A stretch of 64,000 nucleotides of DNA from Actinobacteria bacterium IMCC26256 (lineage in GTDB: Bacteria > Actinomycetota > Acidimicrobiia > IMCC26256). Positions 1-64,000 of the stretch are shown piece after piece; position 1 is the stretch's first letter, and every line of letters begins with the position of its first letter. Location: the NCBI GenBank assembly GCA_001023575.1, contig CP011489.1:1549001-1613000 (forward strand), given 5' to 3'. The position numbers were made by a program, and so were the translations under genes. The notes below the pieces were generated by a model. That model did not search any database. It had not been told where the DNA came from and saw nothing but the letters and a program-made list of their open reading frames with translations.

Positions 1-925
1 CGCGCTCGATAAATCTCTCGGGGGTACGCACGTTCCACCACCTTCGCCCACCGCTGTGACCGTGAGCAGCGCATCCAACTGTCGCGAAATCTCCGCCTAG
101 CCAGTAGACAAGATTATGGCGGCACTCCTCTCCTGCTAACGACCAGTTAGAGATCTCATACCAGTTGTAACCCGCAGCCTTGAGTAAACCCTCGGCCAGA
201 AGGTACGCATCGGCCTGGCGATCGTCATCAGGGCCTTCTTCGCCGCTTGCAACGCGTTGCCCAAATGGGGTGGCTGGCTCAACGGTCAATGCATATGCAC
301 TGATGTGCTCCGGAGCAAGGGCGATCACTCCCTCAAGAGTGGCTCGCCAATCATCTATCGACTCTCCAGGCGTTCCATAGATGAGGTCAAGGTTTAAGCG
401 CTTAATACCAGCAGCGCGCGCATTAGTAACTGCAAGGAGGACATTCTCAGGGTTATGGGTTCGCCCCAGGGCTGCGAGTACACGCGGCTCGAGGGACTGC
501 ACTCCAAATGACAAGCGATTAACCCCTGCTTGCGCATATGCATCCAAACGCTGCGCATCCGCGGCATCCGGATTGCACTCAACTGTTATCTCAGCACTAG
601 CCGTACGCGGAATTGCGGAGAGTATTCGAGCTAGTTGGTCTCCGCTTAGCAGTGAGGGTGTACCTCCGCCAAAGAAGATGCTCGTCGCATCACGAAGGCC
701 TTCGCTGCGCTGCCTGTAAATATCTTTGACACAGGCATCTACGTAGTCATCAATGAGGTGGGAGCGATCAGCCCATGTTGCAAAGTCGCAGTAATCGCAT
801 CGGTGTGAACAGAACGGGATATGCACATACGTACCGAAAGCATCAGGGGTCAGATCTAGGGGTGCGAACCAATCATCGACGGGCGCCTGAGGCACGCCTA
901 AATCCTTATCTGCGTCCGGCTCCAT
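1..925 (-). CDS. hemW: HemW-like radical SAM heme chaperone, C-terminus cut by window edge
   Basis: Open from an ATG at 925 to the window edge with no stop, so about 308 N-terminal residues are visible. The radical-SAM [4Fe-4S] motif CSHRCDYC (CX3CX2C, residues 39-46) lies in the HemW-type context YVHIPFC, and a GGGTPS motif follows near residues 86-91. HemW, an oxygen-independent coproporphyrinogen oxidase homologue, is known as a heme chaperone, and the CX2C spacing right after HIPFC suits that family. The start was chosen because this ATG begins the only frame leading into the motif; about 30 extra residues precede it. It is divergent from the acyl-CoA dehydrogenase gene, with 48 bp between them. 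True HemN is possible but less likely. Confidence 0.88.
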   Translation of the reverse strand, partial: MEPDADKDLGVPQAPVDDWFAPLDLTPDAFGTYVHIPFCSHRCDYCDFATWADRSHLIDDYVDACVKDIYRQRSEGLRDATSIFFGGGTPSLLSGDQLARILSAIPRTASAEITVECNPDAADAQRLDAYAQAGVNRLSFGVQSLEPRVLAALGRTHNPENVLLAVTNARAAGIKRLNLDLIYGTPGESIDDWRATLEGVIALAPEHISAYALTVEPATPFGQRVASGEEGPDDDRQADAYLLAEGLLKAAGYNWYEISNWSLAGEECRHNLVYWLGGDFATVGCAAHGHSGGRRWWNVRTPERFIER

Positions 926-960
926 GGCTCCATCGTCGCACTCCGCAGGGCTCTAGCGCG

Positions 961-966
961 TAAACT
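961..966 (+). promoter_or_regulatory. Putative -10 element (TAAACT) for a leaderless transcript
   Basis: TAAACT lies 7 nt before the ATG at 974 in the short hemW/acyl-CoA dehydrogenase divergent region. That spacing would place the transcription start at or next to the start codon, as in actinobacterial leaderless mRNAs. I see no convincing -35 box. Confidence 0.4.
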
Positions 967-973
967 CGGGGAA

Positions 974-2164
974 ATGACTGACGGATCAAGCAGCCGCAGC
1001 GCAGATTCGTCGGAGGTGGTTATGAGCGAGTCCGGTATTGCGGCGCCACATGGCGAGAAGAGTGCAGGCGATGCGATAACAGCACTCATGGATGAGCTAG
1101 CACCTGATGGCGAGTTCCCAAAGGAGTGGCTGCGCCGATTTGCTGCGAGCGGATTTGCAGCCCCTCACTGGCCGAGACCGTGGGGACTAGAGGCCTCCGC
1201 TGCAGAGCAGATTCAGATCGACGAGGCTCTGCGATCTCGAGATGCTCCAAGGCCCATGAACCCGATTGGGATTGGTTGGGCTGGCCCCACACTCCTTGTT
1301 GCAGGTACGCCTGAGCAGCACGAGAAGTGGCTACCCGGGATCCTTGATGGCTCCGAACTCTGGTGCCAACTTTTTAGTGAGCCCGGTGCTGGAAGCGACC
1401 TTGCATCACTGAGCACAACCGCGACACGCGATGGCGACGAGTTCGTCGTAAACGGACAGAAGGTATGGACGACGCTTGGGCACGTTGCCCGCTGGGGAAT
1501 TCTCTTGGCGCGCACCGACCCCGAGGCGAGCAATCAGAGCGGTATTACATACTTCATTCTCGATATGCAGTCACCCGGCGTTGAGGTGCGACCCCTTGTT
1601 CAGATGACGGGCACGCATGAGTTCAACGAGGTCTTCTTCACGGATGTTCGCATTCCAGTCGCCAATGTTGTCGGCGACATAAACGACGGCTGGCGATTAG
1701 CCAAGGTAACGCTCGGCAACGAGAGGGTCTCACTCTCAGGAGAAGGCGCACTCTGGGGGCGCGGCCCGACTGCGGGGGATCTCATTGAGATCGTACGAAA
1801 GAGTGGAGGAAGCAGTGATCCTCAAATGCGTCAACGCATAGCGGCGCTGCACATCGAGAGCGAGGTACTGCGTTTCATAAGACTTCGCAGCGTCGCTGCT
1901 GTACTGCGAGGCCTAGAGCCTGGGCCCGAGGCGAGTGTTCGTAAGGCGATAGCGGATGAGCACGGCCAGCACATCATGGGGCTTGCTCTCGAATTAGCAG
2001 GCACCAATGGAATGCTCTCATGGGCAGGCCCCTGCGGAGTCTCGGACCCCGTTTGGCATTACGGATTTCTCTATTCGCCGGCCCTCACAATTGGGGGAGG
2101 GACTAGCGAGGTCCAGCGAACCATTCTCGGAGAACGCGTGCTCGGGCTTCCGCGCGAGCCGTAA
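974..2164 (+). CDS. Acyl-CoA dehydrogenase family protein
   Basis: A 396-aa flavoprotein expected to oxidise an acyl-CoA thioester at the alpha-beta carbons using FAD. The middle-domain motif SEPGAGSDLAS (residues 135-145) and the downstream stretch with GQKVWTT are typical of the family. The C-terminal FAD-binding motif is GGGTSEVQR (374-382). In medium- and short-chain enzymes this site reads YEGTxE with the catalytic Glu; here that position is Gly, so a base elsewhere (as in isovaleryl-CoA dehydrogenase), a steroid-type FadE role or a partner subunit is possible. The first ~20 residues look non-conserved and the ATG at 1022 is an alternative start, but TAAACT sits 7 nt before 974. It converges on lepA with a 6-bp gap. 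Substrate unknown. Confidence 0.88.
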   Translation: MTDGSSSRSADSSEVVMSESGIAAPHGEKSAGDAITALMDELAPDGEFPKEWLRRFAASGFAAPHWPRPWGLEASAAEQIQIDEALRSRDAPRPMNPIGIGWAGPTLLVAGTPEQHEKWLPGILDGSELWCQLFSEPGAGSDLASLSTTATRDGDEFVVNGQKVWTTLGHVARWGILLARTDPEASNQSGITYFILDMQSPGVEVRPLVQMTGTHEFNEVFFTDVRIPVANVVGDINDGWRLAKVTLGNERVSLSGEGALWGRGPTAGDLIEIVRKSGGSSDPQMRQRIAALHIESEVLRFIRLRSVAAVLRGLEPGPEASVRKAIADEHGQHIMGLALELAGTNGMLSWAGPCGVSDPVWHYGFLYSPALTIGGGTSEVQRTILGERVLGLPREP

Positions 2165-2170
2165 ACAGTC

Positions 2171-3955
2171 TTAGTCGTCGAGGCTAAGGGCTGCGACGAA
2201 GGCCTCTTGTGGCACCTCGACACGCCCAATCTGCTTCATGCGTTTCTTTCCTTCTTTTTGTCGATCAAGAAGTTTGCGCTTGCGGGTGATGTCTCCGCCG
2301 TAGCACTTAGCAAGAACATCCTTGCGCTTGGCCTTGACAGTCTCACGTGCAATAACCCGTCCGCCGACAGCGGCTTGAATCGGCACATCGAAGAGTTGGC
2401 GAGGAATAAGTTCGCGCAGCTTCGAGACCATTCGCTTTCCATAGTTAAATGCTCTGTCGCGATGCACAATCGATGAGAACGCGTCTACCGCAGTTCCGTT
2501 CAGGAGAATATCTACCTTCGCGAGGTGCGAGGCGCGATAGCCGCGCTGCTCGTAGTCAAGGCTTGCATACCCTTTAGTGCGCGACTTGAGTTGGTCAAAG
2601 AAATCCATTACAACCTCACCAAGAGGGAGGTCATACTCAATCTCTACTCTCTCCTCCGAGAGGTACTCCATCTTCTTCAACTCTCCGCGACGCTGCTGAC
2701 AGAGCTCCATGATGGTCCCGACAAACTCGACTGGAGTGAGGATCGTTGTTCCTACAAACGGCTCCTCGATTGTCTGCACTTCGTTGCTCGTAGGCATAGC
2801 GGAGGGGTTGTCAATGATGCGGATAGTCCCGTCGGCCATGATTGCGCGGTACTCAACATTCGGTGCAGTCGCTACGAGCGACAATCCGTACTCACGCTCT
2901 AGGCGCTCACGGACAATCTCCATGTGAAGGAGCCCAAGAAACCCGCAGCGGAAGCCGAAACCAAGCGCACCAGAGGTCTCGGGCTCATAGGTAAACGATG
3001 AGTCATTGAGCCTTAGGCGCTCTAGCGACTCGCGCAACTCCAAGTACTCGTCGCCATCGACTGGATACAACCCGCAGAAAACCATGGGCTTGGGGTCTAG
3101 ATAACCAGGTAGTGCCTCAGCTGGGTGAATAGCAGTTGTAACAGTCTCCCCAACTCGCGCCTGGCCGACGTCTTTAATCCCCGAGATGACATAGCCGACC
3201 TCTCCGGGGCCGAGCATCGCGACTGGGGTCGGGACGGGCAGCTTTACACCGACCTCCTCAACATCATGAGTTGCGTTGGCCTGCACATATCGAAGTCGCG
3301 CTCCGGTGTGGAGGGACCCATTGAAGACGCGAACTGAGGAGACGACACCGCGATAAGGGTCGTAGTAAGAATCGAATATCAATCCTTGGAGCGGAGCATC
3401 TATGTCTCCGGTGGGGGGCGGAATGCGGTCGACAACGGCATCAAGCAACTCGGGGATACCCTGGCCAGTCTTCGCAGAGATGTGCAGCAACTCTGAGGCT
3501 GGAATTCCGAGTACGCGTTCAATCTCCTGCGCGACGCGCTCAGGCTCGGCACCCGGGAGATCGATCTTGTTAAGTGCTGCAACAATTGTTAAATCGTTCT
3601 CGAGAGCGAGGTAGCAGTTAGCGAGTGTCTGTGCCTCGATTCCTTGCGAAGCATCGACGAGAAGAATTACACCTTCACAAGCCGCGAGACTTCGTGAGAC
3701 TTCGTAACCGAAATCGACGTGGCCTGGTGTGTCGATCAGGTTGATGACATGGTCTCGCCAGTTGAGTCGAACATTCTGCGCCTTGATCGTGATTCCGCGC
3801 TCACGTTCGATATCCATTGAGTCGAGATACTGAGCGCGCATTTCACGTGCACTCACAGCCCCAGTGATCTCGAGGAAACGGTCAGCGAGCGTGCTCTTGC
3901 CATGATCGATATGGGCAATGATGCTGAGGCATCGCAGACGGTCTAGGGAGGTCAC
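2171..3955 (-). CDS. lepA: Elongation factor 4 (LepA GTPase)
   Basis: A 594-aa translational GTPase acting on the ribosome. G1 is AHIDHGKST (residues 14-22), G3 DTPGH (75-79) and G4 NKID (129-132). The C-terminus contains the EF4-specific region ending in the lysine-rich [18 protein letters not shown] motif. Length matches the family (about 600 aa). The start is GTG at 3955 with no clear Shine-Dalgarno; the conserved N-terminal residues follow immediately, so it is unlikely to be much shorter. Divergent from rpsT, a common arrangement in actinobacteria. Confidence 0.97.
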
Positions 3956-4144
3956 CCGGGCAGTCTCGCCCGAAATGGCCCCAACCGGGGAACTTCAGAT
4001 TTAATAGCGAGGCGAGTCGGGTCCTAGAGCACTCGAACTTGGAGCGACTCAGAAGGATTTTGCCCCGAACGGGCGCTTCCGCTCTCGGCCCTGCTACCCT
4101 TCACCGGCCCAGCCAAGATCAACCAGGAGAGCGAATACACGCCC

Positions 4145-4420
4145 ATGGCGAATATCGCGAGTCAAAAAAAGAGAAACCTCCAGAACGAGGTCCGTCGCGT
4201 CCGTAATAAGGGTGTTCGATCTGAGATGCGTACTCGCATCAAGAACGCACGCGCTGCACTTACCGATGAGACCGTTGACGCCACAGAGTCGCTTCGTGCG
4301 GCTCAGAAGCGCATCGACAAGGCCGGCCGCAAAGGTGTAATCCACAAGAACACCGCTGCACGCCGCAACTCTCGCCTCATGAAGGCAGCCAACAAGGCTG
4401 CAGCAGCCCCCGCTGAGTAA
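4145..4420 (+). CDS. rpsT: 30S ribosomal protein S20
   Basis: A 91-aa, strongly basic, helical protein beginning MANIASQKKR and rich in Lys/Arg and Ala, typical of S20, which binds 16S rRNA in the body of the 30S subunit. AGGAG at 4125-4129 is upstream of the ATG and fixes the start. It is divergent from lepA and converges on holA, so it is probably monocistronic. Confidence 0.96.
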   Translation: MANIASQKKRNLQNEVRRVRNKGVRSEMRTRIKNARAALTDETVDATESLRAAQKRIDKAGRKGVIHKNTAARRNSRLMKAANKAAAAPAE

Positions 4421-4499
4421 CCAGCAAAATTTAGTTAGTACAGGCTGCTGCTCATCATTTAGATGAGACACTCGTAATCTGATTCACCAACTCCGCCTC

Positions 4500-5555
4500 T
4501 TATCTGCGCGCCCCTGAACTACTTGTGGAGCGTCGAGTCGCGCCGCCGCGGCCTCGAGAGCACAACCCTGCGAGTCGGGCCACAAGAATCTCGATAACGC
4601 CCTCCGGCCCTAGTGCGCTCGCTCCCTTTAGATCGAGGTCGGCTTGGTGGAGCAGGTCAAAGGCTTTACGCAGCCCATCGGAGCCGAGCGCCTGAACTAC
4701 CTCTAGGCCCTTCTTGGCTGGATATGAAGATCCCTTGCCACCTAGGGCCTCATGGGCCTGCTTCTCGGTGCTGATCTTTGGGTCATCGAGTATTAACAAT
4801 TTTCGAAAACGTGCCGTGACCATTCCAAGAATCTGTAGTGGGTGCATCGGCTTTGGCTGGCGAGGGCTTGTGACGTTCAAGAGTCGATTGAGTATCTCAA
4901 GAGCGCCCGCAACATCGCCGCCCTCGATCGAGTTGGTAAGCGTGTAGGCCGGTACCGAACCCGCACCACCTAGGTAAGGCTCCACATCGGATACTTCTAG
5001 GACTGCTCCGGAGCCGAAGGTTGCAGCGAGTACCTCAACCAACGCACCGACGCGCCCTGCATCCTCCCCTAGATGATCAACGACGAGTTTCGCGGCCCCT
5101 CCCTTGAAAGAGATCCCGGCCTCCCTGCGAGCAGCCTCAAGCACGTCGAGGGTCTTCTCAGAGTCTGGGCCAACCTTCTGCGCGCTCTTTAGAGCATCTG
5201 CGAGCGCCTTCGTTACCCTTCCGCCTCCACCCGCGACAAATACAAGCTCAGTTGTATCTAAAGGGTTGCCAAGGTAGGTGATGAGTGGAGCAGCATCATC
5301 GGCAGTCATGTGTTCGTAGTCGCGCAGGATGACTATGCGGCACGCGGTCATGAAAGGAGGGCTCTGGGCTGCAGTGAGAGCAGCCTCGATTACTGCCTCT
5401 CTCCCCTCGCTCGATCCTTCATCGGCTTTTCCCGGGAGCGTCAATGTCTCCACTGCAAGAGAGCGGTCCTCGCCTTTTAAAAGTTCGTCCACTAACTCTT
5501 GAAGTGCGCGACTCCGCAGAATTGGGTCGGTTCCAGCAACTAGGTAGGTAGGCAT
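4500..5555 (-). CDS. holA: DNA polymerase III subunit delta
   Basis: A 351-aa protein similar in length and layout to HolA, the clamp-loader delta subunit that opens the sliding clamp. It starts MPTYLVAGTDP, contains a mid-region RIVILRDYEHMTADDAAPL and a C-terminal helical collar region with HPLQILGMVTARFRKLL, both characteristic of the delta family. The ATG at 5555 overlaps the stop of the upstream small ORF by one base (TGATG), so translation is probably coupled. Last gene of the comEA-comEC-ORF-holA operon; holA beside comEC is a common bacterial arrangement. The C-terminal 25 residues are a low-complexity Arg/Ser tail. Confidence 0.92.
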   Translation of the reverse strand: MPTYLVAGTDPILRSRALQELVDELLKGEDRSLAVETLTLPGKADEGSSEGREAVIEAALTAAQSPPFMTACRIVILRDYEHMTADDAAPLITYLGNPLDTTELVFVAGGGGRVTKALADALKSAQKVGPDSEKTLDVLEAARREAGISFKGGAAKLVVDHLGEDAGRVGALVEVLAATFGSGAVLEVSDVEPYLGGAGSVPAYTLTNSIEGGDVAGALEILNRLLNVTSPRQPKPMHPLQILGMVTARFRKLLILDDPKISTEKQAHEALGGKGSSYPAKKGLEVVQALGSDGLRKAFDLLHQADLDLKGASALGPEGVIEILVARLAGLCSRGRGGATRRSTSSSGARR

Positions 5556-5938
5556 CAGTCGGCATCTACTATCGCTGCAGTTACCAACGCTGCCCTGATG
5601 GCGGGGGTGACCCTAACGCTGCGCAGAGTCCGTGCACCTCTACTTACGGCTAGCGACGCGATCACTGCTACCTCGGCGTCGCTGTTCCCAAGAATCGTGG
5701 CGACTACATGCTCACCAGCGGCCGATAGAGCGGCTATGGCATCAAGCCTCAACGCAAGAGTCGCGGGCTCTGATGCGTCGAGCGGGGCTAGGTCAATCGC
5801 TACAGGGTCGAGAGCGATGCTGCTCGGCTCGACAAGTCCAGAGATGATCACTGGTAGCCCTGTCTTAGTATCCGCGTCTGCGAGACTCATCTCGGCCATT
5901 TGGTCCACGTCAGCGATCCTACCGAGAACCAAGGACAT
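5555..5938 (-). CDS. Small hypothetical protein between comEC and holA (DHPS-like remnant?)
   Basis: A 127-aa ORF from an ATG at 5938 that overlaps the comEC end by 20 bp and shares one base with the holA start, so it lies in the operon. The protein is alanine-rich and alternates predicted strands and helices. Its middle (ALRLDAIAALSAAGEHVVAT) and end (ARTLRSVRVTPAIRAALVTA) resemble the last part of a dihydropteroate-synthase-type TIM barrel, but no pterin- or pABA-binding motif is visible. Function unknown; the DHPS resemblance is a low-confidence reading. A longer frame to 6136 exists but would lie inside comEC. Confidence 0.6.
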   Translation of the reverse strand: MSLVLGRIADVDQMAEMSLADADTKTGLPVIISGLVEPSSIALDPVAIDLAPLDASEPATLALRLDAIAALSAAGEHVVATILGNSDAEVAVIASLAVSRGARTLRSVRVTPAIRAALVTAAIVDAD

Positions 5939-7466
5939 TCTCAGAGGGCAGGTAACTCTTCTTGAGCCTCCAGAGGGTTCGAATAGCGAACCCAGCACAG
6001 AGAAGCACCCCGAGCCCAAGAACTCCGCGGCCCCCAACTGCTCCAGGGGTGCGGGCAGCAGTCTCAGCGATTCGCTCAATGGTTTGGAGAGCAAGCGAGG
6101 TTGGGGTCTGTAGCACGCGTGATGCCCCCGGAACAAGTAAGGCTCCGAGCGCTCCAGCGACTAGCCCCCATATTGTGACTGGGACAACTAGCGGGGCGGC
6201 AAGAAGATTCGCTGGTAGCGCCACTAAAGGAATACTCCCAAAGACAGGGAGCAATACCGGGGCCACCCCTATTTGAGCTGCAGCGGTCACTGCAAGGGAG
6301 TCTCGAATAGGGCGCGGACCGGGCATTATGCGTGATAGCGGAGCGGCGAACAATGCGATCCCCGCTGTCGCACCAGCGGATAAGAGAAACCCGACGGAGT
6401 GGAGAAGCATCGGGTCGAGCAGCAGCAGAGCGATCGCCGCTATACAGAGCACGCGCACTCCCCCGATAGGTCTCCCAAGTGTCTCACCCGCGAGAACAAT
6501 CACCGCCATCATGATTGCGCGCAGAACTGACGGTTCCCAGCGCGTCGCTGCTCCAAAAATGACTAATGCAAAAGCGCCGATCAATAGTCGCGACGCTATA
6601 GGTGCTCTGCGCAACAGCGGCCTTACGAGTGCAAGCACCGCAGCGACATTGGCGCCACTCACAACGAGCAGATGACTCATACCGGCTGCTCGAAATGTAT
6701 CGAGCGTCTCTTTTGGGATTGCTCTCTTATCCCCAAGGAGAAATCCAGCAAGAACTCCGCGCTCGCGCGCTGGCATCCCCGCACCTCCCCTCGCGACTAT
6801 TGCGCGTACCCAATTCGCAGTTGAGAGCAGCGGGGAGTGCCCTCTTGCGAGATCCGTGAGGCGAGCATCATCGAGTTGAGCAGCCACATGTCTCCACCTC
6901 CACCGTTTGTCATACCCGTCAAGGGGAGACAAGTGGCCGCTAAGCGCCACGCGGTCACCTGCATCTAGAGACCGGAGGCGCACTGCATCATCGGCGCTAG
7001 CACGAACCAATACTGATCGATTGCCTGTATTTATAGGCGTGACGCGAAAGTGCGCTCCAAATTCACTCGAGGTCACAGCGTCATCAACTTGGCGCTCTGG
7101 GTTCTCAAGCCAGCCCTCAGCCCTCACGACCACTTGCGTCGAGAAGAGAGAGACATCAGGGTCACCTACTACCGCTCCGACCAAGGTTCCTGATGACCGG
7201 TTCCGAACTGGTTCGGATAGCGGTGAGAACTCAATGCCGTTCATGGATCTTGCTGTTAGAGCAAACGAGAGCGCTATGAACGCGACTACGGCGATCGGCA
7301 TGTGGAGCCACCTTGGGGAGATAAGCACTCCGAGAACGAGGCAGCCCGTGGCGATTATTGCCCCTACTCCATTGCTTGGGCTAGAGGTCCCAAGGAATAC
7401 TCCAATAACTACCGCTCCAAGAATTACGAATGGACCGAGAGGGATTCTCCGCTCGGCACCTTTCAC
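5919..7466 (-). CDS. comEC: ComEC/Rec2 DNA-uptake channel, short form
   Basis: A 515-aa polytopic membrane protein of the ComEC/Rec2 family, which carries single-stranded DNA through the inner membrane during transformation. Hydrophobic segments occupy residues 10-70, a DUF4131/OB-like soluble region follows (about 80-205), and the competence domain contains HLLVVSGANV (265-274) and the WEPSVLRAIMMA helix. Many ComEC proteins have a C-terminal metallo-beta-lactamase-like nuclease domain of about 250 aa; this one ends after the membrane domain, so that activity would have to be supplied elsewhere. The start is GTG at 7466, overlapping the comEA stop by 4 nt (GTGA). Confidence 0.93.
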   Translation of the reverse strand: MKGAERRIPLGPFVILGAVVIGVFLGTSSPSNGVGAIIATGCLVLGVLISPRWLHMPIAVVAFIALSFALTARSMNGIEFSPLSEPVRNRSSGTLVGAVVGDPDVSLFSTQVVVRAEGWLENPERQVDDAVTSSEFGAHFRVTPINTGNRSVLVRASADDAVRLRSLDAGDRVALSGHLSPLDGYDKRWRWRHVAAQLDDARLTDLARGHSPLLSTANWVRAIVARGGAGMPARERGVLAGFLLGDKRAIPKETLDTFRAAGMSHLLVVSGANVAAVLALVRPLLRRAPIASRLLIGAFALVIFGAATRWEPSVLRAIMMAVIVLAGETLGRPIGGVRVLCIAAIALLLLDPMLLHSVGFLLSAGATAGIALFAAPLSRIMPGPRPIRDSLAVTAAAQIGVAPVLLPVFGSIPLVALPANLLAAPLVVPVTIWGLVAGALGALLVPGASRVLQTPTSLALQTIERIAETAARTPGAVGGRGVLGLGVLLCAGFAIRTLWRLKKSYLPSENVLGSR

Positions 7467-8302
7467 AACGCCACCTGCGACTCGAGTTGTGAGAAACGTG
7501 CATCCCCAATGCCAGGGACATCTCGAAGGTCCCCCACTGACCGGAACCCTCCACGATCAGCGCGCAGTTTCATGATTGCACTCGCAAGCGATGGCCCAAT
7601 GCCGGGCAGCGTCTCTAACTCTGCACTCGTCGCAGAGTTGAGATGAATAGGCCCGCTCGGAGAATTACTTGAGCCGAGAACAGAGCCCCCGGAACTAGCA
7701 GCAGCAATTATCGGGGCGCCGCGAACTGGTACGAAAATTCGCTCGCCATCCGCAACACGAGCTGCGAGATTCAACTGATCAACATCCGCATCGGGGCGAG
7801 CACCACCAGCCGCTCCAATTGCATCAACAACGCGTTGGCCTTCTTTAAGCGTGACAATGCCTGGTGTAACTACTGCCCCGGCAACATGTGCGACCACCTT
7901 GACGGAGGTCGCACCGGACCCAGTCGTTGAAGATTGCGCCGAATCACCCCGCGCTGAGGTTTCGGGGCGAGCAATGCTGGAGGGTGGAGTTAGGGAACTC
8001 GGGACACCATGGGGCGTTCCGAGCTGAAGCCATGCATACCCACCAATTATTGCGAGCGTCACTAACGCACCAAGCACGACGCGCGGGTCTTGTCTCCATG
8101 CGCGAAACTTTCCAAAGAACGCTTCCCCGTCGAATAAGCCCCCTCCCACCTCGATTAGGGCGGGGCGGTTGAGGGTCCGAGGCTCCGCGAGAGTTTGGGT
8201 CTCATTCCTAGAGTCGTCAGATTCTGCATCCTTGAGTTGCGAAGGATGCGGGGCCGATCCTGAACTTAACGCTGAAGAAGTTTCTTGCATTTGAGCAACC
8301 AT
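7463..8302 (-). CDS. comEA: ComEA-type DNA receptor for competence
   Basis: A 279-aa membrane-anchored protein. After a polar N-terminus there is one transmembrane helix (about residues 75-95), a Ser/Pro/Thr linker, an SLBB-like domain (about 135-195) and a C-terminal double helix-hairpin-helix (about 219-279, with TLPGIGPSLASAI and DVPGIGDARF). This is the ComEA layout: HhH binds incoming DNA outside the membrane and passes it to ComEC, whose gene follows with a 4-nt overlap. The N-terminal 70 cytosolic residues are longer than usual. First gene of the operon. Confidence 0.92.
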   Translation of the reverse strand: MVAQMQETSSALSSGSAPHPSQLKDAESDDSRNETQTLAEPRTLNRPALIEVGGGLFDGEAFFGKFRAWRQDPRVVLGALVTLAIIGGYAWLQLGTPHGVPSSLTPPSSIARPETSARGDSAQSSTTGSGATSVKVVAHVAGAVVTPGIVTLKEGQRVVDAIGAAGGARPDADVDQLNLAARVADGERIFVPVRGAPIIAAASSGGSVLGSSNSPSGPIHLNSATSAELETLPGIGPSLASAIMKLRADRGGFRSVGDLRDVPGIGDARFSQLESQVAL

Positions 8303-8457
8303 CCCAAGACCGCGTACTCGCGCCGACGCAGAAGGGCGCGCTATCCAAATAGACCTGCGGGGAAGTTTCGGGAGAAAGTTGGGGTGGAAGGTTGTGGAGC
8401 GAATCGATCTAGGAGGATCGGGGAGGTATGGAGCGAGACTATCTGAGAGGTAGGACC

Positions 8458-11439
8458 TCAGCCAAGGACAAAATTAACTAGACGCCCTGGAACGGCTATC
8501 ACTTTGCGAACTGTTGCACCCTCTATGAGCTCGGCGACCTTCTCATCGGCTCGTGCTGCAGCCTCAAGGGTTGCGGCATCTGCGCTTACTGAGACTGTTA
8601 CGCGCGATCGAAGTTTTCCATTTACCTGAATCGGGACCTCAATCGAGTCGACGACCAATAAGGTCTCATCTGCGACAGGGAAAGGCTCATAAGTCAAGGT
8701 CTCCGGGTGACCAAGGCGCGACCAGAGCTCCTCCGCAATATGGGGAGCGAGCGGAGCAACCATCAAGGTGATCCCCTCAGCGATCTCGCGTGGGGCACTC
8801 CCGTTCGCAGCGACGACTGTAGTGAGATGGTTATTGAGCTCAAAGAGTCGAGCAATCGCCGTGTTAAACGACATCGACTCCATATCCGATCTCACCGCGA
8901 GAATCGTTCTATTCATTAGGCGCAGGGACTCGTCGTCGGCTGGAGTCTCGGAGACATTTACCTCACCTGTCTCCTCGTTGATCACGTTTCGCCATAGGCG
9001 CTGCAAGAATCTATGCACACCAACAATGTCGGTAGTGCTCCACGGACGACTCGCGTCGAGTGGCCCCATGAACATCTCGTAGAGGCGAAGCGTGTCAGCG
9101 CCGTAGTCGTTATAGATGTCATCGGGTGTAACTACGTTCTTGAGGCTCTTGCCCATCTTGCCGTACTCGCGATTTACAACCTCATCACCGAGGTACCAAA
9201 CGCCATCGCGCTCAACTACCTCAGAGGCCTCTACGTATACGCCGCGCTCATCAGTAAACGCATAGGCCTGTATGTATCCCTGGTTGAAGAGTCGCTGGAA
9301 TGGCTCAACCGTGCTCACATGCCCGAGGTCAAAGAGCACCTTGTGCCAGAAGCGTGCATATAGAAGATGAAGCACAGCATGCTCAACGCCACCGACATAG
9401 AGATCAACTCCACCCGCTGCGTGAACGCCATCACCGCGAGCGGAGTCCATCCAATAACGCTCGACCCCTGCGTCTACCAATGCGTCAACGTTCTGTGGAT
9501 CGAGATAACGCAGGTAGTACCAGCACGATCCGGCCCACTGAGGCATTGTGTTGACCTCGCGGCGGTAGCGCTTCGGTCCACCGCCGAGCCCAGCCCAAGC
9601 AGGGCCAGCAAGATCGAGCTCAACCTCAAGCCAATCACCGGCGCGAGATAAAGGCGGCTCGGGGAGTGCCTCAGGGTCCTCGGAGATTCGCGGCGCAAAG
9701 TCTGAGACCTCTGGCAACTCAACGGGGAGTTGCTCCGCTGGGAGTGCGATCGGCAGCCCTGTCTCGTCATAGACAATCGGGAATGGCTCTCCCCAATATC
9801 GCTGTCGACTGAATAACCAGTCACGGAGTTTGTAGGTAGTAGTCGCATGCCCAAGACCCTCAGCCTCAAGCCACGCTGTTATAGCGGCCTTCGCATTTGG
9901 GGTATCTAGACCATCTAGAGATATCTCCGAGTTAGCAGATGCCATTGCAACGCCGACACCGGTAAATGCCTCGATCCAATTTGATGCATCGCTCGAGGAA
10001 ACACCGTTCTCGCTTAGCCACTTCTCATCGGGCTCAACTACTGGAGTAATTGCAAGATCAAACTCGCGCGCAAAGGCGAAGTCGCGATCATCGTGTGCGG
10101 GCACAGCCATGATCGCGCCGGTTCCGTAACCTGCAAGAACATAATCAGCAATGAAGATAGGGATTCGCTCGTCGTTGACAGGGTTGACGGCAAACGCACC
10201 TGTAAAGACTCCGGTCTTGACAGTGCCTTCTGCCTGGCGCTCGAGCTCACTCTTCGATGATGCAAATGCTCGGTAACGACGAACTGCCTCGGGTGGTGAT
10301 ACCTCCGCTCCAAATACTCCGCGCCATGCGAGCGGAATCTCGGAGTGAGCATCATCTAACTGCGATCCAGGCCACTCGCTCGGGACAAGCGCGTCGACGA
10401 GTTCATGCTCAGGGGCGAGGACCATATAGGTCGCACCGAAGAGCGTGTCCGGGCGTGTTGTAAATACCTTGATCTCAAGACTCTCGTGGAGCTCAACCCC
10501 AAAGGTGACCTCGGCGCCGATGCTCTTACCGATCCAGTTGCGCTGCATCAACTTGATGGAGTCGGTCCAGTCGAGGAGATCAAGGTCGTCGATTAGACGG
10601 TCTGCATAGGAGGTAATGCGCATCATCCACTGCTTGAGCGGTCGGCGAATTACCGGGAAGTTGCCACGCTCTGAGCGGCCATCAGCAGTTACTTCTTCAT
10701 TTGCGAGAACTGTTCCGAGCCCTGGGCACCAATTGACCGGTGCCTCACCAACGTAGGCAAGGCGGAACGAATCAACAAGGATCCGTCGCTTTAGGTCATC
10801 GAGGTCGGCCCAAGCAAGGCCATCTGTAAGCGAGCGAGCATCGCGCTCCCCCGACTCAAACTCTGCGACTAAATCTGTAATCGGGCGTGCGCGATCGAGA
10901 GCGTCGTCATAGTACGAATTGAAAATCTGCAGGAAGATCCACTGGGTCCAGCGGTAGTAATCAACATCGGTAGTTGCAACACCGCGGCGAGAATCGTGGC
11001 CGAGGCCGAGTGCGCGTAACTGCCTGCGCATGTTTGCAATATTCGCCTCGGTAGTTACACGCGGGTGTTGTCCGGTCTGCACCGCGTACTGCTCTGCTGG
11101 CAGACCAAACGCGTCGTACCCCATTGCATGGAGCACGTTCGCTCCGGTCATGCGCTGGAATCGTGCGTATACATCTGTGCCGATATATCCGAGAGGGTGC
11201 CCTACGTGGAGCCCTGCACCACTTGGGTAGGGGAACATGTCGAGCACGTAGACGGAGCGACGATCTTTGAGGGCCTCGAAGCCATCCCCAAGCGAGCCGG
11301 ATGGGTTCGGAGCCCAGAAGGTGTGCTCACGATCCCAACGGTCCTGCCACTCCGCCTCAATTGAGGTGGCGAGCTGCGCGTCGTAGCGGAGGCGTGGCTT
11401 TGAGTCGAGAGGAGGTTTCTCAGGAGGGTTAGGAGTCAT
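8458..11439 (-). CDS. leuS: Leucyl-tRNA synthetase
   Basis: A 993-aa class I aminoacyl-tRNA synthetase that charges tRNA-Leu. The HIGH signature is HVGH (residues 78-81) in [16 protein letters not shown]. The CP1 editing domain contains the [17 protein letters not shown] motif. The KMSKS signature reads KMGKS near residue 760 ([10 protein letters not shown]), a conservative variant. [19 protein letters not shown]-type region and the C-terminal anticodon domain are present. It is somewhat longer than the ~860-880 aa typical of E. coli-type enzymes because of insertions common in actinobacteria. Upstream is TACGAT 9 nt before the ATG. Divergent from tRNA-Ala. Confidence 0.97.
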
Positions 11440-11527
11440 CGGAAGTTGATCGTACCGGGCCGCCTCGCCTTCACCCCGCCTAAGGCATAAGAGGAGGTAG
11501 CACTCGCTCCCCTGCTAGCCTGCCTCC

Positions 11528-11586
11528 GTTCCGGGGCTCGTTCCCGGGCTAGTTCCCTGACTCGTTCGGGGATCGTTCCGGGGCTG
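11528..11586 (+). repeat. Five degenerate 12-nt tandem repeats running into tRNA-Ala
   Basis: The units are GTTCCGGGGCTC, GTTCCCGGGCTA, GTTCCCTGACTC, GTTCGGGGATC (11 nt) and GTTCCGGGGCTG. The last unit includes the first seven bases of the tRNA, so the array looks as if it grew by slippage or duplication from the tRNA 5' end. A comparable 12-nt array precedes tRNA-Gly at 54427-54486. Confidence 0.75.
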
Positions 11587-11652
11587 TAGCTCAGTTGGCA
11601 GAGCGCTTCCATGGCATGGAAGAGGTCAGGGGTTCAATTCCCCTCAGCTCCA
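11580..11652 (+). tRNA. tRNA-Ala (anticodon GGC)
   Basis: A complete 73-nt cloverleaf. The acceptor GGGGCTG pairs with CAGCTCC and includes the G3-U70 wobble that identifies alanine tRNAs. The anticodon stem CTTCC/GGAAG encloses loop ATGGCAT with anticodon GGC. The T-arm is AGGGG-TTCAATT-CCCCT and the discriminator is A. CCA is not encoded. Its 3' 40 nt are repeated at 12594 and 14797, so it serves as the left attachment site of an accessory array; the gene itself is intact. Confidence 0.96.
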
Positions 11653-11676
11653 CAAACCATTCTCGGTTCGCTCCTG
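11611..11676 (+). repeat. Repeat copy A (attL-like): tRNA-Ala 3' half plus downstream arm
   Basis: The tRNA 3' part from 11613 (anticodon GGC) to 11658 (46 nt) recurs perfectly at 12594-12639; after one mismatch the identity continues 17 more nt, to 11676. Copy C at 14795-14837 shares only the tRNA part (43 nt, from 11611). Copies A and B thus share an arm of about 24 nt beyond the tRNA that C lacks, as expected if A and B are left ends of related inserted units and C is the chromosomal junction. Confidence 0.9.
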
Positions 11677-11717
11677 CTCACGGCAGGTTTTTCGGCCCTT
11701 GGGTCCGTAAGTGCATT

Positions 11718-11766
11718 TACCGCAGGAAGTTTGGCCGGTACCGCAGAGGAAGACCTATTTGGCCGG
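11718..11766 (+). repeat. Adjacent direct repeats inside the left end of unit 1
   Basis: TACCGCAGGAAG...TTTGGCCGG (11718-11738) is followed directly by TACCGCAGAGGAAG...TTTGGCCGG (11739-11766). The two differ by a short insertion. They lie 66-114 nt from the tRNA end and might be arm-type binding sites for a recombinase, or simply a local duplication. Confidence 0.6.
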
Positions 11767-11896
11767 CGCCCATGATCAAACCTCCTTCCTCGTGATAGCT
11801 CAGATGGCGTCCGTTTAGCCCGCCGCGGCTGTGGCCCTGAGGACATCCATCAACTCCGCCCGTACAGATTCTTTCGCCTGCATTCGTCCGCATGCC

Positions 11897-11927
11897 TTGA
11901 CCTCAAACGAGTTTGCTGTCATACCAT
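11897..11927 (+). promoter_or_regulatory. Promoter of the methyltransferase gene
   Basis: TTGACC (11897-11902) and TACCAT (11922-11927) are separated by 19 nt, and TACCAT is 6 nt before GTG at 11934. This predicts a leaderless mRNA starting at the GTG, and it decides the start codon over the TTG at 11913. The unit therefore brings its own promoter. Confidence 0.55.
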
Positions 11928-11933
11928 CTTGTT

Positions 11934-12530
11934 GTGGACATCTTGAATCGAATACTGCCGTGGGACGGTTGGGGCGGACGCATCATGGCGACGGTGATGG
12001 CAAGTGGCAACGCGGACATGGAGTTAGCGGCGGTCGAGCTGGTGGACCCGAGACCTGACAGCAATGTTGCGATGATCGGTTGCGGACCCGGCGTCGGTGT
12101 GGTTGCAGGCGCGCGTCGCGCGCCTAACGGCATGGTGATTGGTCTCGACCCATCGGCGGTGATGGTCGAGCGAACCCGCACGCGGTGTCGCCGGGAGCGA
12201 GTCGAGCACCTCACGAGGGTTGAACGCGCTGCGGCAGAGTCGCTCCCATTGCCAGATCGTTCGCAAGATGCCGTCGTCAGCGTCAACAACATCCAACTCT
12301 GGAGCGACCGGTCAATAGGTCTTGATGAATGTGTTCGCGTCCTCGCTCCCGGAGGCGTATTGGTAGTGCTCTTGCACACGTGGGCCATGCCGGACGACGT
12401 GCCCTATGCAGAGTGGGTCGCAGAGCTCCGTACTGACCTATCGGCCCGCGACGTGCAGGTCGAGCCCCCGCAGACCCAACGCTTTCGATCTGGTCCTGCC
12501 ATGGTGCTCATCGGCAGGTCGGCGAGGTAA
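11934..12530 (+). CDS. Class I SAM-dependent methyltransferase (cargo of unit 1)
   Basis: About 198 aa from the GTG at 11934 (frame open from 11913). Motif I is VAMIGCGPGVGVV, followed by VIGLDPSAVMVERTR, the acidic post-I region, then AESLPLPDRSQDAVVSVNNIQLW and LAPGGVLVV: the order of a Methyltransf_11/UbiE-like Rossmann domain. It should transfer a methyl group from S-adenosylmethionine; the acceptor cannot be told. The N-terminal WDGWGGRIMA precedes the fold. It is the only gene in a 981-bp unit bounded by tRNA-Ala 3' repeats and reads in the tRNA direction. The region looks richer in G+C than the flanking chromosome (by eye), in keeping with transfer. Confidence 0.85.
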   Translation: MDILNRILPWDGWGGRIMATVMASGNADMELAAVELVDPRPDSNVAMIGCGPGVGVVAGARRAPNGMVIGLDPSAVMVERTRTRCRRERVEHLTRVERAAAESLPLPDRSQDAVVSVNNIQLWSDRSIGLDECVRVLAPGGVLVVLLHTWAMPDDVPYAEWVAELRTDLSARDVQVEPPQTQRFRSGPAMVLIGRSAR

Positions 12531-12593
12531 TTCCAGCCCTTGATTGCCCCGGGTCGATGGATTCACCGCCCTGTGAACGGGACTGGGTTTTAG

Positions 12594-12657
12594 GGCATGG
12601 AAGAGGTCAGGGGTTCAATTCCCCTCAGCTCCACAAACCGTTCTCGGTTCGCTCCTG
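12594..12657 (+). repeat. Repeat copy B: tRNA-Ala 3' half plus arm
   Basis: Identical to copy A over 46 nt, then one mismatch (A to G), then 17 identical nt. It contains the T-arm and acceptor 3' strand but no 5' half, so it cannot be a functional tRNA. It is both the right end of unit 1 and the left end of unit 2. Confidence 0.92.
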
Positions 12658-14836
12658 TGGTTCTACCTTATCCAGAGGCGATGTAGGTTTCGCGCCGCTC
12701 GCAATGGGGAACAAAAGGGGTCTAGGCGATGAACGGAAATGGGAAAGACACGTCGAAGGGCATGATCACCCGACGTCAGGTACTTAAGGGTGTCGGCGCA
12801 GCCGGAGTCGCTGCCGCAGCGGTCTCCGCTGGCGTGACTCCCACCGGTGCAACTGAGTCCGATAGTCCGGTGGCGTCGCAGGCATTTGTCCCCCGAGGTG
12901 CGCTTACGAGCCAGCCCAACTTCCTCGTCATCATCGTTGACGAACAGCGTCTCGCTCCCGTCTACGAGTCTGCGTCGCTCGCATCATGGCGCTCCGCCAA
13001 TCTTCATGCGCAGAACCAGTTGAGGGCCAACGGTCTCGAGTTCCGGAATCACCACATCATGTCCAGCGCCTGTGCCCCGAGCCGCACCTCTTTCATCACG
13101 GGTCAGTACCCATCACTGCACGGCGTGACCCAGACCTCGGGTATGGCGAAGTCTTCGCTTGAGCAGGATCTGTATTGGCTCGACCCCACCACAGTGCCGA
13201 CCATGGGCGACTGGTTCCGCGCTGGCGGTTACGACACATACTGGAAGGGCAAGTGGCACGTCTCCGACGCCGACCTCTACGACTCAGGTACGCATAAGCC
13301 CTACGCGTCGTTCACCTCCGACAGTAAGCGTGATCCGGAGGCGGAGGCGGTCTACCTCGACGCCGACATGCTCGACAACTTCGGCTTCACTGGTTGGATT
13401 GGCCCCGAACCACACGGCTCCAACCCGATGCAGTCGGGCTCTTCGGCAGCTGGAGGGGCAGGTGGGCGCGACACGATGTTCGCAGGCCAGGGCGTCGAGT
13501 TGATGGAGACACTGCGCAGTTCGTCGCGCCCCTGGCTCGCTGTGACTTCATTCGTGAATCCTCACGACATCTCACTCTGGGGCGAACTCGCGCTGTTGAT
13601 GGGGCGCCTCAGTCCGTCCACGGCCCTCTACCTGCAGGGACAGTTGTCGGGTTCGAGTGTGCCCACCGATCTATTCGACCGAGCGAAGTGGGCGAAGACC
13701 TTTAATGAGGACCTGTCTTCGAAACCCTCGGCGCAGGCGAGTTATCGAGAGACCTACCCGAAGGCGTTGCAGCCGATCATTAATAACTCCGACTACCTTC
13801 GGTTCTACTACCAGCTGCAGCAGACAGTCGACGCGCAGATCAAGACGGTTATTGATGCGCTCACAGCTAACGACTCCACATATCGCGACACGGTGGTCAT
13901 CTATTTATCAGACCACGGCGATCTCCTGGGTTCGCACGGGGGCATGCACCAAAAGTGGCACAACGCCTACGACGAGGTCGTAAAGGTGCCGATGGTCTTT
14001 CACAATCCTGATCTGTTCCCGACCGCGTCCTCTACCGATGTGCTCACTAGCCACGCCGATCTTCTTCCGACAATGTTGGGTCTCGCTGGGCTTGATCAGG
14101 CCACGCTGATCGCAGATCTATCGACCACACATTCGCAGACGTTCCCGTTGCCGGGGCGCGACCTCTCCGACTTCCTGCTCGGCCTCAAAGCCGAGTCGAC
14201 CGTAGCCAATGACCCGCAGTACTTCATGACCGACGATGAGCCCACACGCGGGGTACAGCAGGTCGGCTGGAATCAGCAGATGTACACCTCGGTTGTTCAG
14301 CCTTGTCATCTCGAGACAGTCGTCGCCAACCTGGCCACAGGGCCTTCGGGGACAATGGAGCGCTGGAAGTACACGCGCTACTTCGACAACTCGCAGTTCT
14401 GGAGCTCGCCGGGCTCGCGCGATGTGGTGACCATCGTCAGCGGAAACACTCAATTAGCCGGAGCACGCAAGAACGCCGTGACGACGGTGAAGACCACTGC
14501 ACTCCCCGACCAACTCGAGATCTACAACACCTCGCTCGATCCGCTGGAGCTGAAGAACATCGCTGCCGACCGACGGCTCATGGCAACAGCGCGGGTCTCG
14601 GGAATCGTTGCGCAACTGCAGAGCCTGTTGGCCCAGGAACGCTCGGCCAAGCGGCTGAGCCCGACCACCGCCTCGTCATCGAGCGTCTCTAACGGATCTG
14701 GCCTCTTCCGCTTCATCGACGATCCAAGGCTGGTCCCCGGATACAAGTAGCCGGCGATAGATACATTCGCAGCTCTGCGCAGGAGCCGCGTGAAATGGCA
14801 TGGAAGAGGTCAGGGGTTCAATTCCCCTCAGCTCCA
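12634..14836 (+). mobile_element. tRNA-Ala cargo unit 2 (2203 bp, sulfatase)
   Basis: It runs from the end of repeat B to the end of repeat C. It carries one gene, a Tat-exported sulfatase, in the same orientation as unit 1 and the tRNA, and no recombinase. Its first ~24 nt match the first ~24 nt of unit 1 except for one base, which suggests that both units belong to one element family. Mobility is inferred, not shown. Confidence 0.7.
12729..14750 (+). CDS. Tat-exported formylglycine-dependent sulfatase (cargo of unit 2)
   Basis: A 673-aa alkaline-phosphatase-superfamily sulfatase. It opens with a twin-arginine signal (TRRQVLKG, residues 14-21, then an Ala-rich hydrophobic stretch), so it should be exported folded. 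The CAPSR motif (115-119) is the CxPxR site whose Cys is converted to formylglycine; SDHGD near 394-398 and GKWHVS supply other active-site residues. It would cleave a sulfate ester, possibly on a polysaccharide or sulfolipid; the substrate is unknown. An AAAGGGG-like ribosome-binding site precedes the ATG. The formylglycine-generating enzyme is not in the window. It is alone between two tRNA-Ala 3' repeats. Confidence 0.92.
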   Translation: MNGNGKDTSKGMITRRQVLKGVGAAGVAAAAVSAGVTPTGATESDSPVASQAFVPRGALTSQPNFLVIIVDEQRLAPVYESASLASWRSANLHAQNQLRANGLEFRNHHIMSSACAPSRTSFITGQYPSLHGVTQTSGMAKSSLEQDLYWLDPTTVPTMGDWFRAGGYDTYWKGKWHVSDADLYDSGTHKPYASFTSDSKRDPEAEAVYLDADMLDNFGFTGWIGPEPHGSNPMQSGSSAAGGAGGRDTMFAGQGVELMETLRSSSRPWLAVTSFVNPHDISLWGELALLMGRLSPSTALYLQGQLSGSSVPTDLFDRAKWAKTFNEDLSSKPSAQASYRETYPKALQPIINNSDYLRFYYQLQQTVDAQIKTVIDALTANDSTYRDTVVIYLSDHGDLLGSHGGMHQKWHNAYDEVVKVPMVFHNPDLFPTASSTDVLTSHADLLPTMLGLAGLDQATLIADLSTTHSQTFPLPGRDLSDFLLGLKAESTVANDPQYFMTDDEPTRGVQQVGWNQQMYTSVVQPCHLETVVANLATGPSGTMERWKYTRYFDNSQFWSSPGSRDVVTIVSGNTQLAGARKNAVTTVKTTALPDQLEIYNTSLDPLELKNIAADRRLMATARVSGIVAQLQSLLAQERSAKRLSPTTASSSSVSNGSGLFRFIDDPRLVPGYK

Positions 14837-14837
14837 C
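14795..14837 (+). repeat. Repeat copy C (attR-like): tRNA-Ala 3' half
   Basis: 43 nt identical to positions 11611-11653, from the anticodon loop through the discriminator. The sequence beyond it differs from the arms of copies A and B, as expected of the original chromosomal flank at the right end of the array. Confidence 0.92.
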
Positions 14838-14852
14838 CGCGCGTTCTCCCCA

Positions 14853-16079
14853 CTACCCCGTTTTCTTTAGATCCGGTGGTGCTCTCCAATCCCACCTGGT
14901 CTCCTTCGCCACACCGATCTCGCCCTCGCTGGCTTCGATCTTGATGAGTCGGTATCCATCGTGCGTTTTTTGAAGGTGGTGTCGTTTGCAGAGGCGCACG
15001 AGGTTCTCAAGAGATGCAGGGCCACCCTCAGCGAACGGAACGATGTGATCTATCTCTAGACCCATTGTCATATCGCATGTTGGTACCTGACAGACACGAT
15101 CGCGCTCCTCAACCGCTGTTCGCAGTTTTGCGGGTATTGCTCGACCCATATGCGCAATCGTCCTGATCTCTGTGCCGTCCATTACCAAGAGTTTTAAGAA
15201 TGCTTCACCTAAATACTCAGTAGCGGTAGCGACAGGTATTGGCCCAACGCCAGCAATCTCGCAGATTTCGCCATGCTCAGTGCGCCCACGCTTGAGGGCA
15301 TCTATATCGACATGAATATTGATCACTGCGTTAGGGCGAGACGTCTTCGTTACGCTCGCCCCTGCGGCGGAATCAGAGGCACTCGCTTTCGCACAGAGCA
15401 ACATCAGTGCATCAGCTGCGTAGGCCTCTGGTCTCTCATGCGCACCACTCTTGCGAGCTTGTTTGAAGATCTCATCCTGTAGTGGTTTGAGTGCTGCCAT
15501 TACGCGCGCACCGTTAGCAACCGTCATACGACCTTTAACATTGAACGAGCCATCAAGGTCTGTCCACGATTTGAAGTAGCGACTCTTGTGCACCTGTCTG
15601 TGGCGCTCCGCCTCATCAGTGGCGGCTGCGACTACGCGTGATGACGCATCTCGTAGATCGCGCACCGTCGCATGTTTTGCGAGGTTCAAGAGCTGCGTCT
15701 CAGTATTCGGCGCAACAATCACACCGCGTGCTACCTCTACAGCCTGAGCACCAGAGAGAGTGCCTGAACGCAGAGCAGCCTGAGTGACCGGAAGGTGCTG
15801 TAACTGATTAGCGAGCACCACTACTGATTGCGCTTCGTAACGAGCACAATCAGTTTCAGTAGCTAGCCACTCTGAAATACTCTTCGCTCCCTGGCCTTTC
15901 CAGCCATTCGTGCGCTCTACCTGCCCAACACCGATAGTGCGGATCGCATCCCCGAGACGCCGGACGCGCTCACCGGAGCTCACCAACCTCGCAGCCCGGG
16001 CAGCATCGAAGCACTCAACCTCCATTGAGGCAAAGCAGGCCTCGAGCTCTGTGGTGAGTTGATCCAGTCGGTCGAACAT
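14853..16079 (-). CDS. 13E12/DUF222-type HNH endonuclease
   Basis: About 408 aa from the ATG at 16079 (frame open to 16109). The N-terminal ~300 residues match the helical DUF222 layout, starting MFDRLDQLTTELEACFASME. The C-terminal HNH domain contains CQVPTCDMTMGLEIDHI, then ENLVRLCKRHH, giving the metal-binding Cys and His residues and the DHI core. Such genes are common and repetitive in actinobacteria, with uncertain function in DNA cleavage or mobility. The start is chosen because TATAGT lies 7 nt upstream of this ATG and a perfect LexA-type palindrome covers it, giving leaderless SOS-controlled expression. It lies just outside the right end of the tRNA-Ala array and might be part of an older insertion. 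Confidence 0.88.
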   Translation of the reverse strand: MFDRLDQLTTELEACFASMEVECFDAARAARLVSSGERVRRLGDAIRTIGVGQVERTNGWKGQGAKSISEWLATETDCARYEAQSVVVLANQLQHLPVTQAALRSGTLSGAQAVEVARGVIVAPNTETQLLNLAKHATVRDLRDASSRVVAAATDEAERHRQVHKSRYFKSWTDLDGSFNVKGRMTVANGARVMAALKPLQDEIFKQARKSGAHERPEAYAADALMLLCAKASASDSAAGASVTKTSRPNAVINIHVDIDALKRGRTEHGEICEIAGVGPIPVATATEYLGEAFLKLLVMDGTEIRTIAHMGRAIPAKLRTAVEERDRVCQVPTCDMTMGLEIDHIVPFAEGGPASLENLVRLCKRHHLQKTHDGYRLIKIEASEGEIGVAKETRWDWRAPPDLKKTG

Positions 16080-16092
16080 ATGTTCGACTATA
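16071..16092 (-). promoter_or_regulatory. LexA/SOS box overlapping the HNH gene start and -10
   Basis: GTCGAACATATGTTCGAC (16071-16088) is a perfect 18-nt palindrome containing GAAC-N4-GTTC, the core of the gram-positive/actinobacterial LexA operator. It contains the ATG of the HNH gene (16079-16077) and overlaps the -10 TATAGT (16092-16087). A bound repressor would block polymerase directly. Confidence 0.72.
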
Positions 16093-16181
16093 AAACAGGG
16101 GTGTGACAATTACTGCTGCGGGTCAAGACGCAGCGGGTTCGCTACTCGCCCTCTCCCTAAGACCTCATTCACCAGCGCGGT

Positions 16182-18401
<2,220 letters not shown>

Positions 18402-18543
18402 CTACCTTCCTCGCTCTGCGACTTGGGGTGGTTGACTCATTGGCTACTCAAGCCTCTAACACCGGCTCAAGTTTACATTAAGAGAATACGCGGGAGCTTG
18501 GCTTAGTCCCTCATTCAGCGCCTATCTCTAGACTCACGAACCT

Positions 18544-19152
18544 GTGATTGGTGTAGTGGATTATCGAGCTGGGAATGCCCCGAGTGTGATGTATGCACTC
18601 GCGCGCCTCGGCATTGACGCTCGCCTTGTCTCGGATGCCGATGCGGTCAGAGAGGTAGACCGCATAATTCTCCCGGGCGTAGGCGCTGCAGGGGCAACCG
18701 TTGCCTCACTCACCGAGTCTGGCCTAGTGGATGCATTGACCGAGCGTGTGCTCAATGAGGCAATCCCATTCTTAGGAATCTGTGTTGGGCTCCAGATCCT
18801 CTTTGAGCACTCTGAAGAGGGCGATACCGATTGCCTCGGCTGGCTCCCTGGCAAGGTACAGAGTTTTCCAGCATCTGTTCGTGTGCCCCAGATAGGTTGG
18901 AACTCTGTGCGCTTCGTGCGCGATCACGCTCTTACTAAAGGCTTACCGGAAGATCCATACCTCTACTTTGTGAACTCGTTCCATGCTGTGCCCGCAGATG
19001 CAGACGACGTACTTGGGGTAACTGATTATGCAGGTGAATTCTGCTCTGTAGTTGCACACAAAAATATTGCTGCAACGCAGTTCCACGCAGAGAAGAGCGG
19101 CGAGGTTGGGTTGAGAATCCTCACAAACTTTGCGACTTGGAGCGGTTTTTAA
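18544..19152 (+). CDS. hisH: Imidazole glycerol phosphate synthase glutaminase subunit (HisH or paralogue)
   Basis: A 202-aa class I glutamine amidotransferase that supplies ammonia to HisF in histidine and AICAR formation. The nucleophile is Cys80 in GICVGLQ and the dyad is His181/Glu183 in FHAEKSG, where most HisH proteins have FHPEKS. The GTG start at 18544 directly begins the conserved IGVVDYRAGN strand. A TAGACT element lies 9 nt upstream. hisF follows after 47 nt of tandem repeats. The usual companions hisB, hisA and hisI are absent here, so the pair is detached from a his operon; an amidotransferase paralogue role should be kept in mind because of the HisF partner. Confidence 0.88.
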   Translation: MIGVVDYRAGNAPSVMYALARLGIDARLVSDADAVREVDRIILPGVGAAGATVASLTESGLVDALTERVLNEAIPFLGICVGLQILFEHSEEGDTDCLGWLPGKVQSFPASVRVPQIGWNSVRFVRDHALTKGLPEDPYLYFVNSFHAVPADADDVLGVTDYAGEFCSVVAHKNIAATQFHAEKSGEVGLRILTNFATWSGF

Positions 19153-19202
19153 TGTGGACGGTATTTAATGCAGACGCTTTTTAGTATGGACGCTTTTTAA
19201 TG
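19146..19202 (+). repeat. 16-nt tandem repeat between hisH and hisF
   Basis: TTTTTAATGTGGACGG, TATTTAATGCAGACGC and TTTTTAGTATGGACGC, then a partial TTTTTAATG. The array starts inside the hisH stop region (TAA at 19150) and its last partial unit supplies the hisF ATG (19200), so duplication of a stop/start junction has spaced the two genes. Each unit contains an ATG or GTG. Confidence 0.85.
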
Positions 19203-19994
19203 CTCACTAAACGCTTGATTGCTTGCTTCGACGTCATCAACGGACGCGTAACGAAGGCCGTACGTTTCCAGGACAACATCGATGTAGCAGCCGCAGAGGA
19301 TCTCGCACAGAGCCTTTATCAAGACCAGATCGACGAGATTGTCTTCTACGACATCACGGCGAGTAGCGAGAAACGCAAGATTGACCTTGAGACTGTGCGC
19401 AGAGTCGCTGAGCACATATTTGTACCCTTCACAGTCGGCGGCGGGATCCGCAATGTTGAGGACATGTTCGAGGTGCTTAAAGCCGGGGCCGAGAAGATCA
19501 GTATCGACTCCATGGCGGTGCGTGACCCAGAGATCATTCGAAATGGTGCCACCGAGTTTGGTCGCCAATGCATAGTGCTCTCAACGCAGGTAAAGCACGT
19601 AGGTATTCGCGACGGGATTCCAAGTGGCTACGAGGTATTTATCGATGGCGCTCGGCTCGCTACAGGCCTCGACGCCCTCGACTGGGTCCGCAGGGCTGAG
19701 GACCTAGGCGCAGGCGAGATCGTGGTTAACAGCATTGATCGTGATGGCACCGGCGAGGGTTACGAGATCGAGATCACACGTGCTGTTGCCGACAGCGTAA
19801 ACGTGCCCGTAATTGCATCTGGAGGCGCAGGAACAGCGCAGCACATTGCAGATGGACTCACCGCAGGTGCAGCTCAGGCCGCAATCATCTCTTCAATGCT
19901 CTACTCACCGCGCGTTGAGCGCAATGCAACAGTGCGCGAGTTAAAAGATGCGCTAGGGGCTCTAGGCGTACAGATGCGCCCCTGGGTTGATTGA
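19200..19994 (+). CDS. hisF: Imidazole glycerol phosphate synthase cyclase subunit (HisF or paralogue)
   Basis: A 264-aa TIM-barrel cyclase that uses HisH-derived ammonia to form imidazole glycerol phosphate and AICAR. Asp11 in CFDVINGRV, the phosphate-binding TVGGGIRNVED loop, and VIASGGAGT with SIDRDGTG in the C-terminal half are typical. The second catalytic Asp (Asp130 of Thermotoga HisF, normally in an AIDAK-like strand) aligns by eye to IVLSTQVKHVG near residues 125-135, where no Asp is visible. This may mark a HisF subclade or a paralogue making another product. It directly follows hisH. Confidence 0.86.
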   Translation: MLTKRLIACFDVINGRVTKAVRFQDNIDVAAAEDLAQSLYQDQIDEIVFYDITASSEKRKIDLETVRRVAEHIFVPFTVGGGIRNVEDMFEVLKAGAEKISIDSMAVRDPEIIRNGATEFGRQCIVLSTQVKHVGIRDGIPSGYEVFIDGARLATGLDALDWVRRAEDLGAGEIVVNSIDRDGTGEGYEIEITRAVADSVNVPVIASGGAGTAQHIADGLTAGAAQAAIISSMLYSPRVERNATVRELKDALGALGVQMRPWVD

Positions 19995-20051
19995 GTCAGA
20001 GGTTGCTAACTCCGGCCTGAGGACGCCGACCAGCCGAGCAGAGTAGTTCGC

Positions 20052-20453
20052 TTAAGCGACGGGTACTGCGGGCGCTACTACTGGCTCGCTCCACAGTTGT
20101 GAAGCATCCGACCAGAGTCGCTCTAGTGCGTAGAAGTCGCGCACCTCATCGAGGAAGATGTGTGCAACGAAGTCGCCGTAATCCATTAGGACCCAACCGA
20201 GATCGTCTAGTCCCTCGGTGCGAATCGGAGAGGTTCCGTCGTGGAGTCGGATCTTCTCCTCGATCTCATCAACGATTGCGCGAACCAGACGCGGGTTAGA
20301 TGCACTAGCGATTACAAACGCCTCTGTGATCCCAATGATCGCTCCAACATCGAGCACAAGAATGTCGGTGCCCTTCTTCTCCGAGGCAGCAACAGCCGCA
20401 ACTATCGCGCGCTCATGGCTCTCGAGCGTTGCGCCTTTGGGTTTCGTTGTCAC
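20052..20453 (-). CDS. rsfS: Ribosome silencing factor RsfS
   Basis: A 133-aa member of the RsfS/Iojap family, which binds L14 on the 50S subunit and blocks subunit joining in slow growth. The motifs DILVLDV, TEAFVIASASNPRLVRAIVDEI and the signature GWVLMDYGDFVAHIFLDEVRDFYALERLW are all present. It overlaps the upstream LytR_C gene by 4 nt and ends the nadD-LytR_C-rsfS operon, a conserved actinobacterial order. Confidence 0.96.
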   Translation of the reverse strand: MTTKPKGATLESHERAIVAAVAASEKKGTDILVLDVGAIIGITEAFVIASASNPRLVRAIVDEIEEKIRLHDGTSPIRTEGLDDLGWVLMDYGDFVAHIFLDEVRDFYALERLWSDASQLWSEPVVAPAVPVA

Positions 20454-21673
20454 TTGGTGGAGCCTTTCGGATTGAAGTCTGGGCCGACGATGATGGTCAC
20501 GTCTGCGATACCGATCGCACGATCAGCCCGACGAAGAGAACCGACGCCGATCGCTTTGAGAAACTTCTCAGCAGCACGACGGTCTGCGTCACGGTAGTAG
20601 ATGACCTGCGTCTCAGTTACACCGAAGTCTGGAACATTCCCCGTGAGGCGAACATCCCCCCCAATTGGCACCACCAGCCTCGCTACTCCCTGCGCTAGCC
20701 CTACGGTGCCTACTCCGTTGAGAATCTCAATCCGCGGGCGTCTGCCATCAATTCCAAGGCGAGCATCTGGAAAGAGCCTCTTAACGACACCTGGAAGCGC
20801 AGAGCTCCGAACACTCAATCTCTCGTCTCCACTTGTACCGATGGAGTCAACAGGCAGCGTGTCATAGGACGCAGGCTTCAAACCTCCAACGCTCGCGATC
20901 GGAGCAGCGATAGGTACAGCGGCGATCGTTGCACTCGCCACAGCAGGGTTCTTCAGGCGCTTCATCCATCCCTCTAAGACAGCCTGCACAGTTACTAAGC
21001 GATCCACTTCGCTACCAACCTGAGCCTCTGTTAACAAGCGAGCGATCTCTGCGGCTGTTAGACGCTGGAGCCCGCCCGGGAAAGCGTCGCGCTTATCTGC
21101 AGCAAATCGAACAGCACTTCGTAGATCAACCTCGAACGGTGCAGCCGGCGTAATCGCAGCAAGAAGCGTTGCATCATCAACTATTGACGGAGCGCCAGCA
21201 TTGACTCCAGTGAGATTCTGTACCGTCGTCTGCAGGAGATCGTCGTCACCAACGGATGGGACCTGCGCGAGAGTCTGGATACCAAGTGACGGAACCTCGA
21301 CTTGAGTAGACGAAGGCAGCATCAAGACGGATCCCGCGTCGCCAGATCTACCGAGCAGGAGAATTAGATCTGCTTCATTACTAGGCCCAACATGTGCGAT
21401 GAGAGCGGCCTCAGTGGCAAGACCAGGCAGACGCGATTTAGAACCCACGTCATTGGTTATCTCCGAAGAGCCGCGCAGTACAAAACCGATCATGACTGCT
21501 ATACCGAGAGCGATCGCTATCAATGGCATAACAATTAACCAAAAACGACGACGCTCACGCTCTAACGCCCGCCGCTCACGCCCCGCCTGACGCCTACCCG
21601 CACTGGGCGCGCCTTGGGGGCTTGCTGGCCCTGTATCTGGCGCTGGCCCTGCATCTGTATCTGGCTCGATCAT
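20450..21673 (-). CDS. Membrane-anchored LytR C-terminal domain protein
   Basis: A 407-aa protein with a cytosolic Pro/Ala/Arg-rich N-terminus, one transmembrane helix (about residues 45-66) and a large extracytoplasmic part. The C-terminal ~100 residues (RIEILNGVGTVGLAQGVA ... VTETQVIYY ... ADVTIIVGPDF) match the LytR_C fold found at the end of actinobacterial LytR-CpsA-Psr proteins. The middle (ADLILLLGRSGDAGSVLMLPS) looks like a degenerate LCP domain without the usual catalytic Arg/Asp set, so phosphotransferase activity is doubtful. It overlaps nadD and rsfS by 4 nt each. A cell-envelope role is likely; the exact function is unknown. Confidence 0.8.
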   Translation of the reverse strand: MIEPDTDAGPAPDTGPASPQGAPSAGRRQAGRERRALERERRRFWLIVMPLIAIALGIAVMIGFVLRGSSEITNDVGSKSRLPGLATEAALIAHVGPSNEADLILLLGRSGDAGSVLMLPSSTQVEVPSLGIQTLAQVPSVGDDDLLQTTVQNLTGVNAGAPSIVDDATLLAAITPAAPFEVDLRSAVRFAADKRDAFPGGLQRLTAAEIARLLTEAQVGSEVDRLVTVQAVLEGWMKRLKNPAVASATIAAVPIAAPIASVGGLKPASYDTLPVDSIGTSGDERLSVRSSALPGVVKRLFPDARLGIDGRRPRIEILNGVGTVGLAQGVARLVVPIGGDVRLTGNVPDFGVTETQVIYYRDADRRAAEKFLKAIGVGSLRRADRAIGIADVTIIVGPDFNPKGSTK

Positions 21674-22251
21674 TGGGGTTGAGTGTAGAGGCCATGCTCC
21701 TGTATGTAGTGGGCAGTCGGGGCGGGTACTAGCCCATCTATCGGGAGGCCTTGCCTAAGACGCTCACGAATCAACGACGAGGAGACATCGAAGCGCTCCA
21801 TTTTTATATGTTCGACGCTCCACCCATCGCCCGGGGGGACGCATGACTCTCCCTCGCGCTCCACAACAACAATTGTGGCGAGTTCGCGTGTCTCATCAAG
21901 CCTGCGCCATGAAGGCATATTCGCAACTGCGTCTGCACCGAGAATCAAGAATAAATCTCGACCTTCTTCTGCGAGGGCCTCGAGAGTATCTGCTGTTATC
22001 GATGGCTCTGAGGAGAGAACCTCGATGTCGCTAACTTCAAGACCCGCCATGCCGCTTACAGCGAGTCTCGCCATGGCAAGTCGCGCTTGCGCATCTGCCA
22101 CTACTCTGCCGCTCTTTTGCCAAGGGTCTCCTGCGGGGATCAGCAGCACACGATCGAGTTCGAGGGTATTGCGCACGGCTTTTGCTGCGGCAATATGCGC
22201 AGAGTGAATCGGGTCAAATGTCCCACCAAAAATACCAACTCGTTCGCTCAC
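21670..22251 (-). CDS. nadD: Nicotinate-nucleotide adenylyltransferase
   Basis: 193 aa from a GTG at 22251, which immediately precedes the conserved RVGIFGGTFDPIHSAHI nucleotidyltransferase motif; the frame runs further upstream, but those residues are Arg/Pro-rich and not NadD-like. The second ATP-binding motif is SSSLIRERLRQG, followed by PTAHYIQEHGLY, the NadD C-terminal signature. The enzyme adenylates nicotinate mononucleotide in NAD synthesis. The signature has HSAH where HxGH is usual. First gene of the operon with LytR_C and rsfS. Divergent from the ACT-domain gene. Confidence 0.93.
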   Translation of the reverse strand: MSERVGIFGGTFDPIHSAHIAAAKAVRNTLELDRVLLIPAGDPWQKSGRVVADAQARLAMARLAVSGMAGLEVSDIEVLSSEPSITADTLEALAEEGRDLFLILGADAVANMPSWRRLDETRELATIVVVEREGESCVPPGDGWSVEHIKMERFDVSSSLIRERLRQGLPIDGLVPAPTAHYIQEHGLYTQPQ

Positions 22252-22331
22252 ACTTGGGAGGCTACCGGGCGATCTAGGTTCACGCCGGCAGCCTCTCATG
22301 CGGGGCTGCATAAATCTGCGCGATCCTCGCA

Positions 22332-23105
22332 GTGACATCCCTTCATATGGCGTCGCTTCATATTCTCGAAACACTCCCGACCCAGAACGCGGCCTACGAT
22401 AAGTGCGTGAGCAGCGCAGAGAGCACCCACGCAGAACCAGTACCGAATCCAGCAGAGTCTTCAAACTCCTCAGCTGAACATGTATTGATACGGGTCTGGC
22501 TGCCAGACCGCCCTGGAGCACTTGGACTCGTGGCCTCAAGAATCGGTGCGATGCGAGGAGACATTGTCGGCATCGATGTCTTAGAGACCGGTGAGGGCGT
22601 TGCAGTAGACGAATTTGCTGTGAACATTCCTGACGCAGAGATGATTCCAATTTTGATCCGCGAGATCGAAGAGGTCGATGGCGTATCGGTCGAGGAGGTG
22701 CGCAGTGTTGGAGTATTCCCAGACCCAAGAGTCGATGCTCTTAATTCTGCCGCAACAATCTGTGAAGCTACCTCGATACCGGATCTCTGGCTACGACTAG
22801 CAACGCACACAATGAAGGAGTTCTCGGCTGACTGGTCGGTAGTTATTGATGATCAAGAGATACTCGCATCATGCGGAGACTCGCCCGCTCATGCCGTCCT
22901 AGATGCGTATGTTGCAGGGATCCGATCATCGCAGCTTGTTACTGCAGGTGCTGCGGGGCCCTCGGATCTCGCTATAGCCGTATTGCCTAACTCGAGTGTC
23001 GTCCTACTTCTCGGGCGCGATGGGCACACCTTCCGCCAACGAGAGCGGCTGCAGTTATTAGCTCTTGCTCGCATCGCAGCGAGCATGGTGCCACTGCTTC
23101 GATAA
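22332..23105 (+). CDS. ACT-domain protein
   Basis: Up to 257 aa from a GTG at 22332. An ACT domain begins near residue 48 (VLIRVWLPDRPGALGLVASRIG) and runs through DVLETGEGVAVDEFAVN and the DGVSVEEVRSVGV strand; ACT domains usually bind amino acids and regulate enzymes. The C-terminal ~130 residues (SIPDLWLRLATHTMKEFSADWSVVID ... RERLQLLALARIAASMVPLL) resemble a GAF-like sensory domain, but no catalytic motif is seen. A second start, GTG at 22407, has TACGAT 6 nt upstream and would be leaderless; it keeps the ACT domain whole and may be the real start. Function unknown. Confidence 0.78.
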   Translation: MTSLHMASLHILETLPTQNAAYDKCVSSAESTHAEPVPNPAESSNSSAEHVLIRVWLPDRPGALGLVASRIGAMRGDIVGIDVLETGEGVAVDEFAVNIPDAEMIPILIREIEEVDGVSVEEVRSVGVFPDPRVDALNSAATICEATSIPDLWLRLATHTMKEFSADWSVVIDDQEILASCGDSPAHAVLDAYVAGIRSSQLVTAGAAGPSDLAIAVLPNSSVVLLLGRDGHTFRQRERLQLLALARIAASMVPLLR

Positions 23106-23126
23106 TTTGTGTGCAGAGCGGCGGTG

Positions 23127-23144
23127 CCATTTCTGTAGAAATGG
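23127..23144. other. 7-bp inverted repeat between the ACT gene and photolyase
   Basis: CCATTTC-TGTA-GAAATGG forms a perfect 7-bp stem with a 4-nt loop, 21 nt after the ACT-gene stop and 24 nt before the phr start. There is no T run on the + strand, so it could be a weak terminator or an operator. Confidence 0.4.
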
Positions 23145-23155
23145 AGTCATAACGG

Positions 23156-23161
23156 TACCCT
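23156..23161 (+). promoter_or_regulatory. Putative -10 (TACCCT) for leaderless phr
   Basis: TACCCT is followed by 7 nt and then the phr ATG at 23169. No Shine-Dalgarno is present, in keeping with a leaderless transcript. A -35 element is not clear. Confidence 0.35.
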
Positions 23162-23168
23162 CATTGCC

Positions 23169-24515
23169 ATGACAACAGGCGTAGTTGTATTCACAAGAGA
23201 CCTAAGGGTTCATGACCACCCTGCACTCGCTGCCGCTATTCGAGAGCACAAGAGCATTGTTCCACTCTTTGTATTTGATGACGCGGTAGCGCGCGCTGAT
23301 TTTCGCCCTGCCAACAGAACCGCATTCATGCTTGAGTCGCTCGCCGACCTCGATTCTTCGCTGCAGAGTCGGGGGGCAACACTCATATATCGCCACGGAG
23401 ACTGGGCAGAGGAAGTATTGGCGCTCGCAGAGGAGGTAAATGCATCTGCGATTCACCTCTCAGAGGATGTAAGCGGGTTCTCAACACGCAGGATTACTCA
23501 ACTAACGGAGCGCGCTAAGGCCTCAGAGATCCGAGTGCAGGCTCATCCCGGTGTAATGGTCATCTCGCCTGGGGATGTTCTCCCCACAGGCGGCGATCAC
23601 TTCAAAGTTTTCACGCCTTACTATCGAAAATGGCTCGCGCTTCCTTGGCGAACTCCGATAGCGGCGCCCAAAGAAATACTCTCCGTTAAGCGCCTTGATT
23701 CGCTAACCATTCCAAAAATAGAGGAGCTCTCTTCTGGTTCTCTATCGCCAAATCGCGTAAACGGCGGGGAGAGTATCGCTCGCCGATTGTTCGCGAACTG
23801 GAGAGAGAGCCACCTACACGAGTACGAATCGATCCATAACGATCTGCCGGGTAACTCAACCTCGCATCTAGCGCCTTACATACATTTTGGATGCCTCTCC
23901 CCTCTCGAACTTGCTGCGTCATCATTGGGGCGCGATGGAGCAGAGGCCTGGGTTCGACAACTCTGTTGGCGAGACTTCTACCATCAAGTTCTCGCTGCAC
24001 GCCCTGATGCTTCGTGGGCAGATTTCAAGCATCGCGGTGATCACTGGATCGACGACCCCGCTGCACTCCAGGCTTGGAAGGAAGGGCGCACAGGGTTCCC
24101 TGTCGTTGATGCCGGTATGCGCCAACTCCTAGATGAAGGATTCATGCATAACCGCACTCGCATGATTGTCGCTTCATTCTTAACCAAAGACCTAGGCATC
24201 GACTGGCGCCACGGTGCACGCCACTTCCTCGAGTGGCTGACCGATGGAGACATCGCAAACAACAATCTCAACTGGCAGTGGACGGCAGGCACCGGAACCG
24301 ATACAAACCCGAATCGCATATTTAACCCTACGGTTCAGGGTCAGCGCTTCGATCCAAAGGGAGAGTACGTAAGGCGCTACGTAAAAGAACTAGCAAGCAT
24401 CCCGGATGGTTCGCTACATACTCTCGGACCGTTAGAGCGTGCTGCGCTTGGGTACCCCGAACCGATAGTGGACCACCACGAAGCCATAGCCGAGTATCGA
24501 TTACGCAGAGCCTAA
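23169..24515 (+). CDS. phr: Deoxyribodipyrimidine photolyase (CPD class I type)
   Basis: A 448-aa cryptochrome/photolyase-family protein that would split UV-induced cyclobutane dimers with FADH-. The N-terminal antenna domain begins VVVFTRDLRVHDHPAL. The FAD domain shows WVRQLCWRDFYHQVL, GRTGFPVVDAGMRQL, NRTRMIVASFL, WRHGARHFLEWLTDGDIANNNLNWQWTAGTGTD and NPTVQGQRFDP, with the conserved Trp residues and Asn expected of repair-active class I enzymes. Full family length. It suits a light-exposed organism such as a surface-water bacterium. Confidence 0.95.
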   Translation: MTTGVVVFTRDLRVHDHPALAAAIREHKSIVPLFVFDDAVARADFRPANRTAFMLESLADLDSSLQSRGATLIYRHGDWAEEVLALAEEVNASAIHLSEDVSGFSTRRITQLTERAKASEIRVQAHPGVMVISPGDVLPTGGDHFKVFTPYYRKWLALPWRTPIAAPKEILSVKRLDSLTIPKIEELSSGSLSPNRVNGGESIARRLFANWRESHLHEYESIHNDLPGNSTSHLAPYIHFGCLSPLELAASSLGRDGAEAWVRQLCWRDFYHQVLAARPDASWADFKHRGDHWIDDPAALQAWKEGRTGFPVVDAGMRQLLDEGFMHNRTRMIVASFLTKDLGIDWRHGARHFLEWLTDGDIANNNLNWQWTAGTGTDTNPNRIFNPTVQGQRFDPKGEYVRRYVKELASIPDGSLHTLGPLERAALGYPEPIVDHHEAIAEYRLRRA

Positions 24516-24593
24516 AGACTCTTAGATATTTAGAGGCTTTAATCTCTCTGTATTAGTAGCGGCGACGAGTGCGCGTCGCGTGAAACTTCGCTC

Positions 24594-24599
24594 TATTCT
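24594..24599 (+). promoter_or_regulatory. Putative -10 (TATTCT) for the GNAT gene
   Basis: TATTCT lies 6 nt before the ATG at 24606 with no ribosome-binding site between, the pattern of a leaderless mRNA. A -35 is not obvious. Confidence 0.4.
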
Positions 24600-24605
24600 C
24601 TAGCG

Positions 24606-25211
24606 ATGGTTGAGATTCGCGAGGCTCACTCCACTGAGATTAAGTCCGTAGCCGCAATGATGGCTCGCGCATTTGACGACTCGCCGGTTACTCAGTGGAT
24701 TATGCCCAGAGACCGACTTCGCCCGATCGCTCTTCGCGCTTTTTTTGGGGCGGCTGCGCATGACGCTCACCGACACGGCGAGGTCTGGGTCGCGATTGAC
24801 GACGACAAGGTAGTCGGCGGATCAGTTTGGCTGCCGCCTCGCAAGTATCCCCTTACGCCTAAACGCGAGAGAGCAACGCTGCTCCCCATACTTCGCCTCG
24901 CACCTATTGCCCCGCTCGCGCTATCAAGGGCCCTTAAGTATCAAAACGGTGTTGCGCGCAAGCACTTAAAAGACGAGCACTGGTATCTCGCCAACCTTGG
25001 GGTTGAGCCAGCGTTTCAAGGACGCGGCATTGGAGGCCTACTTCTACAACCTGTCATCGTTAGCGCTGAGGAGGAGGGCATGCCTTGCTACTTAGAGACC
25101 GAGAAGATTCGCAATCTCCCCTTCTACGGTCGGTACGGCTTCGAGGTTACTGAGGAGTTCATCCCGACCCCAAACGCCCCACCCATCTGGGCAATGACAC
25201 GAAACGCATAA
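24606..25211 (+). CDS. GNAT-family N-acetyltransferase
   Basis: A 201-aa acetyltransferase. The acetyl-CoA-binding motif A is HWYLANLGVEPAFQGRGIGGLLLQPVI, with the Q/R-x-x-G-x-G/A loop reading QGRGIG, followed by the CYLETEKIRNLPFYGRYGFEV strand that ends many GNAT proteins. The N-terminal VEIREAHSTEIKSVAAMMARAFDDSPVTQWI fits. The acceptor is unknown. It converges on the VWA gene with an 11-bp gap. Confidence 0.9.
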   Translation: MVEIREAHSTEIKSVAAMMARAFDDSPVTQWIMPRDRLRPIALRAFFGAAAHDAHRHGEVWVAIDDDKVVGGSVWLPPRKYPLTPKRERATLLPILRLAPIAPLALSRALKYQNGVARKHLKDEHWYLANLGVEPAFQGRGIGGLLLQPVIVSAEEEGMPCYLETEKIRNLPFYGRYGFEVTEEFIPTPNAPPIWAMTRNA

Positions 25212-25222
25212 GGCCTTACTAG

Positions 25223-26710
25223 TTAAACCTCAAAACTCGAGGATACAAATGTCTCGAGTTGACGCAGGTTGCGGCACTCGAATACTCCGTCACAGTAAAT
25301 GCCGTAATCACCGACTACAGAGTCTCCGGTATTCCAATACCCGCGCGGCTCGGGGTTTAGCCAGAACAACTTGCGAGATCGCTCACGAATCTCCTTGAGC
25401 ACCGTTGCTTGAGTTGCGTGGTAATTATTGCGCGCGTCACCGAGGATGATCACCGTTGTCTTCTTCGTAATCTCGCGCATGTGGCGCTGGGCAAATATCT
25501 CAAATGCGTGGCCGTAATCGGAGTGACCGTCTACCCATATCACGTCAGCCTCGCTATTGACTCTCTGAACCGCCTCAGTAATCTCATCTGATTCCTCGAA
25601 GAAGCGGGTTACTTCATCTATTCCGTCGATAAAGACCCAAGAGCGAACCTTTGAGAACTGCCCGGCCATGGCGTAGACAAACTGGAGCGTAAAGCGAGCA
25701 AAAGACGCTACAGATCCTGAGATATCTGCAATAACCATGATCTCAGGCTTGGAAGGCCTCGGGTTACGAAACTTCGGCTCAAGCGGCACTCCTCCGTAGG
25801 AGAGCGAGTGGCGAACTGTCTTGCGAAAATCAAGTTGACCTCGGCGGCGACGCTTGCGCCGCTGAGCAAGGCGTGCTGCAAGCGCACGCGTTAGCGGTTC
25901 AATGGCACGCTGCAGTTGAAGCATCTCTTCTCGAGATGCATGCATGAACTCAACATCCTCTGGGAGAGGCTTGCGGAGAGTGCGCGCCATTGCCTCAACA
26001 CCGCGATCCGCAATAAGGCGCCTGCGGATCTCCTCCTCAACCATCTCTTTAAATTTCTTGATCTTGATCTTGTGGTCATCAGAGGCAAGGCGGTCGGCGA
26101 GAGAGTCGTCAGGCGCATCACGCTCTTCACGCGCGTTGGACATCATCTTCTCTGCTACACCGTCGAGATCAAGTTGACGCAGCGTGCGATAGAGGTAGTA
26201 AGTACCCCCGACCGGCCTGCCCGGCTCCATGCCAGCAAAACGCGATACAGCCATCGCAGCGATATTGCGCAGCATCTCGTCATCAGACTTCATGAGGGCC
26301 TGCATCAACATCTTGGCGAGGTCTTCGTTACTTACGCCTTCACCCCCACCGCCGCCTCCTGGTTGCTTACCGGCTCCGCCGCCCTCGGGGGCTTCGCGGT
26401 CGTCGTTTGAAGACTCAGAGCCCTCGTCTCCGTCTACACCCGGGCTCCAGCGTGCGAAATAGACCTCAAAAACAGTCTCGAAGGCTGGCCAATGCTGGTG
26501 ATGCTTAACGAGAGTCGCGGCGAGTACTGCCTTGAATGACTCGCGGTCCTCCATAGAGATGTACTCAACAGCACGCATCGCATCGAGGTTCTCAGTCATT
26601 GAGACAGGCAACCCCGCAGCGCGCAGTTCATGTACAAATCCCTGAAGAACATCGAGCAAGTTTCCAGTTGTTACAACTCCAGGCGGCATCTCAAATGTGT
26701 TGCGGCTCAT
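25223..26710 (-). CDS. CoxE/VWA-domain protein partnered with a MoxR ATPase
   Basis: About 495 aa from the ATG at 26710; a longer frame to 26788 would overlap moxR, and CGCAAAGG lies upstream of 26710. The C-terminal domain contains a MIDAS motif, ADISGSV (DxSxS), within PEIMVIADISGSVASFARFTL, followed by RSWVFIDGIDEVTRFF: a CoxE-like von Willebrand A domain. The middle is charged, with an EGGGAGKQPGGGGGG linker. MoxR/VWA pairs act as chaperones in metalloenzyme or complex maturation. The client is not evident, as no CO dehydrogenase genes are nearby. Confidence 0.87.
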   Translation of the reverse strand: MSRNTFEMPPGVVTTGNLLDVLQGFVHELRAAGLPVSMTENLDAMRAVEYISMEDRESFKAVLAATLVKHHQHWPAFETVFEVYFARWSPGVDGDEGSESSNDDREAPEGGGAGKQPGGGGGGEGVSNEDLAKMLMQALMKSDDEMLRNIAAMAVSRFAGMEPGRPVGGTYYLYRTLRQLDLDGVAEKMMSNAREERDAPDDSLADRLASDDHKIKIKKFKEMVEEEIRRRLIADRGVEAMARTLRKPLPEDVEFMHASREEMLQLQRAIEPLTRALAARLAQRRKRRRRGQLDFRKTVRHSLSYGGVPLEPKFRNPRPSKPEIMVIADISGSVASFARFTLQFVYAMAGQFSKVRSWVFIDGIDEVTRFFEESDEITEAVQRVNSEADVIWVDGHSDYGHAFEIFAQRHMREITKKTTVIILGDARNNYHATQATVLKEIRERSRKLFWLNPEPRGYWNTGDSVVGDYGIYCDGVFECRNLRQLETFVSSSFEV

Positions 26711-26744
26711 CACATTGAATACCTTTGCGGAGTTGAAGGCCACC

Positions 26745-27641
26745 TCAAGATCGCTTCGGGCCAATCGGCAGCGGGCTGTCGACCCCAATCTCTTTTCTGG
26801 CCTTCATAATGTCAGATTGGTACTTCAACAGAACATGCAGAGTGTCAGTGATGACCTGAGGATCTATCTGCGTGTGGCCAAGGTAGAGAAGCGTGCGCGC
26901 CCAGTCGATCGTCTCAGAGATTGAAGGCGCCTTCTTTATGTCAAGTGCACGAATGGAGCGAACAACCTGAGAGACTTGTTCGGCTAGTGCATCATCGATC
27001 TCTGGGACCCTGACGCGAACAATCTCGCGCTCACGGTCGAGGTCTGGGTAGTCGATATGTAGGAAGAGGCAGCGGCGCTTAAGTGCCTCAGACAACTCGC
27101 GAGTGTTGTTCGATGTGAGCATGACAATTGGGCGTTGCTTCCCAGTTACCGTGCCTAGTTCAGGGATAGATACCTGAAAGTCTGAGAGAACCTCTAGCAA
27201 GAGCGCCTCGGTCTCGACCTCCACGCGGTCTACCTCGTCGATGAGAAGCACAACCGGCTCCTCGGAGCGAATCGCCTCAAGAAGTGGGCGCTCTAATAGG
27301 AACTGCTCGGAGAAAATATCGCTCTCAACCGTCTCCCAATCGCGCTCATGCTCGCGGTCGGCCTGGATACGAAGTAGCTGCTTTTTGTAGTTCCATTCAT
27401 AGATGGCCTTACCCTCATCTAATCCTTCGTAGCACTGGAGGCGGATTAAGCGCGAGTCAGTGATGAGGGCTACGGCCTTAGCAAGTTCGGTCTTGCCGAC
27501 TCCAGCAGGACCCTCAATGAGGACCGGCTTCTCAAGGCGATCTGCCAAGTAAATGACCCCAGCAATATTTGCATCAGCCAGATAGTCAACTGCTGCCAAT
27601 CTCTCGGTGACATCGGCTACGGATTTAAAACGCATCGCCAT
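26745..27641 (-). CDS. MoxR-family AAA+ ATPase
   Basis: A 298-aa AAA+ protein. Walker A is GPAGVGKTELAKAVA, Walker B VVLLIDEVDRVE, and sensor 1 lies in RPIVMLTSNNTRELSEALKRRCLFLHIDYPD, which also gives the MoxR arginine finger. The gene starts one base after the proA stop (27643) and precedes the VWA gene, with which it should form a chaperone pair. It was named from the fold and pairing; RavA-like subfamilies cannot be separated here. Confidence 0.9.
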   Translation of the reverse strand: MAMRFKSVADVTERLAAVDYLADANIAGVIYLADRLEKPVLIEGPAGVGKTELAKAVALITDSRLIRLQCYEGLDEGKAIYEWNYKKQLLRIQADREHERDWETVESDIFSEQFLLERPLLEAIRSEEPVVLLIDEVDRVEVETEALLLEVLSDFQVSIPELGTVTGKQRPIVMLTSNNTRELSEALKRRCLFLHIDYPDLDREREIVRVRVPEIDDALAEQVSQVVRSIRALDIKKAPSISETIDWARTLLYLGHTQIDPQVITDTLHVLLKYQSDIMKARKEIGVDSPLPIGPKRS

Positions 27642-27642
27642 T

Positions 27643-28911
27643 TCAGGTCCTTACCTGTCCGTCGCCCCAGACGACGTACTTGTATGTAGTTAGTTCACGT
27701 AACCCCATTGGGCCACGTGCATGGAGTTTTTGAGTAGATATTCCGATCTCGGCACCGAACCCGAACTCTTCGCCATCGGTGAAGCGCGTTGAAGCGTTTA
27801 CCAAAACAGCCGCTGCATCAACCTCGCGAGTAAAGCGGCGAGCAGCGTCGAGGTCGGTAGTGATAATTGCCTCGCTATGCCCAGTGCCGTAACGGTTGAT
27901 GTGCTTTATTGCCTCATCCAACGAGGAGACCACAGCAACACTCATTTTGAGTTCAAGAAACTCGCGCCCAAAATCATCATCGGTTGCAGGCTGAATGCTC
28001 GCCACACGAATCCGAGAAGCCTCATCGCCAACCAACACAACCCCTGCTGCCTCTAGATCCGCGCAGATGACTGGGAGGAGGGTCTCGGCTAGGTCGGCAT
28101 GTATGACTAGCGACTCTGCTGCATTACAGACACTCGTTCGCTGCGTTTTGGCGTTCATCACAATGCTGCGCGCCATGTCTTCATCTGCAGATGCATCTAC
28201 ATATACGTGGCAGTTACCGTCACCATCAATAATTACTGGAACCGTTGCGTTCTCGCGCACACTCTTAATCAAAGCGGGCCCACCACGCGGGATGAGACAA
28301 TCGACATACTCGGTTAGGCGCATTACTCCGACCGCAGTCTCATGCGTTGCGTCATCGACGAGGACTAAGCAATCCTCAGGGAGGCCCGCTGCTGCGAATC
28401 CCTTACGAAGGGCCTTAGCGATTGCAAGATTCGAGCGAAGTGCGCTTCCGGAGCCGCGCAGCAGCGCTGCATTCCCGGACTTCAGGCAGAGACCCGCAGC
28501 GTCTGAGGTTACGTTCGGGCGGTTCTCATAGATGATCGCTACGACGCCAAGAGGGACACGCGTACGAGAGATCTCAAGGCCATTCGGGCGTCGCCATCCG
28601 TCTAGAACCTCGCCTATCGGGTCTGGGAGCGTTGCAACCTGCCTGAGACCTTGCGCCATAGCCTCGATACGCGCATCAGAGAGGCGCAGTCGATCGAGGG
28701 GCCCCGGCTCCATACCGGCGGCCTCAGCGGCAGCTAAATCAAGGGAGTTCTGCTCCTGGATCTCTGCTGCGTGGGCAAGAAGCGCATCGGCGGCCTTGAG
28801 CAATGCATCGTTCTTTTGAGAGGTCGAGGCGTTGGCCAGAATGCGGGCAGCAGCGCGAGCACGACGCCCTAGTTCCTCTATTGAGACTGTGCTCGCTCGC
28901 TCCGCTGGCAT
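27643..28911 (-). CDS. proA: Gamma-glutamyl phosphate reductase
   Basis: About 422 aa from the ATG at 28911 (frame open to 28941). It reduces gamma-glutamyl phosphate to glutamate semialdehyde with NADPH in proline synthesis. Family motifs include IYENRPNVTSDAAGLCLKSGNAALLRG, the catalytic Cys in AKTQRTSVCNAAESLVI, and FGFGAEIGISTQKLHARGPMGLRELTTYKY at the end. The start is chosen because TACAAT (28925-28920) lies 8 nt upstream and the preceding residues look non-conserved. It is downstream of proB but separated by 267 nt with hairpins, so it may be expressed from its own promoter. Confidence 0.95.
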   Translation of the reverse strand: MPAERASTVSIEELGRRARAAARILANASTSQKNDALLKAADALLAHAAEIQEQNSLDLAAAEAAGMEPGPLDRLRLSDARIEAMAQGLRQVATLPDPIGEVLDGWRRPNGLEISRTRVPLGVVAIIYENRPNVTSDAAGLCLKSGNAALLRGSGSALRSNLAIAKALRKGFAAAGLPEDCLVLVDDATHETAVGVMRLTEYVDCLIPRGGPALIKSVRENATVPVIIDGDGNCHVYVDASADEDMARSIVMNAKTQRTSVCNAAESLVIHADLAETLLPVICADLEAAGVVLVGDEASRIRVASIQPATDDDFGREFLELKMSVAVVSSLDEAIKHINRYGTGHSEAIITTDLDAARRFTREVDAAAVLVNASTRFTDGEEFGFGAEIGISTQKLHARGPMGLRELTTYKYVVWGDGQVRT

Positions 28912-28919
28912 GGCTTGGG

Positions 28920-28925
28920 ATTGTA
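28920..28925 (-). promoter_or_regulatory. Putative -10 (TACAAT) for proA
   Basis: TACAAT on the minus strand, 8 nt before the ATG at 28911, is close to the TATAAT consensus. No good -35 is seen at 16-18 nt. Confidence 0.4.
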
Positions 28926-29061
28926 GCGGTGCAGCACCCAATGCCCTCCACGGATTAATCCGGATTGATAGGGATTGATGAACCCGGGATCAGGATCTAG
29001 ACCGCAATCCGGCATCGAGCAGCGAATCTCGCTATGGATTCAGGCTATTTAGGCCGCGAGA

Positions 29062-29180
29062 AGGGGCCGGGCGAGATCGCCACGGCCCCTACTCAGCGCT
29101 CTTCCCATTGTGGGTCCGGTTGTTACCAGACCCTCCCCCCGTACCAATGGGCGAGCGAGCTAGGGACATTGTGACCCTAG
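29062..29180 (-). terminator. Three hairpins between proB and proA (possible terminator region)
   Basis: Downstream of the proB stop lie three inverted repeats: 29160-29180 (CTAGGG/CCCTAG plus an inner CA/TG), 29112-29133 (9-bp stem with a 4-nt loop) and 29062-29090 (AGGGGCCG/CGGCCCCT with an inner GGCG/CGCC). None is followed by a clear U tract, so intrinsic termination is uncertain, but three strong stems in 267 nt suggest termination or attenuation before proA. Confidence 0.45.
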
Positions 29181-29208
29181 ACACGCCTACTTACAAGTCA
29201 GGGTCTGC

Positions 29209-30306
29209 TCAAGAGTCTGGAATTACCACAAGGTCATCACAGTGGATGACCTCCCCGGGCGCTCCGGCAGGGAGTTCGCTGCTCTGCATCCCCGCATATG
29301 CCCTCACGTTGGCAGCTGAGAGCCGTGTAAGGCCCTTCGCGAAGATTCTCCCATCTGGGCCAGCAATCTCTACAGCGGCCTCAACCTCAAAGTCGCCAAT
29401 TACATCCCGCACCCCAGCGGCTAGGAGGGATCGCCCTCCAACGGAGAGAGCGGTAACCGCGCCAGCATCAACAATTATTCGACCAGAGGCGGCACGAGCA
29501 AATGCAATCCAAAGTTTTCGCCCCGAGAGGCGCTCCTCGCGTGGGAGAACAGTGGTTCCAATACCTGACCCGCTAAGCGCTGCAGCGATTACTCCGGGGG
29601 TTGACGTAGCGGCGATGACAGTGCGCACTCCAGACCAAGAAGCAATCTTCGCAGCAGCCAACTTGCTCGCCATTCCACCGCTTCCTCTCTGCGACCCAGC
29701 ACCACCGGCTACTGCCTCGAGCTCGGCATCTACAGAGACAATCTCTTCAATGAGAGATGCGTCTGCATCGAGTCGGGGGTCCGCGGTGTAGAGACCATCT
29801 GTGTCTGTTAGGAGAACAAGTGTCTCCGCGCCAATCATGTTCGCCACTAGTGCTGCAATTCGATCATTGTCGCCATAACGAATCTCATCATCGGCAACGG
29901 TGTCGTTTTCGTTGACTATTGGTATAACGCCGAGTTCAAGTAGGCGCACGAGGGTCTCGCGAGCATGGAGATACTGGGAGCGCTGACCGAAGTCGTAGGG
30001 GTCTAAGAGCACCTGTCCGGGGACTATCGAATGGACCGCTAGAAGGGTGCGCAGTTCCTCCATGAGCATCGGCTGGCCTACTGCAGCAATCGCCTGAAGC
30101 GTTCGGATATCTGATGGACGTTCGGTAAAACCAAGAGCAGGCAAGCCAGCGGCAATTGCACCTGAGAGAACTAGGACCACTTCGTATCCAGCAGTCTTAG
30201 CCTCGGATAATTCTTGGGCGAGTTTGGATAGCGCGACTAGGTCTAGCTCCCCTTGCTCAGCGGTTACTGACGAGGTTCCAACCTTGACAACCACACGCCC
30301 CTTCAT
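29209..30306 (-). CDS. proB: Glutamate 5-kinase
   Basis: A 365-aa amino-acid kinase with a C-terminal PUA domain, catalysing the first step of proline synthesis. It begins KGRVVVKVGTSSVT, with VVLVLSGAIAAGLPALGF, the PIVNENDTVADDEIRYGDNDRIAALVANMIGA block and LLTDTDGLYTADPR, all diagnostic for ProB. PUA covers roughly residues 275-355 (GRIIVDAGAVTALSVGGRSLLAAGV). Its start overlaps the obgE stop by one base, so it is co-translated with Obg. Confidence 0.96.
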   Translation of the reverse strand: MKGRVVVKVGTSSVTAEQGELDLVALSKLAQELSEAKTAGYEVVLVLSGAIAAGLPALGFTERPSDIRTLQAIAAVGQPMLMEELRTLLAVHSIVPGQVLLDPYDFGQRSQYLHARETLVRLLELGVIPIVNENDTVADDEIRYGDNDRIAALVANMIGAETLVLLTDTDGLYTADPRLDADASLIEEIVSVDAELEAVAGGAGSQRGSGGMASKLAAAKIASWSGVRTVIAATSTPGVIAAALSGSGIGTTVLPREERLSGRKLWIAFARAASGRIIVDAGAVTALSVGGRSLLAAGVRDVIGDFEVEAAVEIAGPDGRIFAKGLTRLSAANVRAYAGMQSSELPAGAPGEVIHCDDLVVIPDS

Positions 30307-31550
30307 TACATCCCCTCGACGTACTCAAGTTCGAGTTCGGAGATGCGCACAAAATCACCTTCGCGCGCACCAGCGCGCGCTAGAGCACGCTCGACACCCA
30401 TTCTCCTAAATCTGTCATGCACATACTCAAGTGCCTCGAGATTCGTAAGGTCAGCCATGGCTACAACGCGCTCTGCAGAGCGCCCAGTAATTCGCCAGAG
30501 TCCAGGTCCTTCGCTCACAACCTCAAAACCTTCGTCGGTTGGGCGGTGAACAACGAAAGCCTCATGCTCTACAGCGACTTGGCGAGTCTCTTTAATCAGG
30601 TCACCGAGCCTGCCCAAGAACTTATCGAGACCCTGCCTTGTAACGGCAGAGATCTCCATTGGGTTGTCACCCTCAAGGGCGAATAACGCGACATCTGCTT
30701 TGGTCCCGATTGATATCCGCGGGCGCTCGAGGAGATCTGGGCGATACCGCTCCAGTTCGTCAAGCAAAATGGCCTCTTGCTCTTCAGGGCTCCTGCCATC
30801 TACCGGGGCGAGGTCAAGGAGAACTACGAGCACTCTCGCTCTCTCAATATGGCGCAGGAAACGATGCCCCAATCCGCGACCCTCGGCTGCGCCCTCGATT
30901 AATCCTGGAATATCGGCGAGCACAAACTCGTGCTCATGAAAACGCACGACACCGAGGTTCGGCTCAAGAGTCGTGAACGGATAGTTAGCGATCTTGGGTT
31001 TAGCAGCGCTCACCGATGCGATGAGTGTCGACTTGCCAGAGTTAGGGAATCCAACAAGAGCAGCATCTGCCATGAGGCGCAGTTCAAGATCGAGCCAACG
31101 GTCTTCACCGAACTCGCCCTGCTCAGCAAAGGATGGGGCGCGACGCGAGTTGGAGAGGAAGCGAGCATTACCGCGACCCCCTCGCCCGCCGTGCGCTGCG
31201 AGCCACATGTCGCCATGGTTGACAAGATCAGCGACGACTTCGCCGGTTACATGATCGCGAATAGTTGTGGCCTCTGGAACCGAGACAATGAGATCAACTC
31301 CACGAGCTCCATGGCGCTTTGCCCCGGATCCATGCACACCGCTATCGGCCTTACGGTGCGGGTGATCTCGGAATGCGAGGAGCGATGCGGCGTTGCGATC
31401 GGCTTGAAGCCAGATGTCGCCGCCCTTGCCGCCGTCGCCACCATCAGGGCCGCCCTCGGGTACGTGGGCTTCACGCCTGAAAGCGACACAGCCTGCACCG
31501 CCGTCGCCACCGCGCACATTGACTTGCGCTTCGTCTACAAAACCACTCAT
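30306..31550 (-). CDS. obgE: GTPase Obg/CgtA
   Basis: A 414-aa GTPase required for late 50S assembly and stress control. The glycine-rich OBG domain occupies residues 1-158 (FVDEAQVNVRGGDGGAGCVAF). The G domain contains GFPNSGKST and DIPGLIEGA. A C-terminal OCT domain (about 330-410) is present, as in actinobacteria. TATCCT lies 9 nt before the ATG. It follows rplU and rpmA in the classic L21-L27-Obg order, with 84 nt between, so it may be transcribed both from upstream and from its own promoter. Confidence 0.96.
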   Translation of the reverse strand: MSGFVDEAQVNVRGGDGGAGCVAFRREAHVPEGGPDGGDGGKGGDIWLQADRNAASLLAFRDHPHRKADSGVHGSGAKRHGARGVDLIVSVPEATTIRDHVTGEVVADLVNHGDMWLAAHGGRGGRGNARFLSNSRRAPSFAEQGEFGEDRWLDLELRLMADAALVGFPNSGKSTLIASVSAAKPKIANYPFTTLEPNLGVVRFHEHEFVLADIPGLIEGAAEGRGLGHRFLRHIERARVLVVLLDLAPVDGRSPEEQEAILLDELERYRPDLLERPRISIGTKADVALFALEGDNPMEISAVTRQGLDKFLGRLGDLIKETRQVAVEHEAFVVHRPTDEGFEVVSEGPGLWRITGRSAERVVAMADLTNLEALEYVHDRFRRMGVERALARAGAREGDFVRISELELEYVEGM

Positions 31551-31634
31551 TAGGGCCTAAGGATAGAGAGACTGACAGAGGGTTGGGCGGTAAATAAGCC
31601 TGCGAACTGCAGAGCGTCTATTCGCCTATCTGGG

Positions 31635-31895
31635 TTAAACGGACTCGAGAGGCTGAATGTCTACGAGGCGACGGCCCTTGCGGCGACCGAAAGCAACCGT
31701 TCCGTCTGCCTTAGCGAAGAGAGTGTCGTCTCCACCGCGGCCAACATTGAGCCCTGGGTGGAACTGTGTTCCGCGCTGGCGCACAATGATTGAACCTGCA
31801 GTAACAACGGTTCCGCTGTAGACCTTTACCCCTAGGCGTTGAGCGTTTGAGTCACGCCCGTTACGAGAGGATGCAGCACCCTTTTTCTTCGACAT
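31635..31895 (-). CDS. rpmA: 50S ribosomal protein L27
   Basis: 86 aa from the ATG at 31895 (a frame to 31916 exists). The N-terminus [24 protein letters not shown] and the body [32 protein letters not shown] are those of L27, whose N-terminal tail reaches the peptidyl-transferase centre. AAAGG just upstream of this ATG decides the start. Between rplU and obgE. Confidence 0.96.
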
Positions 31896-31971
31896 TTCTA
31901 AGCCTTTCGAAGCCATTCCTGATCTGCGTGCGCAGATCAGTCGTACAAGAGATTTAATCAGTGTTTAGAGA

Positions 31972-32283
31972 TCAGCCCTTTGAGATTTTTGTGATCTCAA
32001 TGGTTGTGTATTTCTGTCGGTGTCCCCAACGCTTGCGCTGGTTCGACTTTGACTTGTATGTAAAACCATCAATCTTCGGACCGCGTGCCTCGCCGACAAC
32101 CTTCGCTGTCACCGATGCTCCACCGAGTGCACTAGGGGTGGAGAGAACTGCCTCGCCATCAACGAGAAGAATGGCGCGTAGTGATACCTCGCCGCCCTCA
32201 TCCACGCCGAGGCGCTCGACATCAAGGGTCTGGCCCTCTTTAACGCGGTACTGCTTACCGCCGGTGCTGATTACTGCGTACAT
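31972..32283 (-). CDS. rplU: 50S ribosomal protein L21
   Basis: 103 aa. It begins MYAVISTGGKQYRVKEGQ and contains the L21 signature GFTYKSKSNQRKRWGHRQKYTTIEI near the C-terminus. Just upstream (32298-32317) there is a direct duplication of a 10-nt unit (TTCCAGAACT on the plus strand), and a GGAAGG-like ribosome-binding site on the minus strand. Part of the rne-rplU-rpmA-obgE operon. Confidence 0.96.
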   Translation of the reverse strand: MYAVISTGGKQYRVKEGQTLDVERLGVDEGGEVSLRAILLVDGEAVLSTPSALGGASVTAKVVGEARGPKIDGFTYKSKSNQRKRWGHRQKYTTIEITKISKG

Positions 32284-32337
32284 GAGAATAAAAGACCTTC
32301 CAGAACTTTCCAGAACTTTTTTGGGAACTTGGAGAGG

Positions 32338-34626
32338 TTACAGCATGGACTGGTCAACGGTGAAACCGCGCCCAGCACAGGTCGGGCAAACCTCTGAGAA
32401 TGACTCTACTAGGCCTTCAGATATGCGCTTTCTGGTCATCTCGACAAGGCCAAGCTCTGATATCTCAAATACCTGTGTTCGGGTCTTATCTCTCGCAAGG
32501 GCGTCCCTGAGGACCCTCACAACCTCATCTCGGTTGCGCTTGACCTCCATATCGATGAAGTCGATGACGATAATTCCACCAATATCTCGAAGGCGCAGCT
32601 GGTGAGCCACCTCGGCAGCCGCCTCGAGATTGTTCTGGAACACCGTCTCCTCGAGATTCGACCGGCCAACGTTCTTGCCGGTGTTTACATCGATGACGGT
32701 CAAAGCCTCAGTGCGCTCAATAATCAACGAACCACCAGACGGCAGCCAGACCTTGCGCTCAAGAGCCTTGTGGAGTTGCTCATGAATGTGGAGACGCTCG
32801 AAGAGTGGAAGCTCCCCTGGCGCATCAACATGCAACTCGACTCGCTCTGCTAACTCAGGAGCGATTGCCTCGACATAAGAGCGCACCTCGTTGTAGAGCA
32901 CCTCGTCATCAATGACGATGGAGCGATACTCGGTGTTGAACTCCTCGCGGATAACGCGCACGACAAGTGCCGGCTCACGATGCAGGAGGCAGGGCTTCCC
33001 GGAACGCTTCGCAGCGGCGGCGATTACTTGCCACTCTGCTTTAAGGCGGTTTAGGTCGCGCTCGAGTTCCTCGGCCGATGCACCCGCTGCCGCGGTACGC
33101 ACAATGAGTCCAGCATCGTCGGGGCGAATCGCATCTAGAACTTTCCTCAGACGCCTGCGCTCCTCGTCCGGTAGGCGCTTAGATATTCCGTAGGTCTGCG
33201 GCTGCCCTGGGACCATGACAACAAAGCGCCCTGCAAGGCTGACTTCTTGAGTAAGGCGCGCACCCTTCGCCCCGATTGGGTTCTTCGTGACCTGCACGAT
33301 CACCATCTGACCGTTCTTTAGAAGACTCTCAATGCGCGGCTCTTGGTTCTCAACCTCACCGGCATCGAACGAGACGTCCCCGCGATACAGGACTCCGTTT
33401 TTTGGAGTACTTATATCGATAAATGCAGCCTCCATACCTGGGAGAACATTCTGAACACGACCAAGGTAGATATTGCCGTCGATAGAGGTGTCGTCATCTG
33501 TCTCACGGCTCACATAGTGCTCAGTCAGCACTCGCCCCTCTAAGACGGCAAGGTGCACTCCGCCATCTGCGGCCTTGTGCACGCCCATCGTGTAACGACC
33601 AGTTGCGCGGCCTTGACGGCTGCGCCCTCGACGCCTCTCGCGTACTGCCTCATCTAGATCATCAAGGTCGCTCGCAGGGCCGAGGTCAGCGTTTACTGCA
33701 CCTGCGGCGGCACCCACTCCCTGAGCCCCTCCGGCTCCACCGGTGCGACTGCGCCCGCGGCCACCGCGCTTGCGACGCTTCTTTGCAGCGCCGCTCGGGG
33801 TAGTGCCATCACTTTGAGCACCAGACTGCGCTGAAGCCCCCTGCCCATTTGAGTTGCTCTTATTTGAGGGCGCGTTACTAGAGGGAGCGTTATTAGAGGG
33901 CACGTTACTTGAGGGAGCGCCCTGCGAAGTAGATGCGGGCATTACCGGAGCAGGGCGCGAGTCACCAATTTTTGGACGAACAGGCTCGCTCGGTACTGCC
34001 TGCTCGACTTGGGACGGAGTCGTTACTGGCACGACTTCTGGCACGACTACCGGTGTCACTTCTGGCGCTTCCTCTGCAGCAGGCTGGCTGAGTTCCTCCA
34101 TTAAAGGCGCCGTCACTATTGGGGCCTTAGCCGGAGCGATGCCTCCATCGGATCCAAGGGCTATACCCGCCTCGCTCGCTGCCTTCGCCGCTACGTCTTC
34201 AGTCGTGAGTCCGCGATCGGCCGCTGCATCTTTGTAGTCGTCTCCGCCGCTGGGCTCATCAGAGTCTCGGAGTTCCGCTGCGCCCTGAGCACCCTGAGCA
34301 CCCTGACCCTGAGAACCCTGGCCGCCCTGACCAGTTCCAGGTGTGCGCTTGCGATTCTTTCCGCCGCGCGATCCTCTGCGGCGTCGCGGTCGTGGAGTTC
34401 CATCTGGGTTCAATGACGGACCACTCGGGCGCGCTGCACCTGTTGGGGAGTCACTGCTAGATCCACCAGAAGAATCACCCGATGCAGGAGCGTCGGCAGG
34501 AGTATTAGAGCGTGGAGTCTCGCTAGCGTTATTTCCTTGCGAATTACCTGCGCTACTCGGCGTTTTATTCTCTGGTGTATTCGAGTTGGGTGTATTCGTG
34601 TTCGGTGTTGAGTTTTCTTCTGACAT
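32338..34626 (-). CDS. rne: Ribonuclease E/G
   Basis: A 762-aa endoribonuclease. The first ~330 residues are disordered, rich in Ser/Asn/Pro/Gln and then Lys/Arg/Gly (KKRRKRGGRGR), as in actinobacterial RNase E. The S1 domain follows (NIYLGRVQNVLPGMEAAFIDIS). The DNase-I-like catalytic domain has the magnesium-binding Asp residues in VIDVNTGKN and IIVIDFIDME. The zinc-link CPTCAGRG is at the C-terminus. It lacks the long C-terminal scaffold of E. coli RNase E. AGAGG upstream of the ATG supports the start. It follows the TIGR03936 gene closely (12 nt). Confidence 0.94.
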   Translation of the reverse strand: MSEENSTPNTNTPNSNTPENKTPSSAGNSQGNNASETPRSNTPADAPASGDSSGGSSSDSPTGAARPSGPSLNPDGTPRPRRRRGSRGGKNRKRTPGTGQGGQGSQGQGAQGAQGAAELRDSDEPSGGDDYKDAAADRGLTTEDVAAKAASEAGIALGSDGGIAPAKAPIVTAPLMEELSQPAAEEAPEVTPVVVPEVVPVTTPSQVEQAVPSEPVRPKIGDSRPAPVMPASTSQGAPSSNVPSNNAPSSNAPSNKSNSNGQGASAQSGAQSDGTTPSGAAKKRRKRGGRGRSRTGGAGGAQGVGAAAGAVNADLGPASDLDDLDEAVRERRRGRSRQGRATGRYTMGVHKAADGGVHLAVLEGRVLTEHYVSRETDDDTSIDGNIYLGRVQNVLPGMEAAFIDISTPKNGVLYRGDVSFDAGEVENQEPRIESLLKNGQMVIVQVTKNPIGAKGARLTQEVSLAGRFVVMVPGQPQTYGISKRLPDEERRRLRKVLDAIRPDDAGLIVRTAAAGASAEELERDLNRLKAEWQVIAAAAKRSGKPCLLHREPALVVRVIREEFNTEYRSIVIDDEVLYNEVRSYVEAIAPELAERVELHVDAPGELPLFERLHIHEQLHKALERKVWLPSGGSLIIERTEALTVIDVNTGKNVGRSNLEETVFQNNLEAAAEVAHQLRLRDIGGIIVIDFIDMEVKRNRDEVVRVLRDALARDKTRTQVFEISELGLVEMTRKRISEGLVESFSEVCPTCAGRGFTVDQSML

Positions 34627-34638
34627 TGGGTCCTCTTC

Positions 34639-35367
34639 TCATGACGCGCGTGCCTCGCTTACGCGCGCGGCGTCGGCGATAAGCGGCTCTTGCCGATTAC
34701 CGTCGCGCTCAATCCATTGGGCTGTCCGGAGCACACGTACCGCTCGGAGATCTTCACCAAGAACAGTGACGACCTCCGACGGGCGCGCCGCCGGCTGCGT
34801 TGCAATCTCCGCAGTGAGCACAATGCCCACCGATCCAGACTCAATAACGCTCATGCGCGTGAGTGCCGGGCGGATATCCACGATGTCTTCCCGACCCTTG
34901 CGGATCCGGTTAACCGGTAGTGATTTCGTCTCAAATAACGCCTCAATCCGAAGAGAGATCTCCTCGGCACTTACTTCAGATTCATCGATTTTCGCGACCT
35001 CTAACTCCCACTCCACCGCGGTAACTGACTCCTGGAGTGCCGGGGCTCGGTCTGCAAGCAGAGCCACCCCGGTGACTTCTATTCCCTCAGGCAGCGCTGC
35101 GGTCAGGCGTGCAGGTAGTGCCTCAAGATCAACGGGCTCTGAGAATCGCACATCCATGTACTCAGCGATGCTTTCATGCCCAACTGACAAGGCAAGCCCA
35201 AAACTCACCTTTGGCCGAGGAGAGAACCCCTCAGAAAGAGCGAGCGGTAGTGCCTCAATACGAAATGCTCGATCAAATGCGCGCGCAGCATCGCGATGCG
35301 AGATGAACCGCACCTTTCCGCGCTCTGCAAAACGCAGGCGAACTGGGAATGCCCCTTCACCGCGCAA
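34639..35367 (-). CDS. TIGR03936/DUF2344 radical-SAM-linked protein
   Basis: A 242-aa protein matching the DUF2344 family: VRLRFAERGKVRFISHRDAARAFDRAFRIEALPLALSEGFSPRPKVSFG is the family opening. It is usually next to, or fused with, a TIGR03960 B12-binding radical SAM protein; here it overlaps that gene by 11 nt. The pair commonly precedes rne and rplU. The biochemical role is unsettled; tRNA or rRNA modification has been suggested for related proteins. No catalytic residues can be assigned. Confidence 0.88.
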   Translation of the reverse strand: MRGEGAFPVRLRFAERGKVRFISHRDAARAFDRAFRIEALPLALSEGFSPRPKVSFGLALSVGHESIAEYMDVRFSEPVDLEALPARLTAALPEGIEVTGVALLADRAPALQESVTAVEWELEVAKIDESEVSAEEISLRIEALFETKSLPVNRIRKGREDIVDIRPALTRMSVIESGSVGIVLTAEIATQPAARPSEVVTVLGEDLRAVRVLRTAQWIERDGNRQEPLIADAARVSEARAS

Positions 35368-37312
35368 CGCCGACTCCTGGCTTGCTTAAGAATCGAACCG
35401 GCACTGCTCCGCCGATACTTAAATCTTGGCCAGTGCCCTGACTCCCGCCGGCTGGAGCGAATGGAGACGCCACTACATGCTCAATTGCGTAGTCAGTACA
35501 CACTCCGCAGTCGTAGCACGGAGTCCAGCGACAATCGGGGAGCCCATGCTCAGCGAGGGCTGATTGCCAGTCCTGCCATAGGAAATCTTTGTGGAGTCCG
35601 GCGGTGATGTGGTCCCATGGCTGGATCTCTTCGCCTGTTCGGTGGCGAGTTGTATACCAATCAATGTCGAGCCCCTCAGCGGCCATCGCCTCAATCCAAC
35701 GATCCACTTTGAAGTGCTCACTCCACTCTTGGAACACTCCACCACTGCGCCAGACGCGCTCAATAACTTTGCCGATACGCCTGTCGCCGCGACTATTGAT
35801 TCCCTCAACCATGGTGGCCTTCGGGTCATGCCAAGAGAGCTTTACGCCACCCTTACGAGTTGCGTCACGAAGCATCCCAACCTTGCGCTGCAGTTCCTCA
35901 CTTGAGTTCTGCCCAAACCACTGAAATGGAGTGTGCGGCTTTGGAACAAATCCGCCGACAGATGCAGTACAGGATGCGGCCTTTGTATAGCGCTTACCGA
36001 TCTCGACAACGTTCTTAGCCAACTCAGCAATACCGAGAGTGTCATCATCCATCTCAGTCGGTAACCCGATGAGGAAATAAAGCTTCATGCGACGCCAGCC
36101 CTGCGAGAACGCACCGTCGACCGCGGCATAGAGGTCTTCCTCGGTGATCAGTTTGTTGATGACCTGCCGAAGACGCCATGACCCTGCCTCAGGGGCAAAC
36201 GTAAGGCCAGTACGTCGAATGCGCTGAATCTCACTAGCAATACCGACTGTAAAAGCATCTACACGCAACGATGGAAGCGATACACCGACGTTGCCGCATG
36301 CCTCTTCCTGCCCATCGATAATTCCGCTGACTAACTCGCCAATGCCTGAGAAATCAGCACTCGAGAGAGATGTAAGCGCAACCTCGTCATACCCCGTTCG
36401 CTTGAGCCCCTCTGCAACCATCGTGCGTGCCTGCTCGAGTGGACGCTCGCGCACTGGCCTCGTGATCATCCCTGCCTGACAGAAACGACAACCTCGAGTA
36501 CAGCCACGGAAAATCTCTACGTTTAGGCGGTCGTGGACTACCTCAATGAGCGGGACCAACTGATTCTTAGGGTAAGGCCACTCACCGAGATCCGCGATGG
36601 TTCGCTTATCGACGGTAGAGGGAACATCCGGATAGCGAGGGCGAACCTCGCGAATCGCCATACCGTCATACTCAACTTCGTACATCGAGGGCACGTATAC
36701 GCCCATGATTAGGGAGAGATCGTGAAGCACCGCCTCACGCCCACCGACTCGCCCTGAGCGCTTCCAAGCACCGATGACCTCGGTCATGTCGCCTACTACC
36801 TCTTCGCCATCACCAATTACGAAGGCATCGATGAAGTCGGCCATTGGCTCTGGGTTGAAGGTTGCATGACCTCCGGCAACCACAATCGGGTCCTCATCTC
36901 TGCGGGCCTCAGCACGCACGGGGACTCCGCTTAGGTCTAGGCAGTTGAGAACATTTGTGTAGACGAGCTCGGCTGCGAGCCCAAATGCGATTACATCAAA
37001 CTCGCCGGCAGGTTTATGGGTATCGAGGGAGAAGAACGGAACAGACCGGGAGCGCATAAGCGCCTCGAGGTCGGTCCACGGCGCGTATCCGCGTTCCGCG
37101 GCAGCGTCGTGGCGTTCATTTAGGATTTCGTAGAGGATCTGAAGTCCCTGGTTGGGCAGCCCAACTTCGTAAGTGTCGGGGTATACGAGAAGCCAGGACA
37201 CTGCATCTGGGCGGTGGATCGGTACTTGCGCACCGCGCTCCATACCGATGTAACGAGCAGGCTTCTCAACCCTGTCCAGGAGCGGTTCGATCCGCGGCCA
37301 TAGGGCAGTCAT
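35357..37312 (-). CDS. TIGR03960 B12-binding-type radical SAM protein
   Basis: A 651-aa protein. The N-terminal half resembles a B12-binding-like Rossmann domain (VSWLLVYPDTYEVGLPNQGLQILYEI), followed by a radical-SAM core with CTRGCRFC (CX3CX2C, near residues 270-277) and GFVPKPHTPFQWFGQ. Typical of the actinobacterial TIGR03960 family paired with DUF2344. The reaction is unknown. It lies between the L,D-transpeptidase gene and the TIGR03936 gene, in a block that continues into rne-rplU-rpmA. Confidence 0.9.
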   Translation of the reverse strand: MTALWPRIEPLLDRVEKPARYIGMERGAQVPIHRPDAVSWLLVYPDTYEVGLPNQGLQILYEILNERHDAAAERGYAPWTDLEALMRSRSVPFFSLDTHKPAGEFDVIAFGLAAELVYTNVLNCLDLSGVPVRAEARRDEDPIVVAGGHATFNPEPMADFIDAFVIGDGEEVVGDMTEVIGAWKRSGRVGGREAVLHDLSLIMGVYVPSMYEVEYDGMAIREVRPRYPDVPSTVDKRTIADLGEWPYPKNQLVPLIEVVHDRLNVEIFRGCTRGCRFCQAGMITRPVRERPLEQARTMVAEGLKRTGYDEVALTSLSSADFSGIGELVSGIIDGQEEACGNVGVSLPSLRVDAFTVGIASEIQRIRRTGLTFAPEAGSWRLRQVINKLITEEDLYAAVDGAFSQGWRRMKLYFLIGLPTEMDDDTLGIAELAKNVVEIGKRYTKAASCTASVGGFVPKPHTPFQWFGQNSSEELQRKVGMLRDATRKGGVKLSWHDPKATMVEGINSRGDRRIGKVIERVWRSGGVFQEWSEHFKVDRWIEAMAAEGLDIDWYTTRHRTGEEIQPWDHITAGLHKDFLWQDWQSALAEHGLPDCRWTPCYDCGVCTDYAIEHVVASPFAPAGGSQGTGQDLSIGGAVPVRFLSKPGVGVAR

Positions 37313-37327
37313 ATCCGTTACACCCTA

Positions 37328-38290
37328 CTAGAGAGGAGCGGGTATCCCCGTTGTGGAGGTTGTGGCGGGCTCGGTGGTACTCGTAGTGGTCGAACTGCTG
37401 CTCGTTGAGGTTGACGACGATCCGCTAGGGGTCGTTGTGGTAGTCGATGGGGCCTGGGACGTAGTCGTTGGGGCCTCATCAGCGAATGGTGGAGGCACAT
37501 TCGGGCCATTAAGGACGTATACCGCCATCCCATTGGGCATTGCAGCGAAGAGCCAGTCGGCGGAGGTCATCGGAACCCGCACACAACCATGCGAAGCCGG
37601 GGTTGGGGGTATCGAGAGAGAGCCGTGGACCGCAATATTTCCGTTGAAGTATGAGGGTGAATAGAGGCGCCCCAGCTCCCCCACCTGCCAGCCGCGTACC
37701 TTGCCGCGAACTCTAAAAGCCCCACCAGGTGTGACTGCTACGTCGCAGCGGCCCTTGTTACAGAATCGGTTGCCCGAACCAGTAGAGACAGCAACGACCT
37801 TGCCCACTACTCCGCCCTGAACATAGAAGAGGATCTGTCGCGCAACATCAACCTCGACATGGGTTCCACCTGCAGCGGGGACCATTGTGGTGGGGATCTC
37901 CGCAGTCGCCAGGCGGGCCAGTACATCATCGGTTGCGCGACCGCTCCTGGCCATGCCATTTACTTTCTGAAATGCGTAGACCGCTTGCTGCGTCGCTGCC
38001 CCGAAGTTGCCGTTCGCCTCTGGCAGGTCATAGTGAAGAGCGACAAGTCGCTGCTGCAGGGCCAAAACAGCGGTGCCGCTTGAGCCCTGACCAAGCCCAA
38101 GGAGCGGCGCCTTGGTTGTGGTTGTGACGGGAATGGTCGTGGTAGTTGTAGTTGCTTCAGTAGTTGTCGTTGTTCGGCGTTCACGGGTCGTGGGGGTTAC
38201 AAGCGATCCCTGCCTCGACGCATTAGATGAGCAGGCAATCCCAAGTAGCGGTACAACGGCAAGAAACACAATTAGGCGATTAGGTCTCAA
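37328..38290 (-). CDS. Lipoprotein L,D-transpeptidase with peptidoglycan-binding domain
   Basis: About 320 aa from a TTG at 38290: GAGGAG stands 6 nt upstream and the TTGA overlaps the rodA stop by 4 nt, which decides the start. The lipobox LGIAC gives a lipidated Cys20. A Thr-rich linker follows, then a PG_binding_1 domain (GSSGTAVLALQQRLVALHYDL) and a YkuD domain with HGS...SHGCVRVPM, whose Cys is the nucleophile for 3-3 crosslinks. The C-terminal ~60 residues are Ser/Thr-rich, probably wall-spanning. It sits at the end of the elongasome operon. Confidence 0.9.
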   Translation of the reverse strand: MRPNRLIVFLAVVPLLGIACSSNASRQGSLVTPTTRERRTTTTTEATTTTTTIPVTTTTKAPLLGLGQGSSGTAVLALQQRLVALHYDLPEANGNFGAATQQAVYAFQKVNGMARSGRATDDVLARLATAEIPTTMVPAAGGTHVEVDVARQILFYVQGGVVGKVVAVSTGSGNRFCNKGRCDVAVTPGGAFRVRGKVRGWQVGELGRLYSPSYFNGNIAVHGSLSIPPTPASHGCVRVPMTSADWLFAAMPNGMAVYVLNGPNVPPPFADEAPTTTSQAPSTTTTTPSGSSSTSTSSSSTTTSTTEPATTSTTGIPAPL

Positions 38291-39456
38291 GAGAATCTCC
38301 TCATTGAGACATTGGCGACGAGTCCGACACATGCGAATGATACAAAAGCCGACGACCCTCCGTAGGACATAAAGGGAAGCGGAATCCCGGTAATCGGCAT
38401 AATCCCCATTGTCATTCCTACGTTCTCAAATACTTGGAAAGAGAACATTGCGACCACTCCTACGCATAAGAGTGCCCCGAAGAAATCATTCGAGACCGCC
38501 GCCGTTCGCCATGACCTCCAGACCACCAATCCGAAGAGCGAGAGGAGCAACGCAGCCCCTAAAAAGCCGAGCTCCTCTCCTACCGCGGTAAAGATGAAGT
38601 CAGTGTGCTGCTCTGGAACGTGGCCGAGACTTGTCTGCGTACCTTTGAATAGCCCTTGGCCGGTTAGACCGCCGTTTCCAATCGCAGTCTTAGATTGCTC
38701 AAGATTGTAGGTCGATCTCTGCGTGTCGCCGTTTTGATCAAGGAACGCAGTAAGCCGATCTACTTGATACTGCTCAAGCACCCCAACATTGATAGCAACG
38801 ACCGCTCCGGTGACGCCGATGAGCGCAAGTACCGCTAAGTGTCGAGCCTTCACTCCGGCTACACCGAGAATCGCGATGATGATTGTCCCAATGACTAGAG
38901 CCGTCCCAAGATCAGGCTGGAGCATCACGAGGCCTAGAGGAATCGCTGCGATTCCAAGCACTACGAGCACGCGTCGTACATCCATGTCTCCACGGTGCAC
39001 AGCGGCGTAGGCAGCGGCCATGAGAATTACTGAGAACTTTGCGAACTCCGATGGCTGGATAGCGAACGGGCCTAGAGCAAAACGCGCCTGGCTCCCATTT
39101 ACGCTCGAGCCCAACGGAGTAAGTACGAAGGCAAGCATTGCAACGGTGAGCAGGTAGATACCGAGTGCCCACTCTCGCAAGCGGCGATAATCAATGAGGA
39201 TCGTTACTGCCATGATGATGAGCCCAAGAATTACGAATAGGGCCTGTCGCTTGACGTAATAGAAGGGATCGCCAAAAGCAGCCTCGCCACGCAGTGTTGC
39301 CTTGCCCTTAGTTGATGAGTAGATCATAACCAGGCTCAAGACATTCATTATTAGAACCGGGAGAATAAGAAACGGATCTAGGTGGGGAAACGGAGACGAT
39401 TGAAAACGCGCTTTACGGTTGCTCATCACCGTGGAGACTGGAGCGATGGTCGCCAC
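38287..39456 (-). CDS. rodA: RodA SEDS glycosyltransferase
   Basis: A 389-aa polytopic SEDS protein that polymerises lipid II glycan strands during side-wall growth. About ten hydrophobic segments are seen. Signature elements include GGLTGQGLFKGTQTSLGHVPEQHTDFIFTAVGEELGF and the C-terminal GMTMGIMPITGIPLPFMSYGGSSAF. It overlaps mrdA by one base and the L,D-transpeptidase gene by 4 nt. With MreBCD and PBP2 next door, this is RodA rather than FtsW. Confidence 0.95.
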   Translation of the reverse strand: MATIAPVSTVMSNRKARFQSSPFPHLDPFLILPVLIMNVLSLVMIYSSTKGKATLRGEAAFGDPFYYVKRQALFVILGLIIMAVTILIDYRRLREWALGIYLLTVAMLAFVLTPLGSSVNGSQARFALGPFAIQPSEFAKFSVILMAAAYAAVHRGDMDVRRVLVVLGIAAIPLGLVMLQPDLGTALVIGTIIIAILGVAGVKARHLAVLALIGVTGAVVAINVGVLEQYQVDRLTAFLDQNGDTQRSTYNLEQSKTAIGNGGLTGQGLFKGTQTSLGHVPEQHTDFIFTAVGEELGFLGAALLLSLFGLVVWRSWRTAAVSNDFFGALLCVGVVAMFSFQVFENVGMTMGIMPITGIPLPFMSYGGSSAFVSFACVGLVANVSMRRFS

Positions 39457-41372
39457 TAGTTACCACCTTCATAGGCAAGCGACGCTACGGGGCCAACTGG
39501 TAATCCATTCAAGGCCTCAAAAATAGCGCGTGCAATTGGGGCGGCTGTCTCGGCGCCATATCCGCCCTCCTCTACCACCACTGCGACTACGTAACGGGGG
39601 TTCTGAATGGGCGTAAAACCTACGAAGAGAGAGGTGTTCTGCTTTCCAGAGACCTGAGCTGTTCCAGTCTTCCCGCCTACCGACGGAGGCGTCTGCGGAT
39701 ATGGAACGAAGGCTCCAAAAGCTGTACCCGTGCTTGATCCCACCACTCCTCCAAAACCAGCAAGCATCGTGTCGCGCCCTGGCACTGGAACCCTGCCCAC
39801 TTCGACGGCGGGATTCTCTCGATTTAGGCGACCCTTGGAGTCAAGAACGCGCGAGACGAGACGTGGAGTAGAGAGTCGGCCTCCGGAGGCGAACGCTTGG
39901 TAGGCCATAGCAATCTGCAGCGGGGTCGCAAGCGAGTCGCCCTGTCCAACGGCTAACTGAACATTGTCTCCTGGTAGCCAATCTGGGTATGGAAACGCAT
40001 CAGGCCTTGCATCGTGTATCCGCTGCTTCCATGCGGAGTCGGGGACACGCCCGGCCGCTTCATTCGGAAGAGCAATACCTGTGGCGCGCCCGAAGCCGTA
40101 TAGGCGAGCAGTCTCCTGAATCACGTCTCCCCCACTCTCATTGCGTCGCTGCTTAGACCAGAGAGAACCACCAATTGTGTAGAAGTAGACGTCACTAGAG
40201 ACAGTGAGAGCACGCTGGAGACTTATCCTCCCGAATGGCTCAGAGTTTGAGTTGGTAAAGGTCTGCTCAGAGATTTTGTATTTACCTGTGTCCTCGACGG
40301 TTGAGTTAGGGGTGATCATCCCGGAGCGAAGTCCCGCTACAGCGGTCACAAGCTTAAAAGTAGATCCAGGCGCATATTGACCTGCAATCGCGCGATCAAG
40401 TAACGGGTAGTTGTTCACTGGATCGTTTAGAGCCTTCCAGCGCACGGTAGGAATTCCATTGATGAATTCGTTGGGGTCGAATGTTGGGTTCGAGGCGAGC
40501 GCAACTACCGATCCATCAGTCACGTCAATAACTACGACGGAACCAGCACCAGCCTTTAAGTTGATGAACTTGTCTGTACGTGTGATGTCTCTGCGCGTTC
40601 TAGCGCTCGCCATGCCATCAGCAAGTGCAGTCTCCGCTACGCGCTGAATATCTAAATCAATAGTTAGTTGGACATCGTGGCCAACTTTGGGGGCGACGCG
40701 TCGAACGCTTCTAAGCACGTTGCCAGCGGCATCAACCTGGAACTCTTCTTTCCCAGGGGTGCCTCGAAGCGTCGACTCGTAGGTGAGTTCAATCCCCTCT
40801 TTGCCTATGTCCTCGCCGAGTCCATACTTGGCAGAGGTTGGTCGTGCTGCGAGTTCATCTTCATTGATCTCGCCTGTGTATCCAAGGAGATGCGATGCGA
40901 GCGAACCATTTGGATACCTTCGAATCGCCATTGGCTCCGCGTTCACGCCAGGGAAATCTTCTGAGTGCTCGCTGACAAATGTCAGTGCCTCAATCGGTAC
41001 ATCTACTGCGACAGGGACAGGGGCGTATGGAGAGACGCGTTGATCTGCAAGGCGGGACTCAAGCGTCTTCGATGGGACTGCCAATAATTCTGAGAGTCGA
41101 CCGACAACTATCTTCTGTTGCTCCGGGTCAATCCCTCTATCGATCGTAATCACATTGGCTATACGACTATCTGCAAGGACCTTTCCCTTGACATCAAGTA
41201 TGCGGCCGCGCAGAGGGGCTTCCTGAAGGGTGCGGTAACTGTTGCTCTCGGCCTGAGCCACATACTCTGATCCCTGCGCAATCTGCAGGTACCACAGGCG
41301 CGCAAACATCGCCGAGAAAATGGCAATTACAACCACTCCAATGATGCTTAAGCGCAGTCTCGTCTGGTTCAT
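39456..41372 (-). CDS. mrdA: Penicillin-binding protein 2 (class B PBP, elongation)
   Basis: A 638-aa class B transpeptidase. One N-terminal membrane anchor (IIGVVVIAIFSAMFARLWYL), a PBP dimer region, and the transpeptidase motifs STFK (near residue 335), SSD and KTGT (near 566). It crosslinks peptidoglycan with RodA, whose gene overlaps by one base. The pairing with mreBCD identifies the elongation PBP2 rather than FtsI. Confidence 0.95.
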   Translation of the reverse strand: MNQTRLRLSIIGVVVIAIFSAMFARLWYLQIAQGSEYVAQAESNSYRTLQEAPLRGRILDVKGKVLADSRIANVITIDRGIDPEQQKIVVGRLSELLAVPSKTLESRLADQRVSPYAPVPVAVDVPIEALTFVSEHSEDFPGVNAEPMAIRRYPNGSLASHLLGYTGEINEDELAARPTSAKYGLGEDIGKEGIELTYESTLRGTPGKEEFQVDAAGNVLRSVRRVAPKVGHDVQLTIDLDIQRVAETALADGMASARTRRDITRTDKFINLKAGAGSVVVIDVTDGSVVALASNPTFDPNEFINGIPTVRWKALNDPVNNYPLLDRAIAGQYAPGSTFKLVTAVAGLRSGMITPNSTVEDTGKYKISEQTFTNSNSEPFGRISLQRALTVSSDVYFYTIGGSLWSKQRRNESGGDVIQETARLYGFGRATGIALPNEAAGRVPDSAWKQRIHDARPDAFPYPDWLPGDNVQLAVGQGDSLATPLQIAMAYQAFASGGRLSTPRLVSRVLDSKGRLNRENPAVEVGRVPVPGRDTMLAGFGGVVGSSTGTAFGAFVPYPQTPPSVGGKTGTAQVSGKQNTSLFVGFTPIQNPRYVVAVVVEEGGYGAETAAPIARAIFEALNGLPVGPVASLAYEGGN

Positions 41373-41435
41373 GGGCAGATGGTTTTCATGGGAGCAGTTG
41401 GTTCATATACGTATCTGATTCATGGCGAGTGTGGC

Positions 41436-41981
41436 TCACCATCCTTGCCCACTCGAGAGGGATGCGGGGCGCGGCCTCTCATCCCTCAAGGCAAAGCGCA
41501 CCACTGGAAACACGAGCGGGGCGAGTAGAGCGTCGTAACAGGCAGCGATGAGCACTGTTCGTACGCTGCTCCACCCCCAGAGTTGACCCTGGCCAACTAT
41601 TGCTCCAAGGAGAACAAAAAGCGTTCCGCCGACGAGACCCGCAACAAAAGTCAGCGCTGATGCGAACCACCATGCGCTGCGAAGCACCGCACCTTGGAGC
41701 ACGCCCACGGCATACCCAACAATTGTCCAGACGAAGGAAGACAATCCGAGTGGAGTCTGAAGGAATAGATCAAGAGAGAAACCGGCTGCGAAGCCGAATA
41801 CCGAGCCAGCTCCAGGCCCGGCTATGAAAGCAACGGCCACTGTTGCAACGAGCCCGATCTCTGGGGCCACCCCAAATATCCGAGCGTGTGGAAATACAGC
41901 GGTCTGTAGCAGCACGACAGCAACAAGAATTAAGGCCAACCGAATTATGCGGATCACCCTGCCGACCCCGTTCCAGTCCAT
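41436..41981 (-). CDS. mreD: Rod shape-determining protein MreD
   Basis: A 181-aa integral membrane protein with about five hydrophobic helices, beginning IIRLALILVAVVLLQTAVFPHARIFGVAPEIGL, the MreD-type opening. It links MreB/MreC to the membrane elongasome. Its 5' end overlaps mreC by 28 nt. MreD is poorly conserved; the call rests on length, hydropathy and position between mreC and mrdA. Confidence 0.9.
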   Translation of the reverse strand: MDWNGVGRVIRIIRLALILVAVVLLQTAVFPHARIFGVAPEIGLVATVAVAFIAGPGAGSVFGFAAGFSLDLFLQTPLGLSSFVWTIVGYAVGVLQGAVLRSAWWFASALTFVAGLVGGTLFVLLGAIVGQGQLWGWSSVRTVLIAACYDALLAPLVFPVVRFALRDERPRPASLSSGQGW

Positions 41982-42802
41982 AGCAGCACGCGAACGAACT
42001 CGATTTGCCTCATATCCACTAGAGGAACCGCATAAATCGTCTGATCGAGACTAGCGGCCAACCGGTTTATAGATGCAACTTTTCCAACCGGTAGTCCAGA
42101 TGGATATGCGGCATTCTGAAGACCAGATGTGACAATTAGTTCACCTTTTTTTACCGTTGTATCTGGTGCAACAAAATCAACACGCATGAGGTTCGAACCA
42201 GACCTGCCCTGCGCTACTGCAAAAGTATTTGTAATCGAGAAGCGCACCCCGATCCCGGAGTCTGGGTCTGTAATCAATTGGATTGTTGATCGCGAGCTAG
42301 CGACCCCACTAATGCGACCAATTACTCCCTTGCCCGATACAACCGGCATTCCAATCGCTACACCATCTTTAGTGCCACGATTGATTGCGATGGTGTCCTC
42401 GAAGTTGCCAGGAGACGCAGCAATGACCTCGGCTGCAACACTCGGGATACCTGGGGCAAATGTGAGACTTTGATTCTCGCGGAGAAGGCGGTTCTCTCTC
42501 CTCGCGGCTCTACCGGCTGCAAGCCCACCGCGCGCGACACCTAACTCCCGTTTAAGGCGTTTATTCTCTCGCTCAATGCGCCCTGCCGAGGTAGTGCCGC
42601 TCCACCACTCCGAGACAGGTTTGGTTATATCCTCAACAGCGTTCTGAGCGGGCGAGAGCGCATCGCGCGAGATGCCTCTAATCGACCCGACTAGACCGCC
42701 ACCACCGCCTCGCGAGTCGAGAGTGATGAGGGCTAGCGAAGTAACGAGGAGAAGGATTAGAACAACGCGGCGCCGTCCGCCTTTTCGATATGCCACCATC
42801 AC
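41954..42802 (-). CDS. mreC: Rod shape-determining protein MreC
   Basis: A 282-aa protein with an N-terminal membrane helix (VVLILLLVTSLALITLD), a coiled-coil region rich in Arg/Glu, and a C-terminal double beta-barrel with VIAASPGNFEDTIAINRGTKDGVAIGMPVV and GELIVTSGLQNAAYPSGLPVGKV, typical of MreC. It bridges MreB, MreD and PBP2. Between mreB (16-nt gap) and mreD (28-nt overlap). Confidence 0.95.
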   Translation of the reverse strand: MMVAYRKGGRRRVVLILLLVTSLALITLDSRGGGGGLVGSIRGISRDALSPAQNAVEDITKPVSEWWSGTTSAGRIERENKRLKRELGVARGGLAAGRAARRENRLLRENQSLTFAPGIPSVAAEVIAASPGNFEDTIAINRGTKDGVAIGMPVVSGKGVIGRISGVASSRSTIQLITDPDSGIGVRFSITNTFAVAQGRSGSNLMRVDFVAPDTTVKKGELIVTSGLQNAAYPSGLPVGKVASINRLAASLDQTIYAVPLVDMRQIEFVRVLLWTGTGSAG

Positions 42803-42818
42803 CGCTACAAACTAGACG

Positions 42819-43916
42819 TTATCCGTGCCGAGATGAGATCAGTACCTGCTTGAGTGCCTCAAACTCTTCGAGGCACATCCCAGAACCAAGGGCAACAGAG
42901 TGGAGTGGATTATTCGCGACGATGATCGGCATACCTGTCTCGGCCGCCAAACGCTGGTCGAGTCCACGAAGCAATGCGCCGCCACCGGTGAGCACAATGC
43001 CTCTCTCCATAATATCGGCAGCCAGTTCGGGAGGAGTCGTGTCAAGCGTTACCTTCACTGCATCAACGATCGCTGATACAGGCTCCTCAATCGCCTCTCG
43101 AACCTCACCAGTGCTCACAACAATCGTCTTTGGAAGCCCGGTCACTAGGTCTCGCCCACGAATCTCTGCGTAGAGCTCCTCCTCTAGAGGGAAAGCGCTC
43201 GCTAAATCAACCTTGATCTGCTCCGCAGTGCGCTCACCAATCGCTAGCGAGTACTCCTTCTTGACGAACGCAACGATGGCCTCGTCTAGTTCATCGCCCG
43301 CTATGCGAATTGATTCACTAGTGACGATTCCACCGAGTGAAATGACCGCAACCTCGGTAGTGCCTCCACCAATATCGACGACCATGTTGCCTGCGGGCTC
43401 GTGCACCGGGAGTCCGGCACCAATCGCTGCGGCCATCGGCTCTTCAATTATAAAAGCCGGCTTGCGCGCCCCTGCATACTCCGCAGCCTCTTGAACTGCG
43501 CGCTGCTCAACACCAGTAATTCCACTCGGGACACATATGACCATGCGAGGCTTGGCCCAGCGGCGCTGATGAACCTTCTGTATGAAGTATCGAAGCATCT
43601 TCTCGCAGATATCAAAATCGGCGATAACCCCATCCTTAAGTGGACGAATAGCTTGGATATGCGCCGGGGTTCGACCGATCATTCGCTTTGCCTCGATACC
43701 GACAGCTAGCGGGCGTCCATCTCGCACATTGATCGCCACCACCGAAGGCTCGTTCAGGACTATGCCGCGCCCTCGCACATATACAAGGGTATTAGCGGTA
43801 CCAAGGTCGACCGCCATGTCGCGACCAACTATGGAAGAGAACCACGGGTCTGACACTTGGAGATGCCTCCTAGGCGACATAATTGGAGCAGAGATAAAAG
43901 ATTTCTTAGCAAGCAA
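42819..43916 (-). CDS. mreB: Rod shape-determining actin homologue MreB
   Basis: Up to 365 aa; the ATG at 43880 ([16 protein letters not shown]) is an alternative start giving 353 aa. Actin-fold phosphate motifs are [15 protein letters not shown] and [18 protein letters not shown], and the adenosine motif is [15 protein letters not shown]. It polymerises under the membrane to guide side-wall synthesis, so the cell is likely rod-shaped or elongated. First gene of the mreBCD-mrdA-rodA cluster. Confidence 0.96.
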
Positions 43917-44080
43917 GGCATTGATTACTTGCCGAGAGCGCTCGCGTTCTGACCTAAGGCTACGGCCTAGAGAAAAATGAGGCCAGCCGCGAGGCTAGGG
44001 AGCCTAAAATTGGGTCTCCAAATACAGAGAATTACCCGTTGAATTAACGAATAATCGTAGGCCTGGAGCGGCTATTGCAC

Positions 44081-44491
44081 TCAGGCTCGCCCTGGGAAGA
44101 AGATTGCGATCTCACGGTCAGCAGACTCGTCTGAGTCTGATCCGTGGACAAGATTCTCGCCCATTTCAATAGCGAGGTCGCCTCGAATGGTTCCTGGGGC
44201 GGCCTCACGTGGGTTAGTTGCGCCGATAAGTGTGCGCATTACCTTGAAGGCCTCGGGGCCCTCAACGACCATCGCAACTAGTGGCGAGCGAGTGATGAAG
44301 GAGACCAACTCTCCGAAGAATGGTCGCTCAGCATGCTCGGCATAGTGGCGGCCTGCGGTCTCTGCATCGAGAGTGCGCATCTCAAGAGCAGTAATGCGAA
44401 GGTTCTTGGACTCGATTCGCCCAATGATCTCCCCAACTAAGGAGCGCTCAACGGCGTCGGGCTTGCAGAGGATAAGTGTGCGATTAGTCAT
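44081..44491 (-). CDS. ndk: Nucleoside diphosphate kinase
   Basis: 136 aa. The active-site phospho-His is His116 in NLVHGSDS, preceded by [14 protein letters not shown]. The opening [21 protein letters not shown] is the family N-terminus. It balances NTP pools. TAGTTT lies 6 nt before the ATG. It sits between folC and mreB, as in many actinobacteria, but with its own upstream gap. Confidence 0.96.
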
Positions 44492-44497
44492 GTTACA

Positions 44498-44503
44498 AAA
44501 CTA
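44498..44503 (-). promoter_or_regulatory. Putative -10 (TAGTTT) for leaderless ndk
   Basis: TAGTTT on the minus strand, then 6 nt, then the ATG at 44491. There is no Shine-Dalgarno. A -35 is not convincing. Confidence 0.35.
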
Positions 44504-44569
44504 GCCCGGGTTCCCCCTCCACTGCCTATCCGGTTAATGCCAATAGGGATTGGACTCCTCTACAGCGAT

Positions 44570-45892
44570 TTAGCGAGCCTTCGGGAGCGATGAGCGGGCT
44601 GCCCCCACTACGTACAACGATCCGGTAACAACTATTTGGTCGTCTACTCCGGCATCCTTAATCGCTCGACCGAGGGCGTCCCCAACATCTGGGATCACTA
44701 AAACCGATTCTGCCCCGAGCCCATAACGCAACGCAGCCTCTGCGAGTGCCTCTGGATCAAGAGCACGGTTCGTCTGTGCTTTCGTGCAGATCACTCGATC
44801 TGTCTCTGGGTTAGGCGCAAGCGCAGCAAAGAAATCATCTACGTCTCTGCCGCGCATTGCACCAACAACATAGGTACGCGCCCTAGAGGAGAAGCCTTCT
44901 TCGAGTGCAGCCCTTAGCGAACGGAGCCCATCGGGATTATGTGCCCCATCAAGAATCACTAGAGGAGAGCGCCCAACTACCTCGAGTCTCCCGGGAGAGC
45001 GCACGGATCCAAAGGCTTCTTCCACAGTCTCGGTGGAGAGTGGCGAGCCGAGGAACAGTTCGGCCGAGCAGAGAGCGGTTGCAGCATTTAAGGCTTGATG
45101 CGGACCATTGAGAGATAGGAAAATATCGCGATATGTGAAGAGATGCGTTGCGATATCGACGAGACGCCCGCCCATCGCTAGTCGATCAGAGAGGACTGAG
45201 AACTCTCGCCCTGCGGTAAAGGTCCGGAGCGGGTCGCGTTCGATAAAAATCTGCGCGAGGTTTGGTTGGTCAGAGCCGAGCACAAGAGTAGACCCCACCT
45301 CAATAATCCCGGCTTTCTCCGTGGCGATCTCCTCGACAGTCTCCCCGAGATACTCGGTGTGATCGAGCCCAACATTAGTGATGACCGAAATCGGCGCGGA
45401 GAGCACATTGGTTGCATCCCACCTTCCGCCGAGCCCTACTTCAACCACTGCTACATCAACCGCGACCTCAGCGAACCAATCGAAGGCCGCTGCAACAAGA
45501 ATCTCAAAATACGAAGGAGCGTCATCGAGAAATGTCTCGACCGTGGCGACGCGAGTTAGCAATGCAGCCAACTCGCTCTCTCCGATGACATCTCCGTTTA
45601 GGTTGATGCGCTCTCGAACGGTCTCGAGGTGCGGGCTCGTAAATGATCCGACGTTGAGTCCCTCTGCGACAAGCAGCGCTGTGAGGATTCGTGCAGTACT
45701 GGTCTTGCCGTTGGTTCCAGTTAAATGAATTGAGGGGAACTCAAGTTGAGGTGAGCCGAGAAGAGTGGTGAGTGCGGTGATGCGCTCGAGAGTCGGGGCA
45801 GTGAGTCTCCGGTCAACTCCGGCTGGAATACCTAGCCCAGTCTCAAGATTCACATGCGAATCAAGCCATTTAATCGCCGTCGAGTAATCCAC
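44570..45892 (-). CDS. folC: Folylpolyglutamate synthase / dihydrofolate synthase
   Basis: A 440-aa Mur-ligase-fold enzyme adding glutamate to folates. The P-loop is GTNGKTS (residues 59-65), followed by GSFTSPHLETVRERI, VVEVGLGGRWDATNV and ILDGAHNPDGLRSL, the FolC signature set. The start is 8 bp from the end of valS, a widespread valS-folC order. Confidence 0.95.
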   Translation of the reverse strand: MDYSTAIKWLDSHVNLETGLGIPAGVDRRLTAPTLERITALTTLLGSPQLEFPSIHLTGTNGKTSTARILTALLVAEGLNVGSFTSPHLETVRERINLNGDVIGESELAALLTRVATVETFLDDAPSYFEILVAAAFDWFAEVAVDVAVVEVGLGGRWDATNVLSAPISVITNVGLDHTEYLGETVEEIATEKAGIIEVGSTLVLGSDQPNLAQIFIERDPLRTFTAGREFSVLSDRLAMGGRLVDIATHLFTYRDIFLSLNGPHQALNAATALCSAELFLGSPLSTETVEEAFGSVRSPGRLEVVGRSPLVILDGAHNPDGLRSLRAALEEGFSSRARTYVVGAMRGRDVDDFFAALAPNPETDRVICTKAQTNRALDPEALAEAALRYGLGAESVLVIPDVGDALGRAIKDAGVDDQIVVTGSLYVVGAARSSLPKAR

Positions 45893-45900
45893 GAGATCGC

Positions 45901-48456
45901 TTAAGCCTCTATAGGGGCAAGTGTTACCGCGACCTCGAACTCTGGACCCTCAGATGCGGTTACCTCAACGCAGCGACCGGCGCCCTTAACGTCATCGGCG
46001 ACTGCAAGTAAGGCAGCCAAACGCTTCGGGGAATCAGTGACGATTACCCTCGAGACATCAGCCTTCATCGAGACCTTTGCCTCGGATTTAGCCCTACGTA
46101 TAAAGCCAAGCACCTCCGCCGCTATGGGATAAACAGTTAGGTCTCCCCCAGCAGCAAGGGCCTCTTCGCGCAGTGGGGCGGACTCAGGCCAATCGGCTCG
46201 ATGGATTGATCCCTCCTGCCACCAAGACCAAACCTCCTCTGTCACAAATGGGAGATGCGGAGCGAATAAGCGAAGAAGAGTCGAGAGTGCAACGAAAAGC
46301 GCGCGACGAGCCGATGAAGCGGGCCCCTCTCCAAGTCCGCCATATGCGCGGTGCTTCACGAGCTCTAGGTAGTCGTCTGTAAAGGCCCAGAAGAATCGCT
46401 CCGAGCGCTCAAGGCTGCGCGCGTAGTCATAACCATCGAATGCTTTGGTGCACTCATCTACAAGGTCTGCGAGTGCGAGCATCATCGAGGCATCTAGCGG
46501 CTCTGTAATCCGATCCGCTGCAATACCATCAGCGACATCACCAAGTGCAAAGCGCGATGCATTGAGAAGTTTGATCGTTAAGCGTCGGCCTACCTTCATC
46601 TGACCTACATCAAACGCAGTATCAACTCCAGGTCGCGCACTCGCCGCCCAGTAACGAACAGCGTCGGATCCGTGCTCCTCTAATAGACCCATAGGAGTCA
46701 CGACATTGCCTTTAGATTTAGACATCTTCTTGCGATCCGGGTCAAGCACCCATCCCGAGATCAGAGCATCACTGAATGGGAGCGAGTCGAACTCGGAGTG
46801 CGACCGCACAACGGTCGAGAAGAGCCATGTGCGAATAATCTCGTGGGCCTGGGGGCGTAGGTCCATCGGGAATACACGCTCAAATAGGTCAGGGTCATCC
46901 TCCCAGCCAGCGGCTAGCTGCGGGGTTAGCGATGAAGTCGCCCACGTATCCATCACGTCAGGGTCAGCAACGAAGCCACCGATAACGCCTCGCTGGTCCT
47001 CGGTATATCCGGGTGCCGTCTCAGCCGAAGGGTCTACAGGGAGATCTGCCTCAAGGGGGACAATTGGGTTGTCGTGATCTGGGCTTCCATCGGAGCGCAC
47101 CGGATACCAAACCGGGATCGGCACACCAAAGAATCTCTGGCGACTAACTAGCCAGTCACCGTTTAATCCCTCGACCCAAGATTCATAGCGTGCACGCATG
47201 TACTCGGGGTGCCACTTCAACTCTTTACCGCGCGTTACCAGCGCAGCGCGTAACTCGGCGTCGCGTCCTCCGTTTCGGAAGTACCACTGGCGCGTTGTCA
47301 CGATCTCGAGAGGGCGATCACCCTTCTCAAAGAACTTCACCTGATGCTCAATAGGTTTTGGCTCACCTAAAAGTTCGCCAGACTCGTTCAACAGCTCAAC
47401 CAAACGCTTCTGCGCTTGCTTCACGGTCTTACCAGTGATCTCTCCCCACACTTCACCTGCGCCTGAAGCAGGGAACTCAACCGGTGCATCTGCGAGCAGA
47501 CGCCCATCCCATCCGATCATTGGTCGAACTGGAAGCTGCAGTTCGCGCCACCAAATAACGTCCGTAGTGTCACCAAAGGTGCAGACCATCGCGATTCCTG
47601 AGCCTTTCTCAGGGTCGGCCAGAGTATGGGCAAGCACCGGGACCTCAACGCCGAAGATTGGCGTGGCGACCATGGTGTTGAAAAGGGGCTGATAACGCTC
47701 ATCATCTGGGTGAGCGACCAGCGCTACACAAGCGGGCAGGAGCTCAGGGCGAGTGGTCTCAATTACTACGTCTCCCCCACCATCTGCGCGGTGAAAGGCG
47801 AGTGCGTGATAGGCGCCCGGCATCGGTCGATCCTCGAGCTCAGCCTGCGCAACTGCAGTACGGAAATCAACATCCCAGAGTGTTGGCGCCTCAGACTGGT
47901 ACGCCTCACCGCGCGCCAGCATGCGCATAAAACCTCGCTGTGAAGCGCGCTGCGATGCGCGCCCAATTGTTGAGTACGTAAGCGACCAGTCAACAGATAG
48001 ACCTACGTATCTCCAGAGCTCCTCAAACTTCTTCTCATCCTCAAGAACCAACTGGTCACAGAGGTCAACGAAATTACGACGAGATATAACTATGGCTTTA
48101 TCGGCAGGCTTCTCTGGCGGAGTGAAATCTGGGTCGTAGGCAAGACTCGGGTCGCAGCGCACTCCGAAGTAGTTCTGTACACGACGCTCTGTTGGGAGAC
48201 CATTGTCGTCCCACCCCATTGGGTAAAAAACCTCTGCACCGCGCATACGCCGATAACGCGCAATAGTGTCGGTGTGGGTATAGGAGAATACATGCCCTAC
48301 ATGGAGAGATCCGCTGACCGTTGGCGGCGGAGTGTCGATTGAGTAGACCTCGTCCCTCGTACGTGTGCGGTCGAAGGCGTAGGTGCCCTCGGCCTCCCAC
48401 ACCTCGGACCAGCGCTTCTCAAGACCTTCAACGCTTGGCTTCTCAGGGATCGGCAT
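45901..48456 (-). CDS. valS: Valyl-tRNA synthetase
   Basis: An 851-aa class I synthetase. The HIGH motif is HVGH (residues 52-55) in SGSLHVGHVFSYTHTD; KMSKSKGN is near residue 577. The CP1 editing region (ETTRPELLPACVALVAHPDDER) and a C-terminal anticodon-binding domain are present. The short C-terminus lacks a long coiled coil. TAGACT lies 8 nt before the ATG. A hydrophilic insert of ~30 residues with Pro and Asp follows the catalytic entry. Valine specificity rests on the PTVSGSLHVGH context. Confidence 0.96.
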   Translation of the reverse strand: MPIPEKPSVEGLEKRWSEVWEAEGTYAFDRTRTRDEVYSIDTPPPTVSGSLHVGHVFSYTHTDTIARYRRMRGAEVFYPMGWDDNGLPTERRVQNYFGVRCDPSLAYDPDFTPPEKPADKAIVISRRNFVDLCDQLVLEDEKKFEELWRYVGLSVDWSLTYSTIGRASQRASQRGFMRMLARGEAYQSEAPTLWDVDFRTAVAQAELEDRPMPGAYHALAFHRADGGGDVVIETTRPELLPACVALVAHPDDERYQPLFNTMVATPIFGVEVPVLAHTLADPEKGSGIAMVCTFGDTTDVIWWRELQLPVRPMIGWDGRLLADAPVEFPASGAGEVWGEITGKTVKQAQKRLVELLNESGELLGEPKPIEHQVKFFEKGDRPLEIVTTRQWYFRNGGRDAELRAALVTRGKELKWHPEYMRARYESWVEGLNGDWLVSRQRFFGVPIPVWYPVRSDGSPDHDNPIVPLEADLPVDPSAETAPGYTEDQRGVIGGFVADPDVMDTWATSSLTPQLAAGWEDDPDLFERVFPMDLRPQAHEIIRTWLFSTVVRSHSEFDSLPFSDALISGWVLDPDRKKMSKSKGNVVTPMGLLEEHGSDAVRYWAASARPGVDTAFDVGQMKVGRRLTIKLLNASRFALGDVADGIAADRITEPLDASMMLALADLVDECTKAFDGYDYARSLERSERFFWAFTDDYLELVKHRAYGGLGEGPASSARRALFVALSTLLRLFAPHLPFVTEEVWSWWQEGSIHRADWPESAPLREEALAAGGDLTVYPIAAEVLGFIRRAKSEAKVSMKADVSRVIVTDSPKRLAALLAVADDVKGAGRCVEVTASEGPEFEVAVTLAPIEA

Positions 48457-48515
48457 GGGGGCTGAGTCTACGGAACCATGCGGCGAGAAATGGCTTCCGG
48501 GTAAAATAGAGACTT

Positions 48516-48565
48516 ACCTCTAAATGGAGCAGCCCTATAAATGGAGGCGTCTCTCTAAATAAACC
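48516..48565. repeat. Degenerate 17-18-nt tandem repeat between valS and clpX
   Basis: TAAATGGAG occurs at 48521 and 48538, and a third related TAAATAAAC at 48556, each preceded by CTCTC- or CCTA-like bases, giving a 17-18-nt period. This is the third or fourth case in this window of a short tandem repeat filling a gene gap. Confidence 0.55.
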
Positions 48566-48567
48566 AC

Positions 48568-49818
48568 TTAGGCGCTGCGGCGCTCACCCTGGGGTCCAGT
48601 GATGAGCGTAGGAGCAATCTGCTGCTTCACAACGCCTGCATCGACAACACACTGAGTTACATCCGAGCGTGACGGGAGTTCGTACATCACATCAAGGAGG
48701 CACTCCTCGAGAATCGCACGAAGTCCACGTGCTCCGGTACCTCGGATAAGAGCCATATCAGCCACAGCATCCAGAGCGTCGTCGGTGAGCACGAGCTCCA
48801 CGCCGTCGAAGTGGAAGAACTTCTTGAACTGACGAAGCAGAGCGTTCTTTGGCTCTACAAGAATACGAATTAGCGCATCCTTATCGAGGCTCTCGACTGC
48901 TGCGAGCACAGGGAGTCGACCAATGAACTCAGGGATCAAACCAAATTTGAGTAGATCTTCTGGGAGAATTCGCGCGGCAGCATTCTCAACAGCGTTAACA
49001 CTGCTGACCTCAGAGCGGAACCCAACACCGCGGTTACCCATGCGGGCCTCAACGATCTTGTCGATTCCCGCAAATGCACCACCACAGATGAAGAGGATGT
49101 TGGTTGTATCGATCTGAATGAACTCTTGGTGTGGATGCTTACGCCCACCCTGCGGCGGCACGGATGCGGTAGTGCCCTCGAGAATCTTGAGTAGCGCCTG
49201 CTGCACTCCCTCGCCAGAAACATCGCGGGTGATCGATGGGTTCTCTGCTTTTCGCGCGATCTTGTCGATCTCGTCGATGTAGATGATCCCCGTCTCGGCC
49301 TTCTTTACGTCGTAGTCAGCGGCCTGAATCAGCTTTAGAAGGATGTTCTCGACATCCTCTCCAACATATCCAGCCTCTGTAAGAGCAGTTGCATCTGCGA
49401 TCGCAAATGGCACCTTTAGGAGGCGAGCAAGCGTCTGAGCTAGCAGTGTTTTGCCACAACCAGTCGGGCCGACGAGCATGATGTTTGACTTCTGAAGCTC
49501 AACATCAGGGTCGCCGAATGAACCGGCCTGAACGCGCTTGTAGTGGTTGTAGACCGCTACGGAGAGGGTCTTCTTAGCCTGTTCTTGCCCAATGACATAG
49601 CCATCTAAGTAATCAAGAATCTCTCGTGGCTTCGGGAGATCATCGAAGTGAACCTCAGCATTCTGGGCTAGCTCTTCCTCGATGATCTCGTTGCAGAGGT
49701 CTATGCACTCGTCACAGATGTAAACGCCAGGGCCCGCAATTAGTTTCTTGACCTGCTTCTGACTCTTCCCACAGAAAGAACACTTAAGAAGCTCGCCACC
49801 TTCACCGAACTTAGCCAT
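48568..49818 (-). CDS. clpX: ATP-dependent Clp protease ATPase subunit ClpX
   Basis: A 416-aa AAA+ unfoldase. The N-terminal zinc-binding domain has Cys13, Cys16, Cys35 and Cys38. Walker A is [12 protein letters not shown], Walker [12 protein letters not shown], and [14 protein letters not shown] forms the sensor-2 region. It feeds substrates to ClpP, encoded just downstream in the clpX-clpP-tig group (read leftward, tig is upstream). GGAGG 5-6 nt before the ATG. Confidence 0.97.
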
Positions 49819-49872
49819 GACGCCTCCACCCCGATAACTGCACGCACACGATCATCTCTAGCAAGGGGTTGA

Positions 49873-50508
49873 TCAACCCACGCCTGGTGGAACGCTAATG
49901 GCCGCAAGGTCACGGTTGGTCAATACCTCATCAATGATTCCGTAGATCTTTGCCTCGGGTGCGCTCATGATGAAGTCGCGGTCTGTATCAGAGGAGATCT
50001 TGGCGATGGTCTGCCCAGTGTGGTGAGCAAGAATCTCATCTAGAAGTGAACGCATGCGCATGATCTCTGCAGCCTGAATCTGAATATCAGAGGCCTGCCC
50101 AGAGGCGCCACCATTTGGCTGGTGGATCAATACGCGAGCGTGAGGTAGTGCAAAACGCTTGCCTGGGGTACCTGCGGAGAGCAGAACAGCAGCGGCAGAC
50201 GCGGCCTGGCCAACACAGATCGTGTTGATATCGCATTTGATGAACTGCATTGTGTCGTAGATAGCAAATAGCCCTGTGATCTCTCCACCTGGCGAGTTGA
50301 TGTAGATCGAGATGTCTTTGTCAGGGTCCTCAGACTCGAGGTGAAGCAACTGCGCTACGAGCAGGTTCGCGACTGTGTCGTCGATCGGAGTCCCAAGGAA
50401 AATAATGCGATCCTTGAGCAGACGGGAGAAGATGTCACGAGTCTCTCGACCACGCGGGCTGTCCTCTGTTACGTATGGCATATACATGTTGCTAGCGGCT
50501 TCGTTCAT
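49873..50508 (-). CDS. clpP: ClpP protease subunit
   Basis: A 211-aa serine peptidase with catalytic Ser104 in [11 protein letters not shown] and His129 in LIHQPNGG. The 4-nt overlap with tig indicates coupling. The stop is 55 nt from the clpX start. Actinobacteria often encode two tandem clpP genes; only one is here, so a second would lie elsewhere. A short extension of ~10 residues precedes [20 protein letters not shown]. Confidence 0.95.
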
Positions 50509-51905
50509 GCCGTCTCCTCAGGGGTCTGGGTTTCTATTTGGGGGGTGTCTTGCTCTTCTGTTATTTCTGTCTGACTTAGTTCTGAAGGCTCCGGCATGCT
50601 GAGATCAACGGTGTTCCCCGCTGCATCAACGACCTTCGAGTTATCGACAAGGAACTGGAGTGCCTTGCCTCTCTCAATATCAAAGCGTACCGCCTCGAAG
50701 ACGCCTTGCTGCTCTAGTTGACGACGAGCTTTCTTGGGGGAGCCCTTGACCTGCTCGAGGATGCGTTCTATCTCAGCCTCGAACTCCTCTTCACTGGCCT
50801 CAAACTCCTCGGCGGCAATTATGGACCTAAGACCTAGATCCACAAGCACCGCTTTGGTTGATCCCTCTCGCACCTCAGCGACAAAAATTTCTTGGCTCTG
50901 ACCAATCGCCTCTAAATACATCGGGATTGTCATCCCCTGCTGTTCAAGTCGGTGTGCGAGGTCGTGAAGACGGCGCTCCATCTCGCGCTCAACCAAGGGA
51001 AGCGGTGCCTCGATCGGCACAATGCTCACAAGCTCTTCAAGAACGCGATCCCGCAGAGACATCTGAGCCTGCATCTTCGCTACCAAATCGATACGGAGCG
51101 CCATGTCAGTGCGTAGAGCGTCGACAGTTGCAGACTCTGTATTTTCATCGGCCCACTCATCAGTGAGCTCAGGCAGAACCTTGACCTGTGCAGCCTTAAC
51201 TGAACCCGTGAAGAGAGCAACCTGGCCTTCTCGGTCGCCGAAGCGATCGGTGAGGGTAGAAGAGAACGAGAGCTCAGCTCCAGGACGCGATCCGCGCACT
51301 GCTTCATCGAGTTCGTCCACGAGTATGCCGGAGCCAACCTCGTATACGAAGTCTTGAGCACTGAGGGCTGGAACTGCTTCTCCATCGATTGTCGCTGCGA
51401 TGTCAAGACGGGCGAACCCACCAATTGTGAGGGCGTCTTCGGTATCTTCGAGGGTTGCGAAGCGCTGGCGCATTGAGTCGATCTGCTCCTCAATACGCTC
51501 CGGCGTTGCGGTCTCGATATCAAGCACAACTGTCAGCTCGTCGTAGCCGGTCAGGCGCACCTCGGGGCGAACCTCTACCTCTGCTGTGAAGACGATGTCG
51601 CCTGATTCCTCGCCTGATGTGATGTCAATAGTTGGGGCAGCAATGACATCGATCACATGCTCTCCCACTGCATCAACGTAGTAATCGGCGAGCGAGTCCT
51701 TAATGGCCTGTGCGCGTGCCTCAGAGACCGGGATGCTCTGCTCAATAATCCTGCGCGGTGCCTTACCCGGCCTGAAGCCAGGGATGCGCATCTGCTGAGC
51801 GAAACGGCTGTATGCCAAATCAATGGATTTTTCGAACTCTTCCTCGGAGATTGTTACGAGGAGTCGAACCTTGTTGCCTTCTAATGGCTCTAGGGAGGTC
51901 TGCAT
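50505..51905 (-). CDS. tig: Trigger factor
   Basis: About 466 aa from the ATG at 51905 ([15 protein letters not shown]); the frame extends to 51938 but those residues are not family-like. The ribosome-binding domain carries the [12 protein letters not shown] signature, the peptidyl-prolyl isomerase domain sits mid-protein ([15 protein letters not shown]), and the C-terminal arm is helical. It folds nascent chains at the exit tunnel. An acidic Glu/Thr-rich tail ends the protein. Head of the tig-clpP-clpX group; divergent from galE across about 294 nt in which I see no clear motif. Confidence 0.95.
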
Positions 51906-52199
51906 AAGGTCACTGACTCTACCGGCCCGGTGTGACACTTACCCGATCATGGGTCAGGGCAGAAGGGCTCATTCTGATTGCCGATCAGGGCGCTGAGGCA
52001 TCAAATTCCATTCCTAAGGGAATGCTGGCGCTGTGACTTGACCGATTGTTTTCGATTCCGGATCAACAGTTTCTGCAATCTTGGCAATCCTGGCCGGTTA
52101 GTTTGGAGGGGTGACAAACTATTGGTTCAAAGAAATGGGCATTCTGCTTATTAAACCCAATTTCGGGATATACCCCCTAGAAATAGTGGATGGCAGGCC

Positions 52200-53150
52200 A
52201 TGAAGACCCTCGTTGTAGGCGGTGCTGGTTATATCGGGAGCATCGTTGCCTCCGAGTTGGTTGAGGCCGGCCACGATGTGAGCGTTCTCGACGACCTTTC
52301 GCGGGGAACGGCCCAGGTTGAGGGAACTACCTTCTACGAGGCGAGCCTCCTAGACCCTGAGTCGCTTGATGGCGTGCTCGCAAACGGGTTTGATGTTGTC
52401 CTCCACTTTGCAGCGCTTGCGCTTGTCCCCGAGTCTGTTGCCGAGCCAGAGCTCTACTTTCGAGTCAATGTAGGTGGCACGCTCAATCTCCTAGAGGCGA
52501 TGAACGCTCATGACATAAAGCGCATTGTCTTCTCCTCTACGTGTGCTGTCTATGGCGAGCCGGCGAGTGTGCCGATTACTGAGCAATTCCCAAACAACCC
52601 GACTAACTCCTATGGAGCATCGAAGTTGGCTGTTGATCACTTGCTAACCGCTTGGACTACAGCGCGTAATTCATCTGCGGTGAGCCTGCGCTACTTCAAT
52701 GTTGCTGGAGCCGCTCACGGGCTTGGCGAGCATCATGAGCCAGAGACGCACATCATCCCGATCGTGCTTGACGCCGCGGCAGGCACGCGCTCCCATGTTG
52801 AGATATTCGGCACCGACTACCCAACGCCAGATGGAACCGCAGTTCGCGACTACATCCACGTCCTAGATCTTGCGACCGCGCACATCCTTGCGATCGAGGC
52901 CACATCTACCCCGGGGCGACGCATCTACAACCTTGGCAATGGTGCTGGATTTAGTGTGCGCGAGGTAATCGAGACCGCCGAGCGCGTAACAGGCTGCTCG
53001 ATTCCCGTCGTTGAGTCTGAGCGGCGTGCTGGTGATCCTGCACAACTCATCTCCGCTAGCGACTTGATACGAAGCGAACTCGGGTGGGTGCCGCTCTATC
53101 CCGAATTAGAGCGCATGATCAAGGATGCATGGGAGCACCGCGGCCACTAA
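52200..53150 (+). CDS. galE: UDP-glucose 4-epimerase
   Basis: A 316-aa extended short-chain dehydrogenase. The NAD-binding loop GGAGYIG (residues 7-13), Ser in FSSTCAVYGEP and the catalytic YGASK (Tyr138-Lys142) are all present, with RYFNVAGA after it and RAGDPAQLISAS near the end, typical of GalE. It interconverts UDP-glucose and UDP-galactose for polysaccharide synthesis. The specificity for N-acetylated sugars cannot be ruled out. The gene converges on the LLM gene. Confidence 0.92.
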   Translation: MKTLVVGGAGYIGSIVASELVEAGHDVSVLDDLSRGTAQVEGTTFYEASLLDPESLDGVLANGFDVVLHFAALALVPESVAEPELYFRVNVGGTLNLLEAMNAHDIKRIVFSSTCAVYGEPASVPITEQFPNNPTNSYGASKLAVDHLLTAWTTARNSSAVSLRYFNVAGAAHGLGEHHEPETHIIPIVLDAAAGTRSHVEIFGTDYPTPDGTAVRDYIHVLDLATAHILAIEATSTPGRRIYNLGNGAGFSVREVIETAERVTGCSIPVVESERRAGDPAQLISASDLIRSELGWVPLYPELERMIKDAWEHRGH

Positions 53151-53158
53151 GCAAGGCG

Positions 53159-54238
53159 TTACAGACCTGGGTTGTTGCTCCGATTCGCAAAGCGATTGTT
53201 GTCGCGTACCTTCGAGTACTCAGCGAGCACAGGGTCAAGTTGTTTGGGCGTTGCCGCGTGGAGAATTACTCCGTCAGCACCCTGGGCAAATTGATCCTTA
53301 ATACGCGAAGCGCAGGTTGCCGCATCACCCTGAGCACTAGCAGCTAACCATTCGCCAGGAATGAGGGATGCGATGTGCTCAAGTTGCTCGCGCGTTGCTT
53401 TTGCATCGATCGCTCCCCCGATACTCGCCACAGTCTCATCTGCTTTAAATCGCGTGAGCACTGCTGGGTCCCAACCGTTTACGTTTACTAACAGATCTCC
53501 GTAGGCCTGCATATATGTAGCCATGCGACCAACCAACGCTCGAAGTCGTCGCTCCTCGGGAAGATCACAGGCGACCGCTAGCACAGACCAAATCTTTACC
53601 GATTCTGGGTCTCTGCCGGCCTGCTCTGCGGCACTACGGATCTCGCTAACGCAACGGCCAAGTGCCTCATCGGAGAAGAAAGTATGGAGGATCACTCCGT
53701 CCATAACACGCCCGCCGAATTGCATTGCCTTGGGCCCGAGTGCTGCCATCAAGATCGGGATGTTCTCATCGAATGTTGGGTCGAGCCCTAGATATGGATA
53801 TGCACCGGCTGGGCCGTCGTGACCAAAGATGGTCTCGCCATGCCAGAGGCGACGCATCAAGCCCACGAAGTCCTCCATCTGATCGAAGGTGACACGCTTC
53901 GCTCCGATGGCGTCGAATAGAAAATCAAAGCCGCGGCCGATGCCGAGAGCAAAGCGCCCACCAGAGAGGCGATGGACAGTTGCACCCCAGGTTGCAGTGA
54001 CTAGGGGGTGTCGGGTGTTGTGATTGGTCACCCCGGTAGCGATGCCTAATCGAGTGGTGACCGCTGCTGCTGCGCCCGTGAGAGCCGCCGCCTCTTTGAC
54101 GTTGAAGCGCTCCGATATAAATACAGAGCCCAGGCCAAGGGTCTCAGCATCGCGACACTCGTCGAGCAGGTCGCCCGGGTTCTCCGTGTGGCCAGCGAGG
54201 CCGTAGAAGCCGAGCTCTGGGACGGAATTGTCAGTCAT
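53159..54238 (-). CDS. LLM-class F420-dependent oxidoreductase (TIGR03857-like)
   Basis: About 359 aa from the ATG at 54238; GAGG 6 nt upstream favours it over the frame start at 54271. A luciferase-like TIM barrel: TRLGIATGVTNHNTRHPLVTATWGATVHRLSGGRFALGIGRG is the family region binding F420 or FMN. The C-terminal half resembles the actinobacterial TIGR03857 family of F420 enzymes. The substrate is unknown. F420 use would fit an actinobacterium, though no F420 biosynthesis gene is in the window. Confidence 0.85.
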   Translation of the reverse strand: MTDNSVPELGFYGLAGHTENPGDLLDECRDAETLGLGSVFISERFNVKEAAALTGAAAAVTTRLGIATGVTNHNTRHPLVTATWGATVHRLSGGRFALGIGRGFDFLFDAIGAKRVTFDQMEDFVGLMRRLWHGETIFGHDGPAGAYPYLGLDPTFDENIPILMAALGPKAMQFGGRVMDGVILHTFFSDEALGRCVSEIRSAAEQAGRDPESVKIWSVLAVACDLPEERRLRALVGRMATYMQAYGDLLVNVNGWDPAVLTRFKADETVASIGGAIDAKATREQLEHIASLIPGEWLAASAQGDAATCASRIKDQFAQGADGVILHAATPKQLDPVLAEYSKVRDNNRFANRSNNPGL

Positions 54239-54313
54239 ATGCACCTCTGAATCGAATGTTGTCGGGGTCACGGTAACGGAGTAGGGGGTCAGACTCCACT
54301 AGCGTCTCCAAAC

Positions 54314-54387
54314 CGGGAGGTGGCGCAGCCAGGTAGCGCACCACGTTTGGGACGTGGGGGTCGCGGGTTCGAATCCCGTCCTCCCGA
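54314..54387 (+). tRNA. tRNA-Pro (anticodon TGG)
   Basis: The acceptor CGGGAGG pairs with CCTCCCG, the D-arm reads GCGC...GCGC, the anticodon stem CCACG/CGTGG encloses TTTGGGA with anticodon TGG, and the T-arm has GTTCGAATC. Discriminator A; CCA is not encoded. It lies 105 nt before tRNA-Gly and does not seem to carry an insertion. Confidence 0.95.
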
Positions 54388-54426
54388 CGCTTAGCGTCTG
54401 AAATCGCTAGATTTTACCTTTAGGAA

Positions 54427-54486
54427 AGACAGCATTTAGGACAGTATTAGAGACGGTATTTAGGACAGCACCAAGAACAGTATTAA
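54427..54486 (+). repeat. Five degenerate 12-nt tandem repeats upstream of tRNA-Gly
   Basis: AGACAGCATTTA, GGACAGTATTAG, AGACGGTATTTA, GGACAGCACCAA and GAACAGTATTAA, ending 6 nt before the tRNA. The period equals that of the array in front of tRNA-Ala, but the sequence differs. Confidence 0.75.
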
Positions 54487-54492
54487 GAACAC

Positions 54493-54566
54493 GCGGATGT
54501 AGCTCAATGGTAGAGCCCCAGCCTTCCAAGCTGGCCATGCCAGTTCGATCCTGGTCATCCGCTCCA
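54493..54566 (+). tRNA. tRNA-Gly (anticodon TCC) with encoded CCA
   Basis: GCGGATG pairs with CATCCGC; anticodon stem CCAGC/GCTGG encloses CTTCCAA with anticodon TCC; the T-arm contains GTTCGATCC. The discriminator T is followed by a genomic CCA (54564-54566), unlike the other two tRNAs here. Its 3' half and 21 nt beyond are repeated exactly at 63171, marking it as an integration target. Confidence 0.96.
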
Positions 54567-54587
54567 CGCATCACCGCAGGCCAGAGG
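54520..54587 (+). repeat. 68-nt repeat, copy 1 (attL-like), in tRNA-Gly
   Basis: Positions 54520-54587 recur without mismatch at 63171-63238. The repeat starts in the anticodon arm and runs 21 nt past the CCA (to CCAGAGG). A perfect 68-nt repeat 8.65 kb apart indicates a recent or conserved site-specific event. Confidence 0.95.
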
Positions 54588-54634
54588 TTTGTACAGGTAG
54601 TTATAGCGATCGAAGCCAGAGGTGTAATCACCCT

Positions 54635-54655
54635 CTATCCGCGACTATCCCGCGG
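54635..54655 (+). repeat. Sub-terminal repeat, left end of the Gly unit
   Basis: CTATCCGCGA directly followed by CTATCCCGCGG. A near-identical pair lies at 63046-63067 close to the other end of the unit, in the same orientation. It might be a recombinase arm site. Confidence 0.6.
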
Positions 54656-54706
54656 TGGGTTTATAGCGTTGCAAGAACTGCTTCCTACGGTGGCGGCGGG
54701 GAGGAC

Positions 54707-57700
54707 CTATCGACTCGGCGGAGGAGTAAATCCCACCGGCCAAATTGTCGTCTCGTCCCACAACACTCCCGTGAGGATCGTGCCGGACAAGTTGGCATTA
54801 GTCAGGTCGGCTTCCGTCAGATCAACGTTGGTTAAGTCCGCATCCTCTAAATTGGCATCTGTCAGGTCCGCTAGCCAGAGATTCGAGCCCTCCAAGTCCG
54901 CACCTCTTAAGTTGGCTCCACTCAAATTCACACCTTGCATAAGGGAACCCACGTTCTCGACCTCTGGATCCCACATCACGCAATCTTCCAAGTTCGCTCC
55001 CGAGAGGTCAGCGTCGGACATGTCTATGTGCCCCATCATGGCACCCCCCAGATTGCTCCGGCGCATATCAGCACTGTCAAGTACCGAAAAGGTCAAGCGT
55101 GCGCCCCTGAGGTCCGCTCCTGAGAGATTGACTTTCCAAAGGTTCGCATTAAACAGGTCCGCATCCGTCATGGTTGCATTCGTGAGGTTCGCCCCTTCCA
55201 ATTTTGCGTTCTGAAGGTTCGCCTCTGCCAGATCAGCGTTACTCAGATTGGCATTCAGCAGATTGGCATCCACCAAGTTCGCATCCGTCATGGTTGCATT
55301 CGTGAGGTTCGCCCCTTCCAATTTTGCGTTCTGAAGGTTCGCCTCTGCCAGATCAGCGTTACTCAGATTGGCATTCAGCAGATTGGCATCCACCAAGTTC
55401 GCATCCGTCATGGTTGCATTCGTGAGATTTGCCCCCTCCAATTTTGCGTTCTGAAGGTTCGCCTCTGCCAGATCAGCATTACTCAGATTGGCATTCAGCA
55501 GATTGGCATCCACCAAGTTCGCACACCTCAGGTTCGTAGAAGCTAGGTCAGCCTCAACCAGATTCGCCTTATGCATGTTGGCATTCTCAAAGTTAGCGAA
55601 ACCCGCCGTGACTTTCGCCATCTTTGTCACCTCTAGATTACAGCCCGCGAGGTTGGCATGGCGGAGATTGGCGCTCTCTAGGTTCGCTTCCCTTAAGTTC
55701 GAGCCTTTCACATTTGCACGAGACAGATTTGCCCCTAAGAGCATGAGTCCTTGCAAATTATGTAGCGGGAGATCTAGTCGCCTCAAGTCTGCGATGCGTA
55801 GGTCGGCGCCAGTTAATTCTGCGCCTCTCAATACTGCGCCAGAGAAAACTGCCTCCGATAGATCAGCGTCAGTGAAATTGACGCCCACCAAGTAGGCGTT
55901 TCGGAGGTTTGCCCCGGACAAATCCGCACGTGTTAGATCGGCATTAAATAGCTTCGCTCCCTCGAGGTTCGCCCCTTTTAAGTTAGCGCCGAGGAGTTTT
56001 GCTCCGTCCAATCGAATTCCGGCCAAATCCCTGTTCTCTAAGTTGGCCCCACGCAGGTTCGCGTCTGTCAGGTCTGCACCAGGCATGGGCACAGAATTGT
56101 TTACAGCTGCAACTGGCTCGTCGAACAGATCCAACGCATCGAGTGGCAACGCAGAGGACGCAGAGGTGTTTACAGCTATAACTGGCTCAGTAGGGGCATC
56201 AGCTTCGAACGGGACCCCTCGCCGCTCTAGTTCATTGATGAGCACGGCGCGGTGGATCTCGGCTCCCACGCCGCTAAGCCTCGTCGACGGATCCATCAAT
56301 GGGTGTGCTTGACACTCGACCCAAATGCCAAGAGCAGCGAACCCCTCGTCCAACCAACAGTTCTCATGGTTGTCAACAAAAAACTGTGACGCCGAAACTA
56401 ACCTCTTTGAAGCAGACCAAGAAACTACCCCGACAACGTTTATGCCTGCGCCGCGAAGCGCAGCAAGCGAGCTTGTGACGCTATCTCCAGTCGTAATTTG
56501 ATCCTCCACAAGCACAACTGGCCGCGTCTCACGAGCTGCTGAGGGATCCATCACGATTCCGCCATTAGCCTTCATTAGGAGTGGGGAGTATGTAACACCA
56601 GCAGCAGCGGCAGCGCGAATCGCCAATCTTTCAGAGACCTGAGCTGGCTTGCTAGCGGAGAAGGGGCTCGATGGGACCGAAGTAATTACTGCTTGAGGGA
56701 AAAGAGCAGCTACGTGGGCACCAATAACAGTGGCAGGAAACTCAATTAGCGACAGTCTCGGCTCGGGCCCAGAGCCAATTGACTTTGAGGTCCAATTCTT
56801 CGCAAATTTCCAGAGGCCCTCGCCCCAGATTGACCTTGAGTAATAGGTGCAGGTGTAAACAGGAACCTCGAACCCGGGAATTTCAACGACGGGGAACATG
56901 GAGACCAACGCTCTATTCCTCACAGGCTTTAAGTGCCCTGTCGGCCCGGCACGAAAGAGGTCTGCTCCCGAGAGCAGGGTCCCAGGAAAGCCCCAAAGCC
57001 CCTGATCAGGATTCCTGTCGACGAGGCACAGGCGGGCCTCGGGGCCAACGTTCTCTAGGAGGTGGCGTTGGAGTGCGGCACGCTCCGTCTGCGGGCCTCC
57101 TGCCAATAGGGCAGCAGCCGCAATTTTTGCACTGATGTTTCGAACGGGGATGCTGGTGGAGTCTCTTATTGCCGCCACTGCTTGATCATCCAGGCTCTCG
57201 CCTAGACGGATGCGAGCCCTGATTTCACTGAGCCGAACACCTGCTGCGGACTGGTACTCCTCTAAGGATTCGACTCCAAGGTTTGCTTCAACCATTCTGC
57301 CACGGAGGCGTTGTTTGAATTTCACATCTTTGTTTGCCCAAGTTGGATTCTCGATCCAGGGTGGGAGCGTGTACCGGCACCCTGCCTTGTCAGCCGCTTC
57401 CTTGTCCGCTTCGGTATCCCCCATATATACAAGGTTCTCTGGCTCAATCTGGAACCTCTCGCAGAGCACGAGGAGTTTCGCAGCAGTGGTCATAGTCCTG
57501 TCTGCGGGGAGGAGCACTTCATAGTTAATTCGCAGCAACCCGAGAAGGGTCGACGCATATGGGAGTGGGGAGCGAGTGATTACTCCAACTCTGTAGCCAC
57601 TTGCCATCAACCGCGCCGGGAATAGTCGAACAGCATCCGAGAATTTCAGTTTCTTCATACTTGCGCCTGCGCGACTGTCCTCAAGTATTAGAGCCGGGGA

Positions 57701-57778
57701 GCGCCGTCCATCTGTTAGGGCGGCAGTATCAGCAAGCGTGCCATCAAGATCAAAGGCCCACGCTAGTAATTCAGCCAT
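54707..57778 (-). CDS. HAD-phosphoribosyltransferase-pentapeptide repeat fusion protein
   Basis: A 1023-aa three-part protein. Residues 1-150 are a HAD-type phosphatase (DLDGT at 10-14, GDTEADKE at 120-127). Residues 355-460 are a type I phosphoribosyltransferase with the PRPP loop VVLVEDQITTGDS (421-433). From about 567 to 1010 the protein is A(D/N)Lxx pentapeptide repeats, expected to form a right-handed beta-helix. A linker of ~200 residues separates the first two domains. The start ATGGCTGA overlaps the dprA-like stop by 8 nt, so the two are co-translated. HAD plus PRTase suggests nucleotide chemistry; the beta-helix might mimic DNA or bind a partner (inference). I know no characterised protein with this layout. 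Confidence 0.85.
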   Translation of the reverse strand: MAELLAWAFDLDGTLADTAALTDGRRSPALILEDSRAGASMKKLKFSDAVRLFPARLMASGYRVGVITRSPLPYASTLLGLLRINYEVLLPADRTMTTAAKLLVLCERFQIEPENLVYMGDTEADKEAADKAGCRYTLPPWIENPTWANKDVKFKQRLRGRMVEANLGVESLEEYQSAAGVRLSEIRARIRLGESLDDQAVAAIRDSTSIPVRNISAKIAAAALLAGGPQTERAALQRHLLENVGPEARLCLVDRNPDQGLWGFPGTLLSGADLFRAGPTGHLKPVRNRALVSMFPVVEIPGFEVPVYTCTYYSRSIWGEGLWKFAKNWTSKSIGSGPEPRLSLIEFPATVIGAHVAALFPQAVITSVPSSPFSASKPAQVSERLAIRAAAAAGVTYSPLLMKANGGIVMDPSAARETRPVVLVEDQITTGDSVTSSLAALRGAGINVVGVVSWSASKRLVSASQFFVDNHENCWLDEGFAALGIWVECQAHPLMDPSTRLSGVGAEIHRAVLINELERRGVPFEADAPTEPVIAVNTSASSALPLDALDLFDEPVAAVNNSVPMPGADLTDANLRGANLENRDLAGIRLDGAKLLGANLKGANLEGAKLFNADLTRADLSGANLRNAYLVGVNFTDADLSEAVFSGAVLRGAELTGADLRIADLRRLDLPLHNLQGLMLLGANLSRANVKGSNLREANLESANLRHANLAGCNLEVTKMAKVTAGFANFENANMHKANLVEADLASTNLRCANLVDANLLNANLSNADLAEANLQNAKLEGANLTNATMTDANLVDANLLNANLSNADLAEANLQNAKLEGANLTNATMTDANLVDANLLNANLSNADLAEANLQNAKLEGANLTNATMTDADLFNANLWKVNLSGADLRGARLTFSVLDSADMRRSNLGGAMMGHIDMSDADLSGANLEDCVMWDPEVENVGSLMQGVNLSGANLRGADLEGSNLWLADLTDANLEDADLTNVDLTEADLTNANLSGTILTGVLWDETTIWPVGFTPPPSR
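55161..55520 (-). repeat. Three 120-nt tandem copies in the pentapeptide region
   Basis: The period is exactly 120 nt (40 residues, eight pentapeptides). Copies 55161-55280 and 55281-55400 are identical; copy 55401-55520 differs at four positions. The protein unit begins near NATMTDANLV. DNA-level identity implies recent duplication or gene conversion, and copy number may vary between strains. Confidence 0.95.
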
Positions 57779-58832
57779 TATTGATTAGATCCCAAATTTT
57801 TGGGATGTCGCTTCTGTCCTTGAGTACTAGGTCGGCGACAGGTTTCCTCGCAAGGATTTTCGCTGCGAGCGCTCCCTTGGCTCCGAGTATGTTCGTTTCC
57901 TTTTCCTTAGAGCCCTTCTTGCTCTTCGCAACTTCACTACCCTCATTCGTCTCATTGGGGAGCGATAAACCCTTTGGGTCAGTGAGGGCGTAATTCGCTT
58001 CACTCTGTACCTCGAATTCGTTCGACGGTCTCGGTCGGCCAACGATCAGCGGGCGCCCTTGCTCGAGTGTGAAACGCGCTGTGTGAAGTGTTCCAGAGGG
58101 GACGCCCGCCTGTGCGATGACAGTGGCGTTAGCGATCCCCGATTGGAGGCGATCTCGCGCGACTAGGTGCCGTGGTTCGGGGGCAGTCCCGCATTTAACC
58201 TCTGCAATTAGACCACCGCCCGCTTCGAGAATTCGTTCGGCTAGCCCCACGTTGGCAGGAGGCGAAGGAACATCTACGCCGGAGCCGAGGATGGCCCATG
58301 TTTTACATCCCCACTCGAGCGCCTTCTCGTGGGCGGCAGCATCTATGCCGAGTGCTAAGCCGGAAACAATACCTACACCGGTCTCACCGGCCCACTTGCA
58401 AACCTCGTCGACAACAACCCTGCCATATCGTGTTGGATTCCTAGTTCCGACTACAGCAAGAGTTAACCCTTGGGGCAGAGTTCCCCTAACCCAAAGCAGA
58501 GCCGGAGGTGAGGGAATAGTCCGAAGGCGGTCCGGGAAGTCATCGTCGAAAAATCCGATCAAACGCACGCCGTGTGGGAGATCCCCTGGGGTGCCCCCCG
58601 GTTCCGTCGGAACATTCCACCCGTTTTCTTTATCTTTCGAGTTGCCGAGGACCGCAACTAGTTCAGCTTCCGTTGCATGCACCAATCGGCCCCAAGTACC
58701 GAATGCACTTGCAAGATCTACCGCCTTTTTGGGCCCGACGCCTCGAAGATTAAGAAGCTCTTGTAAACCAGCGGCAGTCTTTAAGTTGAGGGTGCCGTCG
58801 TTTTCAGGCCGTTCGACTTCAAATAGCGTCAT
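57771..58832 (-). CDS. DprA/Smf-like SLOG protein (island copy)
   Basis: About 353 aa from the ATG at 58832 (AAGGG 8 nt upstream; the frame runs to 58856). An N-terminal helix-hairpin-helix (residues ~22-50, LNLRGVGPKKAVDLA) is followed by a DprA-type Rossmann/SLOG fold (about 88-290) with AVVGTRNPTRYG and SGLALGIDAAAHEKAL. The C-terminus has a Lys/Ser-rich linker and a small helical end. Housekeeping DprA loads RecA on incoming ssDNA; this copy lies in an accessory unit and is coupled to the HAD-PRTase-pentapeptide gene, so it may be a nucleic-acid or nucleotide sensor in a conflict system instead (inference). The Rossmann core appears complete. Confidence 0.85.
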   Translation of the reverse strand: MTLFEVERPENDGTLNLKTAAGLQELLNLRGVGPKKAVDLASAFGTWGRLVHATEAELVAVLGNSKDKENGWNVPTEPGGTPGDLPHGVRLIGFFDDDFPDRLRTIPSPPALLWVRGTLPQGLTLAVVGTRNPTRYGRVVVDEVCKWAGETGVGIVSGLALGIDAAAHEKALEWGCKTWAILGSGVDVPSPPANVGLAERILEAGGGLIAEVKCGTAPEPRHLVARDRLQSGIANATVIAQAGVPSGTLHTARFTLEQGRPLIVGRPRPSNEFEVQSEANYALTDPKGLSLPNETNEGSEVAKSKKGSKEKETNILGAKGALAAKILARKPVADLVLKDRSDIPKIWDLINNG

Positions 58833-59116
58833 GTCAAACCCTTGGCCCGGAGGCAAGCCGTAGCCCGTTCAACAAGTCCCCCACTACGTTTTGCAAGCTA
58901 CGCCCCCACCCAATTCGGCACTCAAGAAAAAGATCCTGCCACCTTTGGCAGTTCAATCGACTTACCCAACCACAGTTGCGGCTAACGGTCCCTAAACACT
59001 ACCGGCCAAACCGGTGCTGCTGCATTCCGTCGCAACCCACCCAATTACCTAATTGGCCACTTCGTTATGGAACGTGTTGCCCGCTAACGATTCCCCATAC
59101 GGGTTATTGCCATTCT

Positions 59117-60046
59117 TCAGGCTGGTAGCAGTTTGAAACTGATCTGATACCTGTAGAACGAGATTGCAGGGACAGACGAGATCGCCCAGCGGAGTTTCTG
59201 GTCATCCTCTAAGGCGATGATTACCCCCTCGACTGTCTGGTCTACGTCGGCCATCTGCTCCTTGACGTAACCCATATAGCGCAACACCTGCCCAACTACA
59301 GCGTCACTCGTTCTGCCGCGCTTCAGCTCTATTACAAGAAGACGTTTCTTATCTTTGCTAATTGCCAAGATATCCATTGTTCCTGCATCGGTCTGGAACT
59401 GCTGCCCTACTGCTTCTCCGTCCTCTTCATAGATAATGAAGTCTTTGCTGAGCTCTGTCGAGTTCCAGTTCTTGACCAAGAAGTCCTCGAGGTGTTTCTC
59501 CATAGCGAATGCAGCCATGTCTTCAATATCTGTTTCGTGTGGGTCACCGGGACCACTGTGAGGCCCGGCACCAATTAGAACTTCAAGTTCGGTGATGTGA
59601 TTGTCGATCCAGGAGACTGTAGAGAGGGAGCCGGTTGAATTTTTAAGAGCATCACTCATGTCGGTTCTGTCGATCACAACATCAAGCCAGTTCACTTTTC
59701 GCCGATGAGGCAAGACCTGCCCCTCTGCGTAGTAGTAGTCGCTCTTAACTTCGCCAACAAGGTAAGAGCCCTGCCCGTTCGGGCTGAGAACAATGTCACC
59801 TTGTTTGATGCCCTTAGACACCTGCCATAGCCCCCCGCACGCGAGACCGGCGCTGATCTTGCTGCGATCGGGTTTCTGTGTGATAAGGACCGGGATGAAC
59901 TCCTTGTTGAAATCTCGCCACTCTTCTGGCAACTTTCGGCTGAGGTCCTCGTGAATATCAAAGTCCGTACCAATAAATCCCTCTGCGGCACACAACTGTG
60001 AATGAACACCTTGTTTGCCGAGCCTCACCAAGAAATAACGCTTCAT
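59117..60046 (-). CDS. PD-(D/E)XK nuclease, DUF91/NucS-like
   Basis: About 309 aa from the ATG at 60046 (frame to 60085); the conserved-looking MKRYFLVRLGKQG begins there and AAGGG lies upstream. The N-terminal ~140 residues (GIKQGDIVLSPNGQGSYLVGEV) look like a small beta-barrel of the type seen in restriction-associated proteins. The C-terminal domain has TMDILAISKDKKRLLVIELKRG, i.e. D...E-x-K (Asp225, Glu240, Lys242), then QVLRYMGYVKE, which is the RecB/NucS-type nuclease core, with an upstream Glu in EKHLEDFL. It should cut DNA; specificity is unknown. It follows the GIY-YIG gene by about 60 nt. Confidence 0.82.
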   Translation of the reverse strand: MKRYFLVRLGKQGVHSQLCAAEGFIGTDFDIHEDLSRKLPEEWRDFNKEFIPVLITQKPDRSKISAGLACGGLWQVSKGIKQGDIVLSPNGQGSYLVGEVKSDYYYAEGQVLPHRRKVNWLDVVIDRTDMSDALKNSTGSLSTVSWIDNHITELEVLIGAGPHSGPGDPHETDIEDMAAFAMEKHLEDFLVKNWNSTELSKDFIIYEEDGEAVGQQFQTDAGTMDILAISKDKKRLLVIELKRGRTSDAVVGQVLRYMGYVKEQMADVDQTVEGVIIALEDDQKLRWAISSVPAISFYRYQISFKLLPA

Positions 60047-60106
60047 TAAAGTTGTTTTCCCTTCAGGAGATATCCAGTGACTCATTGAGTGGATTGCGGG
60101 ATGACC

Positions 60107-60919
60107 CTACCGGAGAGTTGGGTGCTGCTGCTTTCCCTTGCCATCTACCCAAATATGTAATTGATGGCTGAACTGCCCGAACTTGATGTCCTTGACGCGT
60201 CGGCCGCGCAGACTTTCTACATCTAGTTCAGTTTTGTCGAGGAGCGGTACCTGCCATCGATAGTGAGACCACCGTTTCGACCTGCGAATGTATTTTGGCT
60301 TCCCTAGAAGATCGCGGTGAATCGCTACGGCACCCACGATGAAGCGGTGATCGACTTTGCCGTGAACACCGATGAGAACCTTCGGAGCTGACGAAGGTTT
60401 CTCACGCCACTTCTCAATCAGGCGAGTGAGGTCCCAGTTCTTCTCCATGTTTGAGACAGCATCCGAATCCAAGGGCAGCGCTGCATCAAACTTCTTGCGA
60501 CCATCAATAAGAAAATCTCCTGCCGCGAGATAAACCAATAATGCGCCACCTGTTTCGCGTCCGATTGCGCTCAACGTCAGAGGCTTTAGCTGGGGCCGCT
60601 CCCAGAGGTCTGGGGGAACTCCAACCGGAGAGAACTTGGGGCCATCTCCTGGCGCCTTATTGAACTTTGGCTTCATCGACGAAATCAGGGCTGCTTCAAC
60701 AGCCTTTGCTTCTGACTCGCTCGCATATGGACCAGCGATCGAGAGGTCGAACTTGTTCTTCGCCAACCAGGCTTTCAACTCTTTGTTATGGCTCCCACTT
60801 GTGTGGGTTAGAGCACGCGAAACGGTGTGTCCATAACCCACATAGACAGGAACTCCCGCCAGCGTCTTGTAGAGGTACACAAAGTTCTGGTTCTTCGTCG
60901 TCTTCACCACTTTTGTCAT
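60107..60919 (-). CDS. GIY-YIG domain protein
   Basis: A 270-aa protein. Residues 12-95 form a GIY-YIG nuclease fold: VYLY (14-17), VYVGYG (25-30), Arg35, His39, Glu75 (AVEAAL) and Asn87 supply the catalytic set. The remaining ~175 residues (LLVYLAAGDFLIDGRKKFDAAL ... VLIGVHGKVDHRFIVGAVAIHR) form a second domain I do not recognise. TAAGGT lies 6 nt before the ATG, suggesting a leaderless start and a promoter within the unit. With the PD-(D/E)XK gene downstream it may form a two-nuclease module. Confidence 0.78.
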   Translation of the reverse strand: MTKVVKTTKNQNFVYLYKTLAGVPVYVGYGHTVSRALTHTSGSHNKELKAWLAKNKFDLSIAGPYASESEAKAVEAALISSMKPKFNKAPGDGPKFSPVGVPPDLWERPQLKPLTLSAIGRETGGALLVYLAAGDFLIDGRKKFDAALPLDSDAVSNMEKNWDLTRLIEKWREKPSSAPKVLIGVHGKVDHRFIVGAVAIHRDLLGKPKYIRRSKRWSHYRWQVPLLDKTELDVESLRGRRVKDIKFGQFSHQLHIWVDGKGKQQHPTLR

Positions 60920-60925
60920 GAAGCA

Positions 60926-60931
60926 ACCTTA
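60926..60931 (-). promoter_or_regulatory. Putative -10 (TAAGGT) for the GIY-YIG gene
   Basis: TAAGGT on the minus strand, then 6 nt, then the ATG at 60919. This is the TANNNT-N6 pattern shared by several genes in this window. The -35 is unclear. Confidence 0.35.
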
Positions 60932-60992
60932 TGCAAATTCGAGAAGGCGCGGATTGTGCCTCAGAAGCAGGGTCGCTCTTCCAATACCCGGC

Positions 60993-62936
60993 CTAATCAT
61001 CGTTCTGAATTGTGACTGCTCCTTGTTCCCGATCAATTGCGGCGACCGCAGAAGCATTCGACAACCTGACCAAGAAGCTCTCGTCGCCTTCGGCGAAGAA
61101 GTCGGGCAAGACAGCAATTGAAACAAATTTAGAGACCTGGTTAGGTTCGAAGGTAACAACCATCGTTATTCGCGGCAGCGTGAAATCGACTAGCGCCTCT
61201 GCGCTTGAACTCACAATCGCAACCTCAACAGAGATGCGCGTAGCAGCGGGGCGGGACAGAGTGACAGGAACTCGCAGCACTCTGCTCTTTCCGAGGGAGA
61301 GGTCACCCTCTTCGACCGTTACATCGCCTACCGAGAATGAAGGTAGGGCGCTGGGGTTATCGTCATCGTCGATGATCGTGCCCGTGCCGATGATGCTTCC
61401 CGGGACCGCTCCTCCGAACACATCGGCCAGTTCGACAGTAAACTCTTGGTCTCCTTCGGCGACGGAATCGGATTTTATACAAATATTTATTTTCTGCTGC
61501 GTGGCCGTCTCACCGTTTGATCTCGGTGTAAATCGGATGGTGCCGGACAAGGAGGTGAAGTCAGTTCCAGCAGCCGCCCCAGTTGCTCCCTGCCCAGAGA
61601 TGACCGAGAATTTTGCTGTAACGGCGGAGTGCGCCGGAGACGAAAGCGTCACCGGGAATGACGCATACCTACATCTTCCAGAATCCCCTTCGACAATTTC
61701 GACATCGCCGATGGAGAGAACTGGCAGCGGCTGCGCTTCGTTCAGATCCCAGAAATAGGCTCCCCACTCCAGCGGCGCACCGTCCTCAGCCCAAGTGTCA
61801 CGCCACGCCTTGCCAACTATGAGCCCCGAATCGTTGATCTCCGTAATATAGGTTTGCCGTGCTTTCGCTGAAGGAACAAGCGAGTTCCCCGCCTTCAATT
61901 TGGTGAGTTTTCCGGTCGTTGGGTCCCAATAAAATCCGTCGATACGTCCATCTATCGAGAATGCTGTCCCGGCAATTTGGCCCAAATTATTGATTGAGGT
62001 CGGAGACATTACGACTATTCCGGGAAACCGACCAATGTCACGATGCACCCCCGTATTTATGTCTACGAACCATGCCTTATTAACTTCATAAGCACCGCCC
62101 GCAGGGGCCGATACGAAACTCTCGGCGGAGACTTGGCCGAGGTCATTAATGTCCCATGCAAGTGAACCGCAGCCGAGTCCCAAGTCAGACCATTCACCGG
62201 TCACCGGACTCCAAACAGCAGCCTTCGTGCACCAGCCCTCAAAAGCTGTGGGACCGCCGGTGGCGTAACCCAGATAGCCAACTATGAACCCGGCATCGTT
62301 AACTGCCATGGGCGCAACAGACGGACCCCCGGCTGGCAGCTTCCATGGAGCGTCAATCGTGACAGTCCATGACCCATCCGCACGCGTCCACTCTGCAAAC
62401 TCTCCACTGTTGCTCGGATCTGGGGATACCTTGCCGAATGCCTTGTCCCCGGCATCATTGACGACCCATAAGTTGGAACCGCTATAACCAAGCGGCAGAG
62501 GAAGGTAGGCGAACTCTGCGGTGCGCGGATTCCAAACAAAACCACGCTGGTCATGAACGCCGAAAACGTCACCAGACTCCGAAATCGCACTGGTCGCAGT
62601 GCCGCCGGGGAGCCTTTCAAGTGGAGGGCCAATGATCCGCTCACCGGTGCGGATATCCATGAACACCGGATACACCGGTTCCCACCCGTTGCCTTCATCA
62701 GTCATGCCTGCAACTTGGCCTGCCGAGTTCAATTTCAGACCTTCCAAACGCCCCAGATCTGCAGAAAGCGGATGCGGCTCAGGAGATGCAACTACCTCGA
62801 GGCTGCTAGCTGGTTCAGAGGCGACACCCACGGTTAGACCGCCAAGCGATACCAATAACAGAAACGTAGTTAGCAGTGCTGCCCTCGACCGAGCCCATGT
62901 GCTTTGTAAACGCCGCAAATCTCTGCCCGAATGCAT
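60993..62936 (-). CDS. Secreted HAF-repeat / Calx-beta domain protein
   Basis: About 647 aa from the ATG at 62936: AAGGAGG stands 8 nt upstream, a strong ribosome-binding site that decides the start (the frame is open to 62990). A signal peptide or anchor (ALLTTFLLLVSLGGLTVGVA) is followed by HAF-type repeats (INDLGQVSAES, INNLGQIAGTA, INDSGLIVGKA and others, about residues 60-400) and two Calx-beta domains (VEIVEGDSG ... GTIIDDDDNP; VTVEEGDLS ... VTIQNDD), which usually bind calcium. Probably an extracellular or surface protein; the function is unknown. It is the outermost gene at the right end of the Gly unit. Confidence 0.85.
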   Translation of the reverse strand: MHSGRDLRRLQSTWARSRAALLTTFLLLVSLGGLTVGVASEPASSLEVVASPEPHPLSADLGRLEGLKLNSAGQVAGMTDEGNGWEPVYPVFMDIRTGERIIGPPLERLPGGTATSAISESGDVFGVHDQRGFVWNPRTAEFAYLPLPLGYSGSNLWVVNDAGDKAFGKVSPDPSNSGEFAEWTRADGSWTVTIDAPWKLPAGGPSVAPMAVNDAGFIVGYLGYATGGPTAFEGWCTKAAVWSPVTGEWSDLGLGCGSLAWDINDLGQVSAESFVSAPAGGAYEVNKAWFVDINTGVHRDIGRFPGIVVMSPTSINNLGQIAGTAFSIDGRIDGFYWDPTTGKLTKLKAGNSLVPSAKARQTYITEINDSGLIVGKAWRDTWAEDGAPLEWGAYFWDLNEAQPLPVLSIGDVEIVEGDSGRCRYASFPVTLSSPAHSAVTAKFSVISGQGATGAAAGTDFTSLSGTIRFTPRSNGETATQQKINICIKSDSVAEGDQEFTVELADVFGGAVPGSIIGTGTIIDDDDNPSALPSFSVGDVTVEEGDLSLGKSRVLRVPVTLSRPAATRISVEVAIVSSSAEALVDFTLPRITMVVTFEPNQVSKFVSIAVLPDFFAEGDESFLVRLSNASAVAAIDREQGAVTIQNDD

Positions 62937-63045
62937 TTCCGAATCCTCCTTCATGCTCAGAGAAAACACAATAGGCACACCTATGGTCAATTATCTGCAG
63001 CTTACGCCCGAGCATCATTGACTCTCCCTCATTGATGCTCCCGTT

Positions 63046-63067
63046 CTATCCCGCGAATATCCCGCGG
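63046..63067 (+). repeat. Sub-terminal repeat, right end of the Gly unit
   Basis: CTATCCCGCGA directly followed by ATATCCCGCGG. It differs from the left copy (54635-54655) only by one inserted C and one substitution. It stands about 105 nt before the second 68-nt repeat. Confidence 0.6.
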
Positions 63068-63170
63068 CCGCTCCGTTTCGGCTGGGTTCGCAGAGGTTCA
63101 GCCAACTCAAAAAACCCTGAAGCAGCGTACGTAATGAATCGCACAAAATCGCAGCAATTCGCTATTGGAG

Positions 63171-63238
63171 AGCCTTCCAAGCTGGCCATGCCAGTTCGAT
63201 CCTGGTCATCCGCTCCACGCATCACCGCAGGCCAGAGG
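63171..63238 (+). repeat. 68-nt repeat, copy 2 (tRNA-Gly 3' half plus arm)
   Basis: Identical to 54520-54587. It lacks a tRNA 5' half, so it is not a functional gene. Because it includes the 21-nt arm beyond the CCA, it is probably the start of a further unit, not the chromosomal right end, which should lack the arm (compare copy C at tRNA-Ala). Confidence 0.93.
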
Positions 63239-63358
63239 GAATTCTCAGGCTTAGCAAGGTCTTCATCCCAAAGGTTGACACAGTCACCTGCCAACCAACC
63301 TCCCTTCAGCGCCCACTTTGTGCGGGTTCCTCAAACCACGCTGATCTACTAATAGTTG

Positions 63359-63388
63359 TTGACGCACCGATGCGTATGCATTTATGCT
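63359..63388 (+). promoter_or_regulatory. Promoter of the HTH regulator, leaderless
   Basis: TTGACG (63359-63364) and TATGCT (63383-63388) with an 18-nt spacer; TATGCT is 6 nt before the ATG at 63395. This is the best promoter match in the window. TATGCATT and TATGCTTA form a short direct repeat over the -10, which may be an operator for the regulator itself. Confidence 0.65.
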
Positions 63389-63394
63389 TACGGC

Positions 63395-63982
63395 ATGGAC
63401 ATTGGTCAGCTCGTCACCAACGCTAAAGAATCGGCGAACATACCAATCCGCAAACTTGCTGCCGACGCTGGGGTCGCCGGCAGCACGATCACTCGCATCC
63501 AGGCCGGCTCTGTCGACCCCTCTGTTAGCACGCTGGCGCGCATTCTGAACGCCGCGGGCTACGACATTGAAATAGTCGCAACGCCCCACGGTGCACGCAA
63601 GCACCCGCGGCTGGCCGATCTCATCGACGCTTGGTCATATCGCGACTCCACGATTCGCCTGGAATGGAGTCGTTGGCGAACGTTCCTCGACCGCCTCGCC
63701 CTGCACGCCGAGAACCTGCCAGAAGCGATCTACACCTCGCCACCGCCATCCGGAGACCAAATCATCGACAATCTCCTTGCGGCCACTGCAGAAAAACTCG
63801 CGGACGACGCGAACCTGCCGCGACCATCGTGGACCAAAAACGTTGAGAAGCTCGCGACGCCATACCGACCTGCAACGGCACGCAATCTCGCCGAGACAAA
63901 CATCCCCCAACAGTTAGCAGAGCGCGGACTCATGATCGACACCGCCAGCCTTTGGCGTCCCGGCAGGACCGTCGGTGTTTGA
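63395..63982 (+). CDS. XRE-like HTH regulator, possible antitoxin
   Basis: 195 aa from the ATG at 63395 (frame open from 63356); the promoter spacing decides this start. The N-terminal helix-turn-helix (MDIGQLVTNAKESANIPIRKLAADAGVAGSTITRIQAGSV, roughly residues 4-45) is of the Cro/XRE type, followed by VSTLARILNAAGYDIEIV. The C-terminal ~130 residues are not recognised; the ending ARNLAETNIPQQLAERGLMIDTASLW resembles antitoxins of AbiEii-type nucleotidyltransferase pairs, which would put a toxin gene beyond the window (inference, not seen). It lies in the second Gly unit. Confidence 0.8.
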   Translation: MDIGQLVTNAKESANIPIRKLAADAGVAGSTITRIQAGSVDPSVSTLARILNAAGYDIEIVATPHGARKHPRLADLIDAWSYRDSTIRLEWSRWRTFLDRLALHAENLPEAIYTSPPPSGDQIIDNLLAATAEKLADDANLPRPSWTKNVEKLATPYRPATARNLAETNIPQQLAERGLMIDTASLWRPGRTVGV

Positions 63983-64000
63983 CGCCCCCCTCGACGCCGC

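Follow-up and report, generated by a model that had tools for sequence, protein, structure and literature searches.

Integrase-free single-gene units behind tRNA-Ala(GGC) in a freshwater actinomycete: probable remnants, stacked by accretion, of integrative elements that target tRNA genes

Gene cassettes at tRNA genes have been described in aquatic Actinobacteria, with exchange of the fGI1 cassettes between lineages of Ca. Actinomarinales (PMC7771536), and in the additive fGI-2 of Ca. Methylopumilus at tRNA-Lys(ctt), which shows recurring tRNA-end repeats and islands ranging from 330 bp (1 CDS) to 42 kb (PMC10872708). CIMEs keep their att sites, have lost the genes for integration and transfer, and stack at one attachment site by tandem accretion (PMC5704250). 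Tycheposons are cargo-carrying elements of 4-200 kb bordered by a tRNA gene and provided with a tyrosine recombinase (PMC10872708, PMC11389934), while integron cassettes are single genes set head-to-tail between recombination sites, a CALIN being such an array without the integrase (PMC11389934).

The locus described here lies in a window of 64,000 nt (CP011489.1, positions 1,549,001 to 1,613,000) of the closed 2.46-Mb genome of the freshwater actinomycete IMCC26256 (G000), which was compared with its relatives G001 (a MAG), G002 and G003 (both drafts). As a preliminary description of this DNA had claimed, and as ARAGORN, repeat comparison and domain matches bore out, tRNA-Ala(GGC) is followed by unit 1 (methyltransferase) and then unit 2 (Tat sulfatase), with one gene per unit, both genes in tRNA orientation, and exact copies of the tRNA 3' end (Table 1). 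The 3' half of the tRNA gene itself constitutes copy A (11611/11613-11653), and the start-to-start spacing of the repeats is 981 for unit 1 and 2203 for unit 2. The copies are indeed exact, but they measure 41-43 nt and not 40 nt as first given, and copy C ends at 14837 instead of 14836. Exact repeats of this length are far beyond chance. The arm reported past copies A and B, AAACC[A/G]TTCTCGGTTCGCTCCTG, was also found, shared over 23 nt with a single mismatch and missing at copy C, where unrelated sequence (CGCGCGTTC...) follows. No further copy of the repeat was found across the 2.46-Mb genome outside the three in the array, which rules out the proposed alternative of a dispersed repeat family unrelated to the tRNA, and an assembly artefact was rejected because an independent MAG, G001, holds the same array. 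The hairpin behind the tRNA, whose score does not rise above that expected by chance, probably came in with unit 1.

Table 1. Features of the tRNA-Ala(GGC) array and of the second tRNA island in the window
Feature	Position	Strand	Basis
tRNA-Ala(GGC), intact, attachment gene	11580..11653	+	ARAGORN
Unit 1, recombinase-free, period 981 bp	11654..12593	+	repeats and gene content
23-nt arm past the tRNA, common to copies A and B, one mismatch	11654..11676	+	repeat comparison
Terminator-like hairpin and T-run (CCTGC..GCAGG TTTTT), behind the tRNA	11673..11687	+	hairpin scan; weak
SAM-dependent methyltransferase of 205 aa (uncertain start codon)	11913..12530	+	Methyltransf_11, 4e-18
Copy B of tRNA-Ala 3' 41 nt, arm to 12657	12594..12634	+	exact repeat of 11613-11653
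Unit 2, recombinase-free, period 2203 bp	12635..14796	+	repeats and gene content
Tat-exported sulfatase (predicted), 673 aa	12729..14750	+	PF00884, 8e-39
Copy C of tRNA-Ala 3' 43 nt, distal array end	14795..14837	+	exact repeat of 11611-11653
DUF222-HNH (13E12-repeat-like) gene, first in distal flank	14853..16109	-	~92% identical in G001
tRNA-Gly(TCC), second integrase-free tRNA island in the window	54493..54566	+	ARAGORN, repeats
Repeat of positions 28-74 of tRNA-Gly(TCC), exact over 47 nt, with ~20 nt shared arm, at the end of that island	63171..63217	+	repeat comparison

The absence of a recombinase from these minimal units was upheld: no integrase or integrase remnant was detectable in unit 1 or unit 2, neither the units nor their immediate surroundings carry a recombinase, no integrase-bearing neighbour of the array was found in G000 or in G001, and no element with an integrase using tRNA-Ala(GGC) was found. 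The genome search for tyrosine recombinases that had been proposed returned five PF00589 genes in G000, none within the array; three are non-Xer tyrosine integrases located away from it, the others are Xer-type, and no resident integrase could be matched to tRNA-Ala(GGC).

With respect to the known systems, the units are like CIMEs in retaining attL and attR, each unit being framed by two copies of the tRNA 3' half, and in holding one gene each and no integration or transfer genes. Unlike in CIMEs, no functional ICE or IME is stacked beside the array to mobilise it in cis, and the units are single-gene segments of 1-2 kb with no remnant inside; integrase stumps, which may point to decay of an ICE or IME, were seen in sister islands. 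Like tycheposons they are bordered by a tRNA gene; however, they fall below the 4-200 kb range and have no tyrosine recombinase, and of the two comparisons drawn earlier that with integrons is functional only and that with tycheposons fails on this defining enzyme. Here as in integron cassettes, single genes lie head-to-tail between recombination sites, and as in a CALIN the array has no integrase. In contrast to integrons and CALIN, the sites are tRNA-Ala 3' halves and not attC, and no integron integrase is tied to the array.

The cargo genes are sporadically distributed. The methyltransferase is present in only 6 of 395 genomes of the class, and its homologue in a genome of another family (G239, 87% identical) stands 161 nt behind the 3' end of a tmRNA gene, an end that had been taken for a partial tRNA-Ala copy. 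In the sulfatase, the classical CxPSR motif reads CAPSR and a twin-arginine signal, RRQVLKG, lies upstream, both as read from the sequence; within the order the gene occurs only in G000 and G001, the next relatives reaching at most 43%. Besides G001, tRNA repeats flanked a sulfatase relative at only one of the 47 loci scanned, an old island at tRNA-Met whose copy has decayed to 77%, and several other relatives lie directly at tRNA 3' ends with no repeat. Carriage of the units by phage or plasmid was rejected, since plasmid records gave only remote family matches to the methyltransferase, phage records only remote family matches to the sulfatase, and viral contigs neither a copy of the att 30-mer nor a relative of either gene. 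Features of phage satellites (packaging or replication genes, helper signals) are likewise absent, the units holding single enzyme genes only.

The tRNA-Ala(GGC) gene is identical over its whole length in G001 and G002 and over its 3' 40 nt in G003, and the content behind it differs between these close relatives. G001, which is ~8-11% diverged, carries the same two units with slightly diverged repeats; G002 has a single tRNA copy, neither unit and different downstream genes; G003 has other content, its contig stopping inside the repeat. Both cargo genes are absent from the G002 and G003 drafts, and no close relative was found in which precisely this site is empty. Between G000 and G001, the sulfatase unit and its gene are 99.9% identical, compared with 94% for leuS and 92% for DUF222, and positions 12753-14691 (1,939 bp) contain no difference at all, the next longest identical run being 318 bp in 95 kb at 10.9% mismatch. 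The right edge of the exchanged tract is at copy C, divergence from G001 being back by 14842 (≤5 nt past the copy). This near identity in a diverged background and the abrupt break after copy C show that the sulfatase unit moved between the two species recently, after their divergence, and already free of an integrase, which supports the earlier claim of mobility in that state. All close relatives having the same two genes at fixed positions with diverging repeats had been named as evidence against the first interpretation; G001 shows this in part, but the signal of transfer weighs more, as does the absence of both genes from G002 and G003. One crossover of the exchange coincides with the outermost tRNA copy, so that recombination would still take place at these copies.

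On its left side the exchanged tract ends at ~12023, within the methyltransferase gene instead of at copy B, and the left part of the tract carries 7 differences in 729 bp against 2 in 2085 for the rest. There is an even chance that this exchange was RecA-type homologous recombination after DNA uptake, with no site-specific enzyme in that step, the left crossover falling in the shared methyltransferase gene and the right one in the 41-nt repeat of a recipient that carried unit 1 only. Both observed edges are the outcome predicted by such an event; however, with hundreds of homologous bp available in the right flank, a repeat of 41 nt offers little length for a crossover, and the uneven divergence hints at more than one event. 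This explanation is limited to the later exchange step and is compatible with an origin of the units by site-specific insertion.

Other tRNA genes of G000 show a similar architecture. Same-strand downstream copies of the gene's own 3' end were found for 7 of the 44 tRNA genes scanned, counts which rest on other repeat scans, the concatenated 44-tRNA scan having left some candidates unscored and missed known copies. Four further islands, at tRNA-Gly(TCC), Ala(CGC) and two tRNA-Met genes, have copies of 45-47 nt and no intact integrase, one of them keeping an integrase stump; Ala(TGC) and Gly(CCC) are followed by decayed, shorter copies, and tRNA-Arg(CCT) by a 28.5-kb island with an intact integrase. 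Across the islands the repeat starts at tRNA positions 28-34, in the anticodon arm. The tRNA-Gly(TCC) island, of 8.65 kb, encodes pentapeptide-repeat/HAD, DprA-like, NucS-like nuclease and Calx-beta proteins, and no integrase was found in it. Precise empty sites for the Ala(CGC) unit and one tRNA-Met unit are present in G001, and the other tRNA-Met is without insert in G003. The integrase stump is located inside the tRNA-Met(L073) island of G000 and beside the same tRNA in G001. Two other genomes of the class show like islands; in G059 the integrase is intact in a tRNA-Met island of 5.2 kb and truncated in an island at tRNA-Cys. The class shows a series of intact, truncated and absent integrases in tRNA islands.

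DUF222-HNH genes also recur near these sites and might act like homing endonucleases, cutting near tRNA 3' ends with repair driving the capture of cargo: one follows copy C, one is downstream of tRNA-Tyr, and others lie just past the decayed copies at Ala(CGC) and ~1.4 kb past the Gly(TCC) copy. This is highly improbable, however, as 20 copies were found in the genome, four of 21 lie within 2 kb of a tRNA end against ~0.8 by density (only a mild excess), a precise duplication from anticodon arm to 3' end is not predicted, and the gene beside the array is outside the tract exchanged with G001.

Taken together, the array is probably the result of two successive site-specific insertions by elements of tyrosine-integrase type, now reduced to cargo between att copies. 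From the sister islands, the integrase stump, the empty sites and the class genomes, the best reading of the units is that they are accreted remnants of integrative elements aimed at tRNA genes (CIME-like, or 'additive flexible island' cassettes). The sporadic cargo and the methyltransferase homologue behind tmRNA in the other family also support this explanation, and the serial insertion proposed in the preliminary description is favoured by the like architecture at other tRNAs and the two clean empty sites in G001. Integrative elements with a tyrosine-type integrase would have inserted serially at the tRNA-Ala(GGC) 3' end, the 3' half of each incoming element rebuilding the tRNA while the older one ended up further out as a direct repeat; loss of the integrases would have left one cargo gene per unit, and the sulfatase unit, at least, would have stayed mobile and been exchanged between two species by RecA-type recombination or by an integrase in trans. 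Against this explanation count the left tract edge off copy B, which pure site-specific insertion would not give, and, at this tRNA, the lack of a remnant in the two units, of an integrase element and of an empty site.

The units could instead be true non-autonomous cassettes that had no need of their own integrase and are regularly excised and inserted in trans by a tyrosine integrase, resident or visiting, the tRNA 3' end being an integron-like capture platform. The presence in a small genome of five tRNA genes whose units have no integrase or only a stump of one, the exchange of units in the integrase-free state, the 23 nt common to arms A and B, as expected for elements read by one integrase, and the three non-Xer integrases elsewhere in G000 speak for it. 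But the occupied tRNAs have crossover regions of different sequence, and therefore one integrase for all islands is unlikely and several would be needed; none is assignable to tRNA-Ala(GGC), the sister-island stumps indicate loss, and the left tract edge is off any repeat. Consequently service in trans, as first proposed, is considered unlikely. Integrase loss is the simpler origin because of the stumps at tRNA-Met (G000) and tRNA-Cys (G059) and the intact integrase in the G059 tRNA-Met island.

As in additive flexible-island cassettes, the units have a tRNA target, a tRNA-fragment repeat at the cassette end and content varying between relatives. Similar cassettes are already published for Actinomarinales and Methylophilaceae, and the tRNA-Ala array is a well-resolved further case. 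The fGI1 cassettes of Ca. Actinomarinales lie within one envelope-polysaccharide island (PMC7771536), whereas single-gene units are here found at several scattered tRNAs, with the addition of empty sites and a mapped edge of a recent transfer; the repeats of Ca. Methylopumilus fGI-2 are of 20 nt and in another phylum (PMC10872708), while here they are of 41-47 nt, beginning in the anticodon arm and reaching the 3' end.

The units resemble pared-down mobile elements whose insertion enzyme has been lost. At the level of sequence, the array exemplifies the passage of genes from one species to another in units that have tRNA fragments at their edges and no integrase, and it does so in freshwater bacteria about whose ways of acquiring genes little is known. 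It may be suggested, tentatively and as a rather doubtful extension, that the 3' ends of several tRNA genes (and of the tmRNA) in these Actinomycetota form a distributed capture platform in which integrase-free one-gene cassettes circulate between species, the tRNA copies being the sole mobility signal and movement depending on an enzyme in trans or on general recombination. Because a single closed genome holds several occupied tRNAs and its relatives offer empty sites, the standing question of whether such relics are still mobile, and through which enzyme, becomes testable.

The tRNA-Ala(GGC) gene of IMCC26256 is followed by two units (periods 981 and 2203 bp), each closed by a copy of the tRNA 3' half (from the anticodon onward) and each carrying a single gene in the orientation of the tRNA: a methyltransferase in unit 1 and a predicted Tat-exported sulfatase with a CAPSR motif in unit 2. 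The tRNA itself (copy A) and copy B share the next 23 nt except for one mismatch, unrelated sequence follows copy C, and no further copy of the 3' half was found in the whole genome. The preliminary description of two one-gene units closed by exact tRNA copies was correct, its coordinates and lengths being off by one to a few nt, and its claim of an array lacking a recombinase was borne out, neither unit holding an integrase or a recognisable remnant of one. Beyond the array lies a DUF222-HNH (13E12-like) gene found in 19 further places in the genome; the family has at least 20 copies here, 15 in the relative G001 and none in the relative G002, and a few of these genes come after tRNA ends or tRNA copies. 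The katG-like catalase-peroxidase gene downstream is present in the relative G003; in G001 it is missing from this position, and the DUF222 gene there leads directly into the hisH region.

The array is also present in G001, a MAG (Actinomycetota isolate UFOp-RE-4nov15-119, contig WLHA01000028.1), where the repeats are starting to decay, copy B showing one substitution and copy C one missing base. The two genomes share 94.0% identity in leuS and 91.7% in the DUF222 gene, with a mean mismatch of 10.9% over 95 kb, so that the housekeeping neighbours diverge as expected of separate species. The sulfatase gene is 99.9% identical and contains an identical run of 1,939 bases, the next longest in the 95 kb being 318. 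Such near-identity amid a mean mismatch of 10.9% shows that the sulfatase unit, already integrase-free, passed between the species after their divergence. On the right, differences return at 14842, 5 nt past copy C; on the left, the low-divergence tract starts at about 12023, within the methyltransferase gene, with 7 differences in the 729 bp up to 12752 and then 2 in 2,085. One recombination point of the transfer is therefore located at the tRNA copy (copy C). Homologous recombination in a recipient with unit 1 only, with crossovers in unit 1 and in the 41-nt repeat, fits these data and matches the asymmetry of the two tract edges; site-specific insertion and then gene conversion may also lie behind the same exchanged tract.

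Each tRNA of IMCC26256 was compared with its own surroundings, for most tRNAs about 10 kb downstream, so that longer islands are under-counted; same-strand partial 3' copies were found at 7 of 44 tRNA genes, two of them at Ala(GGC). Additional to these seven is tRNA-Arg(CCT), whose 46-nt copy closes a 28.5-kb island with a full tyrosine integrase inside and ATPase-, HNH- and macro-domain-like genes. The long repeats start at tRNA positions 28-34 (anticodon arm) and reach the 3' end or go beyond it, which is what tyrosine integrases using tRNA genes would be expected to produce, and all 17 partial copies in three genomes lie on the strand of their own tRNA in a scan allowing both strands. The integrase-free tRNA-Gly(TCC) island, whose repeat has a common arm of about 20 nt, carries among others a DprA-like protein, a NucS-like nuclease and a 1023-aa pentapeptide-repeat/HAD protein. 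At tRNA-Ala(CGC), a 1.36-kb one-gene unit closed by the copy, two decayed 17-nt tails and a last segment with a PIN-type toxin-antitoxin-like pair were observed; this locus is probably an older, longer array.

Features of the occupied tRNA genes and associated loci
Feature	Position	Remarks
tRNA-Ala(GGC)	window 11580-11653	intact
Copy B	window 12594-12634	exact, 41 nt
Copy C	window 14795-14837	exact, 43 nt
DUF222-HNH gene	window 14853-16109	
katG-like gene	window 16182-18395	
tRNA-Gly(TCC) copy	window 54493 (tRNA), 63171 (copy)	exact, 47 nt
tRNA-Gly(TCC) island	window 54493-63217	8.65 kb
tRNA-Ala(CGC) locus with its copy	L070:664-7663, genome 312.7-319.7 kb	46 nt
Decayed tails, tRNA-Ala(CGC)	L070 6816 and 7647	
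tRNA-Met copy	L082	45 nt
tRNA-Met copy	L073	45 nt at 95.6%
tRNA-Met island	L073:723-2976	
tRNA-Ala(TGC), tRNA-Gly(CCC) copies		shorter, decayed
tRNA-Arg(CCT) island	L058, genome 584670-613199	
G239 methyltransferase locus	L260:9769-10913	

Empty sites in related genomes were found for tRNA-Ala(CGC) and both tRNA-Met loci; for tRNA-Ala(GGC) no clean one was found in the nearest relatives, G001-G003 being fragmented drafts, 72-79% complete, and the G003 contig stopping inside the repeat. In G001, tRNA-Ala(CGC) and the L082 tRNA-Met directly precede sequence found beyond the distal copy in IMCC26256, and these junctions identify the 1.36-kb and 2.5-kb units as precise insertions. In G003, the two flanks of the L073 tRNA-Met island are joined. 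This island encodes a DUF2142 membrane protein, and its repeat continues beyond the tRNA through a terminator-like hairpin.

In the same L073 island a 131-aa integrase stump adjoins the tRNA; a fragment of an integrase also lies at this tRNA in G001. In each of two further genomes, G020 from the same order and G059 from the same class (38 tRNA genes scanned in the latter), three tRNA genes have copies of their own 3' ends. G059 carries a full integrase in a 5.2-kb tRNA-Met island and a truncated one in a 2.6-kb tRNA-Cys island; BLAST against the IMCC26256 recombinases, with Pfam applied in part, recognised none in the other islands, among them all three of G020. Because intact, truncated and absent integrases thus coexist within the class, integrase loss from autonomous elements is favoured over cassettes that never had one; as a snapshot of the class, this makes such an ancestry of the tRNA-Ala units plausible rather than proven.

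Among 58 genomes of the order, the sulfatase was found only in IMCC26256 and G001 (next match 43%). Other aquatic Actinomycetota have relatives at 52-74%; several of these immediately adjoin the 3' end of a tRNA (Pro, Ser, Arg and Cys contexts), and one belongs to an old tRNA-Met island whose repeat has decayed. In several lineages (stretches L183, L184, L185, L190, L191, L193 and L170) sulfatase relatives are separated from tRNA 3' ends by no more than about 300 nt, with no recognisable repeats at these loci. Of 395 genomes in the class, 6 were found to carry the methyltransferase; in G239, of another family, an 87% identical homologue (85.9% at the DNA level) lies 161 nt past the tmRNA 3' end, and the tail of the tmRNA gene agrees with that of tRNA-Ala at 23 of 25 bases. 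This uncontrolled comparison is suggestive of a tendency of both cargo genes toward tRNA-like 3' ends in unrelated backgrounds.

The anatomy of the array is already known in kind, given its published parallels: the cassettes located at tRNA genes in a flexible island of Ca. Actinomarinales (PMC7771536), the additive islands of Ca. Methylopumilus, which range from 330 bp to 42 kb and in which repeats of the end of tRNA-Lys recur (PMC10872708), and cis-mobilizable elements (CIMEs), defined together with their tandem accretion in a review of IMEs (PMC5704250), are akin to it. What the locus adds is a closed genome (2.46 Mb, single contig) with several occupied tRNAs and empty sites, an integrase-loss series and an integrase-free unit whose transfer edge has been mapped.

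Follow-up and report, generated by a model that had tools for sequence, protein, structure and literature searches.

A probable ShosTA-type toxin-antitoxin pair with a divergent, pentapeptide-tailed toxin on a tRNA-Gly island of an actinobacterium

Two adjacent genes of an actinobacterium probably constitute a divergent ShosTA-type toxin-antitoxin system carried on a tRNA-integrated defense island. The novelty lies at the C-terminus of the ShosT-like toxin, where an acidic pentapeptide tail of ~440 aa is the single example so far. The genes lie in a window of 64,000 nucleotides (the whole stretch of DNA analyzed; positions 1549001-1613000 of a 2.46-Mb single-contig genome). Both are on the minus strand, with the DprA-like gene upstream and the HAD-PRTase-pentapeptide gene downstream, and they share an 8-nt overlap, read directly from the sequence, which suggests that their translation is coupled. 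An alternative start of the DprA-like gene, an in-frame TTG upstream at 58856, gives a protein of 361 aa (ORF 57771-58856). The genes and their conserved regions, by position in the window, are:

57771..58832, minus strand: ShosA-like (DprA-family) gene, 353 aa from the ATG at 58832 (Pfam, tree and PDB match)
58629..58763, minus strand: helix-hairpin-helix region, aa 32-76 of the 361-aa form (Pfam HHH_5, 5e-6)
58041..58571, minus strand: DprA/SLOG Rossmann-like domain, aa 96-272 (Pfam DNA_processg_A; TIGR00732, 5e-46)
57771..57778, minus strand: 8-nt overlap of the two reading frames, ATGGCTGA (sequence)
54707..57778, minus strand: ShosT-like gene, 1023 aa from an ATG start, encoding a HAD domain, a middle region, a PRTase and a pentapeptide tail
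57356..57778, minus strand: HAD domain, aa 1-141 (Pfam HAD_2, 2e-8; hhalign to the ShosT HAD)
56480..56518, minus strand: PRPP-binding loop VVLVEDQITTGDS, aa 421-433, with E425 and D426 (pyrE, Pribosyltran, hhalign)

An earlier note on this DNA had described two genes overlapping by 8 nt, one with a helix-hairpin-helix and a DprA/SLOG fold and the other joining a HAD phosphatase, a PRPP-binding transferase and ~90 pentapeptide repeats. Most of this anatomy is borne out, by the open reading frames and their overlap, by Pfam HHH_5 and DNA_processg_A on the first gene and by Pfam HAD_2 and Pentapeptide on the second, where we count about 87 repeats. The residues that the note had singled out (D10 of the HAD domain; E425 and D426 of the PRPP loop) lie where it placed them. 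The transferase stands in part: the PRPP loop is present, but PRTase profiles match the loop region only (pyrE 2e-5; Pribosyltran 0.013, under its cut-off).

The HAD domain connects the downstream protein to known ShosT toxins. In alignment, its catalytic motifs are intact (D10, D12, T68, K101, D121 and D125), and hhalign against the ShosT HAD of the S. fredii alignment gives 98.3% probability and 37% identity over 131 columns. A stretch D-x-x-x-L-x-x-x-R past motif I is common to the window HAD and the ShosT HADs. Past the HAD domain, the PRPP loop alone aligns to ShosT (local E 1e-4), the remaining domain is unaligned, and residues from about 150 to 400 are without a clear relative. The PRTase assignment is thus weaker than the other domain calls and depends mostly on the PRPP loop. 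No PADLOC ShosT model matches the window toxin, even at E 10, and the HAD-PRTase relatives are matched only weakly (1e-5 to 1e-17); the PADLOC PsyrT model gives no match to it either. Among solved structures, matches to the window toxin are confined to the HAD domain and the PRPP loop, apart from insignificant ones. A Ter-type HAD/PRTase biosynthetic module was considered and rejected (PRTase_2 15.4 bits against a cut-off of 28.8), and no TerD or ATP-grasp domain was found among the scanned island proteins.

The upstream protein is a clear member of the DprA family (Pfam DNA_processg_A, 7e-50) that falls below the equivalog cut-off of TIGR00732 (156.6 vs 191). Its best PDB sequence match is ShosA (9vzo, 8.7e-24), with DprA (8zva) only slightly behind, and the PADLOC ShosA model (PDLC03961) matches it at 2e-56. 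This last match is no proof by itself, because the model also recognizes chromosomal dprA: it finds matches in 360 of 396 genomes of the phylum and in 10 of 14 controls. We rejected it as evidence of identity, as ordinary dprA is matched as strongly as the window gene. ShosA calls based solely on PDLC03961 may be false.

A tree of DprA proteins was therefore built from the window protein, 18 ShosA-type proteins (those encoded beside HAD and/or PRTase genes) and 28 dprA proteins from relatives. The window protein groups with the ShosA-type proteins, apart from dprA, and the split is supported at 100/99. A separate chromosomal dprA is present in the same genome, and a sister position of the window protein to it is rejected (p 2e-32). 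The tree does not separate a position of the window protein within the ShosA group from one beside it (p 0.28), and its branch is long. By its place in the tree, the window DprA belongs to the ShosA side and not to the chromosomal dprA lineage.

A DprA-family gene next to a HAD/PRTase gene is the arrangement of ShosTA, and the earlier view that the locus matches no named system is not supported. A P2-phage pair of DprA and PRTase is reported to protect E. coli against T7 and lambda, in a paper that cites shosTA as a toxin-antitoxin system in which the DprA homolog is the antitoxin (PMC9122126). In a review's account of Pu et al. 2025 (PMC12593503), ShosT acts as both phosphoribosyltransferase and pyrophosphatase and disturbs purine metabolism, with DNA duplications, filamentation and death as its effects, ShosA binds DNA and promotes recombination, and Gp0.7 of T7 is a trigger. 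A filamentous phage also carries annotated ShosT (HAD/PRTase) and ShosA (PMC11878078). Structures have been solved for ShosT (8zvb, 9w2p) and ShosA (9vzo); those of ShosT are of the P2 4C9 protein, which is encoded beside its DprA.

Comparison with these systems shows the shared plan and the divergence. In the E. coli P2-like phage 4C9 (LR595883), as in the window, DprA-family and PRTase genes are adjacent in the order A then T, the former encoding a DprA/SLOG protein and the latter an N-terminal HAD-like region with the PRTase C-terminal to it. The 4C9 ShosT, however, has 424 aa, a degenerate HAD motif I (FSIADVV, no DxD) and no pentapeptide tail, and in sequence it resembles the window toxin very little. 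The ShosTA of Pseudomonas phage PfAC02a (OR790968) resembles the window pair in having HAD and PRTase on one chain with DxD intact, beside ShosA, and in its location on a mobile element beside another defense system (Kiwa in PfAC02a). It differs in gene order (T then A) and in carrying two Top1-type zinc ribbons in place of pentapeptide repeats. PsyrTA (PADLOC PsyrT/PsyrA) likewise has an antitoxin of DprA type. The PsyrT model describes a longer protein (689 positions), and its C-terminal end is matched by some ShosT relatives.

The role of the DprA-like protein separates a toxin-antitoxin system from DprA-led abortive infection, in which DprA would sense phage or single-stranded DNA and switch the HAD-PRTase on, with the helix as a scaffold. 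Rousset et al. are cited in favor of such a sensor/effector, and the domain anatomy is compatible with it. We nevertheless consider it unlikely, as the literature on shosTA and related systems gives DprA homologs the role of antitoxin (PMC9122126, PMC12593503). DNA or nucleotide sensing by the DprA part had been proposed from the sequence; a DNA-binding partner of DprA type is retained, but one that is unlikely to be simply an activating sensor.

The pairing of the two genes recurs. Full-length HAD-PRTase genes were collected mostly with toxin sequences or alignments as queries and the rest through DprA, and at all of the about 17 distinct loci a DprA gene is adjacent. Among them, rhizobial and actinobacterial pairs (S. 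fredii, L044; Mesorhizobium, L111-L113; G025, L047; G563, L081) have DprA directly adjoining the HAD-PRTase gene, as in the window, and the HAD domain is 37% identical to the window HAD in the S. fredii alignment. Their toxins differ in being 407-431 aa long, with a C-terminal zinc ribbon and without a repeat tail, and their middle part is unaligned with that of the window toxin. Neighbors at related loci include helicases, a methyltransferase or Kiwa. In S. meliloti, the same parts are split over three genes (PRTase, DprA and HAD). On the Deinococcus plasmid pDrdI (L039:4302-5720), the parts are rearranged: HAD is fused to DprA, and a DEAD/DEAH helicase gene lies nearby.

The window toxin itself is isolated. 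No close relative was found in genome contigs or in viral contigs searched with its own peptides, in plasmids or in the order. Three of its four weak non-self matches in the phylum cover the HAD domain alone and the fourth (G025) is a real ShosT; a candidate within the class (G404) was rejected as an ordinary HAD. Full ShosT matches occur in two of 395 genomes of the class, the window genome and one other.

The pair resides on an accessory insertion at a tRNA-Gly gene, with the following features:

54493..54566, plus strand: tRNA-Gly (TCC), integration site of the island (ARAGORN)
54520..54587, plus strand: 68-nt direct repeat, left copy (3' part of the tRNA-Gly plus 21 nt), att-like
63171..63238, plus strand: 68-nt direct repeat, right copy, exact
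59117..60085, minus strand: PADLOC phage-defense candidate PDC-S02, with a NucS/YhcG-type PDDEXK nuclease domain (PADLOC 2e-141; Pfam NucS_C 9e-7)
60107..60919, minus strand: possible GIY-YIG nuclease (weak Pfam GIY-YIG, 0.012, under the cut-off)

The two 68-nt repeats bracket 8.65 kb containing the gene pair and are the only full copies found in the genome. Two congeners lack the insertion. In G396, the gene that in the window genome starts ~11.4 kb downstream of the tRNA-Gly comes within about 50 bp after it. In G397, a flavin monooxygenase gene, the next conserved gene, is about 30 bp from the tRNA, and the order of the tRNA and the gene that adjoins it in G396 differs. Because nothing is inserted at the tRNA-Gly of either congener, the pair is placed on an accessory insertion, in agreement with the accessory unit proposed earlier. 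No integrase was seen in or beside the island; five tyrosine-recombinase genes are located elsewhere in the genome.

Several further features of the island and its borders were noted. A 665-aa protein (60993-62990) has weak matches to HAF-type repeats and Calx-beta domains and is apparently on the cell surface or secreted, an odd companion for defense genes. A 60-nt direct repeat (73% identical) occurs in the intergenic region upstream of the dprA-like gene (58996-59055) and at the 3' end of the GIY-YIG-like gene (60104-60163), possibly as a shared regulatory or recombination site. Short repeats with 12-nt spacing (GACAGTATTTAG-like) lie between tRNA-Pro and tRNA-Gly (54423-54490). Directly past the right repeat, an XRE-type HTH gene is followed by a DUF6036 nucleotidyltransferase gene (63392-63982 in the window; L159:76-588; 1612392-1613487 in the genome), which resemble a second toxin-antitoxin pair at the same tRNA-Gly hotspot.

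Location and distribution also bear on whether the genes form a metabolic or natural-transformation operon with no link to conflict. HAD and PRTase domains occur in nucleotide salvage and DprA acts in transformation, and these general roles would fit such an operon. However, the genome has its separate chromosomal dprA, the pair is missing from relatives and sits inside a repeat-bracketed island, and broad core synteny of the pair is not seen in the class or order, making this explanation extremely improbable. The earlier note had named universal synteny in core genomes, or a match to a characterized metabolic operon, as what would speak against a conflict module; the distribution, two of 395 genomes of the class and neither of the two congeners, is of another kind. 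Of its proposal of a new module for defense or conflict, the accessory, defense-associated setting and the combination of a DprA-type protein with a nucleotide-chemistry enzyme stand, but the system would be the known ShosTA and only the tail is new.

The C-terminal part of the toxin consists of pentapeptide repeats:

54758..56077, minus strand: pentapeptide-repeat domain, aa 568-1007 (~440 aa; Pfam Pentapeptide, 9e-102)
55125..55604, minus strand: 120-bp (40-aa, 8-pentapeptide) tandem duplications within the repeat region (repeat search, 78-93% identical)

Residues 568-937 hold some 75 of the repeats in one register, and residues 949-1007 hold 12 in a second register. Each coil of the known pentapeptide fold takes four repeats (PMC8145042), so that the tail should form a beta-helix of about 22 coils. 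The 120-bp tandem duplications indicate that the repeat region has probably grown recently. Together with the long branch of the DprA-like protein, such duplications could also mark a locus that has decayed or become inactive, with a tail that arose by neutral expansion of repeats. That is very unlikely, given that both frames are open and the catalytic motifs of the HAD domain and PRPP loop are intact.

In relatives, this end of the toxin is occupied differently. Topoisomerase-type zinc ribbons (one or two) are C-terminal in five of six relatives scanned, and the P2 toxin has neither module. Because relatives carry zinc ribbons where the window toxin has pentapeptides, a different module appears to sit at an exchangeable C-terminal end. 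No second pentapeptide-tailed ShosT was present among the fetched HAD-PRTase loci, and a literature search for pentapeptide repeats with PRTase and DprA or antiphage function found nothing. Among the phage matches listed for the full window toxin, the repeat tail alone is covered. The same genome has six other pentapeptide-repeat loci (at about 101 kb, 107.6 kb, 771.6 kb, 1316 kb, 1490 kb and 1880 kb), and these about six genes are possible donors of the tail.

The tail could be the working end of the toxin, a DNA-mimicking helix like that of Qnr or MfpA that would bind gyrase or another DNA-binding enzyme and bring the toxin to it. In favor of this, the tail combines length with acidity (net charge about -31, pI 4.3), MfpA mimics DNA and binds gyrase (PMC8145042), and the topoisomerase I-type zinc ribbons at the same end of related ShosT toxins hint at a link to DNA topology. 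Like the tail, Qnr and MfpA are acidic pentapeptide-repeat proteins with a right-handed quadrilateral beta-helix, the fold expected here, but they are stand-alone proteins of about 180-220 aa, whereas the tail is about twice as long and fused to enzymes. Its scores are far under the curated cut-offs (Qnr 128.9 vs 240; MfpA 102.4 vs 360), which rule out membership of either family. Acidity does not distinguish it among pentapeptide proteins, most of which are without known function. We give this explanation a small chance of being right. A slim chance is also given to a ShosT-type toxin whose DNA-mimicking helix docks on gyrase or another DNA-handling enzyme and couples poisoning of the purine pool to DNA topology or replication; if true, this would be a targeting architecture undescribed for ShosTA.

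Under the preferred reading, a ShosTA-type toxin-antitoxin system, toxicity, neutralization and triggering by phage are extended to the window pair by analogy. The downstream gene would encode the toxin, a single chain carrying a HAD phosphatase and a PRPP-dependent phosphoribosyltransferase. When unrestrained, it would disturb the PRPP and purine nucleotide pool, damaging DNA and arresting growth. The upstream DprA-like protein would be the antitoxin, binding DNA and restraining the effect of the toxin by direct contact or by aiding repair, until infection upsets this balance and the infected cell no longer supports the phage. With translation coupled at the 8-nt overlap, at least as much antitoxin as toxin would be made. 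We infer that the pentapeptide beta-helix is most likely a module for localization or partner binding, because it occupies the C-terminal place of the topoisomerase-type zinc ribbons of relatives.

ShosTA is a recently characterized defense system in which the toxin acts via nucleotide metabolism and the antitoxin is a DprA homolog, and this locus would extend it to a very divergent actinobacterial form. The findings carry a warning for annotation: the PADLOC ShosA model alone does not discriminate between ShosA and ordinary dprA, and divergent toxins escape the ShosT model. They also suggest that the C-terminal end of the toxin is an exchangeable module, with none in P2, zinc ribbons in many relatives and a pentapeptide helix here. 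If this module guides the toxin to a target connected with DNA, a comparison of its forms would provide a direct route to that target.
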